From IMG/VR virus record IMGVR_UViG_3300025929_000026, positions 1-42,453 of that record: a stretch of 42,453 nucleotides of DNA; one strand, 5' to 3'. The stretch is from a virus. Below are positions 1 to 42,453 of this stretch, in pieces. Under the pieces are notes generated by a model, which saw nothing but the letters and a program-made list of their open reading frames with translations, did not search any database and had not been told where the DNA came from. Every line of letters starts with the position of its first letter. Position 1 is the stretch's first letter. Both the position numbers and the translations under genes were made by a program.

Positions 1-142
1 CAACGGCTATTACACCTGCCCGCAGAACGGGCGCGAGATGGCGAAGTACCTAACGGAAAACAAGCTCGCCGTCACTCGCAAAAACTTGGATTTAGCTTTT
101 GAAGCGCTGAAGGATACACTCGTATCGAAGCCTCAAGAGCAA
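1..142. repeat. Left copy of the terminal overlap
   Basis: These 142 bases match 42312-42453. Positions 17-142 are identical to 42328-42453, and the only differences are at 1, 4 and 16. All three fall on third codon positions of the spanning gene and are silent (Ala, Asn, Thr). This is what the two ends of a circular or circularly permuted genome look like after assembly. A true direct terminal repeat of the virion DNA is the alternative, but 142 bp is short and it lies inside a gene. Confidence 0.95.
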
Positions 143-397
143 GCACCACCTGCGGACTCCACGCAGCAGCAACCACCGTCCACTCGGACAGAAACACCCA
201 GATCGACAGGCGTTATTCCCGGCCAGTTCCAAGGCACTCGCCCCGGAGCACAAGCTGAGAGGCAGCCGTTGACGCGGGACAGGTTCCGCCAGATCGACAA
301 AATGGGACATGACGAATGGATGCGCTTTCAACGTACTAACGTGAAAGAAGCCCAAGCGTTTCTCTCCATGAAGCACGGGGCGCAACCGCAGCAGTAA
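2..397 (+). CDS. Scaffold-like head protein, C-terminal part (gene continues from 41866)
   Basis: This is the 3' part of a gene whose 5' part lies at 41866-42453. Joined across the terminal overlap it gives a protein of about 280 residues. The reading frame is open from base 2, and the ATG at 38 is internal, not the start. The sequence is charged and Q/P-rich, with a low-complexity linker (QQQPPSTRTETPRSTG). Its place directly before the major capsid gene and after the portal is where a scaffolding protein normally sits. There is no recognisable catalytic motif. Scaffold function is inferred from position and composition. Confidence 0.8.
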   Translation, partial: NGYYTCPQNGREMAKYLTENKLAVTRKNLDLAFEALKDTLVSKPQEQAPPADSTQQQPPSTRTETPRSTGVIPGQFQGTRPGAQAERQPLTRDRFRQIDKMGHDEWMRFQRTNVKEAQAFLSMKHGAQPQQ

Positions 398-401
398 AAC
401 T

Positions 402-418
402 TCTCACCTTCAGTGAGA
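402..418 (+). promoter_or_regulatory. Small hairpin just before the capsid gene
   Basis: TCTCAC (402-407) and GTGAGA (413-418) form a 6-bp stem with a CTTCA loop, five bases before the capsid ATG. The 3' arm overlaps the only purine-rich candidate ribosome binding site. It could tune capsid translation or mark an mRNA processing site. There is no T-run, so it is not a terminator. Confidence 0.4.
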
Positions 419-422
419 TGAA

Positions 423-1466
423 ATGCCTTCACCATCACAAGCCAGTAACACCGTTTCTACGCTTGTTCAGGCGCAGATCACGGAGTTCGACAAGAACTTC
501 GTCGATAACCTGAAGGGCAATACCCCGCACCTCCGCTGCATGGAGATTCGTGAACAGTCGGAACACAGCGGCATCAATCACGCGCTGTTCATGTATCAAC
601 TTGCGGTACCGAGTGGAACGACCAACCCGCCGGGACAGGGCTACATTCCGCAGCAGATCGCGGACGGTACGCTCAGCGATCCGTTGCAGTTAACTGTCAA
701 CCAGCAGAACTCCCAGCTGGGCGAGTATGGCGACTTCGCGACGATTTCCGCGTTTGCGCAGTTTGCCGCACTCGATGACACCACGCTGAACACGGGCAAA
801 GAGCTTGCGTTCCGCGCGGGCCTTGGCCTCAACGACCTAGGTCAGTCCGTCACCGACACCCTGAACTCCACCGACTCCACGGTACTGAATCAGATCACGT
901 CGGGCGCGGCGCTGGACCTGGCCACGATCCGCGGCGCCAAGCAGTCGCTCGTTTTCCGTTCGTGCCAACCGGTTCGCGCAGGCAAGGCTTGCGGCGTCAT
1001 TTGCCCACTCGTCCTCGGCGATCTCTGGGCAGGCACCACGGTCAACAATTCGGCAGTGGACTTCTGGAAGTACACGCAAGGCGGGCAGGACAAGTTCGAC
1101 GACATGGCTGGTTCCGAACAGGACGAGCCGATCGAACTCCCCGGCACGCAGATCGTGTTCTACCAGTCGCCCTACGTCACCCAGCAAGCCAACCTCAACG
1201 GCCACGGCATCGCCTACCGCACGTACATCTACATGAACCAGGCGGTCATCGCCATCTTCGCCCGCGTTCCGGGCGATTCCAACATGGAAGATGGGAATTG
1301 GCGAGCCATCAAGGTGAATCTAACGCGCAATCTGCCGTCCAGCGCGTTCGATCCACTGGCCACCATCGGCAACATCGCCGGTTACCGCTACCACGTTACT
1401 TTCTCGCTGCCGCCGGACACCACGATGCGCGCGCGCGAAATTGACAGCGTGTCCGCGTACAGCTGA
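423..1466 (+). CDS. Major capsid protein (HK97-fold, N4-gp56-like)
   Basis: This 347-residue protein follows the scaffold candidate. It resembles the N4-gp56-type coat family: a central segment with an aspartate-rich ALDDTTLNTGKELAF region, then a helix (GLNDLGQSVTDTLNST) running into the middle domain. The C-terminal half is beta-rich (IVFYQSPYV, YIYMNQAVIAIFAR, YRYHVTFSLP), as expected for the P-domain and A-domain strands of a coat protein. Length and position fit a podoviral or N4-like capsid subunit. The start is the ATG closest to the upstream hairpin. Family assignment rests on motif memory, not on a search. Confidence 0.8.
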   Translation: MPSPSQASNTVSTLVQAQITEFDKNFVDNLKGNTPHLRCMEIREQSEHSGINHALFMYQLAVPSGTTNPPGQGYIPQQIADGTLSDPLQLTVNQQNSQLGEYGDFATISAFAQFAALDDTTLNTGKELAFRAGLGLNDLGQSVTDTLNSTDSTVLNQITSGAALDLATIRGAKQSLVFRSCQPVRAGKACGVICPLVLGDLWAGTTVNNSAVDFWKYTQGGQDKFDDMAGSEQDEPIELPGTQIVFYQSPYVTQQANLNGHGIAYRTYIYMNQAVIAIFARVPGDSNMEDGNWRAIKVNLTRNLPSSAFDPLATIGNIAGYRYHVTFSLPPDTTMRAREIDSVSAYS

Positions 1467-1471
1467 CCCTC

Positions 1472-2185
1472 ATGGCCGACGATCTCGACATCCTCAAAAC
1501 CTCTGCTTCTGCCGATATGGGCGGGGGTGTCGAGATTCCGGCTGCTCACAACGAAAAAACTTACGATCTCATCAAGACGGCCAAACAAGAATTAGCCGAT
1601 TGGCACGTTCAATGGGGAAAGAAGCCGGAGAAGGATTCGCGCGCTGATGAGAAATTGGCAGCCCTGCGCGAAGATACCGCTGAGCGTCTAAAAGCTTACA
1701 TTCCCGCAGCATTGGGAGACGAAAAGCATCGCATTCGCAATATCATGTCGCTGTCGGAATTCTGCCGGAAGCTGAACAACATTCTAGGCCCTGCCGCCGA
1801 TCTTGGCTCCCGCATTTTCATCAACACGCCCCCGCCTGTTCCCGGCTTCGATAACGAGAAGATGAAGGGCCTGTTCATCAAAATGCGCGGTATGGACATG
1901 TTCACGTATCACGACGATTTGCCGCCGGGCTGGAAAAAGATTTGCACAGTCCAGAATCCCTACATGAGCGAGTGGGGAATTATGAATCGCGACTCTCACG
2001 GCGCATTCAGAAGCTGGAAGTTCATCGGCTGGCGCGGGCAAGTGCTCTTGCGGCTCATTCTCGCTGGAGCCATCACGGAAGAAGAGGCGCACGCGGAATT
2101 TGGCGTTCCACAGGGCGTTGAAGTAGACCGCGAATATCTAAAAATTCTGACCAACTGGAGAAAAAATGGGCAAAGACCAAACTAA
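1472..2185 (+). CDS. Conserved-looking virion-region protein, unknown function
   Basis: This 237-residue protein has no family I recognise. It is mostly helical and charged at the N-terminus (HVQWGKKPEKDSRADEKL), followed by a compact, probably globular domain with many Trp and Pro residues (PPPVPGFDNEKMKGLFIKM, SWKFIGWRGQVLLRLI). There is no signal sequence or membrane segment. It starts 5 bases after the capsid stop and overlaps the next gene by 20 bases, so it belongs to the head-neck operon. A head completion or minor head role is possible from position only. Confidence 0.75.
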   Translation: MADDLDILKTSASADMGGGVEIPAAHNEKTYDLIKTAKQELADWHVQWGKKPEKDSRADEKLAALREDTAERLKAYIPAALGDEKHRIRNIMSLSEFCRKLNNILGPAADLGSRIFINTPPPVPGFDNEKMKGLFIKMRGMDMFTYHDDLPPGWKKICTVQNPYMSEWGIMNRDSHGAFRSWKFIGWRGQVLLRLILAGAITEEEAHAEFGVPQGVEVDREYLKILTNWRKNGQRPN

Positions 2186-2663
2186 CATCCCCGGCGAAAT
2201 GAGCTTGGACGACCAGCTCAAAGCGATCGAACTGGAGGAGCGCAAGCAGGCCCTCGAATCGCGCAAACTTCAGGACGAACTTGCCCGCATAACTCTCACG
2301 GAGAAGCGGCAGGAAGTTGAGACAAAGAAAAACAACAAAGAGCGCGGGATGCGCGATGCACTCGATGCAATCAATGCGGCGAAGGCTGTAAAAGAACGCT
2401 GCAATCATCACACGGGCGGCGAAGGCGGGATTGCCGTAAAAAATGGCATGGGCGATCTGGACCGGCCCACATGTATCGGCGCGCAGAAGTTTCTCGATGA
2501 CACGATTCGTTTGTCTTGCGCTCGCTGCGGCGACGAATGGCGTTCGAATGATCCCGATCGCGCGCGCTGGGCAAAAGGCGTTGAGCTTTGGCGCAAGTCC
2601 GTTAACAAACAGATGATGGTCGTGGGCGGTTTGAAGTTCACGAAAGTCGCTCAGGTAGCCTAA
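2166..2663 (+). CDS. Coiled-coil protein with a zinc-ribbon-like tail
   Basis: This 165-residue protein has a long charged helix at residues 12-80 (SLDDQLKAIELEERKQALES onward), predicted to form a coiled coil. A Cys/His-rich region follows, with CNHHTGG near residue 81 and CARCGDEW near residue 120, which together could bind one zinc ion. It overlaps the gene upstream by 20 bases, and the next gene starts one base after its stop. Function is unknown. In this position it may be a head-neck connector or an assembly factor. Confidence 0.75.
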   Translation: MGKDQTNIPGEMSLDDQLKAIELEERKQALESRKLQDELARITLTEKRQEVETKKNNKERGMRDALDAINAAKAVKERCNHHTGGEGGIAVKNGMGDLDRPTCIGAQKFLDDTIRLSCARCGDEWRSNDPDRARWAKGVELWRKSVNKQMMVVGGLKFTKVAQVA

Positions 2664-2664
2664 C

Positions 2665-3723
2665 GTGCCCATCACTTTCACGGGACAAAGCATCTACGAT
2701 TCACTGCGAGTGATGCCGGACTTGGCTCCGGTATTCAACTCGCAGGTGTCGGGCTTCTCGCTCGAGCCCATGCTGACCATCCTCAACGAGACGATGGCCT
2801 ACATGCTGGGACCGAATTTCCCGTGGAAGTTCAACGAAATCGAGGTCGCTCCGTTTCTCATCAACTCCTACCAGCAGGATTACGCGACAAACAATACGAA
2901 CATCGGCTATTTGCAGGCTGGCGATTGCCTCGACGTAAACAACACGGTCACTTCTAAGGCGTTGCCACAAGTTCGCATCGTTCGTGACCTGCCGCGCATG
3001 ACGACTTGGCCTTCTCTGCCGCCTCAGTTCTATGGGCCGATGGTGTTCTGTGTTTGCTGGCGCTACAACAGCCAGCTTTACTATGGCACTTGGGGCGCAG
3101 CCAACGCCGGCAGCGGAACGCGCGGCAACAATCCAGTCGCGCATTCGGTTTACACAAATCCGCTCGGCGTCGGCACGAACATGCCATTCAATCCCATCAC
3201 GCAAATCAAAGATGCGAATGGGAATTTGCTTGTTCTCACGGGATTCGGCACGGAAGGCACGACGGCTCCCGTGGCTCCGGCGAACTCCACAGCAGGAACG
3301 ATCGCAACTCCGGGCTCGGGCGCGACGACGCAATGGACAGTAGTCGATCCTCTGGCACAAGGGTTTCGCATCTCGCCTCCGCCATCGCAGACAGGCGTTG
3401 TCTGGCAATTCAATCTACGCGCGCAGGCGATGCCGCCGCCACCGTTCACCAATCTCAACGCATTGCTCGCCCCGATCACGGATGACTACATTCCGTATTT
3501 CCGACAGGGTTGCATTACAACGACCTATCGCTATTCTCCCGAAGAGAAAGTGCGCCAGAAATACGACAAAGAACTGCAAATCTGGGAAGCGCGGCTCAAT
3601 CAGGGCAAGATGCAGGGCGATCGTGAACCCGAGAGCTATTCGTTCATTCCAACTGGTGGCATCGTCGCCGGGCCAAGTACGGGCATGATTACGCCAGGCA
3701 ATCCGTGGGGTTTTCCGACGTGA
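2665..3723 (+). CDS. Head-to-tail adaptor-like protein 1 (gp4/gp11-type)
   Basis: This 352-residue protein starts at GTG. Its block MLGPNFPWKFNEIEV...QQDY (residues 47-74) parallels MLAPPFKWSWNRNSL...TQDY in the next gene, and both proteins carry a second shared block near the C-terminus (PITDDYIPYFRQG here, PPDFMGYIYQRG there). This pattern is typical of tail tubular A / P22 gp4-type adaptors that sit between portal and nozzle. This copy is longer because of a Gly/Ala/Thr-rich insertion around residues 170-235. Adaptor function is inferred from the order portal, capsid, adaptor, nozzle. Confidence 0.65.
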   Translation: MPITFTGQSIYDSLRVMPDLAPVFNSQVSGFSLEPMLTILNETMAYMLGPNFPWKFNEIEVAPFLINSYQQDYATNNTNIGYLQAGDCLDVNNTVTSKALPQVRIVRDLPRMTTWPSLPPQFYGPMVFCVCWRYNSQLYYGTWGAANAGSGTRGNNPVAHSVYTNPLGVGTNMPFNPITQIKDANGNLLVLTGFGTEGTTAPVAPANSTAGTIATPGSGATTQWTVVDPLAQGFRISPPPSQTGVVWQFNLRAQAMPPPPFTNLNALLAPITDDYIPYFRQGCITTTYRYSPEEKVRQKYDKELQIWEARLNQGKMQGDREPESYSFIPTGGIVAGPSTGMITPGNPWGFPT

Positions 3724-4433
3724 GCGAAACGATTACAGCCACGATCGCAGCGGTACAAAGCAGCCTAGGTTATTGGGTGCCAACCGTTGGGACGAACAAT
3801 GAACCTGCGATCACTTCCGCGAACAATGTGCAGCAAGTGATGCTCGCTCCTCCATTCAAATGGTCATGGAACCGGAATAGCCTGACTTTCAATACAGTTG
3901 CCGGAACGCAGGATTACACATCAAGCGTCACGGACTTCGGCTATGCAGAGACAGCAACCATCGCATATCCCGGCAATTCACGGATCGTCTCGTTGAATGT
4001 CCTGAATCATACGCCGCTAGGCGAAAGCATCGACCAGCAGGTTCCGGCGACTATCGGCGTTCAGCAAAACACGGTGGGAACAAGCGTAAAGTTCAGATTT
4101 CTCGGCGTTCCCGACAAAATTTATGCCGTGGTGGTCTGGTATCAAAAGTTCTCGCCAAAGATTTCCGCTCTCAGCGATACATGGGTTCCACCGGATTTCA
4201 TGGGGTATATCTATCAGCGCGGTTTTCTCGCGGAATTGTACGAAGCATTCGCTCAGCCATCGCTTGCCGCGCAACAGAGAGCGTCATTCGCCGCCGGATT
4301 GATTGCGAACAGCGAAGGGCTGACGCTCACAGAAAAGAATATGTTTCTTGCGCAGTACCTCGGCAACACGCGGATGCTTCAGGATTCGCAACTCAGCACG
4401 CAAGTTGGAACGCAGGCGAGGAGCGCGGGCTAA
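3705..4433 (+). CDS. Head-to-tail adaptor-like protein 2 (tail tubular A-type)
   Basis: This 242-residue protein lies immediately before the nozzle gene and overlaps the preceding gene by 19 bases. It keeps the hallmarks of gp4/gp11-type adaptors: an N-terminal helix followed by APPFKW.WNR, a beta segment ending TQDY, a central beta region (SRIVSLNVLN...VKFRFLG) and the helical end (YIYQRGFLAELYEAFAQPS). It looks like a diverged paralogue of the gene at 2665. It probably forms the ring that attaches the tail nozzle to the head. Confidence 0.7.
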   Translation: MGFSDVSETITATIAAVQSSLGYWVPTVGTNNEPAITSANNVQQVMLAPPFKWSWNRNSLTFNTVAGTQDYTSSVTDFGYAETATIAYPGNSRIVSLNVLNHTPLGESIDQQVPATIGVQQNTVGTSVKFRFLGVPDKIYAVVVWYQKFSPKISALSDTWVPPDFMGYIYQRGFLAELYEAFAQPSLAAQQRASFAAGLIANSEGLTLTEKNMFLAQYLGNTRMLQDSQLSTQVGTQARSAG

Positions 4434-7400
4434 GTGCCAGGTGCCCTTGCCCAAGCGGGCGCACAACCGATCAAGCAGCCGAAGTGGACGCCGATCCACA
4501 TGGGGCGCGCGCAAACCGGGCTTATCACCAACCGTGCGGCGTTGCATGATTTCGCAATCGGGCTGTACGGGAAGTTCTATGGCGCCGGCGCGGATGCTCT
4601 GCTCGATGGCAGCAACATCGAAATCTCGCCGCAGCAAACATGGAAGCATCGCCCCGGTCATTCGGCATTTTGTACGCTGCCATCGACCTGCCTGACGGTT
4701 TACCCGTTCTTCAATGCGGATGGAACAATCACGCTGTATATGGACACCACGACGGGGATTTACACAAATCCGTCGAGTCCCACATTGTTTGCGTCAAAGG
4801 CCAGCGGTGCTCTCCAGACTTCTTTTTTGCAGATTGGTGAAACACTCTATCTGGCCGATGGCGTCGAGAATCGCAAAGTCATTGGCGGAAAAATTTACGC
4901 ATGGGCAATCAACGGACCGGCCACAGCCCCGACCGTCGTTATCGATAGCGCGCCAACCGGCAGCACGCCTTGGACTGCAAGCACCGTTTATTCCACGATG
5001 GGCTTGCTGATCGATTCGAATACGAACGTGCAACAACTCATCAGCGTCAATGCCGATGGAACGAATCCTCCACCAGCAACCATCGGAACATCGGGAGTAG
5101 GCGAGCCGGTCTGGAACAATACCAGCGGCGGAACGGTTACGGAAGGCAGCGGCTTGCAGTGGACCTGCTACGGCCCTGTGGGTTTGTGGGTGGCAAATTC
5201 CACCTATACGGACGCTTCCGGTCCCGGTTCGTTGGGCGCTCCAGCAATGATTTTCGACACGATTTCCGGCAACGTGTTCATCGCCAACGGAACAGGAAGC
5301 AGCGGAACGTCGCGGCCTAATTTCTCCGCGGTTCCTTTGCTTGGCTCGACTCATGCGGATGGCGCGATTCACTGGTTCAACGTTGGACCTCCGAAGACTT
5401 GGACGCCGAGCCACGCGTATGCTCAATGGGGCGCGAGCTTCGGTGCAAACGATAACAACGCATTTGTGACTGAACCGACTACGCCGCAAGCCGCGGGATA
5501 CGGAACGGCGAATCAACAAACCGTATTCCTGCAAGTGACAGCGACTGCGGCGGGAACTTCGGATTCGAGTCATACAGGGCCGCAATGGGCAAGTTCGCAA
5601 GCCAATCCTGTGACGCGCGATGGCCAGCTGAATTATCAGTTCCTCGGCTCGGCAACGCGCGCGAACTCTCATAGCTACACGGCTTGGCAGGCGGGCACGC
5701 CATTTTTCAACGTCATCAACGATGGAACGAATTTTCAGGTATGCCTCGTCAGCGGCATCTCGGCAGGGTCGCCACCGACATTCAGCGCAGCGTATGGCGG
5801 CGTCACAGTGGATGGTACGGTGCAATGGGTTTGTGTAGGTCAGACACGCACATGGGCGGCGAGTACGAAATGGTATCTTCCGGCAGTAGGCTTCTCTCCG
5901 CCAGTTTCCAATGTGAATCCTTATGGCGGCGCGGCGATTATCGATGCCAACAATAACGTAGAATCCGTCACGAATAGCGGAAAATCAGGTTCAACGGCGC
6001 CAAGCTGGGCAACCGCGGTCGGAGCGACGACTTCGGATGGCACAGCCACCTGGACGCTCACCGCGCTTGCGGCCACTTTTAAAGGGAGCACGCCGCTGGC
6101 CTTCACCAAAGGCTATGGCTACGTCTATGCATGGAAATCGCGCAGTGCGACGGATTTCTATGTGACGAATGCGCCGAATGGGCAATCGGGCGCGCTGGGC
6201 CCTCCGACCGGCTCAGGTTCGGGAGGCATTACGACTGCCTCTCCGGCGTTTGAGATGCCGACTGGATCGAATGCCGGAGCGGTCATGCAAGTATCCGGTT
6301 CTTGGCCCACGGACACGCAATACGACACCGTGGTTGTCTATCGCTCGACGGATGGTTTCCAGGCCGGTCCATATCTCGAACTCACCGAGATTGCCGCGCC
6401 CGCTCCCGTGAATGGCGCCTATCAGGGTACATGGACATTCTTTGATTCGGTGCCGGATACAAATCTCAACGAACTCATCGAAGCGGATACATCGGGCGAG
6501 AATGCGCCGCCGCCAACAGGACTCCTGAATCTAGAGCTTCACATGAATCGTATCTGGGGCAACGTCGGGAATGTCGTGTTTGCTTCCAGCGGTCCGGATA
6601 TCCCCGTTGGCAACGGCAACGGCTATGAAGGCTGGAATGCTTCGAATACATTTCCGCTGCAATCGCCAGTCAACAAGCTGATCGCCACGCAAAGCGGCCT
6701 TCTGACGTTCACGACTGCGGATGTCTACATCATCGCTGGCGGCCCATCGATCCCGCAGTTCTTCGTCTGGCGCATCGCGCGCGGCATCGGCCTACTTTCG
6801 ACCAACGCCATTCAGATTGTTGGCGGCGAAATCTACATGGTGACTGCTGATCAGCGATTTATCGCTTTTCAGCCGGGAGTCGGACACTCAGAACCGGGCT
6901 TTCCGATCGCGGACCAGATCGCCAACTTCAATCCAGCGACCGCATACGTGACCGAGCACGCTGTCGGGACTGACCCTTCGGCAATGTTCGTTTGCAACGG
7001 TTCAACGGGCTGGTTCCGCCTCGTTCCGCACGCCACGCCGGGATTCATTAGCGCAGATCAACCCGTTTGGTCGCCTTTCGCAACAATCACGGGCGGTTGC
7101 ACAGGGGCGCAATCGGTCACAACCTCAGCGGGAGTTCGATCGCTGCTTGTTTTCCAGTCCGGTGGCGTGATTCTGAAGCGCGATCTCACGACAGCGCAGG
7201 ACAATGGCGCAAATTTTAGCGGAAATTACACGGTAGGTTCGATTGTCGTGACCCATCCGAGTCAATTGGCTGAATTGGGCTTTATGACGTTCGAATTCTC
7301 GAAGGCTGGCAGCCCGACACTGAGCTATTTGCCCAATGAAATCAGCACGACAGGCGGAGCGGCATTCCAGGCGTTCACATCTTCGGTGTTCGATCCGCCG

Positions 7401-7604
7401 TTGCTCTACGGAACGACTGGCACGCCATCGTCTTACAGCCCGAATCGCTACTATTTCAAACAGACGACCAACACGAATCAGCTTCCACCGCCGCTCTGGT
7501 GCCGTCACTTGCAAATCAAAGTGACATATCCATCGGAAAACGCTTTTCACGAACTCTATAGCTTCGCGATTGTCGGCGCACTCTACGCCGAGGCGGGAAT
7601 GTAA
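4434..7604 (+). CDS. Tail nozzle protein with a repeat insertion (gp12/gp10-type)
   Basis: This 1056-residue protein starts at GTG immediately after the previous stop. The N-terminus (MGRAQTGLITNRAALHD, GKFYGAGADALLDGSNIEIS, KHRPGHSAF) and the beta-propeller-like C-terminal half (LNLELHMNRIWGN, NKLIATQSGLLTFTT, WRIARGIGLLS, MVTADQRFIAFQPG) match podoviral tail tubular B / nozzle proteins that gate DNA exit. Between residues about 180 and 550 lie five degenerate repeats of 65-90 residues. They share a W..S..Y start, an NV or N-rich middle and a DG..W end. These are probably surface beta-domains and may bind carbohydrate. Usual nozzles are 600-800 residues, so the repeats explain the extra length. 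Confidence 0.75.
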   Translation: MPGALAQAGAQPIKQPKWTPIHMGRAQTGLITNRAALHDFAIGLYGKFYGAGADALLDGSNIEISPQQTWKHRPGHSAFCTLPSTCLTVYPFFNADGTITLYMDTTTGIYTNPSSPTLFASKASGALQTSFLQIGETLYLADGVENRKVIGGKIYAWAINGPATAPTVVIDSAPTGSTPWTASTVYSTMGLLIDSNTNVQQLISVNADGTNPPPATIGTSGVGEPVWNNTSGGTVTEGSGLQWTCYGPVGLWVANSTYTDASGPGSLGAPAMIFDTISGNVFIANGTGSSGTSRPNFSAVPLLGSTHADGAIHWFNVGPPKTWTPSHAYAQWGASFGANDNNAFVTEPTTPQAAGYGTANQQTVFLQVTATAAGTSDSSHTGPQWASSQANPVTRDGQLNYQFLGSATRANSHSYTAWQAGTPFFNVINDGTNFQVCLVSGISAGSPPTFSAAYGGVTVDGTVQWVCVGQTRTWAASTKWYLPAVGFSPPVSNVNPYGGAAIIDANNNVESVTNSGKSGSTAPSWATAVGATTSDGTATWTLTALAATFKGSTPLAFTKGYGYVYAWKSRSATDFYVTNAPNGQSGALGPPTGSGSGGITTASPAFEMPTGSNAGAVMQVSGSWPTDTQYDTVVVYRSTDGFQAGPYLELTEIAAPAPVNGAYQGTWTFFDSVPDTNLNELIEADTSGENAPPPTGLLNLELHMNRIWGNVGNVVFASSGPDIPVGNGNGYEGWNASNTFPLQSPVNKLIATQSGLLTFTTADVYIIAGGPSIPQFFVWRIARGIGLLSTNAIQIVGGEIYMVTADQRFIAFQPGVGHSEPGFPIADQIANFNPATAYVTEHAVGTDPSAMFVCNGSTGWFRLVPHATPGFISADQPVWSPFATITGGCTGAQSVTTSAGVRSLLVFQSGGVILKRDLTTAQDNGANFSGNYTVGSIVVTHPSQLAELGFMTFEFSKAGSPTLSYLPNEISTTGGAAFQAFTSSVFDPPLLYGTTGTPSSYSPNRYYFKQTTNTNQLPPPLWCRHLQIKVTYPSENAFHELYSFAIVGALYAEAGM

Positions 7605-9343
7605 TGGTCAGCCTCGAAGACATCCAAGACAAGCTGATCCCGATTTCGGCGCAATCCGGGCCGACGCATGTTATCGCTCCGCTCGCGCCAAGTCAGGACA
7701 CCACGCCTGACCAGATCGCTTATTTCAACCGACCCAACGCCATCCCGTTTGTGCGGCATTCGCCCCTGCCTGCGGCTGCCAACGCGCAAATCAATGCTAC
7801 TGCGGCAGCCACCGCAACGACCATCGCCGAGCAGGTCGTTAAGACCACGCCATCGAATATTGAATTAGACATACCGGATATTTTTACGCCGGTTTCGCAA
7901 ATCGTGAAACTGCCTGGGCCGCTTTCTTTCGATCTATCGCTCGAAACGGAAGGAACCGTATTTGCCGCTCCAATTCCATTCATCGGTGGATATGGCGATA
8001 CGCAGAGTCTTTTTAAGGGCATCTCATCGGACCCGATCAATGTGGCAGTGACGAGCGGCGGAAACAGCGAAGTCGCAATCTGGATGCAGGCATCGGATGG
8101 TGGCTCTCTGGTTTTTACTTCTCCATGGACGAACTGGCAAAACAATTCCGTCGCCAGTATCAACGCCCAGTTTGTTCCCGCAAAGGGAACCACCATTTCA
8201 TATACAGGTTCGGGTGGAGGCGCTGATTATGCCGGTATTTTGGTGCTTTTGGGAGCTTCTCAACTCCCAGCGGTAGTGCAATCCAAAACTGGTTCCACGT
8301 CGCTGACTCCGCCGGGAACGGTTTCAACGGGGAATTTCGGCTCTCCGAACACGGCGGGCAATGCTATTTTGGTGATGGTTGCCGTGCATAATGTCAGCGG
8401 CAGCTTCGACCTTTCGGGATTTTCAGTTACCGATACGCAGGGCAATACTTACCTTACGATAGAGCCGGAACCGCCGCAGAACATTCTGGATACGGCCTGC
8501 CTCGCGTTTCTTTGCCCTGTCATTGCCGCAAGCGCAGCGAATTCCGTAACAGTACATTTCCCGGCGCCTTCCGGTAGCGCGACTGTAACCATTTCTGCGT
8601 TGGAATTGAGCGCAGTGTTGGAACAGGTGAGTTTGTTTCCTGAATTCATTCCTCTGACATCTGGCTTCATACCGCCGATTGATTTATCCAGCGTAAATGT
8701 CAATGGTGGGATCACAGGAGTGTTAGGCGCTGCTGATGGCGGAACAGGGCTTTCATCGCCGGGCACGTCGGGGAATGTACTTACTTCAAATGGAACCGGA
8801 TGGGTGTCCTCATCTGGAAGCGGCATTACCAGCATTAATAGTCAAACCGGACCTGCGTTTACAATCGCGGCTGGCTCGGGAATTTCTGTAGTCACAACTA
8901 CAAATACAGCGACTATCTCCGGTGGTGGTGGAAGCCCTGGGGGATCTACAGGCGACATTCAAATCAACAATGCAGGTTCGTTTGGCGTTGCTCCTACAGG
9001 GGCGGCTACGCTCACAGGTGGCGGCTTGAGCGTTACAGGCATGGCCATCACCATGAATGCGGGCGCGGCGGGAAATATCGTCATTCGCACGAATGGCAAT
9101 TTGCAGATGGATTCGAATGGTTCCAATGTCCTGATTGGCACGACGTTTAGCTCAAATTGCTTTCTTGGCGGGACAACCTCCAACGTAACTGTGGGGCAAG
9201 CATCGTCGAACTTGTCTTTTTATAGCGGCACACTCACCGCGCAGCAAACAGTAGCGGGTTCCCGCTCAGGCGGTGCCGCGCTTACGAATCTGTTAATCGC
9301 ACTCGCCGCATTCGGCCTCATCATCGATGGCACAACGCCATGA
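7604..9343 (+). CDS. Tail fibre protein
   Basis: This 579-residue protein has the look of a phage fibre. An N-terminal globular part of about 370 residues precedes the classic fibre repeat GGTGLSSPGTSGNVLTSNGT and GWVSSSGSGITS. A Gly/Ser/Asn-rich, beta-structured shaft and tip follow, and there is a hydrophobic C-terminus (LLIALAAFGLIIDG). It overlaps the nozzle stop by one base (TAATG), so fibre and nozzle are made together. Host-surface binding is inferred. Confidence 0.75.
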   Translation: MVSLEDIQDKLIPISAQSGPTHVIAPLAPSQDTTPDQIAYFNRPNAIPFVRHSPLPAAANAQINATAAATATTIAEQVVKTTPSNIELDIPDIFTPVSQIVKLPGPLSFDLSLETEGTVFAAPIPFIGGYGDTQSLFKGISSDPINVAVTSGGNSEVAIWMQASDGGSLVFTSPWTNWQNNSVASINAQFVPAKGTTISYTGSGGGADYAGILVLLGASQLPAVVQSKTGSTSLTPPGTVSTGNFGSPNTAGNAILVMVAVHNVSGSFDLSGFSVTDTQGNTYLTIEPEPPQNILDTACLAFLCPVIAASAANSVTVHFPAPSGSATVTISALELSAVLEQVSLFPEFIPLTSGFIPPIDLSSVNVNGGITGVLGAADGGTGLSSPGTSGNVLTSNGTGWVSSSGSGITSINSQTGPAFTIAAGSGISVVTTTNTATISGGGGSPGGSTGDIQINNAGSFGVAPTGAATLTGGGLSVTGMAITMNAGAAGNIVIRTNGNLQMDSNGSNVLIGTTFSSNCFLGGTTSNVTVGQASSNLSFYSGTLTAQQTVAGSRSGGAALTNLLIALAAFGLIIDGTTP

Positions 9344-9726
9344 CCGTAGACCTTCGCCAAGCGACTGAGGAAGACTTCGCACGCTTCAAGTGGTGCCTAA
9401 GCCAAGACGATGCGCACAGAGAGCAGGATGCCGAAGATTGGCGCAGCGCCCCCGGAGAATTTATGACGTTCTACGACCAGCGAGGGAATCGCGTGTGGGT
9501 GCGCATCGAGCGCGTCATGCGCATCAGTATCCAGCACGATCCTAATGTGTCTAAGCAGGCGACAAGCAAGATTCTCTATCGAGGCTCGCGCTGGTTGATG
9601 GGTGAAGCTCGAAAGAAAGGTTTCACAGAATTGATCTTTGAATCACGCGCTCCGCGCCTGGTTCAATTCTTCAAGACTTTGCTAGGTTTTCAACGGTTGA
9701 GGGCTAACTACAGTGTGCGGAGCTAG
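9340..9726 (+). CDS. GNAT-fold-like small virion protein (T7 gp13-like slot)
   Basis: This 128-residue protein has the shape of an N-acetyltransferase fold. It has beta strands (EFMTFYDQRGNRVWVRIERVM), a helix with the acetyl-CoA-loop-like area (SKILYRGSRWLMGEARKKG), then FTELIFES and the final strand with LLGFQRL. The usual Q/RxxGxG/A acetyl-CoA motif is not clear, so it may be catalytically dead. Its location between a fibre and a gp14-like protein parallels T7 gp13, an internal virion protein often annotated as GNAT-like. It overlaps its neighbours by 4 and 14 bases. Confidence 0.6.
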   Translation: MTVDLRQATEEDFARFKWCLSQDDAHREQDAEDWRSAPGEFMTFYDQRGNRVWVRIERVMRISIQHDPNVSKQATSKILYRGSRWLMGEARKKGFTELIFESRAPRLVQFFKTLLGFQRLRANYSVRS

Positions 9727-10399
9727 TACTTCTCAAAAAGCCTTGGGCGCAGGCTCGGCCAATTTCTACAATACGCTCAAAAATTCCTATGCCCAGAACT
9801 TTGGCTCGCAATCGGCCATTCTGAGCAATTTAACTAATGCATTGCAGCCAATCCTGCAGGGCGGGCCGAATCAGCAGGGATTCTCTGCCGCTGAAAATGC
9901 GGCCATGAACAGCCAGGCCATCAACAATGCGGCGACGGCGAATCGAAATGCGCAAGTCATCGCAGGCAGCAACGTTGGCGGGAATACTGGCGTCACGACG
10001 GGCGGCCAAAAACAGCTACAAGCGCAGATTGCAACAGGAGTCGGGAATAATCTTTCCAATAATCTGAATCAAATCACGCAGGCAAATTATGCTACGGGAC
10101 GGCAAAACTTTTTCGGAGCAGAGAGCGCTCTCAGTGGCGTCGCAAGTCAATACAATCCCACTGCGTATGCAGGGCGGGCGTTGAATGCAGGTAACGAAGC
10201 CTTTGGACAGGCTTCTCAACTTCAGCAAATGAAGAATCAGGAACAAGCGGATATTGGTGGAATGGTTGCAGGATTCGCCCTTGCCCCATTCACTGGCGGA
10301 ATGAGTTTGAGTAGTGCGGCAAAAGGTTTGGGCGGGGTTGGTGGCGGTGTCGATGATATGGCATCTAGCGCAGGTTCCGCAGCGGACTTTCTGGGATAA
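9713..10399 (+). CDS. Internal virion / ejection protein (T7 gp14-like)
   Basis: This 228-residue protein starts at GTG and begins MCGAS, the Met-Cys start common in gp14-type internal proteins. It is rich in Gln, Asn, Ala and Gly with helical stretches (NAAMNSQAINNAATANRN). It has one hydrophobic segment near the C-terminus (MVAGFALAPFTGGMSLSSA) that could insert into the outer membrane during DNA ejection. It sits in the ejection-gene cluster, which supports the role. The assignment is by style and context, not by a search. Confidence 0.65.
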   Translation: MCGASTSQKALGAGSANFYNTLKNSYAQNFGSQSAILSNLTNALQPILQGGPNQQGFSAAENAAMNSQAINNAATANRNAQVIAGSNVGGNTGVTTGGQKQLQAQIATGVGNNLSNNLNQITQANYATGRQNFFGAESALSGVASQYNPTAYAGRALNAGNEAFGQASQLQQMKNQEQADIGGMVAGFALAPFTGGMSLSSAAKGLGGVGGGVDDMASSAGSAADFLG

Positions 10400-10747
10400 A
10401 TGAAACGTCTAGAAGCCATCTGCGATTCGGTGGCGATGGTAAACCACTACTACGAGCCAGAGTCCGAGTCCTATGCGATTCGTAATCCCGGATTGCTGCT
10501 TGCTGACCCCAAAAATAAAGCAATGGGTATCCGGGTCTACGGTTGCCATCGTGGAGGTTACGCATCATTGCTCGACGTGGTGAAAAAACAATGCATCGTT
10601 GCGCCGGAAGAACACATTGGAATGCTACTCACTCGACTCAATATCGCCCCCGGCATTCAGCAGGAACACGCAATCGACTTTATGGCCCGCTGTGCGAACA
10701 GTGCGCTAACACTTCGTACCACTCTCGGTTGGTTTAACGAGCCATGA
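10400..10747 (+). CDS. Small protein in the ejection cluster, unknown
   Basis: This 115-residue protein begins directly after the previous stop and overlaps the next gene by ATGA. It has a beta-like start (PESESYAIRNPGLLLADPKN), a central YGCHRGGYASLLDVVKKQC helix and a C-terminal helix (HAIDFMARCANSALTLRTT). I recognise no family. No signal peptide, membrane segment or catalytic motif is visible. Tight coupling to structural genes suggests a virion or assembly part. Confidence 0.7.
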   Translation: MKRLEAICDSVAMVNHYYEPESESYAIRNPGLLLADPKNKAMGIRVYGCHRGGYASLLDVVKKQCIVAPEEHIGMLLTRLNIAPGIQQEHAIDFMARCANSALTLRTTLGWFNEP

Positions 10748-12633
10748 TGGAAGATACAGGCCGAACAAGCGGCGGATTTGAGGTTCCTGAAGGCAGCAGC
10801 TATGCCCTAAGCTTTCCGCATGTCGATACCGCGGAATCATCCAATCCCAGCACGCTCACACCTCCGGCGGAATCGGGACTTAGCGGCGCGTCGATGGCAA
10901 CTCCCGCTGGCAACCCGGACATGGGGAAGCCTCAGCCAATTCAGCCCGCACCGCACCCGGCGGAAACGGCAGCAAGAGGCGTATTTGCAGCGTTGAGCGG
11001 TTCCAGTGGGCATCCGATGGATTGGGCGCGCGCGACGATCGCAGGTGGATTGGCGGCGGCAGCGAATGTAGGTCAGGTTGCACCGGGACAAGGTTTTCTC
11101 GCGGGAGTGGGCAAGGGAGCACAGGCAATCCAGCAGCGACAGGATCAACAGCAAGCCATCGCGCGCCAGCAACAGCAGCAGCAATTCGAGAACGCTGAAA
11201 AGCAGAAAGCTGACACGCGCGCGCAGCAGGAACTCGACAATTCAACGGCAACCACGAAAGCCCAAGTTGCGCTCCATAACGCTCAGACTCTCGCGGCCAT
11301 ACATGCTGATCAGAATGCTCAGGCGATGGAACCGTACATGGAGGCGGAGGCCAAAGCAAAGTTCACTGCAGTCCAGCAAGCGCAGGCCGAAGCGCGTCAG
11401 AATCTAAAAAAGGTGCTCATCGAATCCGGCATGAAGCCAGAGGATGCCGATAAAAGCATCAATAGTTATTCGGAGGCTCCTTCTGGTGGGGCTGAAGCAA
11501 TAGGTAGTGGCAATGGCATGATTGTGCACAACGGAGAATCGGCAAGTGCAGGCGAGGATAGTCAGGGCGTGCATTTGGCGAGCAATGGAGCTTCGCTATT
11601 TGACCAAAAAATACCCAACGATACGAAGGTGCTCACGGGCTATCAATACGACCCGAAAAAGGGCTTCGTTCCGCAATATGAGACGGCATCTGCGGGAACG
11701 AGTGTGGGTACTATCATCGCCATTCATGATGCGGCGGAAGACTATCTTCAGAAGCAACAGAAACAATTAACCGACCAAGCATCCCTAAAGAAATCCCAAG
11801 CTGAAACGAATCTCGCTGAAACCGGAGCGGTTAAGAATCTTGCTGAGGCGGACAAGGCAAAGGCGGAAGCGGCCAATCAGGGTCAAAATCCGATTTATGC
11901 CTACAACACGCAGACGAAGCAGACTGAATTAATTACCCCGCAGGATATGCAGGCTAAGCCGGGGGTCTACACGAATCCTGTGAAGGTGAAGCAGGGTGAC
12001 ATCGAAAAGGATAAGGAAGCATCGTTGCAGCTTAACGATGCTCAGATGAACCTTACGCGCGCAAAATTGGCCTACGATAAGTACGATCATCTGGGACCAG
12101 TCGATCAGCGTGCGGTTGCCGCGATTCTTGGTGACGATAAATTTAAAGGCCAAGTCGGTCTATTTGGCACTCACGCCGAAATTCCTGTCGATTGGTTAAA
12201 CAAGCTACTCAACTCAGAGAACTACCAGCAACTGAGTCCACAAGCTCAGGCTGCTGTGACGGGATATCTCGGATTGAAATCTGCCGCGATCGCCTATCAA
12301 AAGGCCGTCACGAAAAGCGGGCGGTCCAGCGATAAATCCCTCGCAATCGAAGAGGCGATGCTTCCTGATCCAACATTACCGCGAAATGCCCGGGCTTCGA
12401 TGATGGATCGGTTTCAAGAAAACGTGAATCAGGTATCCAAGGGATTGCCGTTGATTCCCGGCGTCGAACGTCCGATGGATGTTCGCGGTAATTTGGAAAA
12501 AGAGGACGCGGCAAAGCAGGGCGCGACTCACGTCTACAATCCGGCGTCAGGGCAGGCTGAGCCCGTCAAAAATATCTTCGGCAAGGTCATTGGGCATAGA
12601 GGCCCCAATGGCGAAGTCGTGAGGGATCAATGA
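10744..12633 (+). CDS. Large helical ejection protein candidate
   Basis: This 629-residue protein has a Pro/Ser-rich N-terminus, an Ala/Gly segment (ATIAGGLAAAANVGQVAPGQ) and a long Gln/Ala/Lys coiled coil at residues about 125-230 (QQRQDQQQAIARQQQQQQF). A second coiled coil lies at about 335-385, and a more globular C-terminal third follows. Such large alpha-helical proteins after a gp14-like gene are typical of podoviral core/ejection proteins (T7 gp15/gp16, P22 gp16/gp20 positions). No transglycosylase motif is visible. It is linked by ATGA overlaps on both sides. Confidence 0.6.
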   Translation: MMEDTGRTSGGFEVPEGSSYALSFPHVDTAESSNPSTLTPPAESGLSGASMATPAGNPDMGKPQPIQPAPHPAETAARGVFAALSGSSGHPMDWARATIAGGLAAAANVGQVAPGQGFLAGVGKGAQAIQQRQDQQQAIARQQQQQQFENAEKQKADTRAQQELDNSTATTKAQVALHNAQTLAAIHADQNAQAMEPYMEAEAKAKFTAVQQAQAEARQNLKKVLIESGMKPEDADKSINSYSEAPSGGAEAIGSGNGMIVHNGESASAGEDSQGVHLASNGASLFDQKIPNDTKVLTGYQYDPKKGFVPQYETASAGTSVGTIIAIHDAAEDYLQKQQKQLTDQASLKKSQAETNLAETGAVKNLAEADKAKAEAANQGQNPIYAYNTQTKQTELITPQDMQAKPGVYTNPVKVKQGDIEKDKEASLQLNDAQMNLTRAKLAYDKYDHLGPVDQRAVAAILGDDKFKGQVGLFGTHAEIPVDWLNKLLNSENYQQLSPQAQAAVTGYLGLKSAAIAYQKAVTKSGRSSDKSLAIEEAMLPDPTLPRNARASMMDRFQENVNQVSKGLPLIPGVERPMDVRGNLEKEDAAKQGATHVYNPASGQAEPVKNIFGKVIGHRGPNGEVVRDQ

Positions 12634-13028
12634 AGAGAATCGTACATATCCCGAACATGGGCCATGTGGCGTTTCCTGACCACATGAGCGATCAAGATGT
12701 TTCAGGGGCGGCGCAGAAGCTTCACCAGCAAGCCAATCCGAAGGGAATTGAGGACGTAATTCAGGCGTTGGTCAAGACGGAGCAAGGCCCATCTTCCAAA
12801 ACTCACGAAAAAATGGCGACGGTCGCCCAAACGCTAGAGCAAAATCCAGCGTTGCTTCAACTCGCTATTTCTGGTCTAGGCGTGTCCCAGCCCGCCATAC
12901 AAGGCGGACCAAGCCAGCCGGGAGCGCCAGAATCCCAGCAACCACAACCAGCAATGCAAGACTCACAACCCAATGCATCAAGTTCTCAGCCGAATACACA
13001 AGGATCACCGCAGCAATCAGCCCAATAA
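12630..13028 (+). CDS. Last gene of the ejection operon, Q/P/S-rich tail
   Basis: This 132-residue protein has a short N-terminal domain containing IPNMGHVAFPDHMSDQDVSG, a pattern seen in other phage internal proteins (V.FPD.M....I). A helix (THEKMATVAQTLEQ) follows, then a disordered Gln/Pro/Ser tail from about residue 85. The tail is exactly where a minus-strand membrane gene lies antisense (12865-13050), so its odd composition may be forced by that overlap. The C-terminal extent is therefore less sure than the start. Confidence 0.65.
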   Translation: MKRIVHIPNMGHVAFPDHMSDQDVSGAAQKLHQQANPKGIEDVIQALVKTEQGPSSKTHEKMATVAQTLEQNPALLQLAISGLGVSQPAIQGGPSQPGAPESQQPQPAMQDSQPNASSSQPNTQGSPQQSAQ

Positions 13029-13050
13029 AGATTTTAGATGTCTTGTCCAT
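12865..13050 (-). CDS. Small two-span membrane protein, antisense to the virion gene
   Basis: This 61-residue minus-strand protein starts at ATG 13050 behind a strong ribosome binding site (AAAGGAAGCGGTAA before ATG). Hydrophobic segments at residues about 7-23 (IFIGLIAAVILVYSA) and 28-50 (VVSLALLVVVAGILALPAGLV) predict two transmembrane helices, with a basic C-terminus (RLVWRAGTRLDQK). The preceding minus-strand gene ends immediately before its ATG (TAAATG). It could be a holin-like, exclusion or membrane-modifying protein. It overlaps 12630-13028 on the opposite strand by 164 bases. Confidence 0.6.
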   Translation of the reverse strand: MDKTSKIFIGLIAAVILVYSAENLMHWVVSLALLVVVAGILALPAGLVRLVWRAGTRLDQK

Positions 13051-13218
13051 TTACCGCTTCCTTTCAAATTTCAAATCGGTCATCCGGTCTAGGCGATGAA
13101 TATCGCCTTCAGCAACTGCCGTGTCCATTCGCAGGATTTGTAGCTGGGTATTCTGATACCAAAATTGCACTTCGATGATCGCCATTGCGACTAGGAGCAA
13201 GATAACCAGCTTTTTCAC
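13051..13218 (-). CDS. Small membrane-anchored protein, first gene of a minus-strand pair
   Basis: This 55-residue protein starts at GTG 13218 behind GAAGGAGAACGACT, a good ribosome binding site with about 7 bases spacing. The N-terminus VKKLVILLLVAMAIIEV is a basic-plus-hydrophobic signal anchor. A short polar helix follows (YQNTQLQILRMDTAVAEGD) and a basic end (LKFERKR). Its TAA touches the ATG of the next minus-strand gene. A spanin-like or regulator-of-holin role is conceivable, but no family is recognised. Confidence 0.6.
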   Translation of the reverse strand: MKKLVILLLVAMAIIEVQFWYQNTQLQILRMDTAVAEGDIHRLDRMTDLKFERKR

Positions 13219-13293
13219 AGTCGTTCTCCTTCACCATCCATGTTCCAATTTCGCCCCGTAGCTGAAAATAGAACTTTGGTACTACGAAACGCA

Positions 13294-13307
13294 GGAGTCA
13301 ATACTCC
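13294..13307 (+). promoter_or_regulatory. Hairpin hiding the Shine-Dalgarno of the 13308 gene
   Basis: GGAGT (13294-13298) pairs with ACTCC (13303-13307) across a CAAT loop. The GTG start follows without a gap. The 5' arm is the only good Shine-Dalgarno sequence, so folding would block initiation. On the minus strand the same bases contain TTGACT, a possible -35 for the minus-strand pair, but I found no -10 at normal spacing. Confidence 0.45.
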
Positions 13308-14048
13308 GTGCCAAACGGCATAGCTGCCAATCAAACCTCGCAATCGCCGCTCCATCTGCGGATCACGGACGGCAATCTGACCGCGACTCTTGGTACGTTT
13401 ACTTTTGAGGCACAAACCGTCCCCCTTACGCCGAATGCCACGAACTACGTTTTCCTCGATTTGAGCCAGGAACCACCGGTTCTCACCGTGAATACGACGG
13501 GCTTTCCAGCTTCAGCCGTATGGACGATCGCTACGGCGGTGACGAACAACAGCAAGATCACGCAGCTGACCGACTCGCGCCCTCAGTTCAACAAGACATT
13601 CAGCGGCGGTGGCAGTTCCGTAGGGATTTCCGGCGATGCGCAATTCAGCAAAGGCGATGGCTCATTTGGGAATGCGGACTCGGTAGCCTCCGGCTGCACC
13701 GTCAATCTGGATACGAATATCGGGGGCGGATTGGCGATCACCATTGTGAATGGTGGCGTAACGATTACGCAGGATCAGGATTTTGGAGTAATAGCAGGGG
13801 CGGCAAGCTTTGAATGCACGGGCGGGAATCTAGGATTCACCGCTGATGCAGGGGATATCAATTTTCAAGCTACAGCAGGAAATATGAGATTCGGAGCTGC
13901 AAACCAAATTCAATTGAATGCCCCCCACGCCAACATCCCAAGCCTTCAGATATTCGCGAACAATGCGGCGGCCATAGCGGGCGGCTTGAGTCAGTGGGAT
14001 TTGTACCGCACGGGCGCGGACCCTGACGTTGTTTGCATCGTTCACTAA
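13308..14048 (+). CDS. Tail fibre / baseplate-decorating protein
   Basis: This 246-residue protein starts at GTG. The N-terminal third (SPLHLRITDGNLTATLGTF and NYVFLDLSQEPPVL...VWTIATAVTN) resembles the attachment domains of phage fibres. After a Gly/Ser linker (FSGGGSSVGISGDAQFSKGD), short beta repeats rich in Gly, Asn and Thr follow, each containing a hydrophobic pair (CTGGNLGFTADAGDINFQA). The end has NIPSLQIFANNAAAIAGGL. It opens the receptor-binding gene block. No enzyme motif is visible. Confidence 0.65.
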   Translation: MPNGIAANQTSQSPLHLRITDGNLTATLGTFTFEAQTVPLTPNATNYVFLDLSQEPPVLTVNTTGFPASAVWTIATAVTNNSKITQLTDSRPQFNKTFSGGGSSVGISGDAQFSKGDGSFGNADSVASGCTVNLDTNIGGGLAITIVNGGVTITQDQDFGVIAGAASFECTGGNLGFTADAGDINFQATAGNMRFGAANQIQLNAPHANIPSLQIFANNAAAIAGGLSQWDLYRTGADPDVVCIVH

Positions 14049-14114
14049 ATTTTGCTCGCCTTTTTCGGCCAGCAGCAGCACCAAAACTCCTCCCTATCAC
14101 GAGTACCAAATGAC

Positions 14115-15317
14115 ATGAAGAAACTTCTCGGCTTTGCATTGCTGTTTTTCTTGAGCGCGATCCCGGCATTCGGACAATCCAAGGCTGGCAGCGTTACGGC
14201 AGCCAGCACGGATTGTTCGGTATCGGGCTCCTGCGTCTCGATGACTCTTTCGACTTCCGCCGGCGCAGCTACGATCACGGTCGGTGGCTCATTCTCCGGC
14301 ACGCTCAACTTCGAGCTGTCGGGCGACAACGGCGTGACCTGGACCGCAGCGCCTACGGCATCGACTACCAGCGCGGGCGTAACCAACTTCAACGTTGCGG
14401 GCTACAGCAATATCCGCGTGCGAGGCAATCCGTTTGCGAGCGGCACCGCAACCATAACCATCTTCGCGGGAGCAGGTTCAAAACTCGGTGCTGGAGCTGC
14501 CACGGGAACGGTGACCAGCGTTATCGGCTCTGCGCCTATTGCATCGGATGGGAATACAGTAACACCGACCATTTCCTGCCCAACCTGCAATACCAGCGCA
14601 GCGGCCATCACCAACAACGTACTGGCGAAAGGCTCTGGGGGCGCTCAGGGCCTCGCCAACTCCAGCATAACCGACGATGGGACTACGACTACTATCACCG
14701 AGCCAACCGTCAATTCTGCTGCGGCTGCTGCTTCTACTTCATCGTTCTTACTCTCTGGCGCTCCGGTCACGGGCGGCACGGCTACCACCAACTTTCCTCA
14801 GTTTTATATCAACAAGACAGGCAACACCGCGCCTACATCGTTCAGCACCGGCGGCGTTATGTCGGGCATCAATGCGCCCAGCGGATTCCTTGGGAATTTC
14901 GTAGAGTATCACCTAAACGGAGGTGCAACGGTATTCTCCGTGTCGCAAACCGGCGCAATCAGCACGCTTTCCACACTTTCAGCGGTAGGTGTCGCGCAGG
15001 CTTCCAAGTATCAATCATCGACGAACTGCTCCAGCTCAGCTTCACCTGCCGTGTGCGCATCCGCCTCTATGGGGACGGTGAACATCGCGGCAGCAGCAAC
15101 AACGATCACGGTCAACACGACGGCAGTAACAGCGAACAGCGAAATCATGGTAGTTGAGGACTCGTCACTCGGGACAAAACTTGGGGTGACTTGCAATACG
15201 ACAATAGCGCGTACCTACGCGGTTACTGCTCGCACTGCGGCCACGTCATTTGTAATCACGGCAAGCGCGGCCCCTGTAACCAACCCGGCGTGTCTGTCGT
15301 ATTGGGTGATGAATTGA
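14115..15317 (+). CDS. Fibre-like repeat protein with a Sec signal peptide
   Basis: The frame is open from a TTG at 14052, but the ATG at 14115 gives a textbook signal peptide: MKK, a hydrophobic core (LLGFALLFFLSA) and a cleavage site after AFG. About 400 residues remain, mostly short Ala/Ser/Thr/Gly beta segments (GTLNFELSGDNGVTWTAAPT, GYSNIRVRGNPFASGTATIT), the style of adhesion or decoration domains. A virion protein made in the cytoplasm should not need export, so this may be a secreted phage product or a domain borrowed from a host surface protein. The SGNH frame follows in another frame across the stop. Confidence 0.65.
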   Translation: MKKLLGFALLFFLSAIPAFGQSKAGSVTAASTDCSVSGSCVSMTLSTSAGAATITVGGSFSGTLNFELSGDNGVTWTAAPTASTTSAGVTNFNVAGYSNIRVRGNPFASGTATITIFAGAGSKLGAGAATGTVTSVIGSAPIASDGNTVTPTISCPTCNTSAAAITNNVLAKGSGGAQGLANSSITDDGTTTTITEPTVNSAAAAASTSSFLLSGAPVTGGTATTNFPQFYINKTGNTAPTSFSTGGVMSGINAPSGFLGNFVEYHLNGGATVFSVSQTGAISTLSTLSAVGVAQASKYQSSTNCSSSASPAVCASASMGTVNIAAAATTITVNTTAVTANSEIMVVEDSSLGTKLGVTCNTTIARTYAVTARTAATSFVITASAAPVTNPACLSYWVMN

Positions 15318-15873
15318 CCAGCCGGGCGTAGTCGTAGCGGATGGCGATTCGATCACGGCGGGAACGGGCGTCACGACGGCATGGCCGGGAATGGTCAGCA
15401 GCCCGACCAAATATAGCAATTACAACATCGCATTTGTCGGGGCGAATTGCAGCGCAGCACGAACGGCGTACCAGCCGTTGCTCGTGGCGGGACAGACCAA
15501 TGTCCTTTATATCTGGTGCGGGACCAATAATATCGCGGGAAGCCAATCCGCAGCGACAACGTATACGGCACTATCAGGATACATTTCCGCCGCGCGTACA
15601 TTCGCATCCGCCAATTCGTTGACGCTGAAGATCATCGTTCCAACGATGCTCTCGCGGGACAATCCCGCTGGCCTCGATACCGTAAGAGCGCAATACAACA
15701 CGCTCATTCGCGCGAATACGGCGGGAGCGGATTTCGTAGTGGATTTCGATCCAACGCAGCTTGGCTGCAACGGTTGTGCAACGACTTCAGGGCTTTTCAA
15801 TGCGGATTTGATTCACCCGAACAACGCAGGCGAAGCTATCATCAATCAGATGTTCCAAGCCGTTTTGCCGTAG
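15313..15873 (+). CDS. SGNH/GDSL hydrolase, start codon missing
   Basis: The frame encodes an SGNH esterase/deacetylase domain. GDSIT (block I, catalytic Ser) is near residue 11 from the first codon after the frame stop at 15310-15312. GTNN (block III, oxyanion Asn) is near 70-73 and DLIHPN (block V, Asp and His) near 165. Such domains on phage fibres remove acetyl groups from surface polysaccharide. No ATG, GTG or TTG exists in frame upstream of GDS. The first ATG at 15391 would delete the catalytic serine. Options are ATT at 15313, a ribosomal frameshift from the preceding gene, or an inactivating indel. Confidence 0.7.
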   Translation: MDQPGVVVADGDSITAGTGVTTAWPGMVSSPTKYSNYNIAFVGANCSAARTAYQPLLVAGQTNVLYIWCGTNNIAGSQSAATTYTALSGYISAARTFASANSLTLKIIVPTMLSRDNPAGLDTVRAQYNTLIRANTAGADFVVDFDPTQLGCNGCATTSGLFNADLIHPNNAGEAIINQMFQAVLP

Positions 15874-15895
15874 TCTCCGAGAAAAAGAGGCTTTC

Positions 15896-17386
15896 ATGTC
15901 CGATACGACGATCCAAATTCCGCTCCCTATCAAAGACAACACAACGGGCGGCTGCAACTTCTCGCTTGTCGATGGCGTGCTCTTTGTGACGGATGATGAT
16001 CCTCCGCCTTCGACAATCACCGGTGTCACGATCACAGGGCCGACTACGGTACAAGAAGGCGCTACGGTCCAATTCTCCGATGTAGTGACAGGTACAGGCC
16101 CATTCAATCCCGCTGTGACGTGGAGCTGCGATGACGGGACCATCTCGCCTAGCGGCCTGTTCACCGCGCCGCTCAAGGTGGAAACAGTCAACATCAAGGC
16201 TGTGAGCGTTCAGGACCCGACAGTCTTTGCCGTCTATCCTATCTCGATTGCGCTTCCCGGCAACACGGTCAAACTCGGTCCATCAGGCGGTGACGATACC
16301 GCCGCGGTGCAAGCGGCGCTTAACTCCACGGCCAGCAAGGGCCAAGTGCTGGAACTTACGCTCGGCACCTTCCATGTCAATCCGCTCACCGTTCCCGCTG
16401 GCACGAATCTGTTGGTCGATCCCGGAGTGCTTGTCACCGACCAGTCGGCCTACTCCAGCCATGCGGTGATGTTCAACATCGTTGGCTCGAACGTGAAGAT
16501 TACGGCGACGGGCGCATTCTTTCAGATGCCTCTGAGCCTAGCTGCAAGCAAGGCGGACAAGCAGGAATACCGTCACTGCTTCGCTATGCAGTCTGCGCAA
16601 ATCTCGAACGTTACGCTCATCGGCGTTACGGTAAAGTCGGCGGGCGGGGATTGTCTCTATGTCCGGCAAGTCAGCAATCTCATTGTCTCGAACTTCTCAG
16701 GGACAAGCGCCTATCGCAACGGAACCTCGGTCACGGGGCAGGTCAACAATGCGACCTTCACGAACATCAACAATTTCGCGAATGGTGGAGGTGACTTCGA
16801 CTTTGAGCCGAACACGCCAGCAGACTTCCTCACCAACATCGCCATCAACAATCTGACGACGGGCGGCGGAACGAATGGCGGGCTAAACTTCGGCCTACAG
16901 CACCTCGACAGCACATCGAAGCCCGTGAATATCGTGGTGAACGGGTATACTTCGACAGGAAATGGCGGAACGAGCGGGCCGGGATACCCAATTTTCTTCG
17001 ACTCCAATCAGGATGGCAAGACACCAGCGGGAGGCACCGTTGTCGTCAACAACATCAACATCTCGAACTCGCCCAGCGCGGCCATCTACGGAAAGAACCA
17101 AGGCGGAAACGGGCTCTGCCAGTTCACTTTCAACAGCATCACGGTCAACAATCCCAACACTGGAGGCGCAGACCGCTACGGGGTTAGCGCTGTGGTCGGC
17201 GTGGAACTTTACGGCGGACAACCCGGTCCTGCTGGCAACGTCACCTTCAACCCGACCGCTATCAAGGCAGGAGCTAAAAGCACGGCTTATTTCCAGATAG
17301 CAGGCGGGGCGGTAAACACGCAATTCAACGGTTCGTCCTCGACTTGTACAGGTGGCGGAGCAAACTGGCGCGTGACCTATCCGTGA
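15896..17386 (+). CDS. Tailspike with Ig-like domain and pectate-lyase-type beta-helix
   Basis: This 496-residue protein begins with a short N-terminal piece, then an Ig-like/BIG2-type domain at residues about 40-120 (ITGVTITGPTTVQEGATVQF, VTWSCDDGTISPSGLFTAP). A right-handed beta-helix starts at GGDDTAAVQAALNST, with LTVPAGTNLLVDPGVLV, and runs in regular coils (NVTLIGVTVKSAGGD, LIVSNFSG, FTNINNFANGGGDFDF). This is the architecture of polysaccharide-degrading tailspikes. Aspartates in GGGDFDFEP could be catalytic. It lies right after the SGNH hydrolase, so deacetylase and depolymerase may act on the same capsule. Confidence 0.75.
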   Translation: MSDTTIQIPLPIKDNTTGGCNFSLVDGVLFVTDDDPPPSTITGVTITGPTTVQEGATVQFSDVVTGTGPFNPAVTWSCDDGTISPSGLFTAPLKVETVNIKAVSVQDPTVFAVYPISIALPGNTVKLGPSGGDDTAAVQAALNSTASKGQVLELTLGTFHVNPLTVPAGTNLLVDPGVLVTDQSAYSSHAVMFNIVGSNVKITATGAFFQMPLSLAASKADKQEYRHCFAMQSAQISNVTLIGVTVKSAGGDCLYVRQVSNLIVSNFSGTSAYRNGTSVTGQVNNATFTNINNFANGGGDFDFEPNTPADFLTNIAINNLTTGGGTNGGLNFGLQHLDSTSKPVNIVVNGYTSTGNGGTSGPGYPIFFDSNQDGKTPAGGTVVVNNINISNSPSAAIYGKNQGGNGLCQFTFNSITVNNPNTGGADRYGVSAVVGVELYGGQPGPAGNVTFNPTAIKAGAKSTAYFQIAGGAVNTQFNGSSSTCTGGGANWRVTYP

Positions 17387-17835
17387 ATCTGACCCTAGTC
17401 CGGCAGACGCTGACGCCTGATTCGACTACAGGCCAGCTTTACATCGACGGCCAGCCCTTTTGCTACACGCTCGAGTTGCCGGTCATTGACGGCTTGCCGG
17501 GGAGCGCGATCCCGGAAGGAACGTATCCGGTTGTGCTCGCGCCTAGCCCGAAGTTCATGGCAAGCACGGATGATTGGGTGCTGCGGTATGCGCAACTCAT
17601 TCCCCACATCTACCAGATTCCCGATCGCACAAACATCCTGATTCATTGGGGAAACACGGCCAGCGACACGGAAGGCTGCATCCTCGTCGGCCAGTCGCTT
17701 GGCACGAACTACATCGGGAACAGCCGTCTCGCGTTCGAGCATCTATGGGATCGCATCGAAGGGCCAGCACGCAGCAACGACTGTACGCTTACTGTTCAGA
17801 AGCAAAAACTCGTTGATTTGATAGGAGTTCCATGA
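17383..17835 (+). CDS. DUF5675-type protein, possible peptidoglycan enzyme
   Basis: This 150-residue protein is started here at GTG 17383, which overlaps the preceding stop as GTGA. An upstream in-frame ATG at 17344 would sit inside the tailspike gene. The pattern LVRQTLTPDSTTGQLYIDG, YTLELP, IPEGTYPVVL and ILIHWGN..SDTEGCILVG matches phage proteins of the DUF5675 family as I remember it. The H-G and GC pair resembles the HG...GC(I/V)R site of L,D-transpeptidases, so a peptidoglycan role is plausible. It precedes a holin-like gene and is the best endolysin candidate here. Confidence 0.65.
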   Translation: MNLTLVRQTLTPDSTTGQLYIDGQPFCYTLELPVIDGLPGSAIPEGTYPVVLAPSPKFMASTDDWVLRYAQLIPHIYQIPDRTNILIHWGNTASDTEGCILVGQSLGTNYIGNSRLAFEHLWDRIEGPARSNDCTLTVQKQKLVDLIGVP

Positions 17836-18122
17836 AACTTGATTGGAGTCATTGGCTCTATGGTCTGTTTGCCGCACTCATCGGCGGAGGCGCAAGCTCG
17901 GTAGGTTCGGCGTTCGGCGCCATGTCGATTGCTCCCGGCCAATTTGGCGTTGGCGGCGATCCTGGCTGGAACTCGCTCAAGCTCATGATTCTCACGTTTG
18001 CCATCAGCGGAGCTATCGCCACGTTCGCATATTTGAAGCAGTCGCCACTTCCGGCTCAGGTCGCTACAGTCACGGAAACCAAGACTGATACCATCTCGAT
18101 CACGCCGAAAGATGGCAAGTGA
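17832..18122 (+). CDS. Holin-like two-span membrane protein
   Basis: This 96-residue protein starts with an ATGA overlap. It has two hydrophobic segments, residues about 8-30 (WLYGLFAALIGGGASSVGSAF) and 49-67 (LKLMILTFAISGAIATFAYL), with a polar Gly-rich loop between and a charged C-terminal tail (VTETKTDTISITPKDGK). Size, topology and position right after the DUF5675 gene fit a class II holin. No sequence family is certain. Confidence 0.6.
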   Translation: MKLDWSHWLYGLFAALIGGGASSVGSAFGAMSIAPGQFGVGGDPGWNSLKLMILTFAISGAIATFAYLKQSPLPAQVATVTETKTDTISITPKDGK

Positions 18123-18259
18123 TCGACCAAATGATGCCCCACGACTGGTACAGCATGGGCGGTCACGGCGTCATCATCACCCTGCTGGGCATCTTATTGA
18201 AGCGCGTGCGCACGATTCACATTGAGTTGAACGGGCACGGGAAAAAACGAGGAGGATGA
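18119..18259 (+). CDS. 46-residue membrane-associated microprotein
   Basis: This GTG-started frame overlaps the holin-like gene by GTGA and ends one base before the next ATG. It has one hydrophobic stretch (GVIITLLGILLKRVRTI), then IHIELNGHGKKRGG, the short pattern seen in other phage membrane microproteins with an H-x-x-(L/M)-N motif. Its last codons contain GGAGG, which is the ribosome binding site for the next gene. Real translation is supported by the exact overlaps on both sides. Confidence 0.55.
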   Translation: MIDQMMPHDWYSMGGHGVIITLLGILLKRVRTIHIELNGHGKKRGG

Positions 18260-18448
18260 ATGCTCATTGACCTGCTGGTATTGGTAATCGTGGTGGGCTT
18301 GCTGTTCTATGTGCTATCGCTCTTGCCGCTTCCGCAGCCGTGGAAGAATATAGCGACAATCCTTCTCGTGCTCATCGTGGTTCTTTGGCTGCTAGGCATG
18401 GTGGGATATCTCGGCCCGGCGTGGCCTGTATATCATCATCCCCGATGA
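18260..18448 (+). CDS. Small two-span hydrophobic protein
   Basis: This 62-residue protein follows GAGGAGGATGA, a very strong ribosome binding site. It is almost all membrane: residues 1-21 (MLIDLLVLVIVVGLLFYVLS) and 30-53, split by LPLPQPWKN. It resembles small Thivi_2564-type phage or bacterial membrane proteins as I remember them. It could be a second holin or an antiholin. The next gene starts inside its stop (ATGA). Confidence 0.65.
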   Translation: MLIDLLVLVIVVGLLFYVLSLLPLPQPWKNIATILLVLIVVLWLLGMVGYLGPAWPVYHHPR

Positions 18449-18693
18449 GTCTCCTCGGTCAAATTGCGCTCTTGTTTATCGGCTCGACGCTGACTATCAT
18501 TGCGGCGCAAGTCGGTACGCAGTTGACACTTCACCGCGAGAACAAGAAGAAAATCGCGGACTGGATGCGCGCCGTGGACGAGAATCGCAGGCTCATGCAA
18601 ATGTTGATTACCGAACACCCGCTCCACACGCATACGGAGAAAGCTGGCACGCTGACCGCCGAGCGCATCAAGCCTATGAAAGTAACGGTGTAG
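18445..18693 (+). CDS. Membrane-anchored helical protein
   Basis: This 82-residue protein starts at ATG 18445 (ATGA overlap). One N-terminal transmembrane helix (LLGQIALLFIGSTLTIIAAQ) is followed by a charged helix (LHRENKKKIADWMRAVDENR). A possible H-rich stretch (EHPLHTHTEK) precedes the end. The topology, with one anchor and a helical periplasmic or cytoplasmic arm, recalls i-spanins. A larger frame that starts earlier would cross the preceding gene and is less likely. Confidence 0.6.
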   Translation: MSLLGQIALLFIGSTLTIIAAQVGTQLTLHRENKKKIADWMRAVDENRRLMQMLITEHPLHTHTEKAGTLTAERIKPMKVTV

Positions 18694-18706
18694 CGGGGGA
18701 ACATGA

Positions 18707-18964
18707 TTGGACGCAACTCTCGTAATCGTTTTTCTCGTTCTGTTCCTGCTTGTCACCGTCATCAGCCATGCAATCCAAATCTATGTGGTGTTCCACTCGC
18801 AGCGCCATATGGAGGAATTGCAGCGCCAGCACAACGACCTGGTGAGCCTGCAACTTTCGCAGACCAAATCTGAGTTTATGAAGATGAGCCACGCCGCGGA
18901 GTCGCTTAGCAACCTGATTACGAAGCTGTTTGACCCGCTCAACGAACCGCGCAATGGAGGATAA
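18707..18964 (+). CDS. Membrane-anchored coiled-coil protein, i-spanin-like
   Basis: This 85-residue protein starts at TTG 18707, behind a GGGGGA stretch. It has an N-terminal membrane helix (LVIVFLVLFLLVTVISHAI) and a following coiled coil (QRHMEELQRQHNDLVSLQLS). This is the classic layout of an inner-membrane spanin. A lipoprotein gene lies about 1.4 kb downstream and could be the outer-membrane partner. The ATG at 18703 is in another frame with a poorer product. Confidence 0.55.
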   Translation: MDATLVIVFLVLFLLVTVISHAIQIYVVFHSQRHMEELQRQHNDLVSLQLSQTKSEFMKMSHAAESLSNLITKLFDPLNEPRNGG

Positions 18965-18965
18965 A

Positions 18966-19166
18966 ATGTCGAGTGGCCCCGGCCCGCATGGGCAAGCGAT
19001 CGGATTATTCAAAGTAGTAAAAAAGCAGACACTTCCCGGCAACATGGTCTGCGTCACATTTGATGCGGTGAACTCAGCCGGAATCCTTATCCAAATCATG
19101 TCCTCCGAAGATGCTCGGTATTGGCAGATCGAAACGGTCTACAACATCCTCGGCACGACTCCGTGA
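18966..19166 (+). CDS. Small soluble protein in the lysis cluster
   Basis: This 66-residue protein starts at ATG 18966, five bases after GGAGG. It has no membrane segment. A compact beta-rich core is likely (IGLFKVVKKQTLPGNMVCVT and ILIQIMSSEDARYW). I recognise no family. It overlaps the next gene by GTGA, so the two are translationally coupled. Confidence 0.65.
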   Translation: MSSGPGPHGQAIGLFKVVKKQTLPGNMVCVTFDAVNSAGILIQIMSSEDARYWQIETVYNILGTTP

Positions 19167-19786
19167 CCGAATGGCTGCTGATTCCTGGCTTGCTTCTCGC
19201 AGCGTGTGGCTTCGCGGCGGATAAAGCGCCGTCACTGTTGCGCTGGTACTTCCTCGCCATGTTTCTCAGCATCCCGCCGCAGTGGGGCGCGGCAAGGTTC
19301 GTCGGCGAAGAATCGCGATACTACCTGCTGGTTTATTGCATCGTGACTGTCGCGATTCTCGCTTTTGTTCTCCTGCTCACGCTCTATGACCTGACCTGGC
19401 ATCCTACGCCGTTTCGCCTAGGATTGGGCTGCTCGATATTCGCTCTTGGCGCGGTATACGTGGCCTACGCGGGCATCGGGACGCCTTCCACGGCACAGTG
19501 GGCGCAGCTCATCGAATCGTTCGTCCTAATTGCGTGCTCCGGCTGTATAGGGCTTTCCTCGCAGTTCAACAAGGCTCCCAGCTGGCGCATGATCGGCCTG
19601 ACGCTCTCGGTGTTCTGGCTGCTTCAGGGCGCGTTCAGGCTCGGCTTCATCCTCAACATCAACAGCCGAGACTGGCTCATTGCCAACGATGTGATACCGC
19701 CCTTGCTGGCGATCGCATTTCCGGTGTGGGTTGGCTTTCAACTTCGCAGCGATTTTGGAAGTGGTACACGGCTAGCGTCTCGCTAA
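19163..19786 (+). CDS. Polytopic membrane protein
   Basis: This 207-residue protein starts at GTG 19163 (GTGA overlap). It has about six or seven hydrophobic segments, among them LLIPGLLLAACGFAA, YYLLVYCIVTVAILAFVLLL, LGCSIFALGAVYVAYAGIG, FVLIACSGCIGLS and GLTLSVFWLLQGAFRLGFIL. It is larger than a holin and unlike known lysis proteins. It could alter the host envelope or exclude other phages. Function is unknown. Confidence 0.65.
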   Translation: MTEWLLIPGLLLAACGFAADKAPSLLRWYFLAMFLSIPPQWGAARFVGEESRYYLLVYCIVTVAILAFVLLLTLYDLTWHPTPFRLGLGCSIFALGAVYVAYAGIGTPSTAQWAQLIESFVLIACSGCIGLSSQFNKAPSWRMIGLTLSVFWLLQGAFRLGFILNINSRDWLIANDVIPPLLAIAFPVWVGFQLRSDFGSGTRLASR

Positions 19787-19940
19787 AGATTGCGCCGATC
19801 GGCAGCTTAGGTTGGGTGCAGTACTTGGGCTGGCGGGGAAAATTCGGGCCGGGAACTTTAAGCACGGACGAGCAGGAGTGGGGCTTTGGGCAACCGAGAA
19901 CGAGCCTCTCTGAATGCCGGGAGCTACTTCCAAAAATAAC

Positions 19941-19968
19941 TTGACCTATTGCGCGAACGGGTTAGACT
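19941..19968 (+). promoter_or_regulatory. Sigma70-like promoter for the 19975 gene
   Basis: TTGACC (19941-19946) and TAGACT (19963-19968) are separated by 16 bases. The GTG at 19975 lies exactly six bases after the -10 box, so the transcript would begin at or within a base or two of the start codon. Bases 19787-19940 upstream hold no gene I can support. They contain a perfect palindrome, GCCGATCGGC. Confidence 0.55.
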
Positions 19969-19974
19969 TTGCGC

Positions 19975-20310
19975 GTGCTTGAGATTCTAAAATCAGCTAT
20001 CCCGTTGATTGTTGTACTAATCGTAATCTTGGTAATTTCTAGTAAAGAAGGAAAAAAAGAGGGGAAGGTCATCATGGGACTCGGAAACTTGCAGGCCGCT
20101 GTTGCCGCGCTCGCCACAGCGCAGAATCAGGTCATTGCTGACGTACAGAAATTGCTGGCCAATCAGTCTACAGGGCCGCAGCCGGGGCAGGTAGTGGTCT
20201 CGCAGGCGGACATCGACGCGCTCACGACTTCGGTGCAAGGCTTGACGGCTGCTGATGTTGCCGCCGATGCAACGGTCAATCCCCCGGCCACGCCTCCAGC
20301 TACCACGTAA
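19975..20310 (+). CDS. Membrane-anchored small protein with an internal start
   Basis: The 111-residue form from GTG 19975 has a membrane helix at residues about 8-24 (AIPLIVVLIVILVISS) followed by KEGKKEGK. The internal ATG at 20074, behind AGAGGGGAAGG, would give a 78-residue soluble form beginning MGLGNLQAAVAALATAQNQV, with an amphipathic helix and a Pro/Ala/Thr-rich end. Having one start at the promoter and one with a strong ribosome binding site suggests two products, as in dual-start holins. Function is unknown. Confidence 0.6.
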   Translation: MLEILKSAIPLIVVLIVILVISSKEGKKEGKVIMGLGNLQAAVAALATAQNQVIADVQKLLANQSTGPQPGQVVVSQADIDALTTSVQGLTAADVAADATVNPPATPPATT

Positions 20311-20321
20311 AAAGGAGAACC

Positions 20322-20690
20322 ATGCGAAAGATCATCCCGGCCCTGCTTTTGGTTGTGCTCGTCGCAGCCTGTTCGCCGCTGGAACGCGATGCCTATAATA
20401 CGGTTGTGGGGGCAAAAGGGTTTCTCGATAGTGAAAAACAGAGCAACAACTGCGCTACGGATACGTCTAGTAAGGCGTGCGGGCTGATTGCTCAGGGCGT
20501 GTCCGCGAAGGATGCGCTGCTCGATGCCATCGCCGTCTATTGCGCGGGGCCAACGTTCAACGCTGGTGGAGCGTGCAACCCCCCGGCCAAGGGCACTCCC
20601 GCTGCGGTTCAGGCTACGGCTAAGCTCCAAGCTGCGCTGACCAGCTACAAGACCATCGCAGCCGAAATCAAGATCGCAGGAGGCAAGTAA
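20322..20690 (+). CDS. Lipoprotein, possible outer-membrane spanin
   Basis: This 122-residue protein has a clear lipoprotein signal: basic start MRKIIPA, a hydrophobic core and the lipobox LVAAC with the acylated Cys at residue 17. The mature part is Ala/Thr-rich with three further cysteines that may form disulphides (NNCATDTSSKACG, CNPPAK). It follows AAAAAGGAGAACC, a good ribosome binding site. Position near the lysis genes suits an o-spanin, but it is longer than most, so exclusion or envelope modification is also possible. Confidence 0.65.
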   Translation: MRKIIPALLLVVLVAACSPLERDAYNTVVGAKGFLDSEKQSNNCATDTSSKACGLIAQGVSAKDALLDAIAVYCAGPTFNAGGACNPPAKGTPAAVQATAKLQAALTSYKTIAAEIKIAGGK

Positions 20691-20867
20691 ATGTATCTCT
20701 CGCTGATCGACGTTGGCCTGACCTTCCTGCAATCGTTCCTCGGTGGCCTCAAGACGAGCAAGGCTCCCGCTGATGTCGTGGCTGCCGTGCAAGCCGCAGT
20801 AGATGCACTATTCGCACACAAGGCCGACATCATCAGCAAGGCCAATCTCGATGCTTTGCGCGGCTAA
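20691..20867 (+). CDS. 58-residue helical protein before the terminator
   Basis: This short frame starts right after the lipoprotein stop, behind GCAGGAGGCAAGTAA, an excellent ribosome binding site. The product is an amphipathic helix bundle (MYLSLIDVGLTFLQSFLGGL, then ADVVAAVQAAVDALFAHK and DIISKANLDALRG). It is similar in style to the soluble end of the 19975 product. It is the last gene of the late transcript. Function is unknown. Confidence 0.65.
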   Translation: MYLSLIDVGLTFLQSFLGGLKTSKAPADVVAAVQAAVDALFAHKADIISKANLDALRG

Positions 20868-20899
20868 GTCTTAAAAACGGATTCTCCCTCGGCACAATC

Positions 20900-20936
20900 A
20901 GCCCGCATTGAGCTTCGGCTTGATGCGGGCTTTTTT
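20900..20936 (+). terminator. Rho-independent terminator of the late/lysis operon
   Basis: AGCCCGCAT (20900-20908) pairs with ATGCGGGCT (20923-20931). The stem continues inward as TGAGC/GCTTG with a UUCG tetraloop, and six T residues follow (20931-20936). This is a near-ideal intrinsic terminator. It ends the rightward transcript before the divergent control region. Confidence 0.9.
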
Positions 20937-20940
20937 GCGT

Positions 20941-21105
20941 CTATCCTTCACGTTTCCGCCTTCGCATCTCTCGCCTAGTAGCCTGCCGCCTGCACCTATC
21001 GCAATAGGTCTTATATTTCCTACGCTTTAGCCCACAGCGCATACAATTCCCATTCTTTACCTGCTCGCGTTGCCAGAGCCGCTGGCGGGACACTTCCTTT
21101 ACCAT
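20941..21105 (-). CDS. Minus-strand zinc-finger protein (early leftward gene)
   Basis: This 54-residue protein starts at ATG 21105 and stops at 20943-20941. It has a CMRCG...CDRC pair spaced like a small zinc ribbon, with a highly basic C-terminus (RRQATRREMRRRKREG). The layout SRQRLWQ...C..CG...C..C..R is frequent in small phage proteins that probably bind nucleic acid. It is the only gene read leftward from the control region and may be a regulator. The promoter ends six bases before its ATG and there is no clear ribosome binding site. Confidence 0.7.
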   Translation of the reverse strand: MVKEVSRQRLWQREQVKNGNCMRCGLKRRKYKTYCDRCRRQATRREMRRRKREG

Positions 21106-21111
21106 GTGTTC

Positions 21112-21139
21112 ATTCTAGCAACAAAAACGTACTAGTCAA
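21112..21139 (-). promoter_or_regulatory. Leftward sigma70-like promoter
   Basis: Read on the minus strand, TTGACT (21139-21134) and TAGAAT (21117-21112) are 16 bases apart, both close to consensus. The ATG at 21105 comes exactly six bases after the -10 box, predicting a leaderless mRNA. It lies back to back with the rightward promoter at 21151. Confidence 0.65.
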
Positions 21140-21146
21140 TAAGAAT

Positions 21147-21167
21147 GTTCTTGACGTGTTCTTGACG
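21147..21167. promoter_or_regulatory. Operator candidate: LexA-type GTTC-N7-GTTC within a direct repeat
   Basis: GTTCTTGACG occurs twice, at 21147-21156 and 21158-21167, one helical turn (11 bp) apart. The first copy and the start of the second make GTTCTTGACGTGTTC, a perfect match to the alphaproteobacterial LexA consensus GTTC-N7-GTTC. The repeats contain the -35 of the rightward promoter, so a bound protein would block it. AAGAA-TG-TTCTT (21141-21152) overlaps on the left. A phage regulator instead of LexA is possible. Confidence 0.55.
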
Positions 21168-21179
21168 CTTTGCTATCGT
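21151..21179 (+). promoter_or_regulatory. Rightward early promoter
   Basis: TTGACG (21151-21156) and TATCGT (21174-21179) are separated by 17 bases. A second TTGACG at 21162 comes from the operator repeat. Transcription would begin near 21186, giving a leader of about 90 bases before the first early gene. This promoter probably drives the long early operon from 21276 onward. Confidence 0.6.
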
Positions 21180-21193
21180 ATCTCCAGCAGCAA

Positions 21194-21262
21194 GGATGGC
21201 CTAGGGCGAGGCGCGGCACCCCAAGTGCTTGCACCCGACCAGATACCTCGCCCAAGCCATCC
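21194..21262 (+). ncRNA. Long 5'-leader hairpin before the first early gene
   Basis: GGATGGC (21194-21200) pairs with GCCATCC (21256-21262). After a 3/2 internal loop, GGGCGAGG (21204-21211) pairs with CCTCGCCC (21246-21253). The 34-base terminal region can form GCAC/GTGC with a CCCAA loop. The ribosome binding site begins right after the outer stem. A perfect 15-bp composite stem in untranslated RNA is unlikely by chance. It could be a riboswitch, a protein-binding element or an mRNA stabiliser; no known class was recognised. Confidence 0.6.
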
Positions 21263-21275
21263 GAAGGGAGCCGAT

Positions 21276-21548
21276 ATGCAAGCCACGGAACTAATACTTG
21301 AGGGACGACAGGCGCGATGCTCCTATTGCAAGACGATTCAGCCGAGTTCTAGGGAATTGCCTTTCTTCGAGTTTCGCGGTGAAGGTTCCTACGATGCATT
21401 GAACGGCTGTAGGCACTGCGGATACTTTGAAGTGGCTCACAAGTCACCGCTACCGCGACATTTAGCGGGTCGATGCTGCGATCATTTTGAGTCACGTGGA
21501 GCGATGGAATACGACCTGTATTATTGCGGCTGCAAAGGATGGGACTGA
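21276..21548 (+). CDS. Cys-rich zinc-binding early protein
   Basis: This 90-residue protein is started here at ATG 21276, behind GAAGGGAG and after the leader hairpin. An upstream extension would run through the promoter. Cysteine pairs CSYC (residues 15-18) and CRHCG (45-49), plus RCC and YYCGCKGWD near the end, suggest two zinc sites. It is the first gene of the rightward operon, where phages often place host-takeover proteins. I recognise no family. Confidence 0.75.
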   Translation: MQATELILEGRQARCSYCKTIQPSSRELPFFEFRGEGSYDALNGCRHCGYFEVAHKSPLPRHLAGRCCDHFESRGAMEYDLYYCGCKGWD

Positions 21549-21734
21549 ATGGACCCCTACGAGCGCGAAATGGAGAACCAGTGCGGCTGTTCCAATGACG
21601 GCTACGACGAACCTGAAGTAGAAGCCGCGCCCACGATGACCTTCGGCGAGTGGCTGCGCTCCAACCCAACAATCCCCACCGAAGAGGACAAGTTCCGCAA
21701 GAAGTTCAACCTGGCACCGAGGAGCCGAAAATGA
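21549..21734 (+). CDS. Small acidic protein
   Basis: This 61-residue protein begins directly after the previous stop. The first 30 residues are acidic (MDPYEREMENQCGCSNDGYD, EPEVEAAP). A short motif MTFGEWLRSNPTIPTEEDKF and a basic end (RKKFNLAPRSRK) follow. It ends with an ATGA overlap. An acidic, DNA-mimic-like or adaptor role could be imagined, but nothing in the sequence proves it. Confidence 0.6.
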   Translation: MDPYEREMENQCGCSNDGYDEPEVEAAPTMTFGEWLRSNPTIPTEEDKFRKKFNLAPRSRK

Positions 21735-22327
21735 TTGTCGCAGAACGATTGCAAAAGGTCTTAGGGTTGAACCTTAAGCGTGGTGCTCATTCGCCAAATT
21801 CTACTTTCTGCGTTATGGAGGCTGTGGCGTATGTCGCAGGCGAAAAGTGGAGCGATTCGCCAGAATGCGCATGTCCAGTGATTGCAGCATTTTTGCGCAA
21901 TTGGAATGATTCGCTCCCAACCGATGCTGATCGTGATCGATTACTAAAACCGCTCATTCCACGTTTGGTCGGGACGCGAAATCCAAAACTAGAAGAGCGT
22001 CGCGCCTGCATGGCTGCTGATTGGCTAGCGCGAATTCACACGCCCGCATGGCTTCGACTCGCCGGATTGACAAATCAGGCTGAGATACTTTCAAGCCTTC
22101 CAGAAATAACCGCGTTCAAACAGGTCCCATCGATTCGCGGGCCATTCGAAGCGGTTAGAAAAGATGCGGATGCCGTGTGGGCTGCCGCGGGGGCTGCCGC
22201 GGGGGATGCCGCGAGGGATGCCGCGAGGGATGCCGCGAGGACTGCCGCGAGGACGAAATTAGCTCCTACTGTCGAAGAGCTTCAGCAATCCGCGCTCAAG
22301 CTCGTTGAACGGATGATTGACGCATGA
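21731..22327 (+). CDS. MEAVAYVAG-family protein with AARD tandem repeats
   Basis: This 198-residue protein starts at ATG 21731 (ATGA). The segment STFCVMEAVAYVAGEKWSD, PECACPVIAAFLRNWNDSL and LLKPLIPRLVGTR belongs to a family I have seen in phages and actinobacteria, with no known function. Near the C-terminus a run of 4-residue units (AAAG, DAAR, TAAR) is coded by a 12-bp tandem repeat and forms an Ala-rich charged helix. The repeat could change copy number by slippage without breaking the frame. Confidence 0.75.
   Translation: MIVAERLQKVLGLNLKRGAHSPNSTFCVMEAVAYVAGEKWSDSPECACPVIAAFLRNWNDSLPTDADRDRLLKPLIPRLVGTRNPKLEERRACMAADWLARIHTPAWLRLAGLTNQAEILSSLPEITAFKQVPSIRGPFEAVRKDADAVWAAAGAAAGDAARDAARDAARTAARTKLAPTVEELQQSALKLVERMIDA
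22181..22252 (+). repeat. 12-bp tandem repeat, six copies
   Basis: Six 12-bp units, all containing TGCCGCG, run without a break, with a degenerate seventh copy just upstream (22169-22180). Unit variants are two of GCTGCCGCGGGG, three of GATGCCGCGAGG and one of ACTGCCGCGAGG. The unit is a multiple of three, so copy-number change keeps the host gene in frame. Confidence 0.9.
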
Positions 22328-22515
22328 CACTCGCGCTGCTCGTCAAGCTGTTCTTTCTCGGCTGCGCTCTGCTGGCGCTAGTGGGCGTGGCGTGGGGCTG
22401 GCTGGATCGGCGCAAGGCGGCAAAGCAGGCGGATGAGTTGCGGATTCACGTTTACCAGAACTACGGATTGCGGCAGGTTTGGCCGAGCAGAGAAAGACGG
22501 AGCACACGAAGATGA
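22324..22515 (+). CDS. Single-span membrane protein
   Basis: This 63-residue protein starts with an ATGA overlap. One hydrophobic helix at residues 3-25 (LALLVKLFFLGCALLALVGV) is followed by a basic, tyrosine-containing tail (DRRKAAKQADELRIHVYQNY). It is one of four tiny membrane or zinc genes in a row. Function is unknown. Confidence 0.6.
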   Translation: MTLALLVKLFFLGCALLALVGVAWGWLDRRKAAKQADELRIHVYQNYGLRQVWPSRERRSTRR

Positions 22516-22700
22516 ACGAAAATATCTTCACTTTCGAGACGTACTTTTGCCGATGTGGCGCGTGTGGCGGCCGCGGCTGGCACGCAGATCGCACTATCTG
22601 CAATCGCTGCGGAGGCTCAGGCAACGAAAAGCGCATCGACGAGCACATGAGCCTAAAGACCGCGGTGCGCAAATTCCTGGACGCGGTGAGGCCGCATTGA
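22512..22700 (+). CDS. DnaJ-type zinc finger protein
   Basis: This 62-residue protein is started here at ATG 22512 (ATGA overlap). It contains CRCGACGGRGWHAD and CNRCGGSGNEK, matching one CxxCxGxG pair of the DnaJ central zinc domain. A short helix (MSLKTAVRKFLDAVRP) ends it. Stand-alone one-finger DnaJ-like proteins are common in phages. They may modulate host chaperones or bind nucleic acid. Confidence 0.7.
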   Translation: MNENIFTFETYFCRCGACGGRGWHADRTICNRCGGSGNEKRIDEHMSLKTAVRKFLDAVRPH

Positions 22701-22810
22701 GAGTTGACCCTGTAGCGCTGGCAGCCTTGGTCGTAGGTGCGGTGGCGATGAGCCTAATTCTGGCTGGCTGGAAGGGTGTTTATTTGCGGAGGCGAGAACG
22801 TGGCGAGTGA
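22697..22810 (+). CDS. 37-residue membrane microprotein
   Basis: This TTG-started frame overlaps the preceding stop as TTGA. The product has one hydrophobic helix (VALAALVVGAVAMSLILAGW) and a basic end (KGVYLRRRERGE). Its 3' end carries GGAGG, the ribosome binding site for the next gene at 22800. The exact overlaps support translation, but a microprotein this short needs experimental proof. Confidence 0.45.
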   Translation: MRVDPVALAALVVGAVAMSLILAGWKGVYLRRRERGE

Positions 22811-23009
22811 GAACTACGATTGCACACACCCGCAATGTTGCCTCTGCTTGAGGCGCGAATGCCAACTTCCCATGACATTTCCGCGATTCAAGAAGTTTGG
22901 CACATTGATGTGCTGCGTCGATTGCATGAGCACGGCGGTCCATGTGGCGTATGAGGCGGCGCGGAGGCTCGGCAACGTCGAAGAGAAGCCTTGTGGACGA
23001 AAGCCGTGA
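22800..23009 (+). CDS. Cys-rich zinc-binding protein
   Basis: This 69-residue protein starts at GTG 22800, eight bases after GGAGG. CTHPQCCLCLRREC and MCCVDC give up to nine cysteines for two zinc sites, and a helix follows (AVHVAYEAARRLG). It overlaps the following microprotein by GTGA. The family is not recognised. Confidence 0.65.
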   Translation: MASENYDCTHPQCCLCLRRECQLPMTFPRFKKFGTLMCCVDCMSTAVHVAYEAARRLGNVEEKPCGRKP

Positions 23010-23086
23010 ACTCCCTCCTCCTTCTCGGTCTAGCGATACTCGCGCTGGCAGGCATGCTGGCGTACAGGAATAAGGCGCTGAAATGA
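23006..23086 (+). CDS. 26-residue single-helix microprotein
   Basis: The frame starts at GTG 23006 and has GTGA and ATGA overlaps with its two neighbours. The product is one membrane helix (NSLLLLGLAILALAGMLAY) with a basic tail (RNKALK). It resembles the smallest holins and membrane-toxin peptides. Translation is supported only by the coupling geometry. Confidence 0.4.
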   Translation: MNSLLLLGLAILALAGMLAYRNKALK

Positions 23087-23298
23087 CGCCGAATCAACTC
23101 ATTGTCCAGCTAGGTGTGCTCATCGAAGAGGTTGCACCGCCGCGCTATGACCGCCAAAGCGGCGCCGACCAGCCAATATCAGCCGAGGAATGGGACATCC
23201 TGAACGAGCGCTGGCACATGCTCTATGTAATGAACAAACCGAGAGGGGAAAGCAATGGAGAACGAGTTTCAAATGGTGAACAAGGGTTTCCGTACTAG
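23083..23298 (+). CDS. Small early protein before the annealase
   Basis: This 71-residue protein starts with an ATGA overlap. It has an acidic helix (LIVQLGVLIEEVAPPRYD) and a second helix (SAEEWDILNERWHMLYVMNK). Its last 15 codons overlap the next gene in another frame, and the GAGAGGGGAAAGC inside it serves as the annealase ribosome binding site. Function is unknown. Confidence 0.6.
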   Translation: MTPNQLIVQLGVLIEEVAPPRYDRQSGADQPISAEEWDILNERWHMLYVMNKPRGESNGERVSNGEQGFPY

Positions 23299-24025
23299 CC
23301 AATCAATCGCTGAAATCAGCAAGGCGTTCGTTAAAGCGCAATCAGAGTTCAATGCAGCGCGCAAGGACAGTGCCAATCCTGCCTATCGCTCGAAGTATGC
23401 GGACCTGTCGAGCGTGATTGAGGCGACACAGGCGGCGCTAAACAAGAACGGTATCGCCATCCTGCAAGCTCCGCAACTCGAAGGGCAGATGGTGACGGTA
23501 ACAACCCGGCTGCAGCATGAATCGGGAGAGTTCTACGAGTCAGACCTATCTCTTCCGGCAGTCCAGCGTGATCGATTCGACGCGCAGAGCGTGGGTTCGG
23601 CTATTACCTATGCCTGCCGCTATGGGATGCAAAGCGTTCTGTGCGTGCCGCGTGAGGACGATGACGGCAACGCAGCCAGCGGCGTAGGAACGAAGGAAGT
23701 GGCTCAGGCAGTGGCCAAGAAGAAGATCGAGGAACACGAAGCCAAGCAGGCGAATCACGTACCAGCTATCTTCTACACGTGGTACGACGAGAGTCAGACC
23801 GCGCGTATCGAGGGCGACAAAGCCCTGATGACGGCAAACAAAGACCTGCTGGAGCCACTGTGGGATGGCACGGTGCGTGCCGTGGTAGCCAATGCCGACC
23901 AGCTAGAATCGCTAAAGTTTCACTTCCAAGAGCGAAACGTTAACTTCAAGCTGCTGAAATCGATCGAGCCGATGGAAACGCAGCTCAAGAAGTCGATTGA
24001 AGCGGTGAAGGCAAAGAAGGGCTGA
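23255..24025 (+). CDS. erf: ERF-family single-strand annealing protein
   Basis: This 256-residue protein shows the ERF pattern. It has an N-terminal helix (SIAEISKAFVKAQSEFNAAR), then NPAYRSKYADLSSVIEAT, the beta strands VTVTTRLQHESGEFYES and the conserved GSAITYACRYGMQSVLCV. The C-terminal 90 residues are charged and variable, as usual for the family. ERF proteins pair complementary single strands and can circularise or recombine phage DNA. With RusA (30564) this gives a recombination system in a phage that lacks a recognisable polymerase. Confidence 0.85.
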   Translation: MENEFQMVNKGFRTSQSIAEISKAFVKAQSEFNAARKDSANPAYRSKYADLSSVIEATQAALNKNGIAILQAPQLEGQMVTVTTRLQHESGEFYESDLSLPAVQRDRFDAQSVGSAITYACRYGMQSVLCVPREDDDGNAASGVGTKEVAQAVAKKKIEEHEAKQANHVPAIFYTWYDESQTARIEGDKALMTANKDLLEPLWDGTVRAVVANADQLESLKFHFQERNVNFKLLKSIEPMETQLKKSIEAVKAKKG

Positions 24026-24026
24026 G

Positions 24027-24341
24027 ATGCGCTGGTCGCAGGTCAAAGATCATTTGGCGCTCTGCATCAAGGAAGGGCGCATCCCTGATGATGAGCCAAT
24101 CGTGCTCAAGTTCCCGCGCCAGCTGGCTAAGAAGCGCATCAAGAACACCGAGGCCAAGAAGCGCGTTACGTGGATAGCCACCCCGGAAAACTACAGTGCC
24201 GTCCATGCCGCGCGAAACTACGTGATCGAGGCAGTCGGTGGGAATCCGGTGATCGCGGATAAGCTCATCGCTGAGGTGCTGATGACGATCCCAGCGGAGA
24301 CTTGGCGGAGTTTTGAGGAGAAAGGCGACTGTGAAGCGTGA
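24027..24341 (+). CDS. Small protein next to the annealase
   Basis: This 104-residue protein begins one base after the annealase stop. It is basic in the middle (KFPRQLAKKRIKNTEAKKR) with a helical end (AVGGNPVIADKLIAEVLMTI). It could bind DNA or partner the annealase, but no family is recognised. It overlaps the HNH gene by 11 bases. Confidence 0.65.
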   Translation: MRWSQVKDHLALCIKEGRIPDDEPIVLKFPRQLAKKRIKNTEAKKRVTWIATPENYSAVHAARNYVIEAVGGNPVIADKLIAEVLMTIPAETWRSFEEKGDCEA

Positions 24342-24690
24342 CAATATCCTGACCGAACTAAGGAACTTTGAGGACCCGCGCAGCTACGTTCGGCGCGACG
24401 AATCCGAAGTACTTTACGGCAAGGACTGGAAAAAGCGCGTGGCGGAACTGCGAGAGCGATGCCAGGGGCGTTGTGAATTCATCCGGCCAGCGGTAATCGA
24501 TAGTCGAGGTGCGGAATTAATTCCCGCGCAGCGATGTTTCAACGAAGCCGCGGACCCGGACCATGTTACTAAGCGCAGCCAGAGACGTGATGACAGGCTC
24601 TCCAATCTTCAAGGTTTGTGTCGTTTTCACCACAATTTGAAGCATTCAGAAAAGCATCCGCAATGGACAAAACGTGAATTACGGCCCTGA
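24331..24690 (+). CDS. HNH endonuclease
   Basis: This 119-residue protein is started here at GTG 24331. It has the HNH core: CQGRCEF (zinc Cys pair), DPDHVTKRSQRRDDRL, then NLQGLCRFHHNLKH with the Asn and His of the beta-beta-alpha-metal site. A phage HNH can be a homing-type enzyme or aid packaging and recombination. Here it sits in the recombination cluster, not next to the terminase. The end overlaps the next gene by 17 bases. Confidence 0.8.
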   Translation: MKRDNILTELRNFEDPRSYVRRDESEVLYGKDWKKRVAELRERCQGRCEFIRPAVIDSRGAELIPAQRCFNEAADPDHVTKRSQRRDDRLSNLQGLCRFHHNLKHSEKHPQWTKRELRP

Positions 24691-24931
24691 CATCTACGTC
24701 GGCTACTGGGTGATGCGCCGGCGCTACGAGCGCATATTCGTGCCGTATTTCAAGCAGAACCCTGATAAGCCCGTACAAGGCTATTGGGCGCAATGGAGCA
24801 CGGAATGGAGATTCTGGGACGAGGAGTGGCCGGATGGCGTGGTCGAAGGCGAAGCGGCGCGAATGGATGCGGGAATCGCGGAAGCGGCAGCGAGCAGCGG
24901 AAGGACGAACCGTCAAAGGAGCATGGTCTAA
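24674..24931 (+). CDS. Aromatic-rich small protein
   Basis: This 85-residue GTG-started protein is rich in Trp and Tyr at its start (YVGYWVMRRRYERIFVPYFK, GYWAQWSTEWRFWDEEW). The last third, from about residue 54, overlaps the next gene by 98 bases in another frame and has low-complexity Ala/Glu character, so it may be a dispensable tail. Function is unknown. Confidence 0.5.
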   Translation: MNYGPDIYVGYWVMRRRYERIFVPYFKQNPDKPVQGYWAQWSTEWRFWDEEWPDGVVEGEAARMDAGIAEAAASSGRTNRQRSMV

Positions 24932-25172
24932 GCTGGTGGAAAAGTATCTCGGCATCCCGCGCAAGCGTAAGTATTGGCATATCGCCCAGATCGAGTGGAA
25001 GTTGAGACACAAGCGAGGGCTAAAGCCGCGCGCGCCGATCCCGATTGACCGCGCAACGGCCTTACGCTGCGTCCTGTCACCGCTGAGGCTCAAGCGCTGG
25101 CACGCCGCCGAGAAGGTGCGCATGTACGAGGCGAATCCGAAGCGCGGGCTGCACGAGAAGGACAGCGAGTGA
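24834..25172 (+). CDS. Basic DNA-binding-like protein
   Basis: This 112-residue protein starts at ATG 24834 behind GAGGAG. It is strongly basic (WSKAKRREWMRESRKRQRAA, LRHKRGLKPRAP). The first 30 residues match the style of phage proteins with an R-x-W-R-x-x-N helix next to HNH genes. It ends in a GTGA overlap with the methyltransferase. A DNA-binding or methyltransferase-partner role is a guess from charge and context. Confidence 0.55.
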   Translation: MAWSKAKRREWMRESRKRQRAAEGRTVKGAWSKLVEKYLGIPRKRKYWHIAQIEWKLRHKRGLKPRAPIPIDRATALRCVLSPLRLKRWHAAEKVRMYEANPKRGLHEKDSE

Positions 25173-25867
25173 AGCCATACTACGAGCACGCAGGCATCAC
25201 GATTTATCACGGGGATTGCCGGGAGATTTTGCCGTCGCTAGAGCCAATGGATTTGCTGTTGACTGACCCTCCCTATGGAATCGGGGTGGCAAGGCGGACA
25301 TTCGGGGCTGGTCGAATCAATGGTAAAAGCGGTCTTAAAAACGCCAATGGGGATCATTACCAGCCGAAAGAATATAAGAAATCTGACTGGGATGATGAAC
25401 CAGCGGACGGTGAACTAATCAGATTGGTGCGGTCACTTTGTAAAGATCAGGTGATATGGGGCGGAAATTATTTTGAATTGCCTCCATCAATGCGCTGGCT
25501 TGTATGGGATAAGTGCAACGATTCCAATGATTTCTCGGATTGCGAACTAGCTTGGACGAATCAGGACAAGGCCGTGCGCATGTTTCGCTATCGGTGGAAT
25601 GGAATGCTGCAGGAATACGGCGGACGCCACAAAGAGGAGCGCCTGCATCCAGCCATGAAACCGCTACCGCTGATGAAGTGGTGTCTGAGCTTCTTCCCTG
25701 ATGTACGGACTGTACTGGACCCTTTCTGTGGCTCAGGAACGACGCTGCGCGCGGCGAAGGATATCAGCATCAATGCTATAGGTATTGAGCGCGAAGAGCA
25801 TTACGCAGAGATCGCCGCCAAGCGCCTCTCGCAAGAAGTGCTTGACTTTTCCGGCGGTGCTTTATAA
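25169..25867 (+). CDS. DNA adenine/cytosine-N4 methyltransferase
   Basis: This 232-residue protein starts at GTG 25169. Motif order is DPPYGIG first (residues 32-38) and DPFCGSGTT near 184-192, which defines a beta-class amino-methyltransferase. LHPAMKPLPLMKWCL precedes the SAM motif, as in this class. It methylates adenine N6 or cytosine N4 in a short site using SAM. With no restriction enzyme nearby it is probably a solitary protective or regulatory methylase. A promoter lies inside its last 25 bases. Confidence 0.85.
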   Translation: MKPYYEHAGITIYHGDCREILPSLEPMDLLLTDPPYGIGVARRTFGAGRINGKSGLKNANGDHYQPKEYKKSDWDDEPADGELIRLVRSLCKDQVIWGGNYFELPPSMRWLVWDKCNDSNDFSDCELAWTNQDKAVRMFRYRWNGMLQEYGGRHKEERLHPAMKPLPLMKWCLSFFPDVRTVLDPFCGSGTTLRAAKDISINAIGIEREEHYAEIAAKRLSQEVLDFSGGAL

Positions 25868-25870
25868 ATT
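25842..25870 (+). promoter_or_regulatory. Promoter at the end of the methylase gene, for the gene-free locus
   Basis: TTGACT (25842-25847) and TAAATT (25865-25870) are 17 bases apart, with TATAAA overlapping as an alternative -10. No start codon with a plausible gene follows. A structured stretch begins at 25890. This suggests transcription of a noncoding RNA starting near 25877. Confidence 0.5.
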
Positions 25871-25876
25871 CGCAAA

Positions 25877-26460
25877 CGGATAAAAGTTTCGCTGGGAAGT
25901 GGTTATCCAACGGCTCCTCAAAGCAGCCGCCTTATGCCACTTCCTCAGCGACTCTTATAAGCGAAATGGCTTTGTCCCCATTTCCTGTTCAATCCCGAGT
26001 CTCTCAGCGTCACTCTCGCAGCGCCGTACCGCAGCCCGCGCTGAAAATGACGTGTTCAGTTTGCTGGCAAGGACCGTTCTCATGGGAACTCGCGTCGAGA
26101 CAAGTAAAGAGCGTCCATACGCGTTGGAGTCAGCTCATTTGGTTCTTCAACCGAGTTTCCTTGAAAACGGTCTGCGCTGTGCATATTCCTCATTTCGCAG
26201 GAAGATAAGCCACATTTCAACCGGTGAGAGACGCTCAACACGGCGGGCGTCTGATAGGTCTGGTGTGTGCGCGCGAAACCGCTGCGTAATTGCCGTTTGG
26301 CTGGAATCCAGCAAGGACTAGCTCTAAACACGACTTGGAGATGGCTAGGGGCTCTGCCCCCCGCCCCCCGAAGTCAAAGGCCAAGAGCAAAGTCAAAGGC
26401 TAGGGTGAGAAGGGGCGCCGTGTGCCTTAAGCCTGCCACGCAACATTCCTAAAATAGTCC
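25877..26460 (+). ncRNA. Gene-free, structured locus; candidate noncoding RNA
   Basis: About 580 bases hold no frame that looks like protein. Pairings visible by eye: CGCTG+GGAAGTGG (25890-25902) with CCACTTCC-T-CAGCG (25937-25950), 13 bp with one bulge; inside it CGGCT/AGCCG; GAAATGG/CCATTTC (25963-25984); TCAGCG/CGCTGA (26004-26044); AGACGC/GCGTCT (26229-26252); GCTGG/CCAGC (26300-26312); and GGGGC/GCCCC (26348-26360). A T-loop-like GTTCAATCC is at 25987. Size and phage origin recall GOLLD- or ROOL-type RNAs, but no match is claimed. No T-tailed terminator was found. Confidence 0.45.
26371..26400. repeat. Direct repeat AAGTCAAAGGC, two copies
   Basis: AAGTCAAAGGC occurs at 26371-26381 and again at 26390-26400, 19 bases apart, with AAGAGC between. 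Purine-rich repeats of this type occur in intergenic DNA of some Acidobacteriota as I remember it. They could also be a binding site. They follow a C-rich stretch and GGGGCTCTGCCCC. Confidence 0.6.
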
Positions 26461-26489
26461 TTGACAGATATTCGCACATATTGTAATTA
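26461..26489 (+). promoter_or_regulatory. Promoter with a perfect -35 box
   Basis: TTGACA (26461-26466) is followed after 17 bases by TAATTA (26484-26489); TGTAAT at 15 bases spacing is the alternative. ATG 26496 lies exactly six bases after TAATTA, so the mRNA would be leaderless or nearly so. No Shine-Dalgarno is visible for that gene. Confidence 0.6.
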
Positions 26490-26495
26490 ATGAGC

Positions 26496-26636
26496 ATGAG
26501 AACCAACCGCGTAGTAGTTCTGCTGAGCGACGACGAAATGCAATTTCTCTTGAATCAGGCGTGCGCTGTACCGCTGAGCATTTGGATTCGCAATCTGATT
26601 CTCAAGCAACAAGATGGCAAGAAAAAGAGCAAGTAG
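26496..26636 (+). CDS. Ribbon-helix-helix-like regulator, 46 residues
   Basis: MRTNRVVVLLSDDEMQFLLN begins with a basic strand and continues as strand-helix-helix (NQACAVPLSIWIRNLILKQQ), the outline of Arc/MetJ-type ribbon-helix-helix proteins. The end is very basic (QDGKKKSK). ATG 26490 is also in frame, two codons upstream. It comes first after its own promoter and could repress that promoter or the divergent control region. This is the best candidate for a DNA-binding regulator in the genome. Confidence 0.6.
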   Translation: MRTNRVVVLLSDDEMQFLLNQACAVPLSIWIRNLILKQQDGKKKSK

Positions 26637-26677
26637 CGGGGGCGGGGCGGCTGACGGTCTAATGGAGAGGGACGAAG

Positions 26678-26911
26678 ATGGAAGAACTAAATTTTGGTAT
26701 TGAGGGAACCGAGTCGGATAAAGCTGAGATTTATTGGCACCATCGTAAGCCAGCACTATTGCCTTGCCCATTCTGCGGTAGCGAGATTTTATTGCTTGAA
26801 AACCTGACAGATGCAGATGATTTCTACGTGCATTGCCAAAGCTGCAAAGTCCAGCAAATAGCTAACTACACGCGAGATGAAGCGATTCGACGCTGGAATA
26901 GTCGTGTTTAG
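26678..26911 (+). CDS. Lar-like restriction-alleviation zinc protein
   Basis: This 77-residue protein contains LLPCPFCGSE, HCQSCKVQQ and TRDEAIRRWNSR, the CPFCG...C..C...EAI..WN pattern of the Lar family. Lar of the Rac prophage reduces restriction by host type I enzymes. The start is ATG 26678 behind GAGAGGGACGAAG. Near the DNA methylase, it suggests two layers of anti-restriction. Family members often bind zinc and their exact action is uncertain. Confidence 0.75.
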   Translation: MEELNFGIEGTESDKAEIYWHHRKPALLPCPFCGSEILLLENLTDADDFYVHCQSCKVQQIANYTRDEAIRRWNSRV

Positions 26912-26948
26912 CGGGCCACATCTAGCGCGGGAGGAGGGGGACAGGGTA

Positions 26949-27296
26949 ATGTACAACCGAGTTGATGCAGTAATTGGAGCGAAAACCCTTCGATGGTTCG
27001 CTGCGAAACGCCCTGACCGTTGCTTCTACTGCGGCGTTGCTGTTGTTTACACACGCAATCAGCGGAATGGAGATTTCGACCCTCGCAATCCAAATTTGGC
27101 GACGAAGGATCATGTTGTTCCAAGAGCAAGGGGCGGTCGCAAGGGGAAACACAATATCGTGAAAGCGTGCCAAAGGTGCAATTTGATGAAAGGTAGTCAA
27201 CACATCTCGAATCTTCGCGTTGCTCTTACAGGTAAAAGAGACGGATATTTTTACGGTGAGATTGAGTTTAGCAATAGACAGAGCGTGCGCCGATGA
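26949..27296 (+). CDS. HNH endonuclease 2
   Basis: This 115-residue protein is started here at ATG 26949 behind a long G-rich stretch. The HNH core is CFYCG (zinc pair), KDHVVPRARGG with the conserved DHV, and NIVKACQRCNLMKG with the second zinc pair and Asn. The basic N-terminus (AKTLRWFAAKRPDR) could bind DNA. It overlaps the next gene by ATGA. It may be a stand-alone homing nuclease or a DNA-processing enzyme. Confidence 0.8.
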   Translation: MYNRVDAVIGAKTLRWFAAKRPDRCFYCGVAVVYTRNQRNGDFDPRNPNLATKDHVVPRARGGRKGKHNIVKACQRCNLMKGSQHISNLRVALTGKRDGYFYGEIEFSNRQSVRR

Positions 27297-27607
27297 GCAA
27301 CGCAGAGACACGCAAGGGGCGCTACGAATGGAGAATCGAGAAGTATGGGACCACATGCGCGATATTTGAGGGAGACCGCCGGGTAGCCTATTTCTATGGC
27401 GCAACCGACGATTGGACGCACGAAGAAGCCAGAGCCAATGCGGAAAGGGCTGTTGGAAATGCATCTCCTGAACGCGAGCGGCTAGCTAAGTGGATGATTC
27501 AGCATGGCTTCGCCACAGGTCACGGCGATACGTTTGAGGATTTGTTGGATGCGATGACATGGCAAGTGGCTGAAAAGAGGAATCCGGACGAAAGGAAACG
27601 GCGATGA
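27293..27607 (+). CDS. Early protein, unknown
   Basis: This 104-residue protein starts with an ATGA overlap. It has beta-like RYEWRIEKYGTTCAIFEGDR and helices (EEARANAERAVGNASPE, ERLAKWMIQHGFATGHGDT). The pattern of a C-terminal helix after H.F.TGHGD.F..LL is shared by small phage early proteins. No catalytic motif is evident. Confidence 0.65.
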   Translation: MSNAETRKGRYEWRIEKYGTTCAIFEGDRRVAYFYGATDDWTHEEARANAERAVGNASPERERLAKWMIQHGFATGHGDTFEDLLDAMTWQVAEKRNPDERKRR

Positions 27608-28038
27608 CCCGGAGCAACCCTAAGCCGGTCGAAGGGGCGCGAGAGCTGCTGGTGAGGCTGCGAACGCCTTATGGCGCCCAGGGATTACTTCTTGAGATTA
27701 ACGCTGAGATGCGCGAACTAATCGGCAAATTTACCGGCATGGATTTTAGCAACCCCGCCGACATCTACTTGGCGATGCGCCACTTAGAGGAGTTTCTAAA
27801 TCGGCAAAATAATCGGCACGCCGATGCGTTGGAGGCCGCTCTCTCCGCTGCTCCCGCGCCCACGGCGATACCTACCGTCGATGAAATAGCTGAAGCTATG
27901 GCGGATGCGCGTTTGTGGAAAGGTTCGTGGACGAAGATGTGTGAGGCTGAGCGTAACGTCATGCGCCAAGGTGCAGAGGGCGTGTATTCGTTGTTGGAGC
28001 GCTGCGCAGCCAAGGAGCAAGCCGATGGACAGCGGTGA
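27604..28038 (+). CDS. Modular early protein, SNPK...EGA type
   Basis: This 144-residue protein begins MTRSNPKPVEGARELL, echoing MSNPKLVEGALRELTEA at 29597. The end (ERCAAKEQADGQ) is repeated at the end of the 28496 gene, and the DNA coding GSWTKM has a second copy at 29196-29217. These shared ends indicate domain swapping within this operon. The middle is helical. The composition recalls Ea22-type phage early proteins, whose role is poorly known. Confidence 0.6.
   Translation: MTRSNPKPVEGARELLVRLRTPYGAQGLLLEINAEMRELIGKFTGMDFSNPADIYLAMRHLEEFLNRQNNRHADALEAALSAAPAPTAIPTVDEIAEAMADARLWKGSWTKMCEAERNVMRQGAEGVYSLLERCAAKEQADGQR
27918..27939 (+). repeat. 22-bp repeat, copy 1 (copy 2 at 29196-29217)
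   Basis: GAAAGGTTCGTGGACGAAGA plus TG occurs identically at 29196-29217. The two copies are read in different gene contexts, and in copy 2 the final ATG is a start codon. With the other repeats in 27.9-30.3 kb it points to internal duplication or recombination. Confidence 0.85.
28005..28031 (+). repeat. 27-bp repeat, copy 1 (copy 2 at 29062-29088; partial at 28485-28502)
   Basis: The 27-base block starting CGCAGCCAAGGAGCAAGCCG is identical in both full copies. Its last 18 bases occur a third time at 28485-28502. Each copy carries GGAG followed by ATGGAC, so it ends one gene and supplies the ribosome binding site and start of the next frame. Confidence 0.9.
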
Positions 28039-28069
28039 CAGAGGGGCGGAAGGCGCGCTGGGAAAATGA
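28025..28069 (+). other. 14-codon mini-frame coupling two genes
   Basis: ATG 28025 follows GGAGCAAGCCG and opens a 14-codon frame. Its TGA overlaps the next gene's ATG as ATGA. It is built on the same repeated start block as 28496 and 29082. It may be a decayed gene or a short leader that couples translation of 28066 to the gene upstream. Confidence 0.4.
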
Positions 28070-28506
28070 TAATCCCTTGGAGAGAAGTAGCGATTGGTGA
28101 TGTCACGATTACTGGCAAGCGCGGCGGTACTCTTATCGAAATGCAGGGAGAGTGTCCGCACAAAAGGCTTCAAGCGGCTGAGGATGGAGAGATTTTGACC
28201 TGCCTCGACTGTGATAGACAGGTGAGTGCATGGTGGGCGCTGATGCGTTTTGCGCGCCAAGTGGATAAATGGAAAGAAAGTATCGAGAGTCGCGCCAAAG
28301 AGATTGAGGATGCATCGAAGCGAACCGTTGTATTACGCGCGGCCCTAAAGGTCGAGGAGGCGTGGAGACGCAGAAAGTTCAAGCCATGCTGTCCACACTG
28401 TCACAAACCAATCGGGCCGGAGGATGGATTCGGGCGCGAGCAAATGAGAATCGTGAGCAGAAATGTCGTGTGCGGGAAGCGAGGGGAGCAAGCCGATGGA
28501 CAATAG
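28066..28506 (+). CDS. Two-zinc-site early protein
   Basis: This 146-residue protein has ECPHKRLQ...LTCLDCDRQ near the N-terminus and CCPHCHKPI near residue 107, which could bind two zinc ions. A charged helix (WKESIESRAKEIEDASKRT) lies between. The end GKRGEQADGQ comes from the repeated start block. I recognise no family. A nucleic-acid-binding role is plausible. Confidence 0.65.
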   Translation: MIIPWREVAIGDVTITGKRGGTLIEMQGECPHKRLQAAEDGEILTCLDCDRQVSAWWALMRFARQVDKWKESIESRAKEIEDASKRTVVLRAALKVEEAWRRRKFKPCCPHCHKPIGPEDGFGREQMRIVSRNVVCGKRGEQADGQ

Positions 28507-29098
28507 GGAGAGGGCGGCGAGGTGGCGTAGGAAAGCAGTTTTGTGCCAAACGCAGGGACTCCGCGACGATAGAGCAATGCATCGAGCAATCGTCTATAAC
28601 GAATGCGCTGAAGAACTTGAGGCGGAGGCGCGTGCCGCCATCGAAGGGGAGCCACCGCGCAAGTTTCCGATTCAAAAGGCTACACCTATTCCGTGGAGCT
28701 TGGCTGAACGCGCATATCGAACCTATGCCGAACATTACGGTAGGCAGCAATCGCTGGAACGGTTAGCGGAGCGCGGTGGCTTTGGGTGGAGCGAGTTCTT
28801 GCATCTTTACTACGGCGACACGACATACGCCAAAAAGGAAGAGATGCAAGCGCGGTGGGATGCCGACGAACTAGCGCAAACCAAGTTGAGAATCGCTGAA
28901 CTGGAGCGTGTGGCCCCTGCTCCCGCAAGAGATGGGGTGCGCGAGGCGATTCGTCAGCGAATCTTAGACTTGCCTGAACAGCGCATTGGTTCAGGAAATT
29001 CTACGTGGGACGACTGCGAGCCGATTATTTATCTTCGTAAGCGCGACGTGCTGACCGCGCTCGCAGCCAAGGAGCAAGCCGATGGACAAGCCATTTGA
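28496..29098 (+). CDS. Modular helical early protein
   Basis: This 200-residue protein is started here at ATG 28496 behind GAGGGGAGC. It contains AEARAAIEGEP, coded by a 32-bp block also found in the 29597 gene, and ends TALAAKEQADGQAI, coded by the 27-bp repeat. The N-terminus is basic (DNRERAARWRRKAV). A central aromatic helix (ERAYRTYAEHYGRQQSLERL) is distinctive. The family is unknown, and it shares modules with three neighbours. Confidence 0.6.
   Translation: MDNRERAARWRRKAVLCQTQGLRDDRAMHRAIVYNECAEELEAEARAAIEGEPPRKFPIQKATPIPWSLAERAYRTYAEHYGRQQSLERLAERGGFGWSEFLHLYYGDTTYAKKEEMQARWDADELAQTKLRIAELERVAPAPARDGVREAIRQRILDLPEQRIGSGNSTWDDCEPIIYLRKRDVLTALAAKEQADGQAI
28622..28653 (+). repeat. 32-bp repeat, copy 1 (copy 2 at 29726-29757)
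   Basis: A 32-base block beginning GCGGAGGCGCGTGCCGCCAT is identical at both sites and is read in the same frame, coding AEARAAIEGEP. It lies inside two different genes about 1.1 kb apart, which would allow homologous recombination and deletion between them. Confidence 0.9.
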
Positions 29099-29222
29099 TG
29101 CTGGCCCATGCATGAAGCACGGCGCGATGTGCTGTGAGGAATGCTCCGAGGAAGTGCGCGATATCCTCGTGATTATCGATCGATGGGAGCCCGTCGAAAG
29201 GTTCGTGGACGAAGATGAATGA
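29082..29222 (+). CDS. 46-residue Cys-rich protein
   Basis: The frame starts at ATG 29082 inside the repeated start block (GGAGCAAGCCG). CMKHGAMCCEEC gives four cysteines and a histidine in 12 residues, a compact zinc site. An acidic amphipathic end follows (EEVRDILVIIDRWEPVER). It overlaps the previous gene by 17 bases and the next by 8. Confidence 0.55.
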   Translation: MDKPFDAGPCMKHGAMCCEECSEEVRDILVIIDRWEPVERFVDEDE

Positions 29223-29433
29223 CTTTTGTCCGAATTTCATGAAGGGGGACAGGGCCGTCTCCGAGGGGCTGCTGGAGGCGCTCAAGCCATTTGCTGAATT
29301 CGGTCAATACCTGCTCGACCATCCGCGCAAGGGCATTAGTGAAGAAATGTACGGCTGGGACAATGCGATTTTCATCCGCAAATCGGATTTGATTCGCGCC
29401 GCCGAGCTGGAACGCGCACTGGAGTCCGCATGA
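29215..29433 (+). CDS. Ea22-like small early protein
   Basis: This 72-residue protein contains LLEALKPFAEFGQYLLDHPR, the EAL.PFA.FG helix seen in many short phage early proteins. It ends IRAAELERALESA, coded partly by the 35-bp repeat shared with the end of the 29597 gene. The ATG lies in the 22-bp repeat. Function is unknown. Confidence 0.6.
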   Translation: MNDFCPNFMKGDRAVSEGLLEALKPFAEFGQYLLDHPRKGISEEMYGWDNAIFIRKSDLIRAAELERALESA

Positions 29434-29449
29434 CCTGCCGCAAGCCGAA
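29415..29449 (+). repeat. 35-bp repeat, copy 1 (copy 2 at 30286-30320)
   Basis: A 35-base block beginning CGCACTGGAGTCCGCATGAC is identical at both sites. Each copy carries the last codons of one gene (ALESA), an ATGA overlap, and the first codons of the next (MTCRKPK). The genes starting at 29430 and 30301 therefore share a duplicated stop/start junction. Confidence 0.9.
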
Positions 29450-29600
29450 ACGGAAGGGACCCAAGCCAAAGAAGCTAAAGATGACTCCAGAATTGGAGTT
29501 GGCGATGATTCGCGGCTCAATGGACCTAATCGCGCTGAGGTTAGGGTTTATGAGCTGGCGCAAGCTAGAGCAGCTCTCGCGGAAGGGGCGTGGCAAATGA
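29430..29600 (+). CDS. Short basic protein
   Basis: This 56-residue protein starts at ATG 29430 (ATGA). The first 18 residues are nearly all basic or Pro (MTCRKPKRKGPKPKKLKM). A helix-turn-helix-like segment follows (TPELELAMIRGSMDLIALRL) and a basic end. It looks like a DNA-binding protein. The first seven residues are shared with the 30301 gene. Confidence 0.6.
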   Translation: MTCRKPKRKGPKPKKLKMTPELELAMIRGSMDLIALRLGFMSWRKLEQLSRKGRGK

Positions 29601-30304
29601 GCAACCCAAAGTTAGTCGAAGGGGCGCTGCGAGAGCTTACTGAAGCTGCGCGTGGATTCATCGACGGTAAGCCTAAGACGTTGCGACGCTTGCGTAATGC
29701 GACCACTGAAGCAGAGCGGGCGCTGGCGGAGGCGCGTGCCGCCATCGAAGGGGAGCCTCAGCCAGTCGGTCATACAAAATATCGACTCGTTGAAGCTGGC
29801 AAGTTGACGGGTCACTGGGAATGTGAGTGCGGCGCTGACCTAGGCGACGCGCCGATTGATGAGATCAACGAAATTGCACTTGAACATGCGCGACAGGCCG
29901 AGCGAGTGCTCGAAGCCCCTCCGCGCGTTGAGCCACTAGGTCCGTGCATTTGCGGACCAGGCCACGTAGGTCACATGGAAGCCTGTCCAGCGGGATACAT
30001 CAAGCCAGCCGCAGCCCCACTACCAACCGCGCGGGAGGACGCTTTAGCTAAGGAGATCATTCGCGTCAATAAATATCCTGAGAAATACCCGATTACGAAG
30101 GCTGAAGGCTGGCATGTTCTTGTGGATATGGCCGAGAAGGAGCTTGTGGCACCCCAGCCCCTCTCCGAGGGGCGGTTGCGGGAGGCGCTGGAGGCCGTGA
30201 TTGCTGCTGACGATATCGGCCTCAACACGCAAATGGACCCTAAGTTCGCGGCTCAATTCCAAAAAGCTGCACGGCTTTGTGCCGCCGCACTGGAGTCCGC
30301 ATGA
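29597..30304 (+). CDS. Mosaic early protein with zinc pairs
   Basis: This 235-residue protein looks assembled from modules. MSNPKLVEGALREL is shared with the 27604 gene, and ARAAIEGEP is shared with 28496. CECGADLGDAPIDEINEIAL and CICGPGHVGHMEACPAG are two possible metal sites, and the end is LCAAALESA. A helix REALEAVIAADDIGLNTQ precedes the end. The tail-end module is shared with 29215. Function is unknown. Confidence 0.6.
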   Translation: MSNPKLVEGALRELTEAARGFIDGKPKTLRRLRNATTEAERALAEARAAIEGEPQPVGHTKYRLVEAGKLTGHWECECGADLGDAPIDEINEIALEHARQAERVLEAPPRVEPLGPCICGPGHVGHMEACPAGYIKPAAAPLPTAREDALAKEIIRVNKYPEKYPITKAEGWHVLVDMAEKELVAPQPLSEGRLREALEAVIAADDIGLNTQMDPKFAAQFQKAARLCAAALESA

Positions 30305-30546
30305 CCTGCCGCAAGCCGAAGTTTAAGGTGGGGCAGGTGGTGTGCGTCATGGGAAGCAAGTTGTTGCGTAGCTTTGTGCCTGACTATTTTCGCATCTCAG
30401 GAGTGAAGCCGTACGGTAGGACTTGGCAGTATCGAGTTAGCGACCACGACATGCGCGGGCCGTGGATTGCGCAGAAGCAATTACGTGCCCTTTACGCGCC
30501 GGAGCGTGGCCGATGGCCCGCGAAGGCGAGGATTTGCAGCGGTTGA
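30301..30546 (+). CDS. Small basic protein, KOW/SH3-like core
   Basis: This 81-residue protein is started here at ATG 30301 (ATGA). After the shared MTCRKPK start it has KVGQVVCVMGSKLL, YFRISGVKPYGRTWQYRVSD and RGPWIAQKQLRAL, a short beta-barrel layout seen in phage proteins that follow G.V....Y..I. It is basic throughout and may bind nucleic acid. The family is not certain. Confidence 0.6.
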   Translation: MTCRKPKFKVGQVVCVMGSKLLRSFVPDYFRISGVKPYGRTWQYRVSDHDMRGPWIAQKQLRALYAPERGRWPAKARICSG

Positions 30547-30563
30547 TGCGGGAGGAGCGGTAG

Positions 30564-30929
30564 ATGGGGGCTGAACTGCGGATTATGGTGCCGTTGGTGC
30601 CGCCGAGCGTCAACATGTATGTCAGGCACACGCGAAGTGGGAGGCATTATGTCACAGCCGAAGGTCGATCTTTCAAAGAGGCTGTCGTTTTACTTTATCG
30701 ACGGGCGGGACGCTTGGATACACGACGGTACGAGCTGGAAGCTACTGTGTACCTCGGCAGAGCCCAGCGTGGTGACGGAGATAACTTTTGGAAGGTTATT
30801 GCGGATGGACTTGTGGAGGCTGGGGCAATTCATTCGGATGCGGCTGTCACTGATTGGATTATGCATGTCCGGCGTGATCGAGCGAATCCGCGGACGGAAA
30901 TCATAGTGCGGGCGGCGCAGCAGGAATAG
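30564..30929 (+). CDS. rusA: RusA-type Holliday junction resolvase
   Basis: This 121-residue protein shows the RusA pattern: VPLVPPSVNMYVRHTRSGRH near the start, then RGDGDNFWKVIADGLVEAGAI with the acidic metal-binding residues, and a second acidic site (HSDAAVTDW). RusA cuts four-way junctions symmetrically. With the Erf annealase it would process recombination intermediates before packaging. Length is normal for the family (about 120). The frame ends 14 bases before the next gene. Confidence 0.85.
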   Translation: MGAELRIMVPLVPPSVNMYVRHTRSGRHYVTAEGRSFKEAVVLLYRRAGRLDTRRYELEATVYLGRAQRGDGDNFWKVIADGLVEAGAIHSDAAVTDWIMHVRRDRANPRTEIIVRAAQQE

Positions 30930-30942
30930 AGGAGATGGCGAA

Positions 30943-31635
30943 ATGAGCGGTGACGAGGCTTATGTACGAGTTCCAGTTGGCGCGTTCAAGTGGCTGATGG
31001 GCGAAGAGGGCGATTTCGTTCCTCCTCCAGATGCAAAAGGTAATTTCTGGTGGCGTTCTGAATTCCAGCGGCGCATTAAGAATTTTGCTTTTTGCTGGAC
31101 ACCGCCAATTAGGCAAGAGCAGCAGGCCATCGATCGCGCGCTATGGAGCGAAATAGGGCTGGCGATCGGGCGGATTGAATCTGCACTTGAGAGCGTCTGT
31201 GGCGAGCTTTTGGTGAAAGATGGACTGTTGAGCTATCGGACGCAGCAAAAGGCGCTCCTAGACGGCCTAGCGTTGAAACAGGTCGCAATCCTAGAGTTTC
31301 TCGTAGCGTTCAAACGGCAAAACGAGCAACTCACTGAAGAAAGCAGGGCTATTGTCAAAGAACGAGGCGATAGACTCTTAGCTATAGAACTATCTCTTGA
31401 AACGCTAGGACTTCAGCAAGATGTCATCGAAAAGAAGCTGGACGAGCGCATAGCGCCGAGCAAGACATTTGGCGATTGGTGGCACAGTGTAGGTCACACG
31501 CACATGCCTAAAAACGGCGAACCACCGATACATGCATCCATCGCGGAACTTGCTTGGAATGCAGCACTTAGGGCGCAGCCGAAGCGCAAGCGGGAGAGGA
31601 AGGGCAAACGGCTGGCCAATCGGACAGGTAAATGA
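30943..31635 (+). CDS. Coiled-coil early protein, unknown
   Basis: This 230-residue protein starts at ATG 30943 behind GAGGAGATGGCGAA. It has an N-terminal aromatic part (GAFKWLMGEEGDFVPP), a long central coiled coil at residues about 70-165, and a C-terminal FGDWWHSVGHTHMP...SIAELAWNAAL motif. That final motif (D.WW......, A..AW..AL) is common at the end of phage early proteins of unknown role. The end is basic (KRKRERKGKRLANR). Confidence 0.65.
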   Translation: MSGDEAYVRVPVGAFKWLMGEEGDFVPPPDAKGNFWWRSEFQRRIKNFAFCWTPPIRQEQQAIDRALWSEIGLAIGRIESALESVCGELLVKDGLLSYRTQQKALLDGLALKQVAILEFLVAFKRQNEQLTEESRAIVKERGDRLLAIELSLETLGLQQDVIEKKLDERIAPSKTFGDWWHSVGHTHMPKNGEPPIHASIAELAWNAALRAQPKRKRERKGKRLANRTGK

Positions 31636-31701
31636 TAGGAAACACTAGCCTATCCGTACTATAGCCCGATAAGTTAGAGAGTTTTAATCTTGGCTTATCG
31701 G
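31634..31701 (+). promoter_or_regulatory. Two leader hairpins before the 31709 gene
   Basis: GATAGG/CCTATC (31634-31654) and CCGATAAG/CTTATCGG (31666-31673 with 31694-31701) are two consecutive stems. The 3' arm of the second shares two bases with the ribosome binding site GGAGG (31700-31704). TACTAT at 31657 could be a -10 box, but no -35 fits. This looks like translational control of the next gene. Confidence 0.4.
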
Positions 31702-31708
31702 AGGCAAC

Positions 31709-31876
31709 ATGCGAATCACGATTACGAGCCAGGACATTCAGCGGATGAGCGAGATGAGCGCAACGGACCGCGTTTACTTCTTGGAGACAAAGTTCATCGA
31801 GCAGCGCCAGAGCTTTTGGCTTCAGCTCGGCAAGGGGATCGAGAAGATTCAGCAGGAGATGATCGCCAATGCTTGA
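31709..31876 (+). CDS. 55-residue helical protein
   Basis: MRITITSQDIQRMSEMSATD starts at ATG 31709 behind GGAGGCAAC. Two helices follow (RVYFLETKFIEQRQSFWLQL and KGIEKIQQEMIANA). Its stop overlaps the next gene by 8 bases. The leader hairpins suggest regulated expression. No family is recognised. Confidence 0.65.
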   Translation: MRITITSQDIQRMSEMSATDRVYFLETKFIEQRQSFWLQLGKGIEKIQQEMIANA

Positions 31877-32081
31877 AACGTTGCGCAAGATATTTCCCGC
31901 GGTTCACACGCATCCGGCGAAGCACCTACACGAATTTTCACAGCCTTTCGATCCGATGACGAGCGAGCTGCAGCCTGCTGAGCACGGCGTTGTGCGCCAA
32001 CTGAGTAGCGAATCGATCGCGCGCAACGGGCTAGTGCTCGATTTCAGCGATGCGGGATTCTCGACATGGAGGGTGAATTAG
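31869..32081 (+). CDS. Small protein, unknown
   Basis: This 70-residue protein has a His-rich N-terminal half (KIFPAVHTHPAKHLHEFSQP) and an acidic C-terminal half (NGLVLDFSDAGFSTW). It overlaps the preceding gene by 8 bases, which supports coupled translation. A metal-binding role is possible from H-x-H and H-x-x-x-H-x-H spacing, but unproven. Confidence 0.55.
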   Translation: MLETLRKIFPAVHTHPAKHLHEFSQPFDPMTSELQPAEHGVVRQLSSESIARNGLVLDFSDAGFSTWRVN

Positions 32082-32128
32082 AGATTTCCAGCCACGGGCC
32101 AAATCCAAGCAAATCAAGGAGAAAGCCG

Positions 32129-32356
32129 ATGAATAAGCAGACAGATCGTATCCTAGGCCGAATCTCAGCACTCGCACTGCTCGCGTTCTCGTTTACCTTC
32201 GCATTGCGCGGGATGCAAGGCACGACGAGCTCGCCAGGCGAGCATGCGCACGTCGTTTGCGGGATAATGGGTTGTTCAGGCAACAATCCGAGCAGCCAAG
32301 CCGTGCACAGCAGCAGTCACGGCGGCGGAGGCGGCGCGATACGCATTTCGCCATGA
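32129..32356 (+). CDS. Small exported or membrane-anchored Gly/Ser-rich protein
   Basis: This 75-residue protein is started here at ATG 32129 behind AAGGAGAAAG. Residues 11-28 are hydrophobic (RISALALLAFSFTFALRG). The remainder is short, with two Cys (VVCGIMGC), Ser/His/Gly repeats (SSSHGGGGGA) and no charge. It is the last gene before a terminator. It could be a small membrane toxin, an exclusion protein or a structural peptide. Confidence 0.6.
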   Translation: MNKQTDRILGRISALALLAFSFTFALRGMQGTTSSPGEHAHVVCGIMGCSGNNPSSQAVHSSSHGGGGGAIRISP

Positions 32357-32387
32357 ATTTACCGCGGTGAGTGAGAGCACAAAACCG

Positions 32388-32422
32388 GGGCTGGTGCGAA
32401 TGAGAGCGCATCGGCCCTTTTT
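32388..32422 (+). terminator. Rho-independent terminator of the early operon
   Basis: GGGCTGGTGCG (32388-32398) pairs with CGCATCGGCCC (32407-32417) in an 11-bp stem with two G-T pairs and an AATGAGAG loop. Five T residues follow (32418-32422). It ends the transcript holding the early genes, four bases before the next promoter. Confidence 0.8.
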
Positions 32423-32425
32423 CTA

Positions 32426-32454
32426 TTGACAGCGCAAATCAGTAGTTGTATGTA
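32426..32454 (+). promoter_or_regulatory. Promoter of the late-early / modification operon
   Basis: TTGACA (32426-32431) and TATGTA (32449-32454) are 17 bases apart. The predicted RNA start near 32461 precedes a folded leader and the 32522 gene. It comes right after the terminator, so it starts a new transcription unit running toward the head genes. Confidence 0.55.
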
Positions 32455-32466
32455 GATAGCGTGCGC

Positions 32467-32506
32467 CACTCAAAATCCTGGGCGAAGCGCCTAGGTCTGC
32501 TGAGTG
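32467..32506 (+). ncRNA. Compact folded 5' leader
   Basis: CCTGGGCG (32477-32484) and CGCCTAGG (32488-32495) form an 8-bp stem with an AAG loop, enclosed by CACTCA (32467-32472) and TGAGTG (32501-32506). The structure lies between the promoter and the gene start. It could control translation or transcript stability. No known riboswitch class was recognised. Confidence 0.45.
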
Positions 32507-32521
32507 TCGAACCATCCCCGC

Positions 32522-32833
32522 ATGAACAAGCTGACGCTGCACTTCAAATCCAGCAAGCGCCACATAAAAGCCAGCGAGCGCGACGAACTCCTCCTCAGCG
32601 GCGAAATCGCGCCCATCAGCGCCACAGAATACCGCTATATCGCCAAGCCACGCATCCTGAACAGCTTTCAAGCCCTCGCCAATCTCAAGCTCACCAAGCC
32701 AGCAGCCGATACAGGTTTCCTCGAAGGCCATTTCATCATCGAACGCGCTGGCAAGCGATCGCGCGACATCCAAGCCAAGCCTGGGCAACTCGAGATTCAG
32801 CTGAGGTTGCAATCACAGGCCGTCAGCGCCTAA
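32522..32833 (+). CDS. Small beta/alpha protein, first gene after the promoter
   Basis: This 103-residue protein is started here at ATG 32522. GTG 32504 is in frame but lies inside the leader stem. It has KLTLHFKSSKRHIKASERDE, a central ISATEYRYIAKPRILNSFQA and LEGHFIIERAGKRSRDIQAK. It has no strong ribosome binding site. The family is unknown. An overlapping frame from 32446 is rich in Arg, His and Gln and looks like a shadow. Confidence 0.6.
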   Translation: MNKLTLHFKSSKRHIKASERDELLLSGEIAPISATEYRYIAKPRILNSFQALANLKLTKPAADTGFLEGHFIIERAGKRSRDIQAKPGQLEIQLRLQSQAVSA

Positions 32834-33049
32834 ATGAACACGAACGGACCGGACGCCATGATTGAGAACGTATTCCAGCAGGCAACATTCAGGGTCATTC
32901 ATCCGCTTGACTTGGCAGAGGTTATTCGCAAAAGCCCATCCTATCCAACTCCGCAAATCCACACAGTTGACGTGCAGATAGCGGTAATCGATGGCGTGAG
33001 CTATATTCAAGACCCACTCGCCGAGCGCAAACTCCACGAATACGCCTAA
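32834..33049 (+). CDS. Small protein, unknown
   Basis: This 71-residue protein starts directly after the previous stop. NVFQQATFRVIHPLDLAEVI is followed by IHTVDVQIAVIDGVSYIQDP, a short alpha/beta unit, and a charged end (LAERKLHEYA). No catalytic motif is seen. It is coupled to the next gene with one base between stop and ATG. Confidence 0.65.
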   Translation: MNTNGPDAMIENVFQQATFRVIHPLDLAEVIRKSPSYPTPQIHTVDVQIAVIDGVSYIQDPLAERKLHEYA

Positions 33050-33050
33050 A

Positions 33051-33377
33051 ATGGGCCGATACTCAGCTATTCCTTGGATCGAGCGTCAAACGCTGAGATT
33101 TCGCATTAAACAGCGCCAGAATACGCATACACTCATGCCAGTCGGAACAAGCACAAAGCGCCTCATCATTAAGACTTGCCGCGAGATCATGGAATCAAAG
33201 AAAGCCTCTGACCGCGAAAAAGTCAAAGCCGCAGCCATCGCGCTACAAACGCTACGTGAGAAATACTTAGCTCCGGTCGGTCGGCGACGAATGAAGCGCG
33301 ACGAAGCAATTCCTGAGCAACCGCAACCTACACCATCTGAGCAAGTTAGCGCGATTTTAGATCACGCTGCTGCATAG
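33051..33377 (+). CDS. Helical basic protein, possible small terminase
   Basis: This 108-residue protein has a basic N-terminus (IERQTLRFRIKQRQNTHT), then a helical body (TKRLIIKTCREIMESKKASD, EKVKAAAIALQTLREKYLAP) and a Pro/Gln-rich end. Phage small terminases have such helical cores, and no other candidate for this role was found. It is about 4 kb upstream of the large terminase, so the idea is weak. After it (33378-33549) no gene is supported. Confidence 0.5.
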   Translation: MGRYSAIPWIERQTLRFRIKQRQNTHTLMPVGTSTKRLIIKTCREIMESKKASDREKVKAAAIALQTLREKYLAPVGRRRMKRDEAIPEQPQPTPSEQVSAILDHAAA

Positions 33378-33549
33378 CTCAAACGTACTATGCCCGTAGT
33401 ACTTCCGTACCGCGAAAGAAATTCGAATTTCCCAAGGCCGGTACCGGGGTGGGTCGCCCACGCCATGGGCTACGCATTTTGGAGGGCGGGGCTTAGCTTG
33501 ACTTGCACCACATCTCATTTCATGGTATCCATCTCGCGGTATCCATGCG

Positions 33550-33855
33550 ATGAGAATAGTAAAATGCATACGGTGCAACCATGAATGGCCTACTCGGCTT
33601 GAACAGCCCGTTCGATGTGCCAAGTGTCGGAGCCCCTACTGGGCTAGCGAGCCTAAGCGGGCAACAGTTGGAGTGGGCGGCAGCGATGGACGTGAGGTAT
33701 TGGCGGATGCTCCACGCAAGTTGCCCAAGCTGCGGAGTCGAGTTCGAGAAGTGCCATCCGGCGATGAACCTAATCCCGCATTGGACGGGGGCGTGTGTCC
33801 GCACGGAAAAGAGCCCGGCAGATTCTGCTTCGACTGTCGAGGTACCGTGAAGTGA
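33550..33855 (+). CDS. Zinc-ribbon protein
   Basis: This 101-residue protein begins VKCIRCNHEWPTRLEQPVRC and then AKCRSPYW, a classical C..C...C..C zinc ribbon of the rubredoxin/DNA-binding kind. A second pair lies near the end (VCPHGKEPGRFCFDC). The middle is low-complexity. Such proteins often sit in phage genomes as small transcription modulators. Two GGTATCCAT repeats (33528 and 33542 regions) lie just upstream and might be an operator. Confidence 0.7.
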   Translation: MRIVKCIRCNHEWPTRLEQPVRCAKCRSPYWASEPKRATVGVGGSDGREVLADAPRKLPKLRSRVREVPSGDEPNPALDGGVCPHGKEPGRFCFDCRGTVK

Positions 33856-34025
33856 AGCTCTCGCACGCGGAAGTGGCGTATGAGCATCCGGCGAAGGGGA
33901 TGCATCATTGCAGCGAGTGCGCGCATTACCGAGACGGGTATCCGCCGGGGATGTATCCGCATTGCGTGATTGTGAAGGACCCGATCAGGCCGGAGGATTG
34001 GTGCTCGAAGTTCAAGAAAGCCTAG
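33852..34025 (+). CDS. HiPIP-like Cys protein, 57 residues
   Basis: The frame starts at GTG 33852 (GTGA overlap). HHCSECAHYRDGYPPGMYPH contains the first two cysteines, followed by CVIVKDPIRPEDWCSKF. The spacing C-x2-C-x14-C-x12-C, with the aromatic W before the last Cys, resembles the small high-potential iron-sulphur-like proteins found in phages. It may hold an Fe-S cluster or zinc. The next gene begins inside its end. Confidence 0.65.
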   Translation: MKLSHAEVAYEHPAKGMHHCSECAHYRDGYPPGMYPHCVIVKDPIRPEDWCSKFKKA

Positions 34026-34585
34026 TGCTCGATGAGTTTGTGGAGGCGTTTTCGCAGCTGCGCGGCACAGCGCGGTGGGAGGGGATGTCTTACCTCGTAG
34101 GGGAGTTGCTGGAGCGGCCGAGGCCGGTTATTTTGGAGACAGGGACTTGCCGGAAGCCGGGAGATTGGACAGGCGATGGCTGCGCTACGACTGTTTGGAA
34201 CTGGATTGTGGAGCGAAAAAACGGGATGGCAGTTAGCGTTGATATCGACGCAACCTCCTGTGACATTGCCCGAAGAATCTGTCCGCGCGTACATGTGGTA
34301 TGTGCGGATTCCGCTTCCTTTCTCCGGGGATTCTTTCCTTTTGCAGTTGATTTGCTCTATCTCGACTCTCGAGACTGGGGTCCGGAAGCGCAGCTGGAAT
34401 CTTGTATGCATCAGGTGGCAGAACTCAGTGCTATATGGGAGAGGCTGCCTTCCGGCTGTCTGATCGCCAGCGATGATTCGCATTCGAAGGACCTGGGGAA
34501 GCCCGCCCTGACCCGGCGCCTGCTGTCGATTCTCGGCATCGAACCTGTTTTGGATTCCTACATCGTCGTGTGGAAAAAGCCCTAG
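34001..34585 (+). CDS. SAM-dependent methyltransferase
   Basis: This 194-residue protein is started at GTG 34001 behind CGGAGGATTG. GTG 34025 is the alternative. It has a Rossmann methyltransferase layout: PVILETGTC (motif I, SAM loop), AVSVDID (motif II acid), VVCADSASFLRG, DLLYLDSRDWG and GCLIASDDSHSKDLG. This is close to the Methyltransf_24 type. Next to a TPR-glycosyltransferase it probably modifies a sugar, protein or lipid rather than DNA. The two genes are one base apart. Confidence 0.7.
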   Translation: MLEVQESLVLDEFVEAFSQLRGTARWEGMSYLVGELLERPRPVILETGTCRKPGDWTGDGCATTVWNWIVERKNGMAVSVDIDATSCDIARRICPRVHVVCADSASFLRGFFPFAVDLLYLDSRDWGPEAQLESCMHQVAELSAIWERLPSGCLIASDDSHSKDLGKPALTRRLLSILGIEPVLDSYIVVWKKP

Positions 34586-34586
34586 C

Positions 34587-35918
34587 ATGATGATCCTGGT
34601 TCCGAAGTCTGAAGCAGACGGCGAGAGCGTTCTCTCGGTTGCCGAAGCCAAAAAACAGCTTCCCAAATGGGAACTGGTTAATAAGCTCCGCCCCAACGCC
34701 GCCAACCTGATGAATCTCGCGGCCATCTATTACACGCTGGGCCGCGCCGAAGAGGCTATGGTTGCCGCCACGAGCCTTGTATCCGCCCTCGAAGAAGCCG
34801 GGGACGTGCCTGCGAACATCATGGCAGGTGTGTATCAGAATCGCGGGATGATGTATCGCGGCTTTGGCCGGTTCGCGGAAGCGCAAAAGGATATTTTCAG
34901 GGCCTGGGAGCTGGAGAAGAATTCCGATTACATCGGAATGGCGCAAGCCGAGGAGCATCTGCGCAATGGAAACTGGGCCGAAGGCTGGAAATGGCACAAC
35001 CGCGCTCGTGGTACATGTTCAGGGGCAGCTTTGGCTTGCGGGCTCCCCGAATCCTGTAAATTCTGGGACGGAAGTGAAGTGCCCGATCATCTGCTCGTTA
35101 TCAATGAAGGCGGAGCAGGGGACCGTATCAATTACACCCGATATCTCCCAATTCTTACTGAGCGAGGAATAAGCTGGTCGTTCTTCTGTTTCGATGAATT
35201 AAAGCCATTTTACGACCGTCTCCCCTGGATCGGCCCCTCCCGTACCATAGGCGAGAGCGATAAAAAGGAATTCTGCCCTCCGCCGTCCCATTGGACGACC
35301 ACTTTTTCACTCGCTGGCCCGCTCGGCATCGATCCCCGCGCCATTCCCGACTTTCCCACACCCTACACCGCGCCAGAACACAGCGGAAAACTCGAACGCA
35401 TCGACTCTCGCCCCGCAGTCGGCCTCTGCTGGAACGCCAACGAGCTTCACCAGGGCGGTTTGAAGGTGCGATCGCTCACCGAAGGCCAGGCGATGCGCCT
35501 GGTATGCATGACTGCCGACAAAATCGCTTGGGTCAACGTCCAGCACGACCACAAAATGCCGTTCCCTGTGACGAATATCCCATTCAAGACCTGGGAAGAC
35601 ACCGCAACCTTGCTGCATCATCTCGACGCGCTCGTTACCGTCGATTGCGGGACGCTCTGGCTCTCGTTGGGCATGAAAAAAGAGACCGCGGTCGTCCTGA
35701 CAGCCTCGGAAGACTGGAAATTTCATCATAATTGGTCGGATCACGCGAAGCTGTACCATAATGGCCCTTCGACGCAGCTTTTCGACGCCGAGCGCGCGCT
35801 CGATTTGCTCATCACCGACATTCGGGCCGGACTCTGGCCCCCAAGTTTGAAGCAGCAACTCGCTCCTTCAGAAAGCACCACCACCACTCGCCCCGACATG
35901 GCGCTCATCAGCGTTTAA
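34587..35918 (+). CDS. TPR plus GT9-like glycosyltransferase
   Basis: This 443-residue protein has two or three TPR helices in residues about 30-130 (AANLMNLAAIYYTLGRAEEA, YQNRGMMYRGFGRFAEAQKD). A GT-B domain follows, with NEGGAGDRINYTRYLPILTE and the sugar-nucleotide half PAVGLCWNANELHQGGLKVR and ALVTVDCGTLWLSLGMKKET, a pattern of heptosyltransferase (GT9)-like enzymes. It could glycosylate capsid or tail protein or alter host polysaccharide. It directly precedes the head genes, which favours virion decoration. Confidence 0.7.
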   Translation: MMILVPKSEADGESVLSVAEAKKQLPKWELVNKLRPNAANLMNLAAIYYTLGRAEEAMVAATSLVSALEEAGDVPANIMAGVYQNRGMMYRGFGRFAEAQKDIFRAWELEKNSDYIGMAQAEEHLRNGNWAEGWKWHNRARGTCSGAALACGLPESCKFWDGSEVPDHLLVINEGGAGDRINYTRYLPILTERGISWSFFCFDELKPFYDRLPWIGPSRTIGESDKKEFCPPPSHWTTTFSLAGPLGIDPRAIPDFPTPYTAPEHSGKLERIDSRPAVGLCWNANELHQGGLKVRSLTEGQAMRLVCMTADKIAWVNVQHDHKMPFPVTNIPFKTWEDTATLLHHLDALVTVDCGTLWLSLGMKKETAVVLTASEDWKFHHNWSDHAKLYHNGPSTQLFDAERALDLLITDIRAGLWPPSLKQQLAPSESTTTTRPDMALISV

Positions 35919-35961
35919 AGACTCCGATCAGGTCAGTCGGGGACGTTGCAGGTAAAAATCA

Positions 35962-36513
35962 ATGGCCGTAATCGCAGATGCACTAAAAATCACACCCGCG
36001 GCAGCTCTCACCGCCACCGCGGCGCAGTCCGTTGTCCAGACGACCGCGGGCGGAAACCTCATCCTCAATGCTCCCGGCTCGAACAAGCTGAATGGCAAGC
36101 GCTTCAGTCTCGTCGCTTCCGGCTGGGCTTCCTGCACCGCGGGCACGTTCACTTCGACCATCCAGCCGATCCTCTACGGCGATACTTCGCTCGCCACGGT
36201 AACGACCAAGCCGCTATTCACTTCCTCGGCGGGGACGCTTGCTTATACGGGAACGACTGGCGCGGCGATCCAGTGGACGATGGCAGGCGTGTTTGAAGGC
36301 GATTCGACTTCCGGGCAGCTGTTCGGCAGCGTGCAATCGATCGTCGGCGGCACGCTCAAAGGCGCGACTGTCAGCGTGGCTCCGGTGTCGGTGCCCATCA
36401 ACTTCGCGTCGGAATCCTCGATGATGAAATTCGCCATCGGCAACACCAACGCTACCACCGTGGCGCCGGGGCTGAAGTTCGTCGTCAATGAATTCTATCT
36501 CGCGCAAGAGTAG
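35962..36513 (+). CDS. Head decoration-like protein
   Basis: This 183-residue protein is almost wholly beta-structured and rich in Thr, Ser, Ala and Gly. NLILNAPGSNKLNGKRFSLV is followed by CTAGTFTSTIQPILYGD, FTSSAGTLAYTGTTGAAIQW and LKGATVSVAPVSVPINFASE. This fits phage capsid-decorating or stabilising proteins found upstream of terminase and portal genes. The Ser/Thr content would suit O-glycosylation by the neighbouring transferase. It is the first gene of the head block. Confidence 0.6.
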   Translation: MAVIADALKITPAAALTATAAQSVVQTTAGGNLILNAPGSNKLNGKRFSLVASGWASCTAGTFTSTIQPILYGDTSLATVTTKPLFTSSAGTLAYTGTTGAAIQWTMAGVFEGDSTSGQLFGSVQSIVGGTLKGATVSVAPVSVPINFASESSMMKFAIGNTNATTVAPGLKFVVNEFYLAQE

Positions 36514-36515
36514 CC

Positions 36516-36698
36516 ATGCCGTTTGAGTCGAAGGCGCAACAGCGATTCGCTTACGCGCATCCTGAGAAGTTTGGTGGCAAGGCGGGCCTCGCAGAGTGGT
36601 CCGCCGCCACCAACTTCAAATCCCTTCCCGAGAAAAAATCATCGGGAGTGCACCGCAAGGTGTACGTCTCCCGCATGAAAGCGAGGAAAAGTGCCTGA
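36516..36698 (+). CDS. Head-region small protein with HRKVYV motif
   Basis: This 60-residue protein starts two bases after the previous stop. KAQQRFAYAHPEKFGGKAGL and TNFKSLPEKKSSG are typical of a widespread small phage protein found near terminase and portal genes. The end contains HRKVYVSRMKARKSA. The HRKVYV motif recurs in the gene at 37196. It is strongly basic. Function is unknown, possibly DNA or scaffold binding. Confidence 0.7.
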   Translation: MPFESKAQQRFAYAHPEKFGGKAGLAEWSAATNFKSLPEKKSSGVHRKVYVSRMKARKSA

Positions 36699-36912
36699 CC
36701 CATTAGCCGACGCCAAAGCCGCACTCGCCAGCGCCAACAAGTTCCAGCAATCTGCCGGAGGGGCTGTCTCGAAGCCTGCCCCTGCCGCAGCCGCATCTCC
36801 TGCTCCGAAAGAAAAGACGCCGACGCTGGGCGATGAGCTGGAAGCAAAACGAGCGAATGTCGATAGCTACCGCAAAGCCTACGTCGAGAACTACAAAGCG
36901 AGGAATCAATGA
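36691..36912 (+). CDS. Small Ala/Pro-rich head-region protein
   Basis: This 73-residue protein starts at GTG 36691, 8 bases inside the preceding gene. An Ala-rich helix (DPLADAKAALASANKFQQSA) leads to a Pro/Ala linker, then a charged helix (TLGDELEAKRANVDSYRKAY). The end SYRKAYVENYKARNQ is a loose relative of the HRKVYV motif. No function is assigned. Confidence 0.6.
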   Translation: MPDPLADAKAALASANKFQQSAGGAVSKPAPAAAASPAPKEKTPTLGDELEAKRANVDSYRKAYVENYKARNQ

Positions 36913-37196
36913 TGGACTCCGCAATGGCGGGCTTGTCCCACAAGCCGCGCATGCCCAAGGGCATGAAGGATGAACGGAAGCACGGCATCTCCGAAATTCA
37001 TATCAAGATGAACCACGACGGTTCGCACCACATCACGCACCACATGGTCAATCCGAAGATTCAGTCCACGATGCATTCCGCGAAAGATCGCGAAGAACTC
37101 CACGATCATCTCGAGGAGCATCTTGGCGGCAAGCCGACTGATGCCGAGATGGCCGAAGGCGAAGAGACAGAAACGCCGCCGATGATGAGCAAGTAA
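36909..37196 (+). CDS. His/Met-rich small head-region protein
   Basis: This 95-residue protein starts with ATGATG over the previous stop. A Met/Lys/His-rich segment (HKPRMPKGMKDERKHGISEI, IKMNHDGSHHITHHMVN) is followed by an acidic end (HLEEHLGGKPTDAEMAEGEE). The I.I..DGSH.I.HHM pattern also appears in other phage head operons. It may bind metal. Function is unknown. Confidence 0.65.
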   Translation: MMDSAMAGLSHKPRMPKGMKDERKHGISEIHIKMNHDGSHHITHHMVNPKIQSTMHSAKDREELHDHLEEHLGGKPTDAEMAEGEETETPPMMSK

Positions 37197-37384
37197 TGTC
37201 GCACCGCAAAGTCTACGTCGCGCGCCACAAGAAGAAAATCGGCCACATCGAAAAAGGTGGCTTCCACCGATGGCTCGGCAAGCCCGAATCGGAACCGATT
37301 ACCGCCGCCGATATCGCGAAAGGCAAAGCAGCTGGCGGACACGCTGAGAAAATGGCCGTGTTCGCGGAGAATTTTGCCCATTAA
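37196..37384 (+). CDS. Small basic protein with HRKVYV motif, before the terminase
   Basis: This 62-residue protein begins MSHRKVYVARHKKKIGHIEK, repeating the HRKVYV motif of the 36516 gene. The rest is GGFHRWLGKPESEPITAADI and an Ala/Gly helix. It overlaps the previous stop by one base (TAATG) and the terminase start by 11 bases. Small basic proteins here may help terminase or head assembly. Confidence 0.65.
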   Translation: MSHRKVYVARHKKKIGHIEKGGFHRWLGKPESEPITAADIAKGKAAGGHAEKMAVFAENFAH

Positions 37385-39149
37385 GGTTTCCGAGCGGTTC
37401 ACGCAGGCGATCGAAGCATACGTTGCCAAAATCGGTGGCAAGAAGGAGTATCACGCCCGGCGCCGCCAATGCCAGACCGACCTAAAGTTTCTCTCGACAG
37501 AAATTTTTCACCGGGATTTCTTCGAGGCTACGCATCGGCCCGTCATCGATTTCTTCCTGAAGAAAACGCCATTCCTTCCGGCGTTCCAGCAGGGCTCGAC
37601 ATACACGCTGGCGGAATTTCAGGCGGCAATCGCGAATCTAGAAACATTGGAGCGGCGCAAGGGGATTCTGCTCTACCCCAGAGGCAATTTTAAATCCAGC
37701 TTCGATGCCGATGACATCTGCCAGTACATCATCTGCTATCCCGACATTCGCATTCTCATCATGGTCGGTGAATCGAGCCTCGGAGAAGCGTTCGTCCCTG
37801 AAATCAAAGAGCGTTTCGTCCTGCAAGAGAAGGCTATCCCGACCGAGTTTCAACTTCTGTTCCCAGAATTCGTGATTGATACCGAGGCCGACAAGGACCG
37901 CGGAGGTGCTCAGGAATACTGGTGTCCGGCGAGACGCATCAAGCAGGTAGCGCCCACGCTCGGCTCCATCTCCATTCTCGGATCATCGTCGGGCCATCAC
38001 TGCGATGTGTTCAAGTGCGATGACGTAGTGACCGATACCACGCCGATCGAGACTTCGATGTCGCGCAACAAGCTGGTGCGCAAGTTCGTGACGACGGCGA
38101 ACCTGCTCGACCCGCACGGCGTGCTGGAACTTATCGGTACCCGTTACCACGAGGAGGACTTGTACGATCATGTGCGCACGATCCTCAAGAACTGCCGGTA
38201 TCTTTGTGGTTCCTCGTGGACAGCCCTTCCGCACGCGCGTCATAAGAAACTTAAAGAGCTTACTGAAGGCGATGTGGTGCTCCTGTTTCCCGAGCGACAG
38301 GGCTTTGCGTTCCTTCGAGAGAAACTTCTGCTCGATGAGGACACCTTCTGCCTCCAGCAGCTCAACGATCCCAAAAAAGTCGGGCTCAGCGTCAAGTTCC
38401 GAATCGAAGACCTCCGCGCAGCAACTACGCGTATCCCGCAGAACCCATCGTTCCGAAGGTACAACTTTTGGGATGTAGCGACGACGAACTCCGAAGGCTC
38501 GGACTACACCGCCGGCGGCTGTTTGCTCGTCGATACCACCAAATGGATTGCATATCTCCATCACTTCATCATGGAGAAATACACGCCATCGGAACTGGCC
38601 TATCAGATTGCAAAGATGGCCAAGGAAACCAATCCAGAACGCGTGATGTTCGAGCGCTACACCGCGACCAACGCCTGCTGGCTTGAGCAGGAAGTGCGCA
38701 AGATAGGAGTCAGCTGGGGCTATGAAATCCCAATCCACACGATCAAAGTCGATAAAACCAAAGGCGCGAAAGGTCCTAGAATTTGTGGTTTGGAGCCCCT
38801 CATTAGAGGTGGACGACTATACTTTTCGAACTTGCTACCCAATCTGGACTCGCTCTTTAAGCAGTTCACCGACTTTACGGGCGTACCCCATCCAAAGAGA
38901 AACGATGACGGCCCAGACATGCTTTCGTTCCTCCGTCTTGTGATGCCCATGACCGGCATTGACATGCCGAAGGCGCAAGAGCCGAGCATGAGTTTCGGCC
39001 TGCAAACCATCGACAATTCGAAAGACAACGCCGCATGGATGGCCGCACATGGTAAGGACCCTGCCGTCCGTTCGTTCCTGCGTCCGCCCGCGCCACCGGT
39101 TCAGGTCGCGCCCGTCACGTCTGCACCAGGATATTTCCCCGGCCAATGA
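37374..39149 (+). CDS. terL: Terminase large subunit
   Basis: This 591-residue protein starts at TTG 37374 behind CGGAGAAT; longer frames run through the preceding gene. The ATPase half has a Walker A-like loop YPRGNFKSS (residues 101-109) and Walker B DVFKCDD (211-217). The nuclease half has NFWDVATT near 365 and DDGPDMLSF near 511, plausible acidic metal ligands. The Walker A lacks the usual GxGK glycine pair. It translocates phage DNA into the prohead and cuts it. It is upstream of the portal gene, as expected. Confidence 0.85.
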   Translation: MPIKVSERFTQAIEAYVAKIGGKKEYHARRRQCQTDLKFLSTEIFHRDFFEATHRPVIDFFLKKTPFLPAFQQGSTYTLAEFQAAIANLETLERRKGILLYPRGNFKSSFDADDICQYIICYPDIRILIMVGESSLGEAFVPEIKERFVLQEKAIPTEFQLLFPEFVIDTEADKDRGGAQEYWCPARRIKQVAPTLGSISILGSSSGHHCDVFKCDDVVTDTTPIETSMSRNKLVRKFVTTANLLDPHGVLELIGTRYHEEDLYDHVRTILKNCRYLCGSSWTALPHARHKKLKELTEGDVVLLFPERQGFAFLREKLLLDEDTFCLQQLNDPKKVGLSVKFRIEDLRAATTRIPQNPSFRRYNFWDVATTNSEGSDYTAGGCLLVDTTKWIAYLHHFIMEKYTPSELAYQIAKMAKETNPERVMFERYTATNACWLEQEVRKIGVSWGYEIPIHTIKVDKTKGAKGPRICGLEPLIRGGRLYFSNLLPNLDSLFKQFTDFTGVPHPKRNDDGPDMLSFLRLVMPMTGIDMPKAQEPSMSFGLQTIDNSKDNAAWMAAHGKDPAVRSFLRPPAPPVQVAPVTSAPGYFPGQ

Positions 39150-39445
39150 ATTTCTGGCGTGAAGTGGAGGAAGGCTCGCTCATCCCATTGGGGTTTTCTT
39201 GCCTCCGAAAATATCCGCAAGCGAAGGCTATCAATCTCTGGCTCGTTTGGCTTACTTGGGGCGGAGCACATCCTCAGCTGATGCATTGCTGGCGGTTCGA
39301 TGGTTTCAAGATTTGTAAAGCCAGATTTACGTGGAAGCCGGAATTTATCCATTTCCCGAACTGGGGATTAGACCCACTTCCGCACGGCACCGTCCACGCG
39401 ATGAAATGGTTGGGTATAGGAATTTCAATTCGAAGCCATGCCTGA
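39146..39445 (+). CDS. Small protein between terminase and portal
   Basis: This 99-residue protein starts with an ATGA overlap and ends inside the portal start. It is rich in Trp and His (NLWLVWLTWGGAHPQLMHCW, FTWKPEFIHFPNWGLDP). It has no membrane signal beyond one weak stretch. I recognise no family. It may be a packaging accessory or a gene inserted between terminase and portal. Confidence 0.6.
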   Translation: MNFWREVEEGSLIPLGFSCLRKYPQAKAINLWLVWLTWGGAHPQLMHCWRFDGFKICKARFTWKPEFIHFPNWGLDPLPHGTVHAMKWLGIGISIRSHA

Positions 39446-41543
39446 AGCGCTAATCGATAAATTCAAACTGTCCGGCCTCGATGCTCCCGTTGAGCGCGAG
39501 CAAATCTCCGTCGATCCCGCCGAGGATGCGCTCGCCAAGCGCAAATATGACGACGAAGCCGCACTCCAGATTCTCAAGCAAGACCTCGAATACGCCGAGG
39601 GCGACAAGCTCAAGCTCGAATACAACCAGATGTGGACGGCGAACGATGAACTCCTGCAGTCGCCGTGGCGCAACAGCTATTACTTCAATCCCGCGCGCGC
39701 TAACGTTCCGCGCTACACGCTCTCGAACATCATCGATGTAGTAGTCACCAAAATCATGGGCGGCCTCTTTTTCGAGGAGACGCCGTTCATGCTGATGGCG
39801 AATCCAAAGCTCGATCAGAAGATGATGTGGGCCAAGGAAGCTGTCGCCTCAACGCAGCTGCGGGAGATGGAATTCTCGAACGAGTGCGAAAAAGGATGGT
39901 ATCAATGCGCCCTGCAAGGCACCCAAATCTACAAATACGGCTGGCTGGATGACACGAAGAAAGTCCCGGTATTCACAGCCGAAGAGGAACCGCAAAAGTT
40001 TTCGACGCCGCTGGGCGACAAGCAACTCGACACGCCGCAATCGGACAATTTTAAGCTGGAATGGGAAAGCAAGGATATTCACCGCCCATGGCTCAAGTGG
40101 CGGGACATTCGCTATCTTGCGATCGCGCCGACATGGAAAGAAGGCGACATCCGCAAGGCTCCATGGGTCTGTGATTCAGAATATGTAACCCTCGACGAGC
40201 TCGATCAGTTGCGCGATGACCCTGATTACGATATTCCCTCGAAGGAAGATTTAGAGTCACTGTTCTTCCCGCCGAATGACCAGCAATCGCCGCCGGGAGA
40301 TGTGACCGAGACACGGCCCACGAACATGCGGGCATGGCTAACGCATTCCGAAGGCCGCGAAGTTAACGACACCGCCGATCCTTACGGGCGCAAGATTCGC
40401 TTTGTAGAGCGCTGGGACAAATACAAAGGCACGACAGCCCTGCAAAATAACAAAGGCTACCTGCTCATCAAGAACAAGAATCACGACTTTGGCGCGGTGC
40501 CATATCTCTCCTCGACGTGGCGGCCACTGCCGTCTTCGGGTTATGGCCAAGGACTCGGCCAGCTCATCGGCCCAGACCAGCAGATTGAAAAGGGCGTACT
40601 CTGCGCATACCTCGACATTCTGGCGTTCATTGCGCGGCCCTCATATCTTCGCGCCAAAACGCTAAATGCGCTGAATCAAGACATAAAAATCGACCTCGGC
40701 ACCGTCACTTCGGTGGAAACAAATGGCGCGCCGATCAGGGATGCATTCCAGCTCCTCGAGCAGCCGAAGGTGGATGCATCACTCGTCGCAGCAATCGAAG
40801 CTGCTAAAAGTTCTGCATCGAACACCTCCGGTGCAAGCGAACTATTCGCATTAGGTAGTACGGTTGGCGCAGGTCGCGGGACTGGCACACGCTCTGGAAC
40901 TGGCGCGCAAAACGTTGGTCAAGCTCAAGCAGGACGCCTCGACGGACCCATGGAGCGTTTCATCCGACAGGTCTTCGTTCCTTGGCTCTACATCATGGAC
41001 GAGATGAATGCGAAGCGCCTGCCCGCGCGTTCGCTCCGTGAAATCCTCGCAGACGACCAAGAGCACGATTACACGAACTTCAATCACATCACCTGGCGCA
41101 ACGCGAAGGTCGAGTATCAGATTCTCGCCGGGGCGCATCTTGGCCCGCGCAAGCAGATGGCGGAATTTATGCCGTTCCTGCAACAGCTGGTGAATACGCC
41201 GCCGATGATGCAGGCTGCGCAGCAGGCAGGACTCATCTTCGACTTCGATGTCTTTATCAATTCGTGGTCACGCTTGGCAGGCTTCCCGCAGCAGCAATCG
41301 TTCTTCCGCAAGATGACCGACGACGAGAAGCAGAAAGCGGAAGCCAATTCACCCGCTGCGGTTCAACAGATGAAGGGGCAGCAGGCGCAACAGCAACTCG
41401 CGCAAAAGGGCGAGCAGGACGAGAACAAGATTGCAGCTCAATCGCAGGGCAGGGCAGCCGAGAAAGTCACTCAGTTGATGCTTGAGAAAACAATGATGCC
41501 GGAAGGCGAGCATCCCACCATCGGCGCAGGATTCGGCGGATGA
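39438..41543 (+). CDS. Portal protein
   Basis: This 701-residue protein lies between terminase and scaffold. Residues 1-90 are charged helix with the clip-region start (YNQMWTANDELLQSPWRNSY). The SPWRN / NIIDVVVTKIMGGLFF segments and later GYGQGLGQLIGPDQQIEKGV, LDILAFIARPSYL and the helical C-terminus (Gln/Ala-rich after residue 600) match podoviral portals. The dodecamer forms the DNA entry vertex. Length is at the upper end of the family (500-725). Confidence 0.85.
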   Translation: MPEALIDKFKLSGLDAPVEREQISVDPAEDALAKRKYDDEAALQILKQDLEYAEGDKLKLEYNQMWTANDELLQSPWRNSYYFNPARANVPRYTLSNIIDVVVTKIMGGLFFEETPFMLMANPKLDQKMMWAKEAVASTQLREMEFSNECEKGWYQCALQGTQIYKYGWLDDTKKVPVFTAEEEPQKFSTPLGDKQLDTPQSDNFKLEWESKDIHRPWLKWRDIRYLAIAPTWKEGDIRKAPWVCDSEYVTLDELDQLRDDPDYDIPSKEDLESLFFPPNDQQSPPGDVTETRPTNMRAWLTHSEGREVNDTADPYGRKIRFVERWDKYKGTTALQNNKGYLLIKNKNHDFGAVPYLSSTWRPLPSSGYGQGLGQLIGPDQQIEKGVLCAYLDILAFIARPSYLRAKTLNALNQDIKIDLGTVTSVETNGAPIRDAFQLLEQPKVDASLVAAIEAAKSSASNTSGASELFALGSTVGAGRGTGTRSGTGAQNVGQAQAGRLDGPMERFIRQVFVPWLYIMDEMNAKRLPARSLREILADDQEHDYTNFNHITWRNAKVEYQILAGAHLGPRKQMAEFMPFLQQLVNTPPMMQAAQQAGLIFDFDVFINSWSRLAGFPQQQSFFRKMTDDEKQKAEANSPAAVQQMKGQQAQQQLAQKGEQDENKIAAQSQGRAAEKVTQLMLEKTMMPEGEHPTIGAGFGG

Positions 41544-41866
41544 GATACGAAATCAAGCTCAGTGAACAGGAAGAATTGTACCTCCAGCAGATCACCATGC
41601 ATCCCGGCTATCCCGTTCTGCTAAAGCTGCTCCAGATGGAGAAATGGGATGCGGTTGCAGAAGCAATGGCCTGCAAGGAATTGAGCATCGAGAAGCGCGC
41701 ACTGGCTCTTACCGATGCCCAGCGCACCGATGTTGTCGTGGGCAGCATCACGCAGCGGCTCGAACGTTTCCGCGAAAGCTCCATGCCGTCGATACAACCC
41801 GAACCTGAGAATGCGCAACATGACCCGCTTTTAGCAGCACTGTTCAGTGAAAGGAACACACACTAA
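41540..41866 (+). CDS. Small head protein between portal and scaffold
   Basis: This 108-residue protein starts with an ATGA overlap. It is helical and acidic (YEIKLSEQEELYLQQITMHP, LLKLLQMEKWDAVAEAMACK) with a C-terminal low-complexity acidic tail. The layout of a short helical gene between portal and scaffold recurs in other podoviruses. It may assist capsid nucleation. Its stop overlaps the next ATG by one base. Confidence 0.65.
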   Translation: MRYEIKLSEQEELYLQQITMHPGYPVLLKLLQMEKWDAVAEAMACKELSIEKRALALTDAQRTDVVVGSITQRLERFRESSMPSIQPEPENAQHDPLLAALFSERNTH

Positions 41867-42453
41867 TGGCGACACAGGTTACTCAACCAGTCGAGCCCGA
41901 AGTAACACAAAACGAACCGGAGAAGGACCCAGAAACCGGAAAATTCATATATCGCTTTCAGCCGCGCGACGAATCGGGGCAATTCATTGGAAAGGAGTAC
42001 AGATTTTTATACTCCGACCACATGGACCTCGTTCGGCAGCTGACGGACAAGAGCGTCAACGAGCAGCGATACATAAATGACCTGAAAACAGGCAAGCGAG
42101 CGCTGACAGGCGACCCTGCTCTGCCGCGAAGCAATTACCAACCAGCGGCGGAGAGTGCCGAAGAAACAGAACGCAGAGAACGAGAGAGCTTTCGGCGCGT
42201 AGCTGAGAAGGAATTCGGCGCTCCGCTCGAGGAAGTCCGTACCGACATTCGAGAAGCCCGCGAGATGCGCGAATACACTCTGGCCAATAGCTGGGCGCTG
42301 GAGAATGAAGCGAATGGCTATTACACTTGCCCGCAGAACGGGCGCGAGATGGCGAAGTACCTAACGGAAAACAAGCTCGCCGTCACTCGCAAAAACTTGG
42401 ATTTAGCTTTTGAAGCGCTGAAGGATACACTCGTATCGAAGCCTCAAGAGCAA
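41866..42453 (+). CDS. Scaffold-like head protein, N-terminal part (continues at 143-397)
   Basis: The frame starts at ATG 41866 (TAATG overlap) and is open to the end of the window. Joined to 143-397 it codes about 280 residues. The first 40 residues are acidic and disordered (EPEVTQNEPEKDPETGKF). Helices follow (YSDHMDLVRQLTDKSVNEQR, ESFRRVAEKEFGAPLEEVRT), then TCPQNGREMAKYLTENKLAV. Helical content and position just before the capsid gene suggest a scaffold. Function is inferred. Confidence 0.8.
   Translation, partial: MATQVTQPVEPEVTQNEPEKDPETGKFIYRFQPRDESGQFIGKEYRFLYSDHMDLVRQLTDKSVNEQRYINDLKTGKRALTGDPALPRSNYQPAAESAEETERRERESFRRVAEKEFGAPLEEVRTDIREAREMREYTLANSWALENEANGYYTCPQNGREMAKYLTENKLAVTRKNLDLAFEALKDTLVSKPQEQ
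42312..42453. repeat. Right copy of the terminal overlap
   Basis: This is the counterpart of 1-142. The three differences (42312, 42315, 42327) are third-position silent changes in the spanning gene. A 126-bp exact match plus silent changes points to a circular assembly drawn from a population with small differences. It implies a genome of 42,311 bp. Confidence 0.95.

Follow-up and report, generated by a model that had tools for sequence, protein, structure and literature searches.

A noncoding stretch with two long hairpins behind a methyltransferase gene in a soil-type phage

The locus and its accessory setting

The DNA analysed here, referred to below as the window, is a virus record of 42,453 bases from a soil-type phage. 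Between the stop codon of a DNA methyltransferase gene (25867) and a 48-aa ORF (26490) lies a noncoding stretch that contains two long hairpins (Table 1). All identified genes that flank this stretch are on the plus strand, and the accessory block around it comprises methylase, Lar-like and HNH genes.

Table 1. Features of the window and of the noncoding stretch. A point in the strand column means that no strand is assigned.
Feature	Position	Strand	Remarks
Terminase large subunit			phrog_38, 5e-44
Portal protein, SU10-like			PF23899
ERF annealing protein (ERF recombinase) gene			Same genome half as the noncoding stretch
RusA-like resolvase/nuclease gene			Same genome half as the noncoding stretch
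HNH nuclease gene			Profile match in the record
DNA methyltransferase gene, N6/N4	25169–25867	+	PF01555 (1e-17), phrog_67 (1.4e-39); directly upstream of the noncoding stretch
Sigma-70-like promoter match, TTGACT-17-TAAATT	25842–25870	+	Inside the last methylase codons; chance-level
Noncoding stretch	25868–26460	.	About 593 bp; weakest three-base periodicity; no family match in tested frames
Hairpin 1	25880–25958	.	Long stem enclosing an inner stem-loop; beats 600 of 600 shuffles on both strands
Hairpin 2	26062–26183	.	Imperfect hairpin of about 120 nt, inverted repeat; core arms 26072–26092 and 26152–26172; beats 600 of 600 shuffles on both strands
Right part of the stretch, with GC-rich GGGGCTCTGCCCC hairpin	26186–26460	.	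Folding within chance, z -0.5 (+) and +0.5 (-)
Possible promoter of the 48-aa ORF, TTGACA-15-TGTAAT	26461–26487	+	Read by eye; spacing outside the range scanned
48-aa ORF	26490–26636	+	Ribbon-helix-helix-like; model pLDDT 79.5

The host of the phage is probably an acidobacterium, because a relative of the methylase that adjoins the stretch was found in Paracidobacterium acidisoli (an Acidobacteriota genome), and the nearest named phage relative by terminase is Tunturiibacter phage Tunturi_3, although it is only 26% identical.

The nearest relative of the window is the IMG/VR contig L038, with a terminase that is 95% identical and large syntenic blocks of 83–91% DNA identity. In this contig, the region matching the end of the window directly precedes the region matching its start, and hence the ends of the window are arbitrary. 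Homology with L038 stops after position 25078 and returns at 26635 with an identical junction of 37 bp. In between, L038 carries neither the methylase nor the noncoding stretch nor the 48-aa ORF. Instead, it has two protein ORFs (1262–2188 and 1938–2357 of L038), neither of which has a Pfam match. Judged from this replacement, the stretch appears to be part of an accessory segment. In another record, L039, the comparable place contains just a truncated methylase frame, limited to the start of the methylase gene.

Other parts of the window also bear on gene exchange. A block of 435 bp containing the RusA-like resolvase gene (30542–30976) is 99.5% identical to L038 (4494–4928), compared to about 83–91% elsewhere, which points to a recent exchange between phages. 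Furthermore, five pieces of 27–40 bp (26635–26671, 26915–26941, 27290–27316, 27602–27641 and 28478–28515) are nearly identical to parts of L038 2357–3679. They sit at gene junctions or gene starts and flank unrelated gene bodies, as if genes had been swapped between the two phages at conserved boundary sequences. The start of the methylase gene (25169–25230) is conserved as well: its first 50–110 bp are 74–93% identical in DNA across many methylases, the proteins of which are mostly 35–60% identical.

The 48-aa ORF is a probable ribbon-helix-helix DNA-binding protein, in view of its predicted layout of an extended N-terminus followed by two helices (residues 14–24 and 29–46). The protein had no Pfam or NCBIfam match and no fold match in the PDB, and a peptide-pattern scan with it gave no match. 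The TTGACA-15-TGTAAT sequence directly upstream could possibly serve this ORF, with leaderless translation from the ATG at 26496.

Noncoding character and local folding

By Fourier analysis, three-base periodicity is weaker in the stretch than anywhere else in the 42-kb record. When the genome was scanned in 351-nt windows, five of the ten with the lowest periodicity began at 25909–26113, with values of 0.16–0.34 compared to a genome median of 3.1, and the longest run of low periodicity in the genome (in 201-nt windows) extends from 25921 to 26452. In each of the six frames, codon scores were negative or close to zero, and the frames tested from the stretch matched no PHROG, Pfam or NCBIfam model. 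An earlier reading, made from the sequence only, had noted about 600 bp without a protein-like frame; this is borne out by our results, which support the noncoding nature of the stretch.

It is highly improbable that a protein gene was overlooked, either the longest ORF (25899–26321, 140 aa, GTG start) or short ORFs on the minus strand: the length of the 140-aa ORF is unusual (P = 0.033 in shuffles), but it faces the lack of periodicity, the poor codon scores and the absence of family matches, while its structure model is unfolded (pLDDT 35), inspection of the sequence upstream revealed no ribosome-binding site, and a peptide-pattern scan with this frame found no match. The two minus-strand ORFs (26080–26331, 83 aa, and 25955–26083, 42 aa) overlap by ATGA at 26080–26083, and neither has a family match.

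Folding energies were compared with those of dinucleotide-preserving shuffles, using 600 shuffles per hairpin. The whole stretch folded more stably than its shuffles: z-scores ranged from -3.6 to -4.0 for the plus strand and from -3.8 to -3.9 for the minus strand. Hairpin 1 reached z-scores of -5.4 (+) and -6.1 (-), and hairpin 2 of -4.2 (+) and -4.8 (-). The pairs of hairpin 1 span 25884–25956 on the plus strand and 25880–25958 on the minus strand (37 pairs). A stem had been reported at 25890–25950, and it is indeed present as hairpin 1, inner stem-loop included, with a stability beyond all shuffles. Conversely, only the hairpin at 26062–26183 exceeded chance among what had been described as at least five more hairpins. 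The sequence between the two hairpins (25966–26059) had z-scores of only -0.3 and -1.5, and the remainder of the stretch, joined after excision of both, folded like shuffled sequence (z -0.3). Excess stability is thus confined to hairpins 1 and 2, and our results do not support an ornate, many-helix architecture. The apparent abundance of structured elements arises because any RNA of 500 nt folds into hairpins. Stability was slightly higher on the minus strand for hairpin 1 and on the plus strand for hairpin 2; since both strands fold equally well and the hairpins favour opposite strands, folding does not single out either strand.

We also scanned the plus strand of the genome in 150-nt windows (n = 283; mean z -0.05, sd 1.1). 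The 150-nt window holding hairpin 1 was the second most extreme of these. At 14101, a 150-nt window had a z-score of -4.8, which was reduced to only -2.1 when retested over a longer stretch. The third most extreme 150-nt window is that at 21151, and 20691–21155 forms a second gap, in which about 460 bp lack any plus-strand ORF of at least 60 aa.

The TTGACT-17-TAAATT sequence, previously read as the promoter of a large RNA, is present at the position claimed for it. However, it lies within methylase codons, and our scan, which allowed spacings of 16–18, found one promoter-like site in the surrounding 2.5 kb versus 1.8 expected from shuffles. A scan for terminator-like sites yielded no intrinsic terminator in the stretch. 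The suggestion of a T-loop at GTTCAATCC (25987–25995) did not hold: inspection showed no flanking T-arm stem, and ARAGORN detected neither tRNAs nor tmRNAs anywhere in the window. A tRNA-like reading of GTTCAATCC was rejected on these grounds.

Searches for relatives and known RNAs

No DNA homologue of the stretch was detected in phage collections and plasmids. It was also not found in 48 records and genomes that were checked directly, and none of 36 methylase relatives carries it. A search of 396 genomes belonging to the same phylum as the Paracidobacterium match revealed no homologue either: four matches at E 0.005–0.008 equalled the number expected by chance, and the three that were inspected had no matching hairpin, two of them lying in evident protein-coding frames. 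Gapped patterns of both hairpins gave only chance matches in IMG/VR viral contigs, a single-sequence covariance model of hairpin 1 matched only the window itself, and the motif of the right-hand junction matched only the L038 contig. Such negative results carry little weight, since diverged relatives escape both exact patterns and models built from a single sequence.

Rfam provided no match for the stretch at the gathering score. The models of GOLLD, ROOL, HEARO and OLE, with which the sequence-only reading had proposed to check its claim, were absent even at E values up to 10, where only two unrelated miRNA-precursor models appeared (E 4.6 and 7.6), as any long hairpin could produce. A reading as the RNA of a retron or a diversity-generating retroelement (DGR) was rejected, because no reverse transcriptase gene (PF00078) was matched in the record.

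Possible roles of the hairpins

Our results support a genuine noncoding segment that is specific to this lineage and part of the accessory block, in line with the other ORFs that syntenic L038 has at this place. For the two hairpins, a role at the RNA level is our leading interpretation, a tentative one to which we give somewhat less than even confidence. A rightward read-through transcript from the methylase side would contain both hairpins, which might act as double-stranded elements of the RNase III type, involved in processing, in insulation or in the protection of 3' ends. Possibly, they are released as one or two small stable RNAs. Both the placement in a rightward transcript and the choice of processing or insulation as the most likely role follow from three observations: the identified neighbouring genes are all oriented rightward, our scan detected no terminator, and only 13–17 nt separate the methylase stop codon from the start of hairpin 1. 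The combination of the weakest periodicity with hairpins beyond all 600 shuffles, set against a mean z-score of about zero for the 150-nt windows of this genome, is consistent with this interpretation. Counting against it, the lack of a homologue leaves no conservation or covariation to draw on, both strands give equal hairpin scores, as a DNA-level palindrome would, and some extreme hairpins will turn up in any scan of a whole genome.

Processing hairpins of the T7 type, cut by RNase III, occur between phage genes. The stretch resembles them as a gene spacer that contains long double-stranded hairpins, one of which directly follows a stop codon, with co-directional neighbouring genes and no terminator. 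It differs from them in that its spacer far exceeds those of T7 in length.

An alternative explanation, which we consider rather unlikely, might be that the stretch is decayed or passenger DNA, left over in a rapidly changing accessory region from a gene or a mobile insertion and now without function, its palindromes being relics or accidents. This would be consistent with the absence of the stretch from L038 and every other record searched, and with a folding signal limited to two hairpins. The ATGA overlap of the minus-strand ORFs resembles that of coupled genes, GC and AT skew are reversed at 25800–26200, as the remnant of a leftward gene might show, and the truncated methylase frame of L039 shows that genes are lost at this place. 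However, the frames tested had no similarity in Pfam, PHROGs, NCBIfam or phage genomes, and a decayed leftward gene was rejected, as its two minus-strand frames lack a family match. Moreover, decaying sequence would not be expected to contain two independent hairpins that exceed 600 shuffles, and phage genomes tend to shed useless DNA.

It is improbable that the inverted repeats instead function at the DNA level, as protein-binding sites or as sites of replication or mobilisation (an operator, a centromere-like site or an origin), possibly for the adjacent ribbon-helix-helix-like protein. The equal strength of the hairpins on both strands, the probable ribbon-helix-helix protein directly downstream, and the ERF recombinase and RusA-like resolvase genes in the same genome half all fit such a site. 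Yet, the stretch contains no iterons and only a single pair of exact 11-bp direct repeats, no relaxase or partition ATPase was seen among the gene products scanned, and the arms are long and imperfect, unlike those of usual operators. Integron attC sites, IS200/IS605 palindromes and MITEs were rejected, as no associated transposase or integrase was present among the gene products scanned.

Distinctly improbable is a phage structured RNA of an undescribed class, with two long hairpins and linked to the methylase/ribbon-helix-helix block, for instance an RNA for counter-defence or host takeover.

The sequence-only reading had proposed a large structured RNA with its own promoter, similar to GOLLD or ROOL. 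The noncoding nature and good local folding of the stretch are supported, whereas a reading as one large RNA with a promoter of its own and a likeness to these RNAs is not, and an ornate analogue of GOLLD or ROOL is very unlikely. GOLLD and ROOL are located in phages and prophages, often near tRNA islands, and their function is unknown (PMC12286853). The stretch shares with them a length of about 600 nt, its noncoding character and its place in a phage genome, and its overall z-score of about -4 would suit such an RNA. In contrast, it has no covariance-model match and no tRNA in its window, its structure beyond chance consists of two hairpins, and no relatives were found, not even in L038. In addition, its promoter is at chance level.

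A further parallel is offered by the orphan intergenic regions of accessory (moron-type) blocks in phages. Like these, the stretch is lineage-specific, lies beside methylase, Lar-like and HNH genes, and gives way to other ORFs in L038; unlike these, it has an unusual length free of frames and two hairpins stronger than chance. This case shows that a folding z-score of -4 for a whole region can stem from two hairpins alone. For now, the stretch belongs with the numerous orphan noncoding stretches of phage accessory blocks. If its hairpins are part of an RNA that is discrete and abundant, they would represent a new class of phage RNA in a poorly studied group of hosts.
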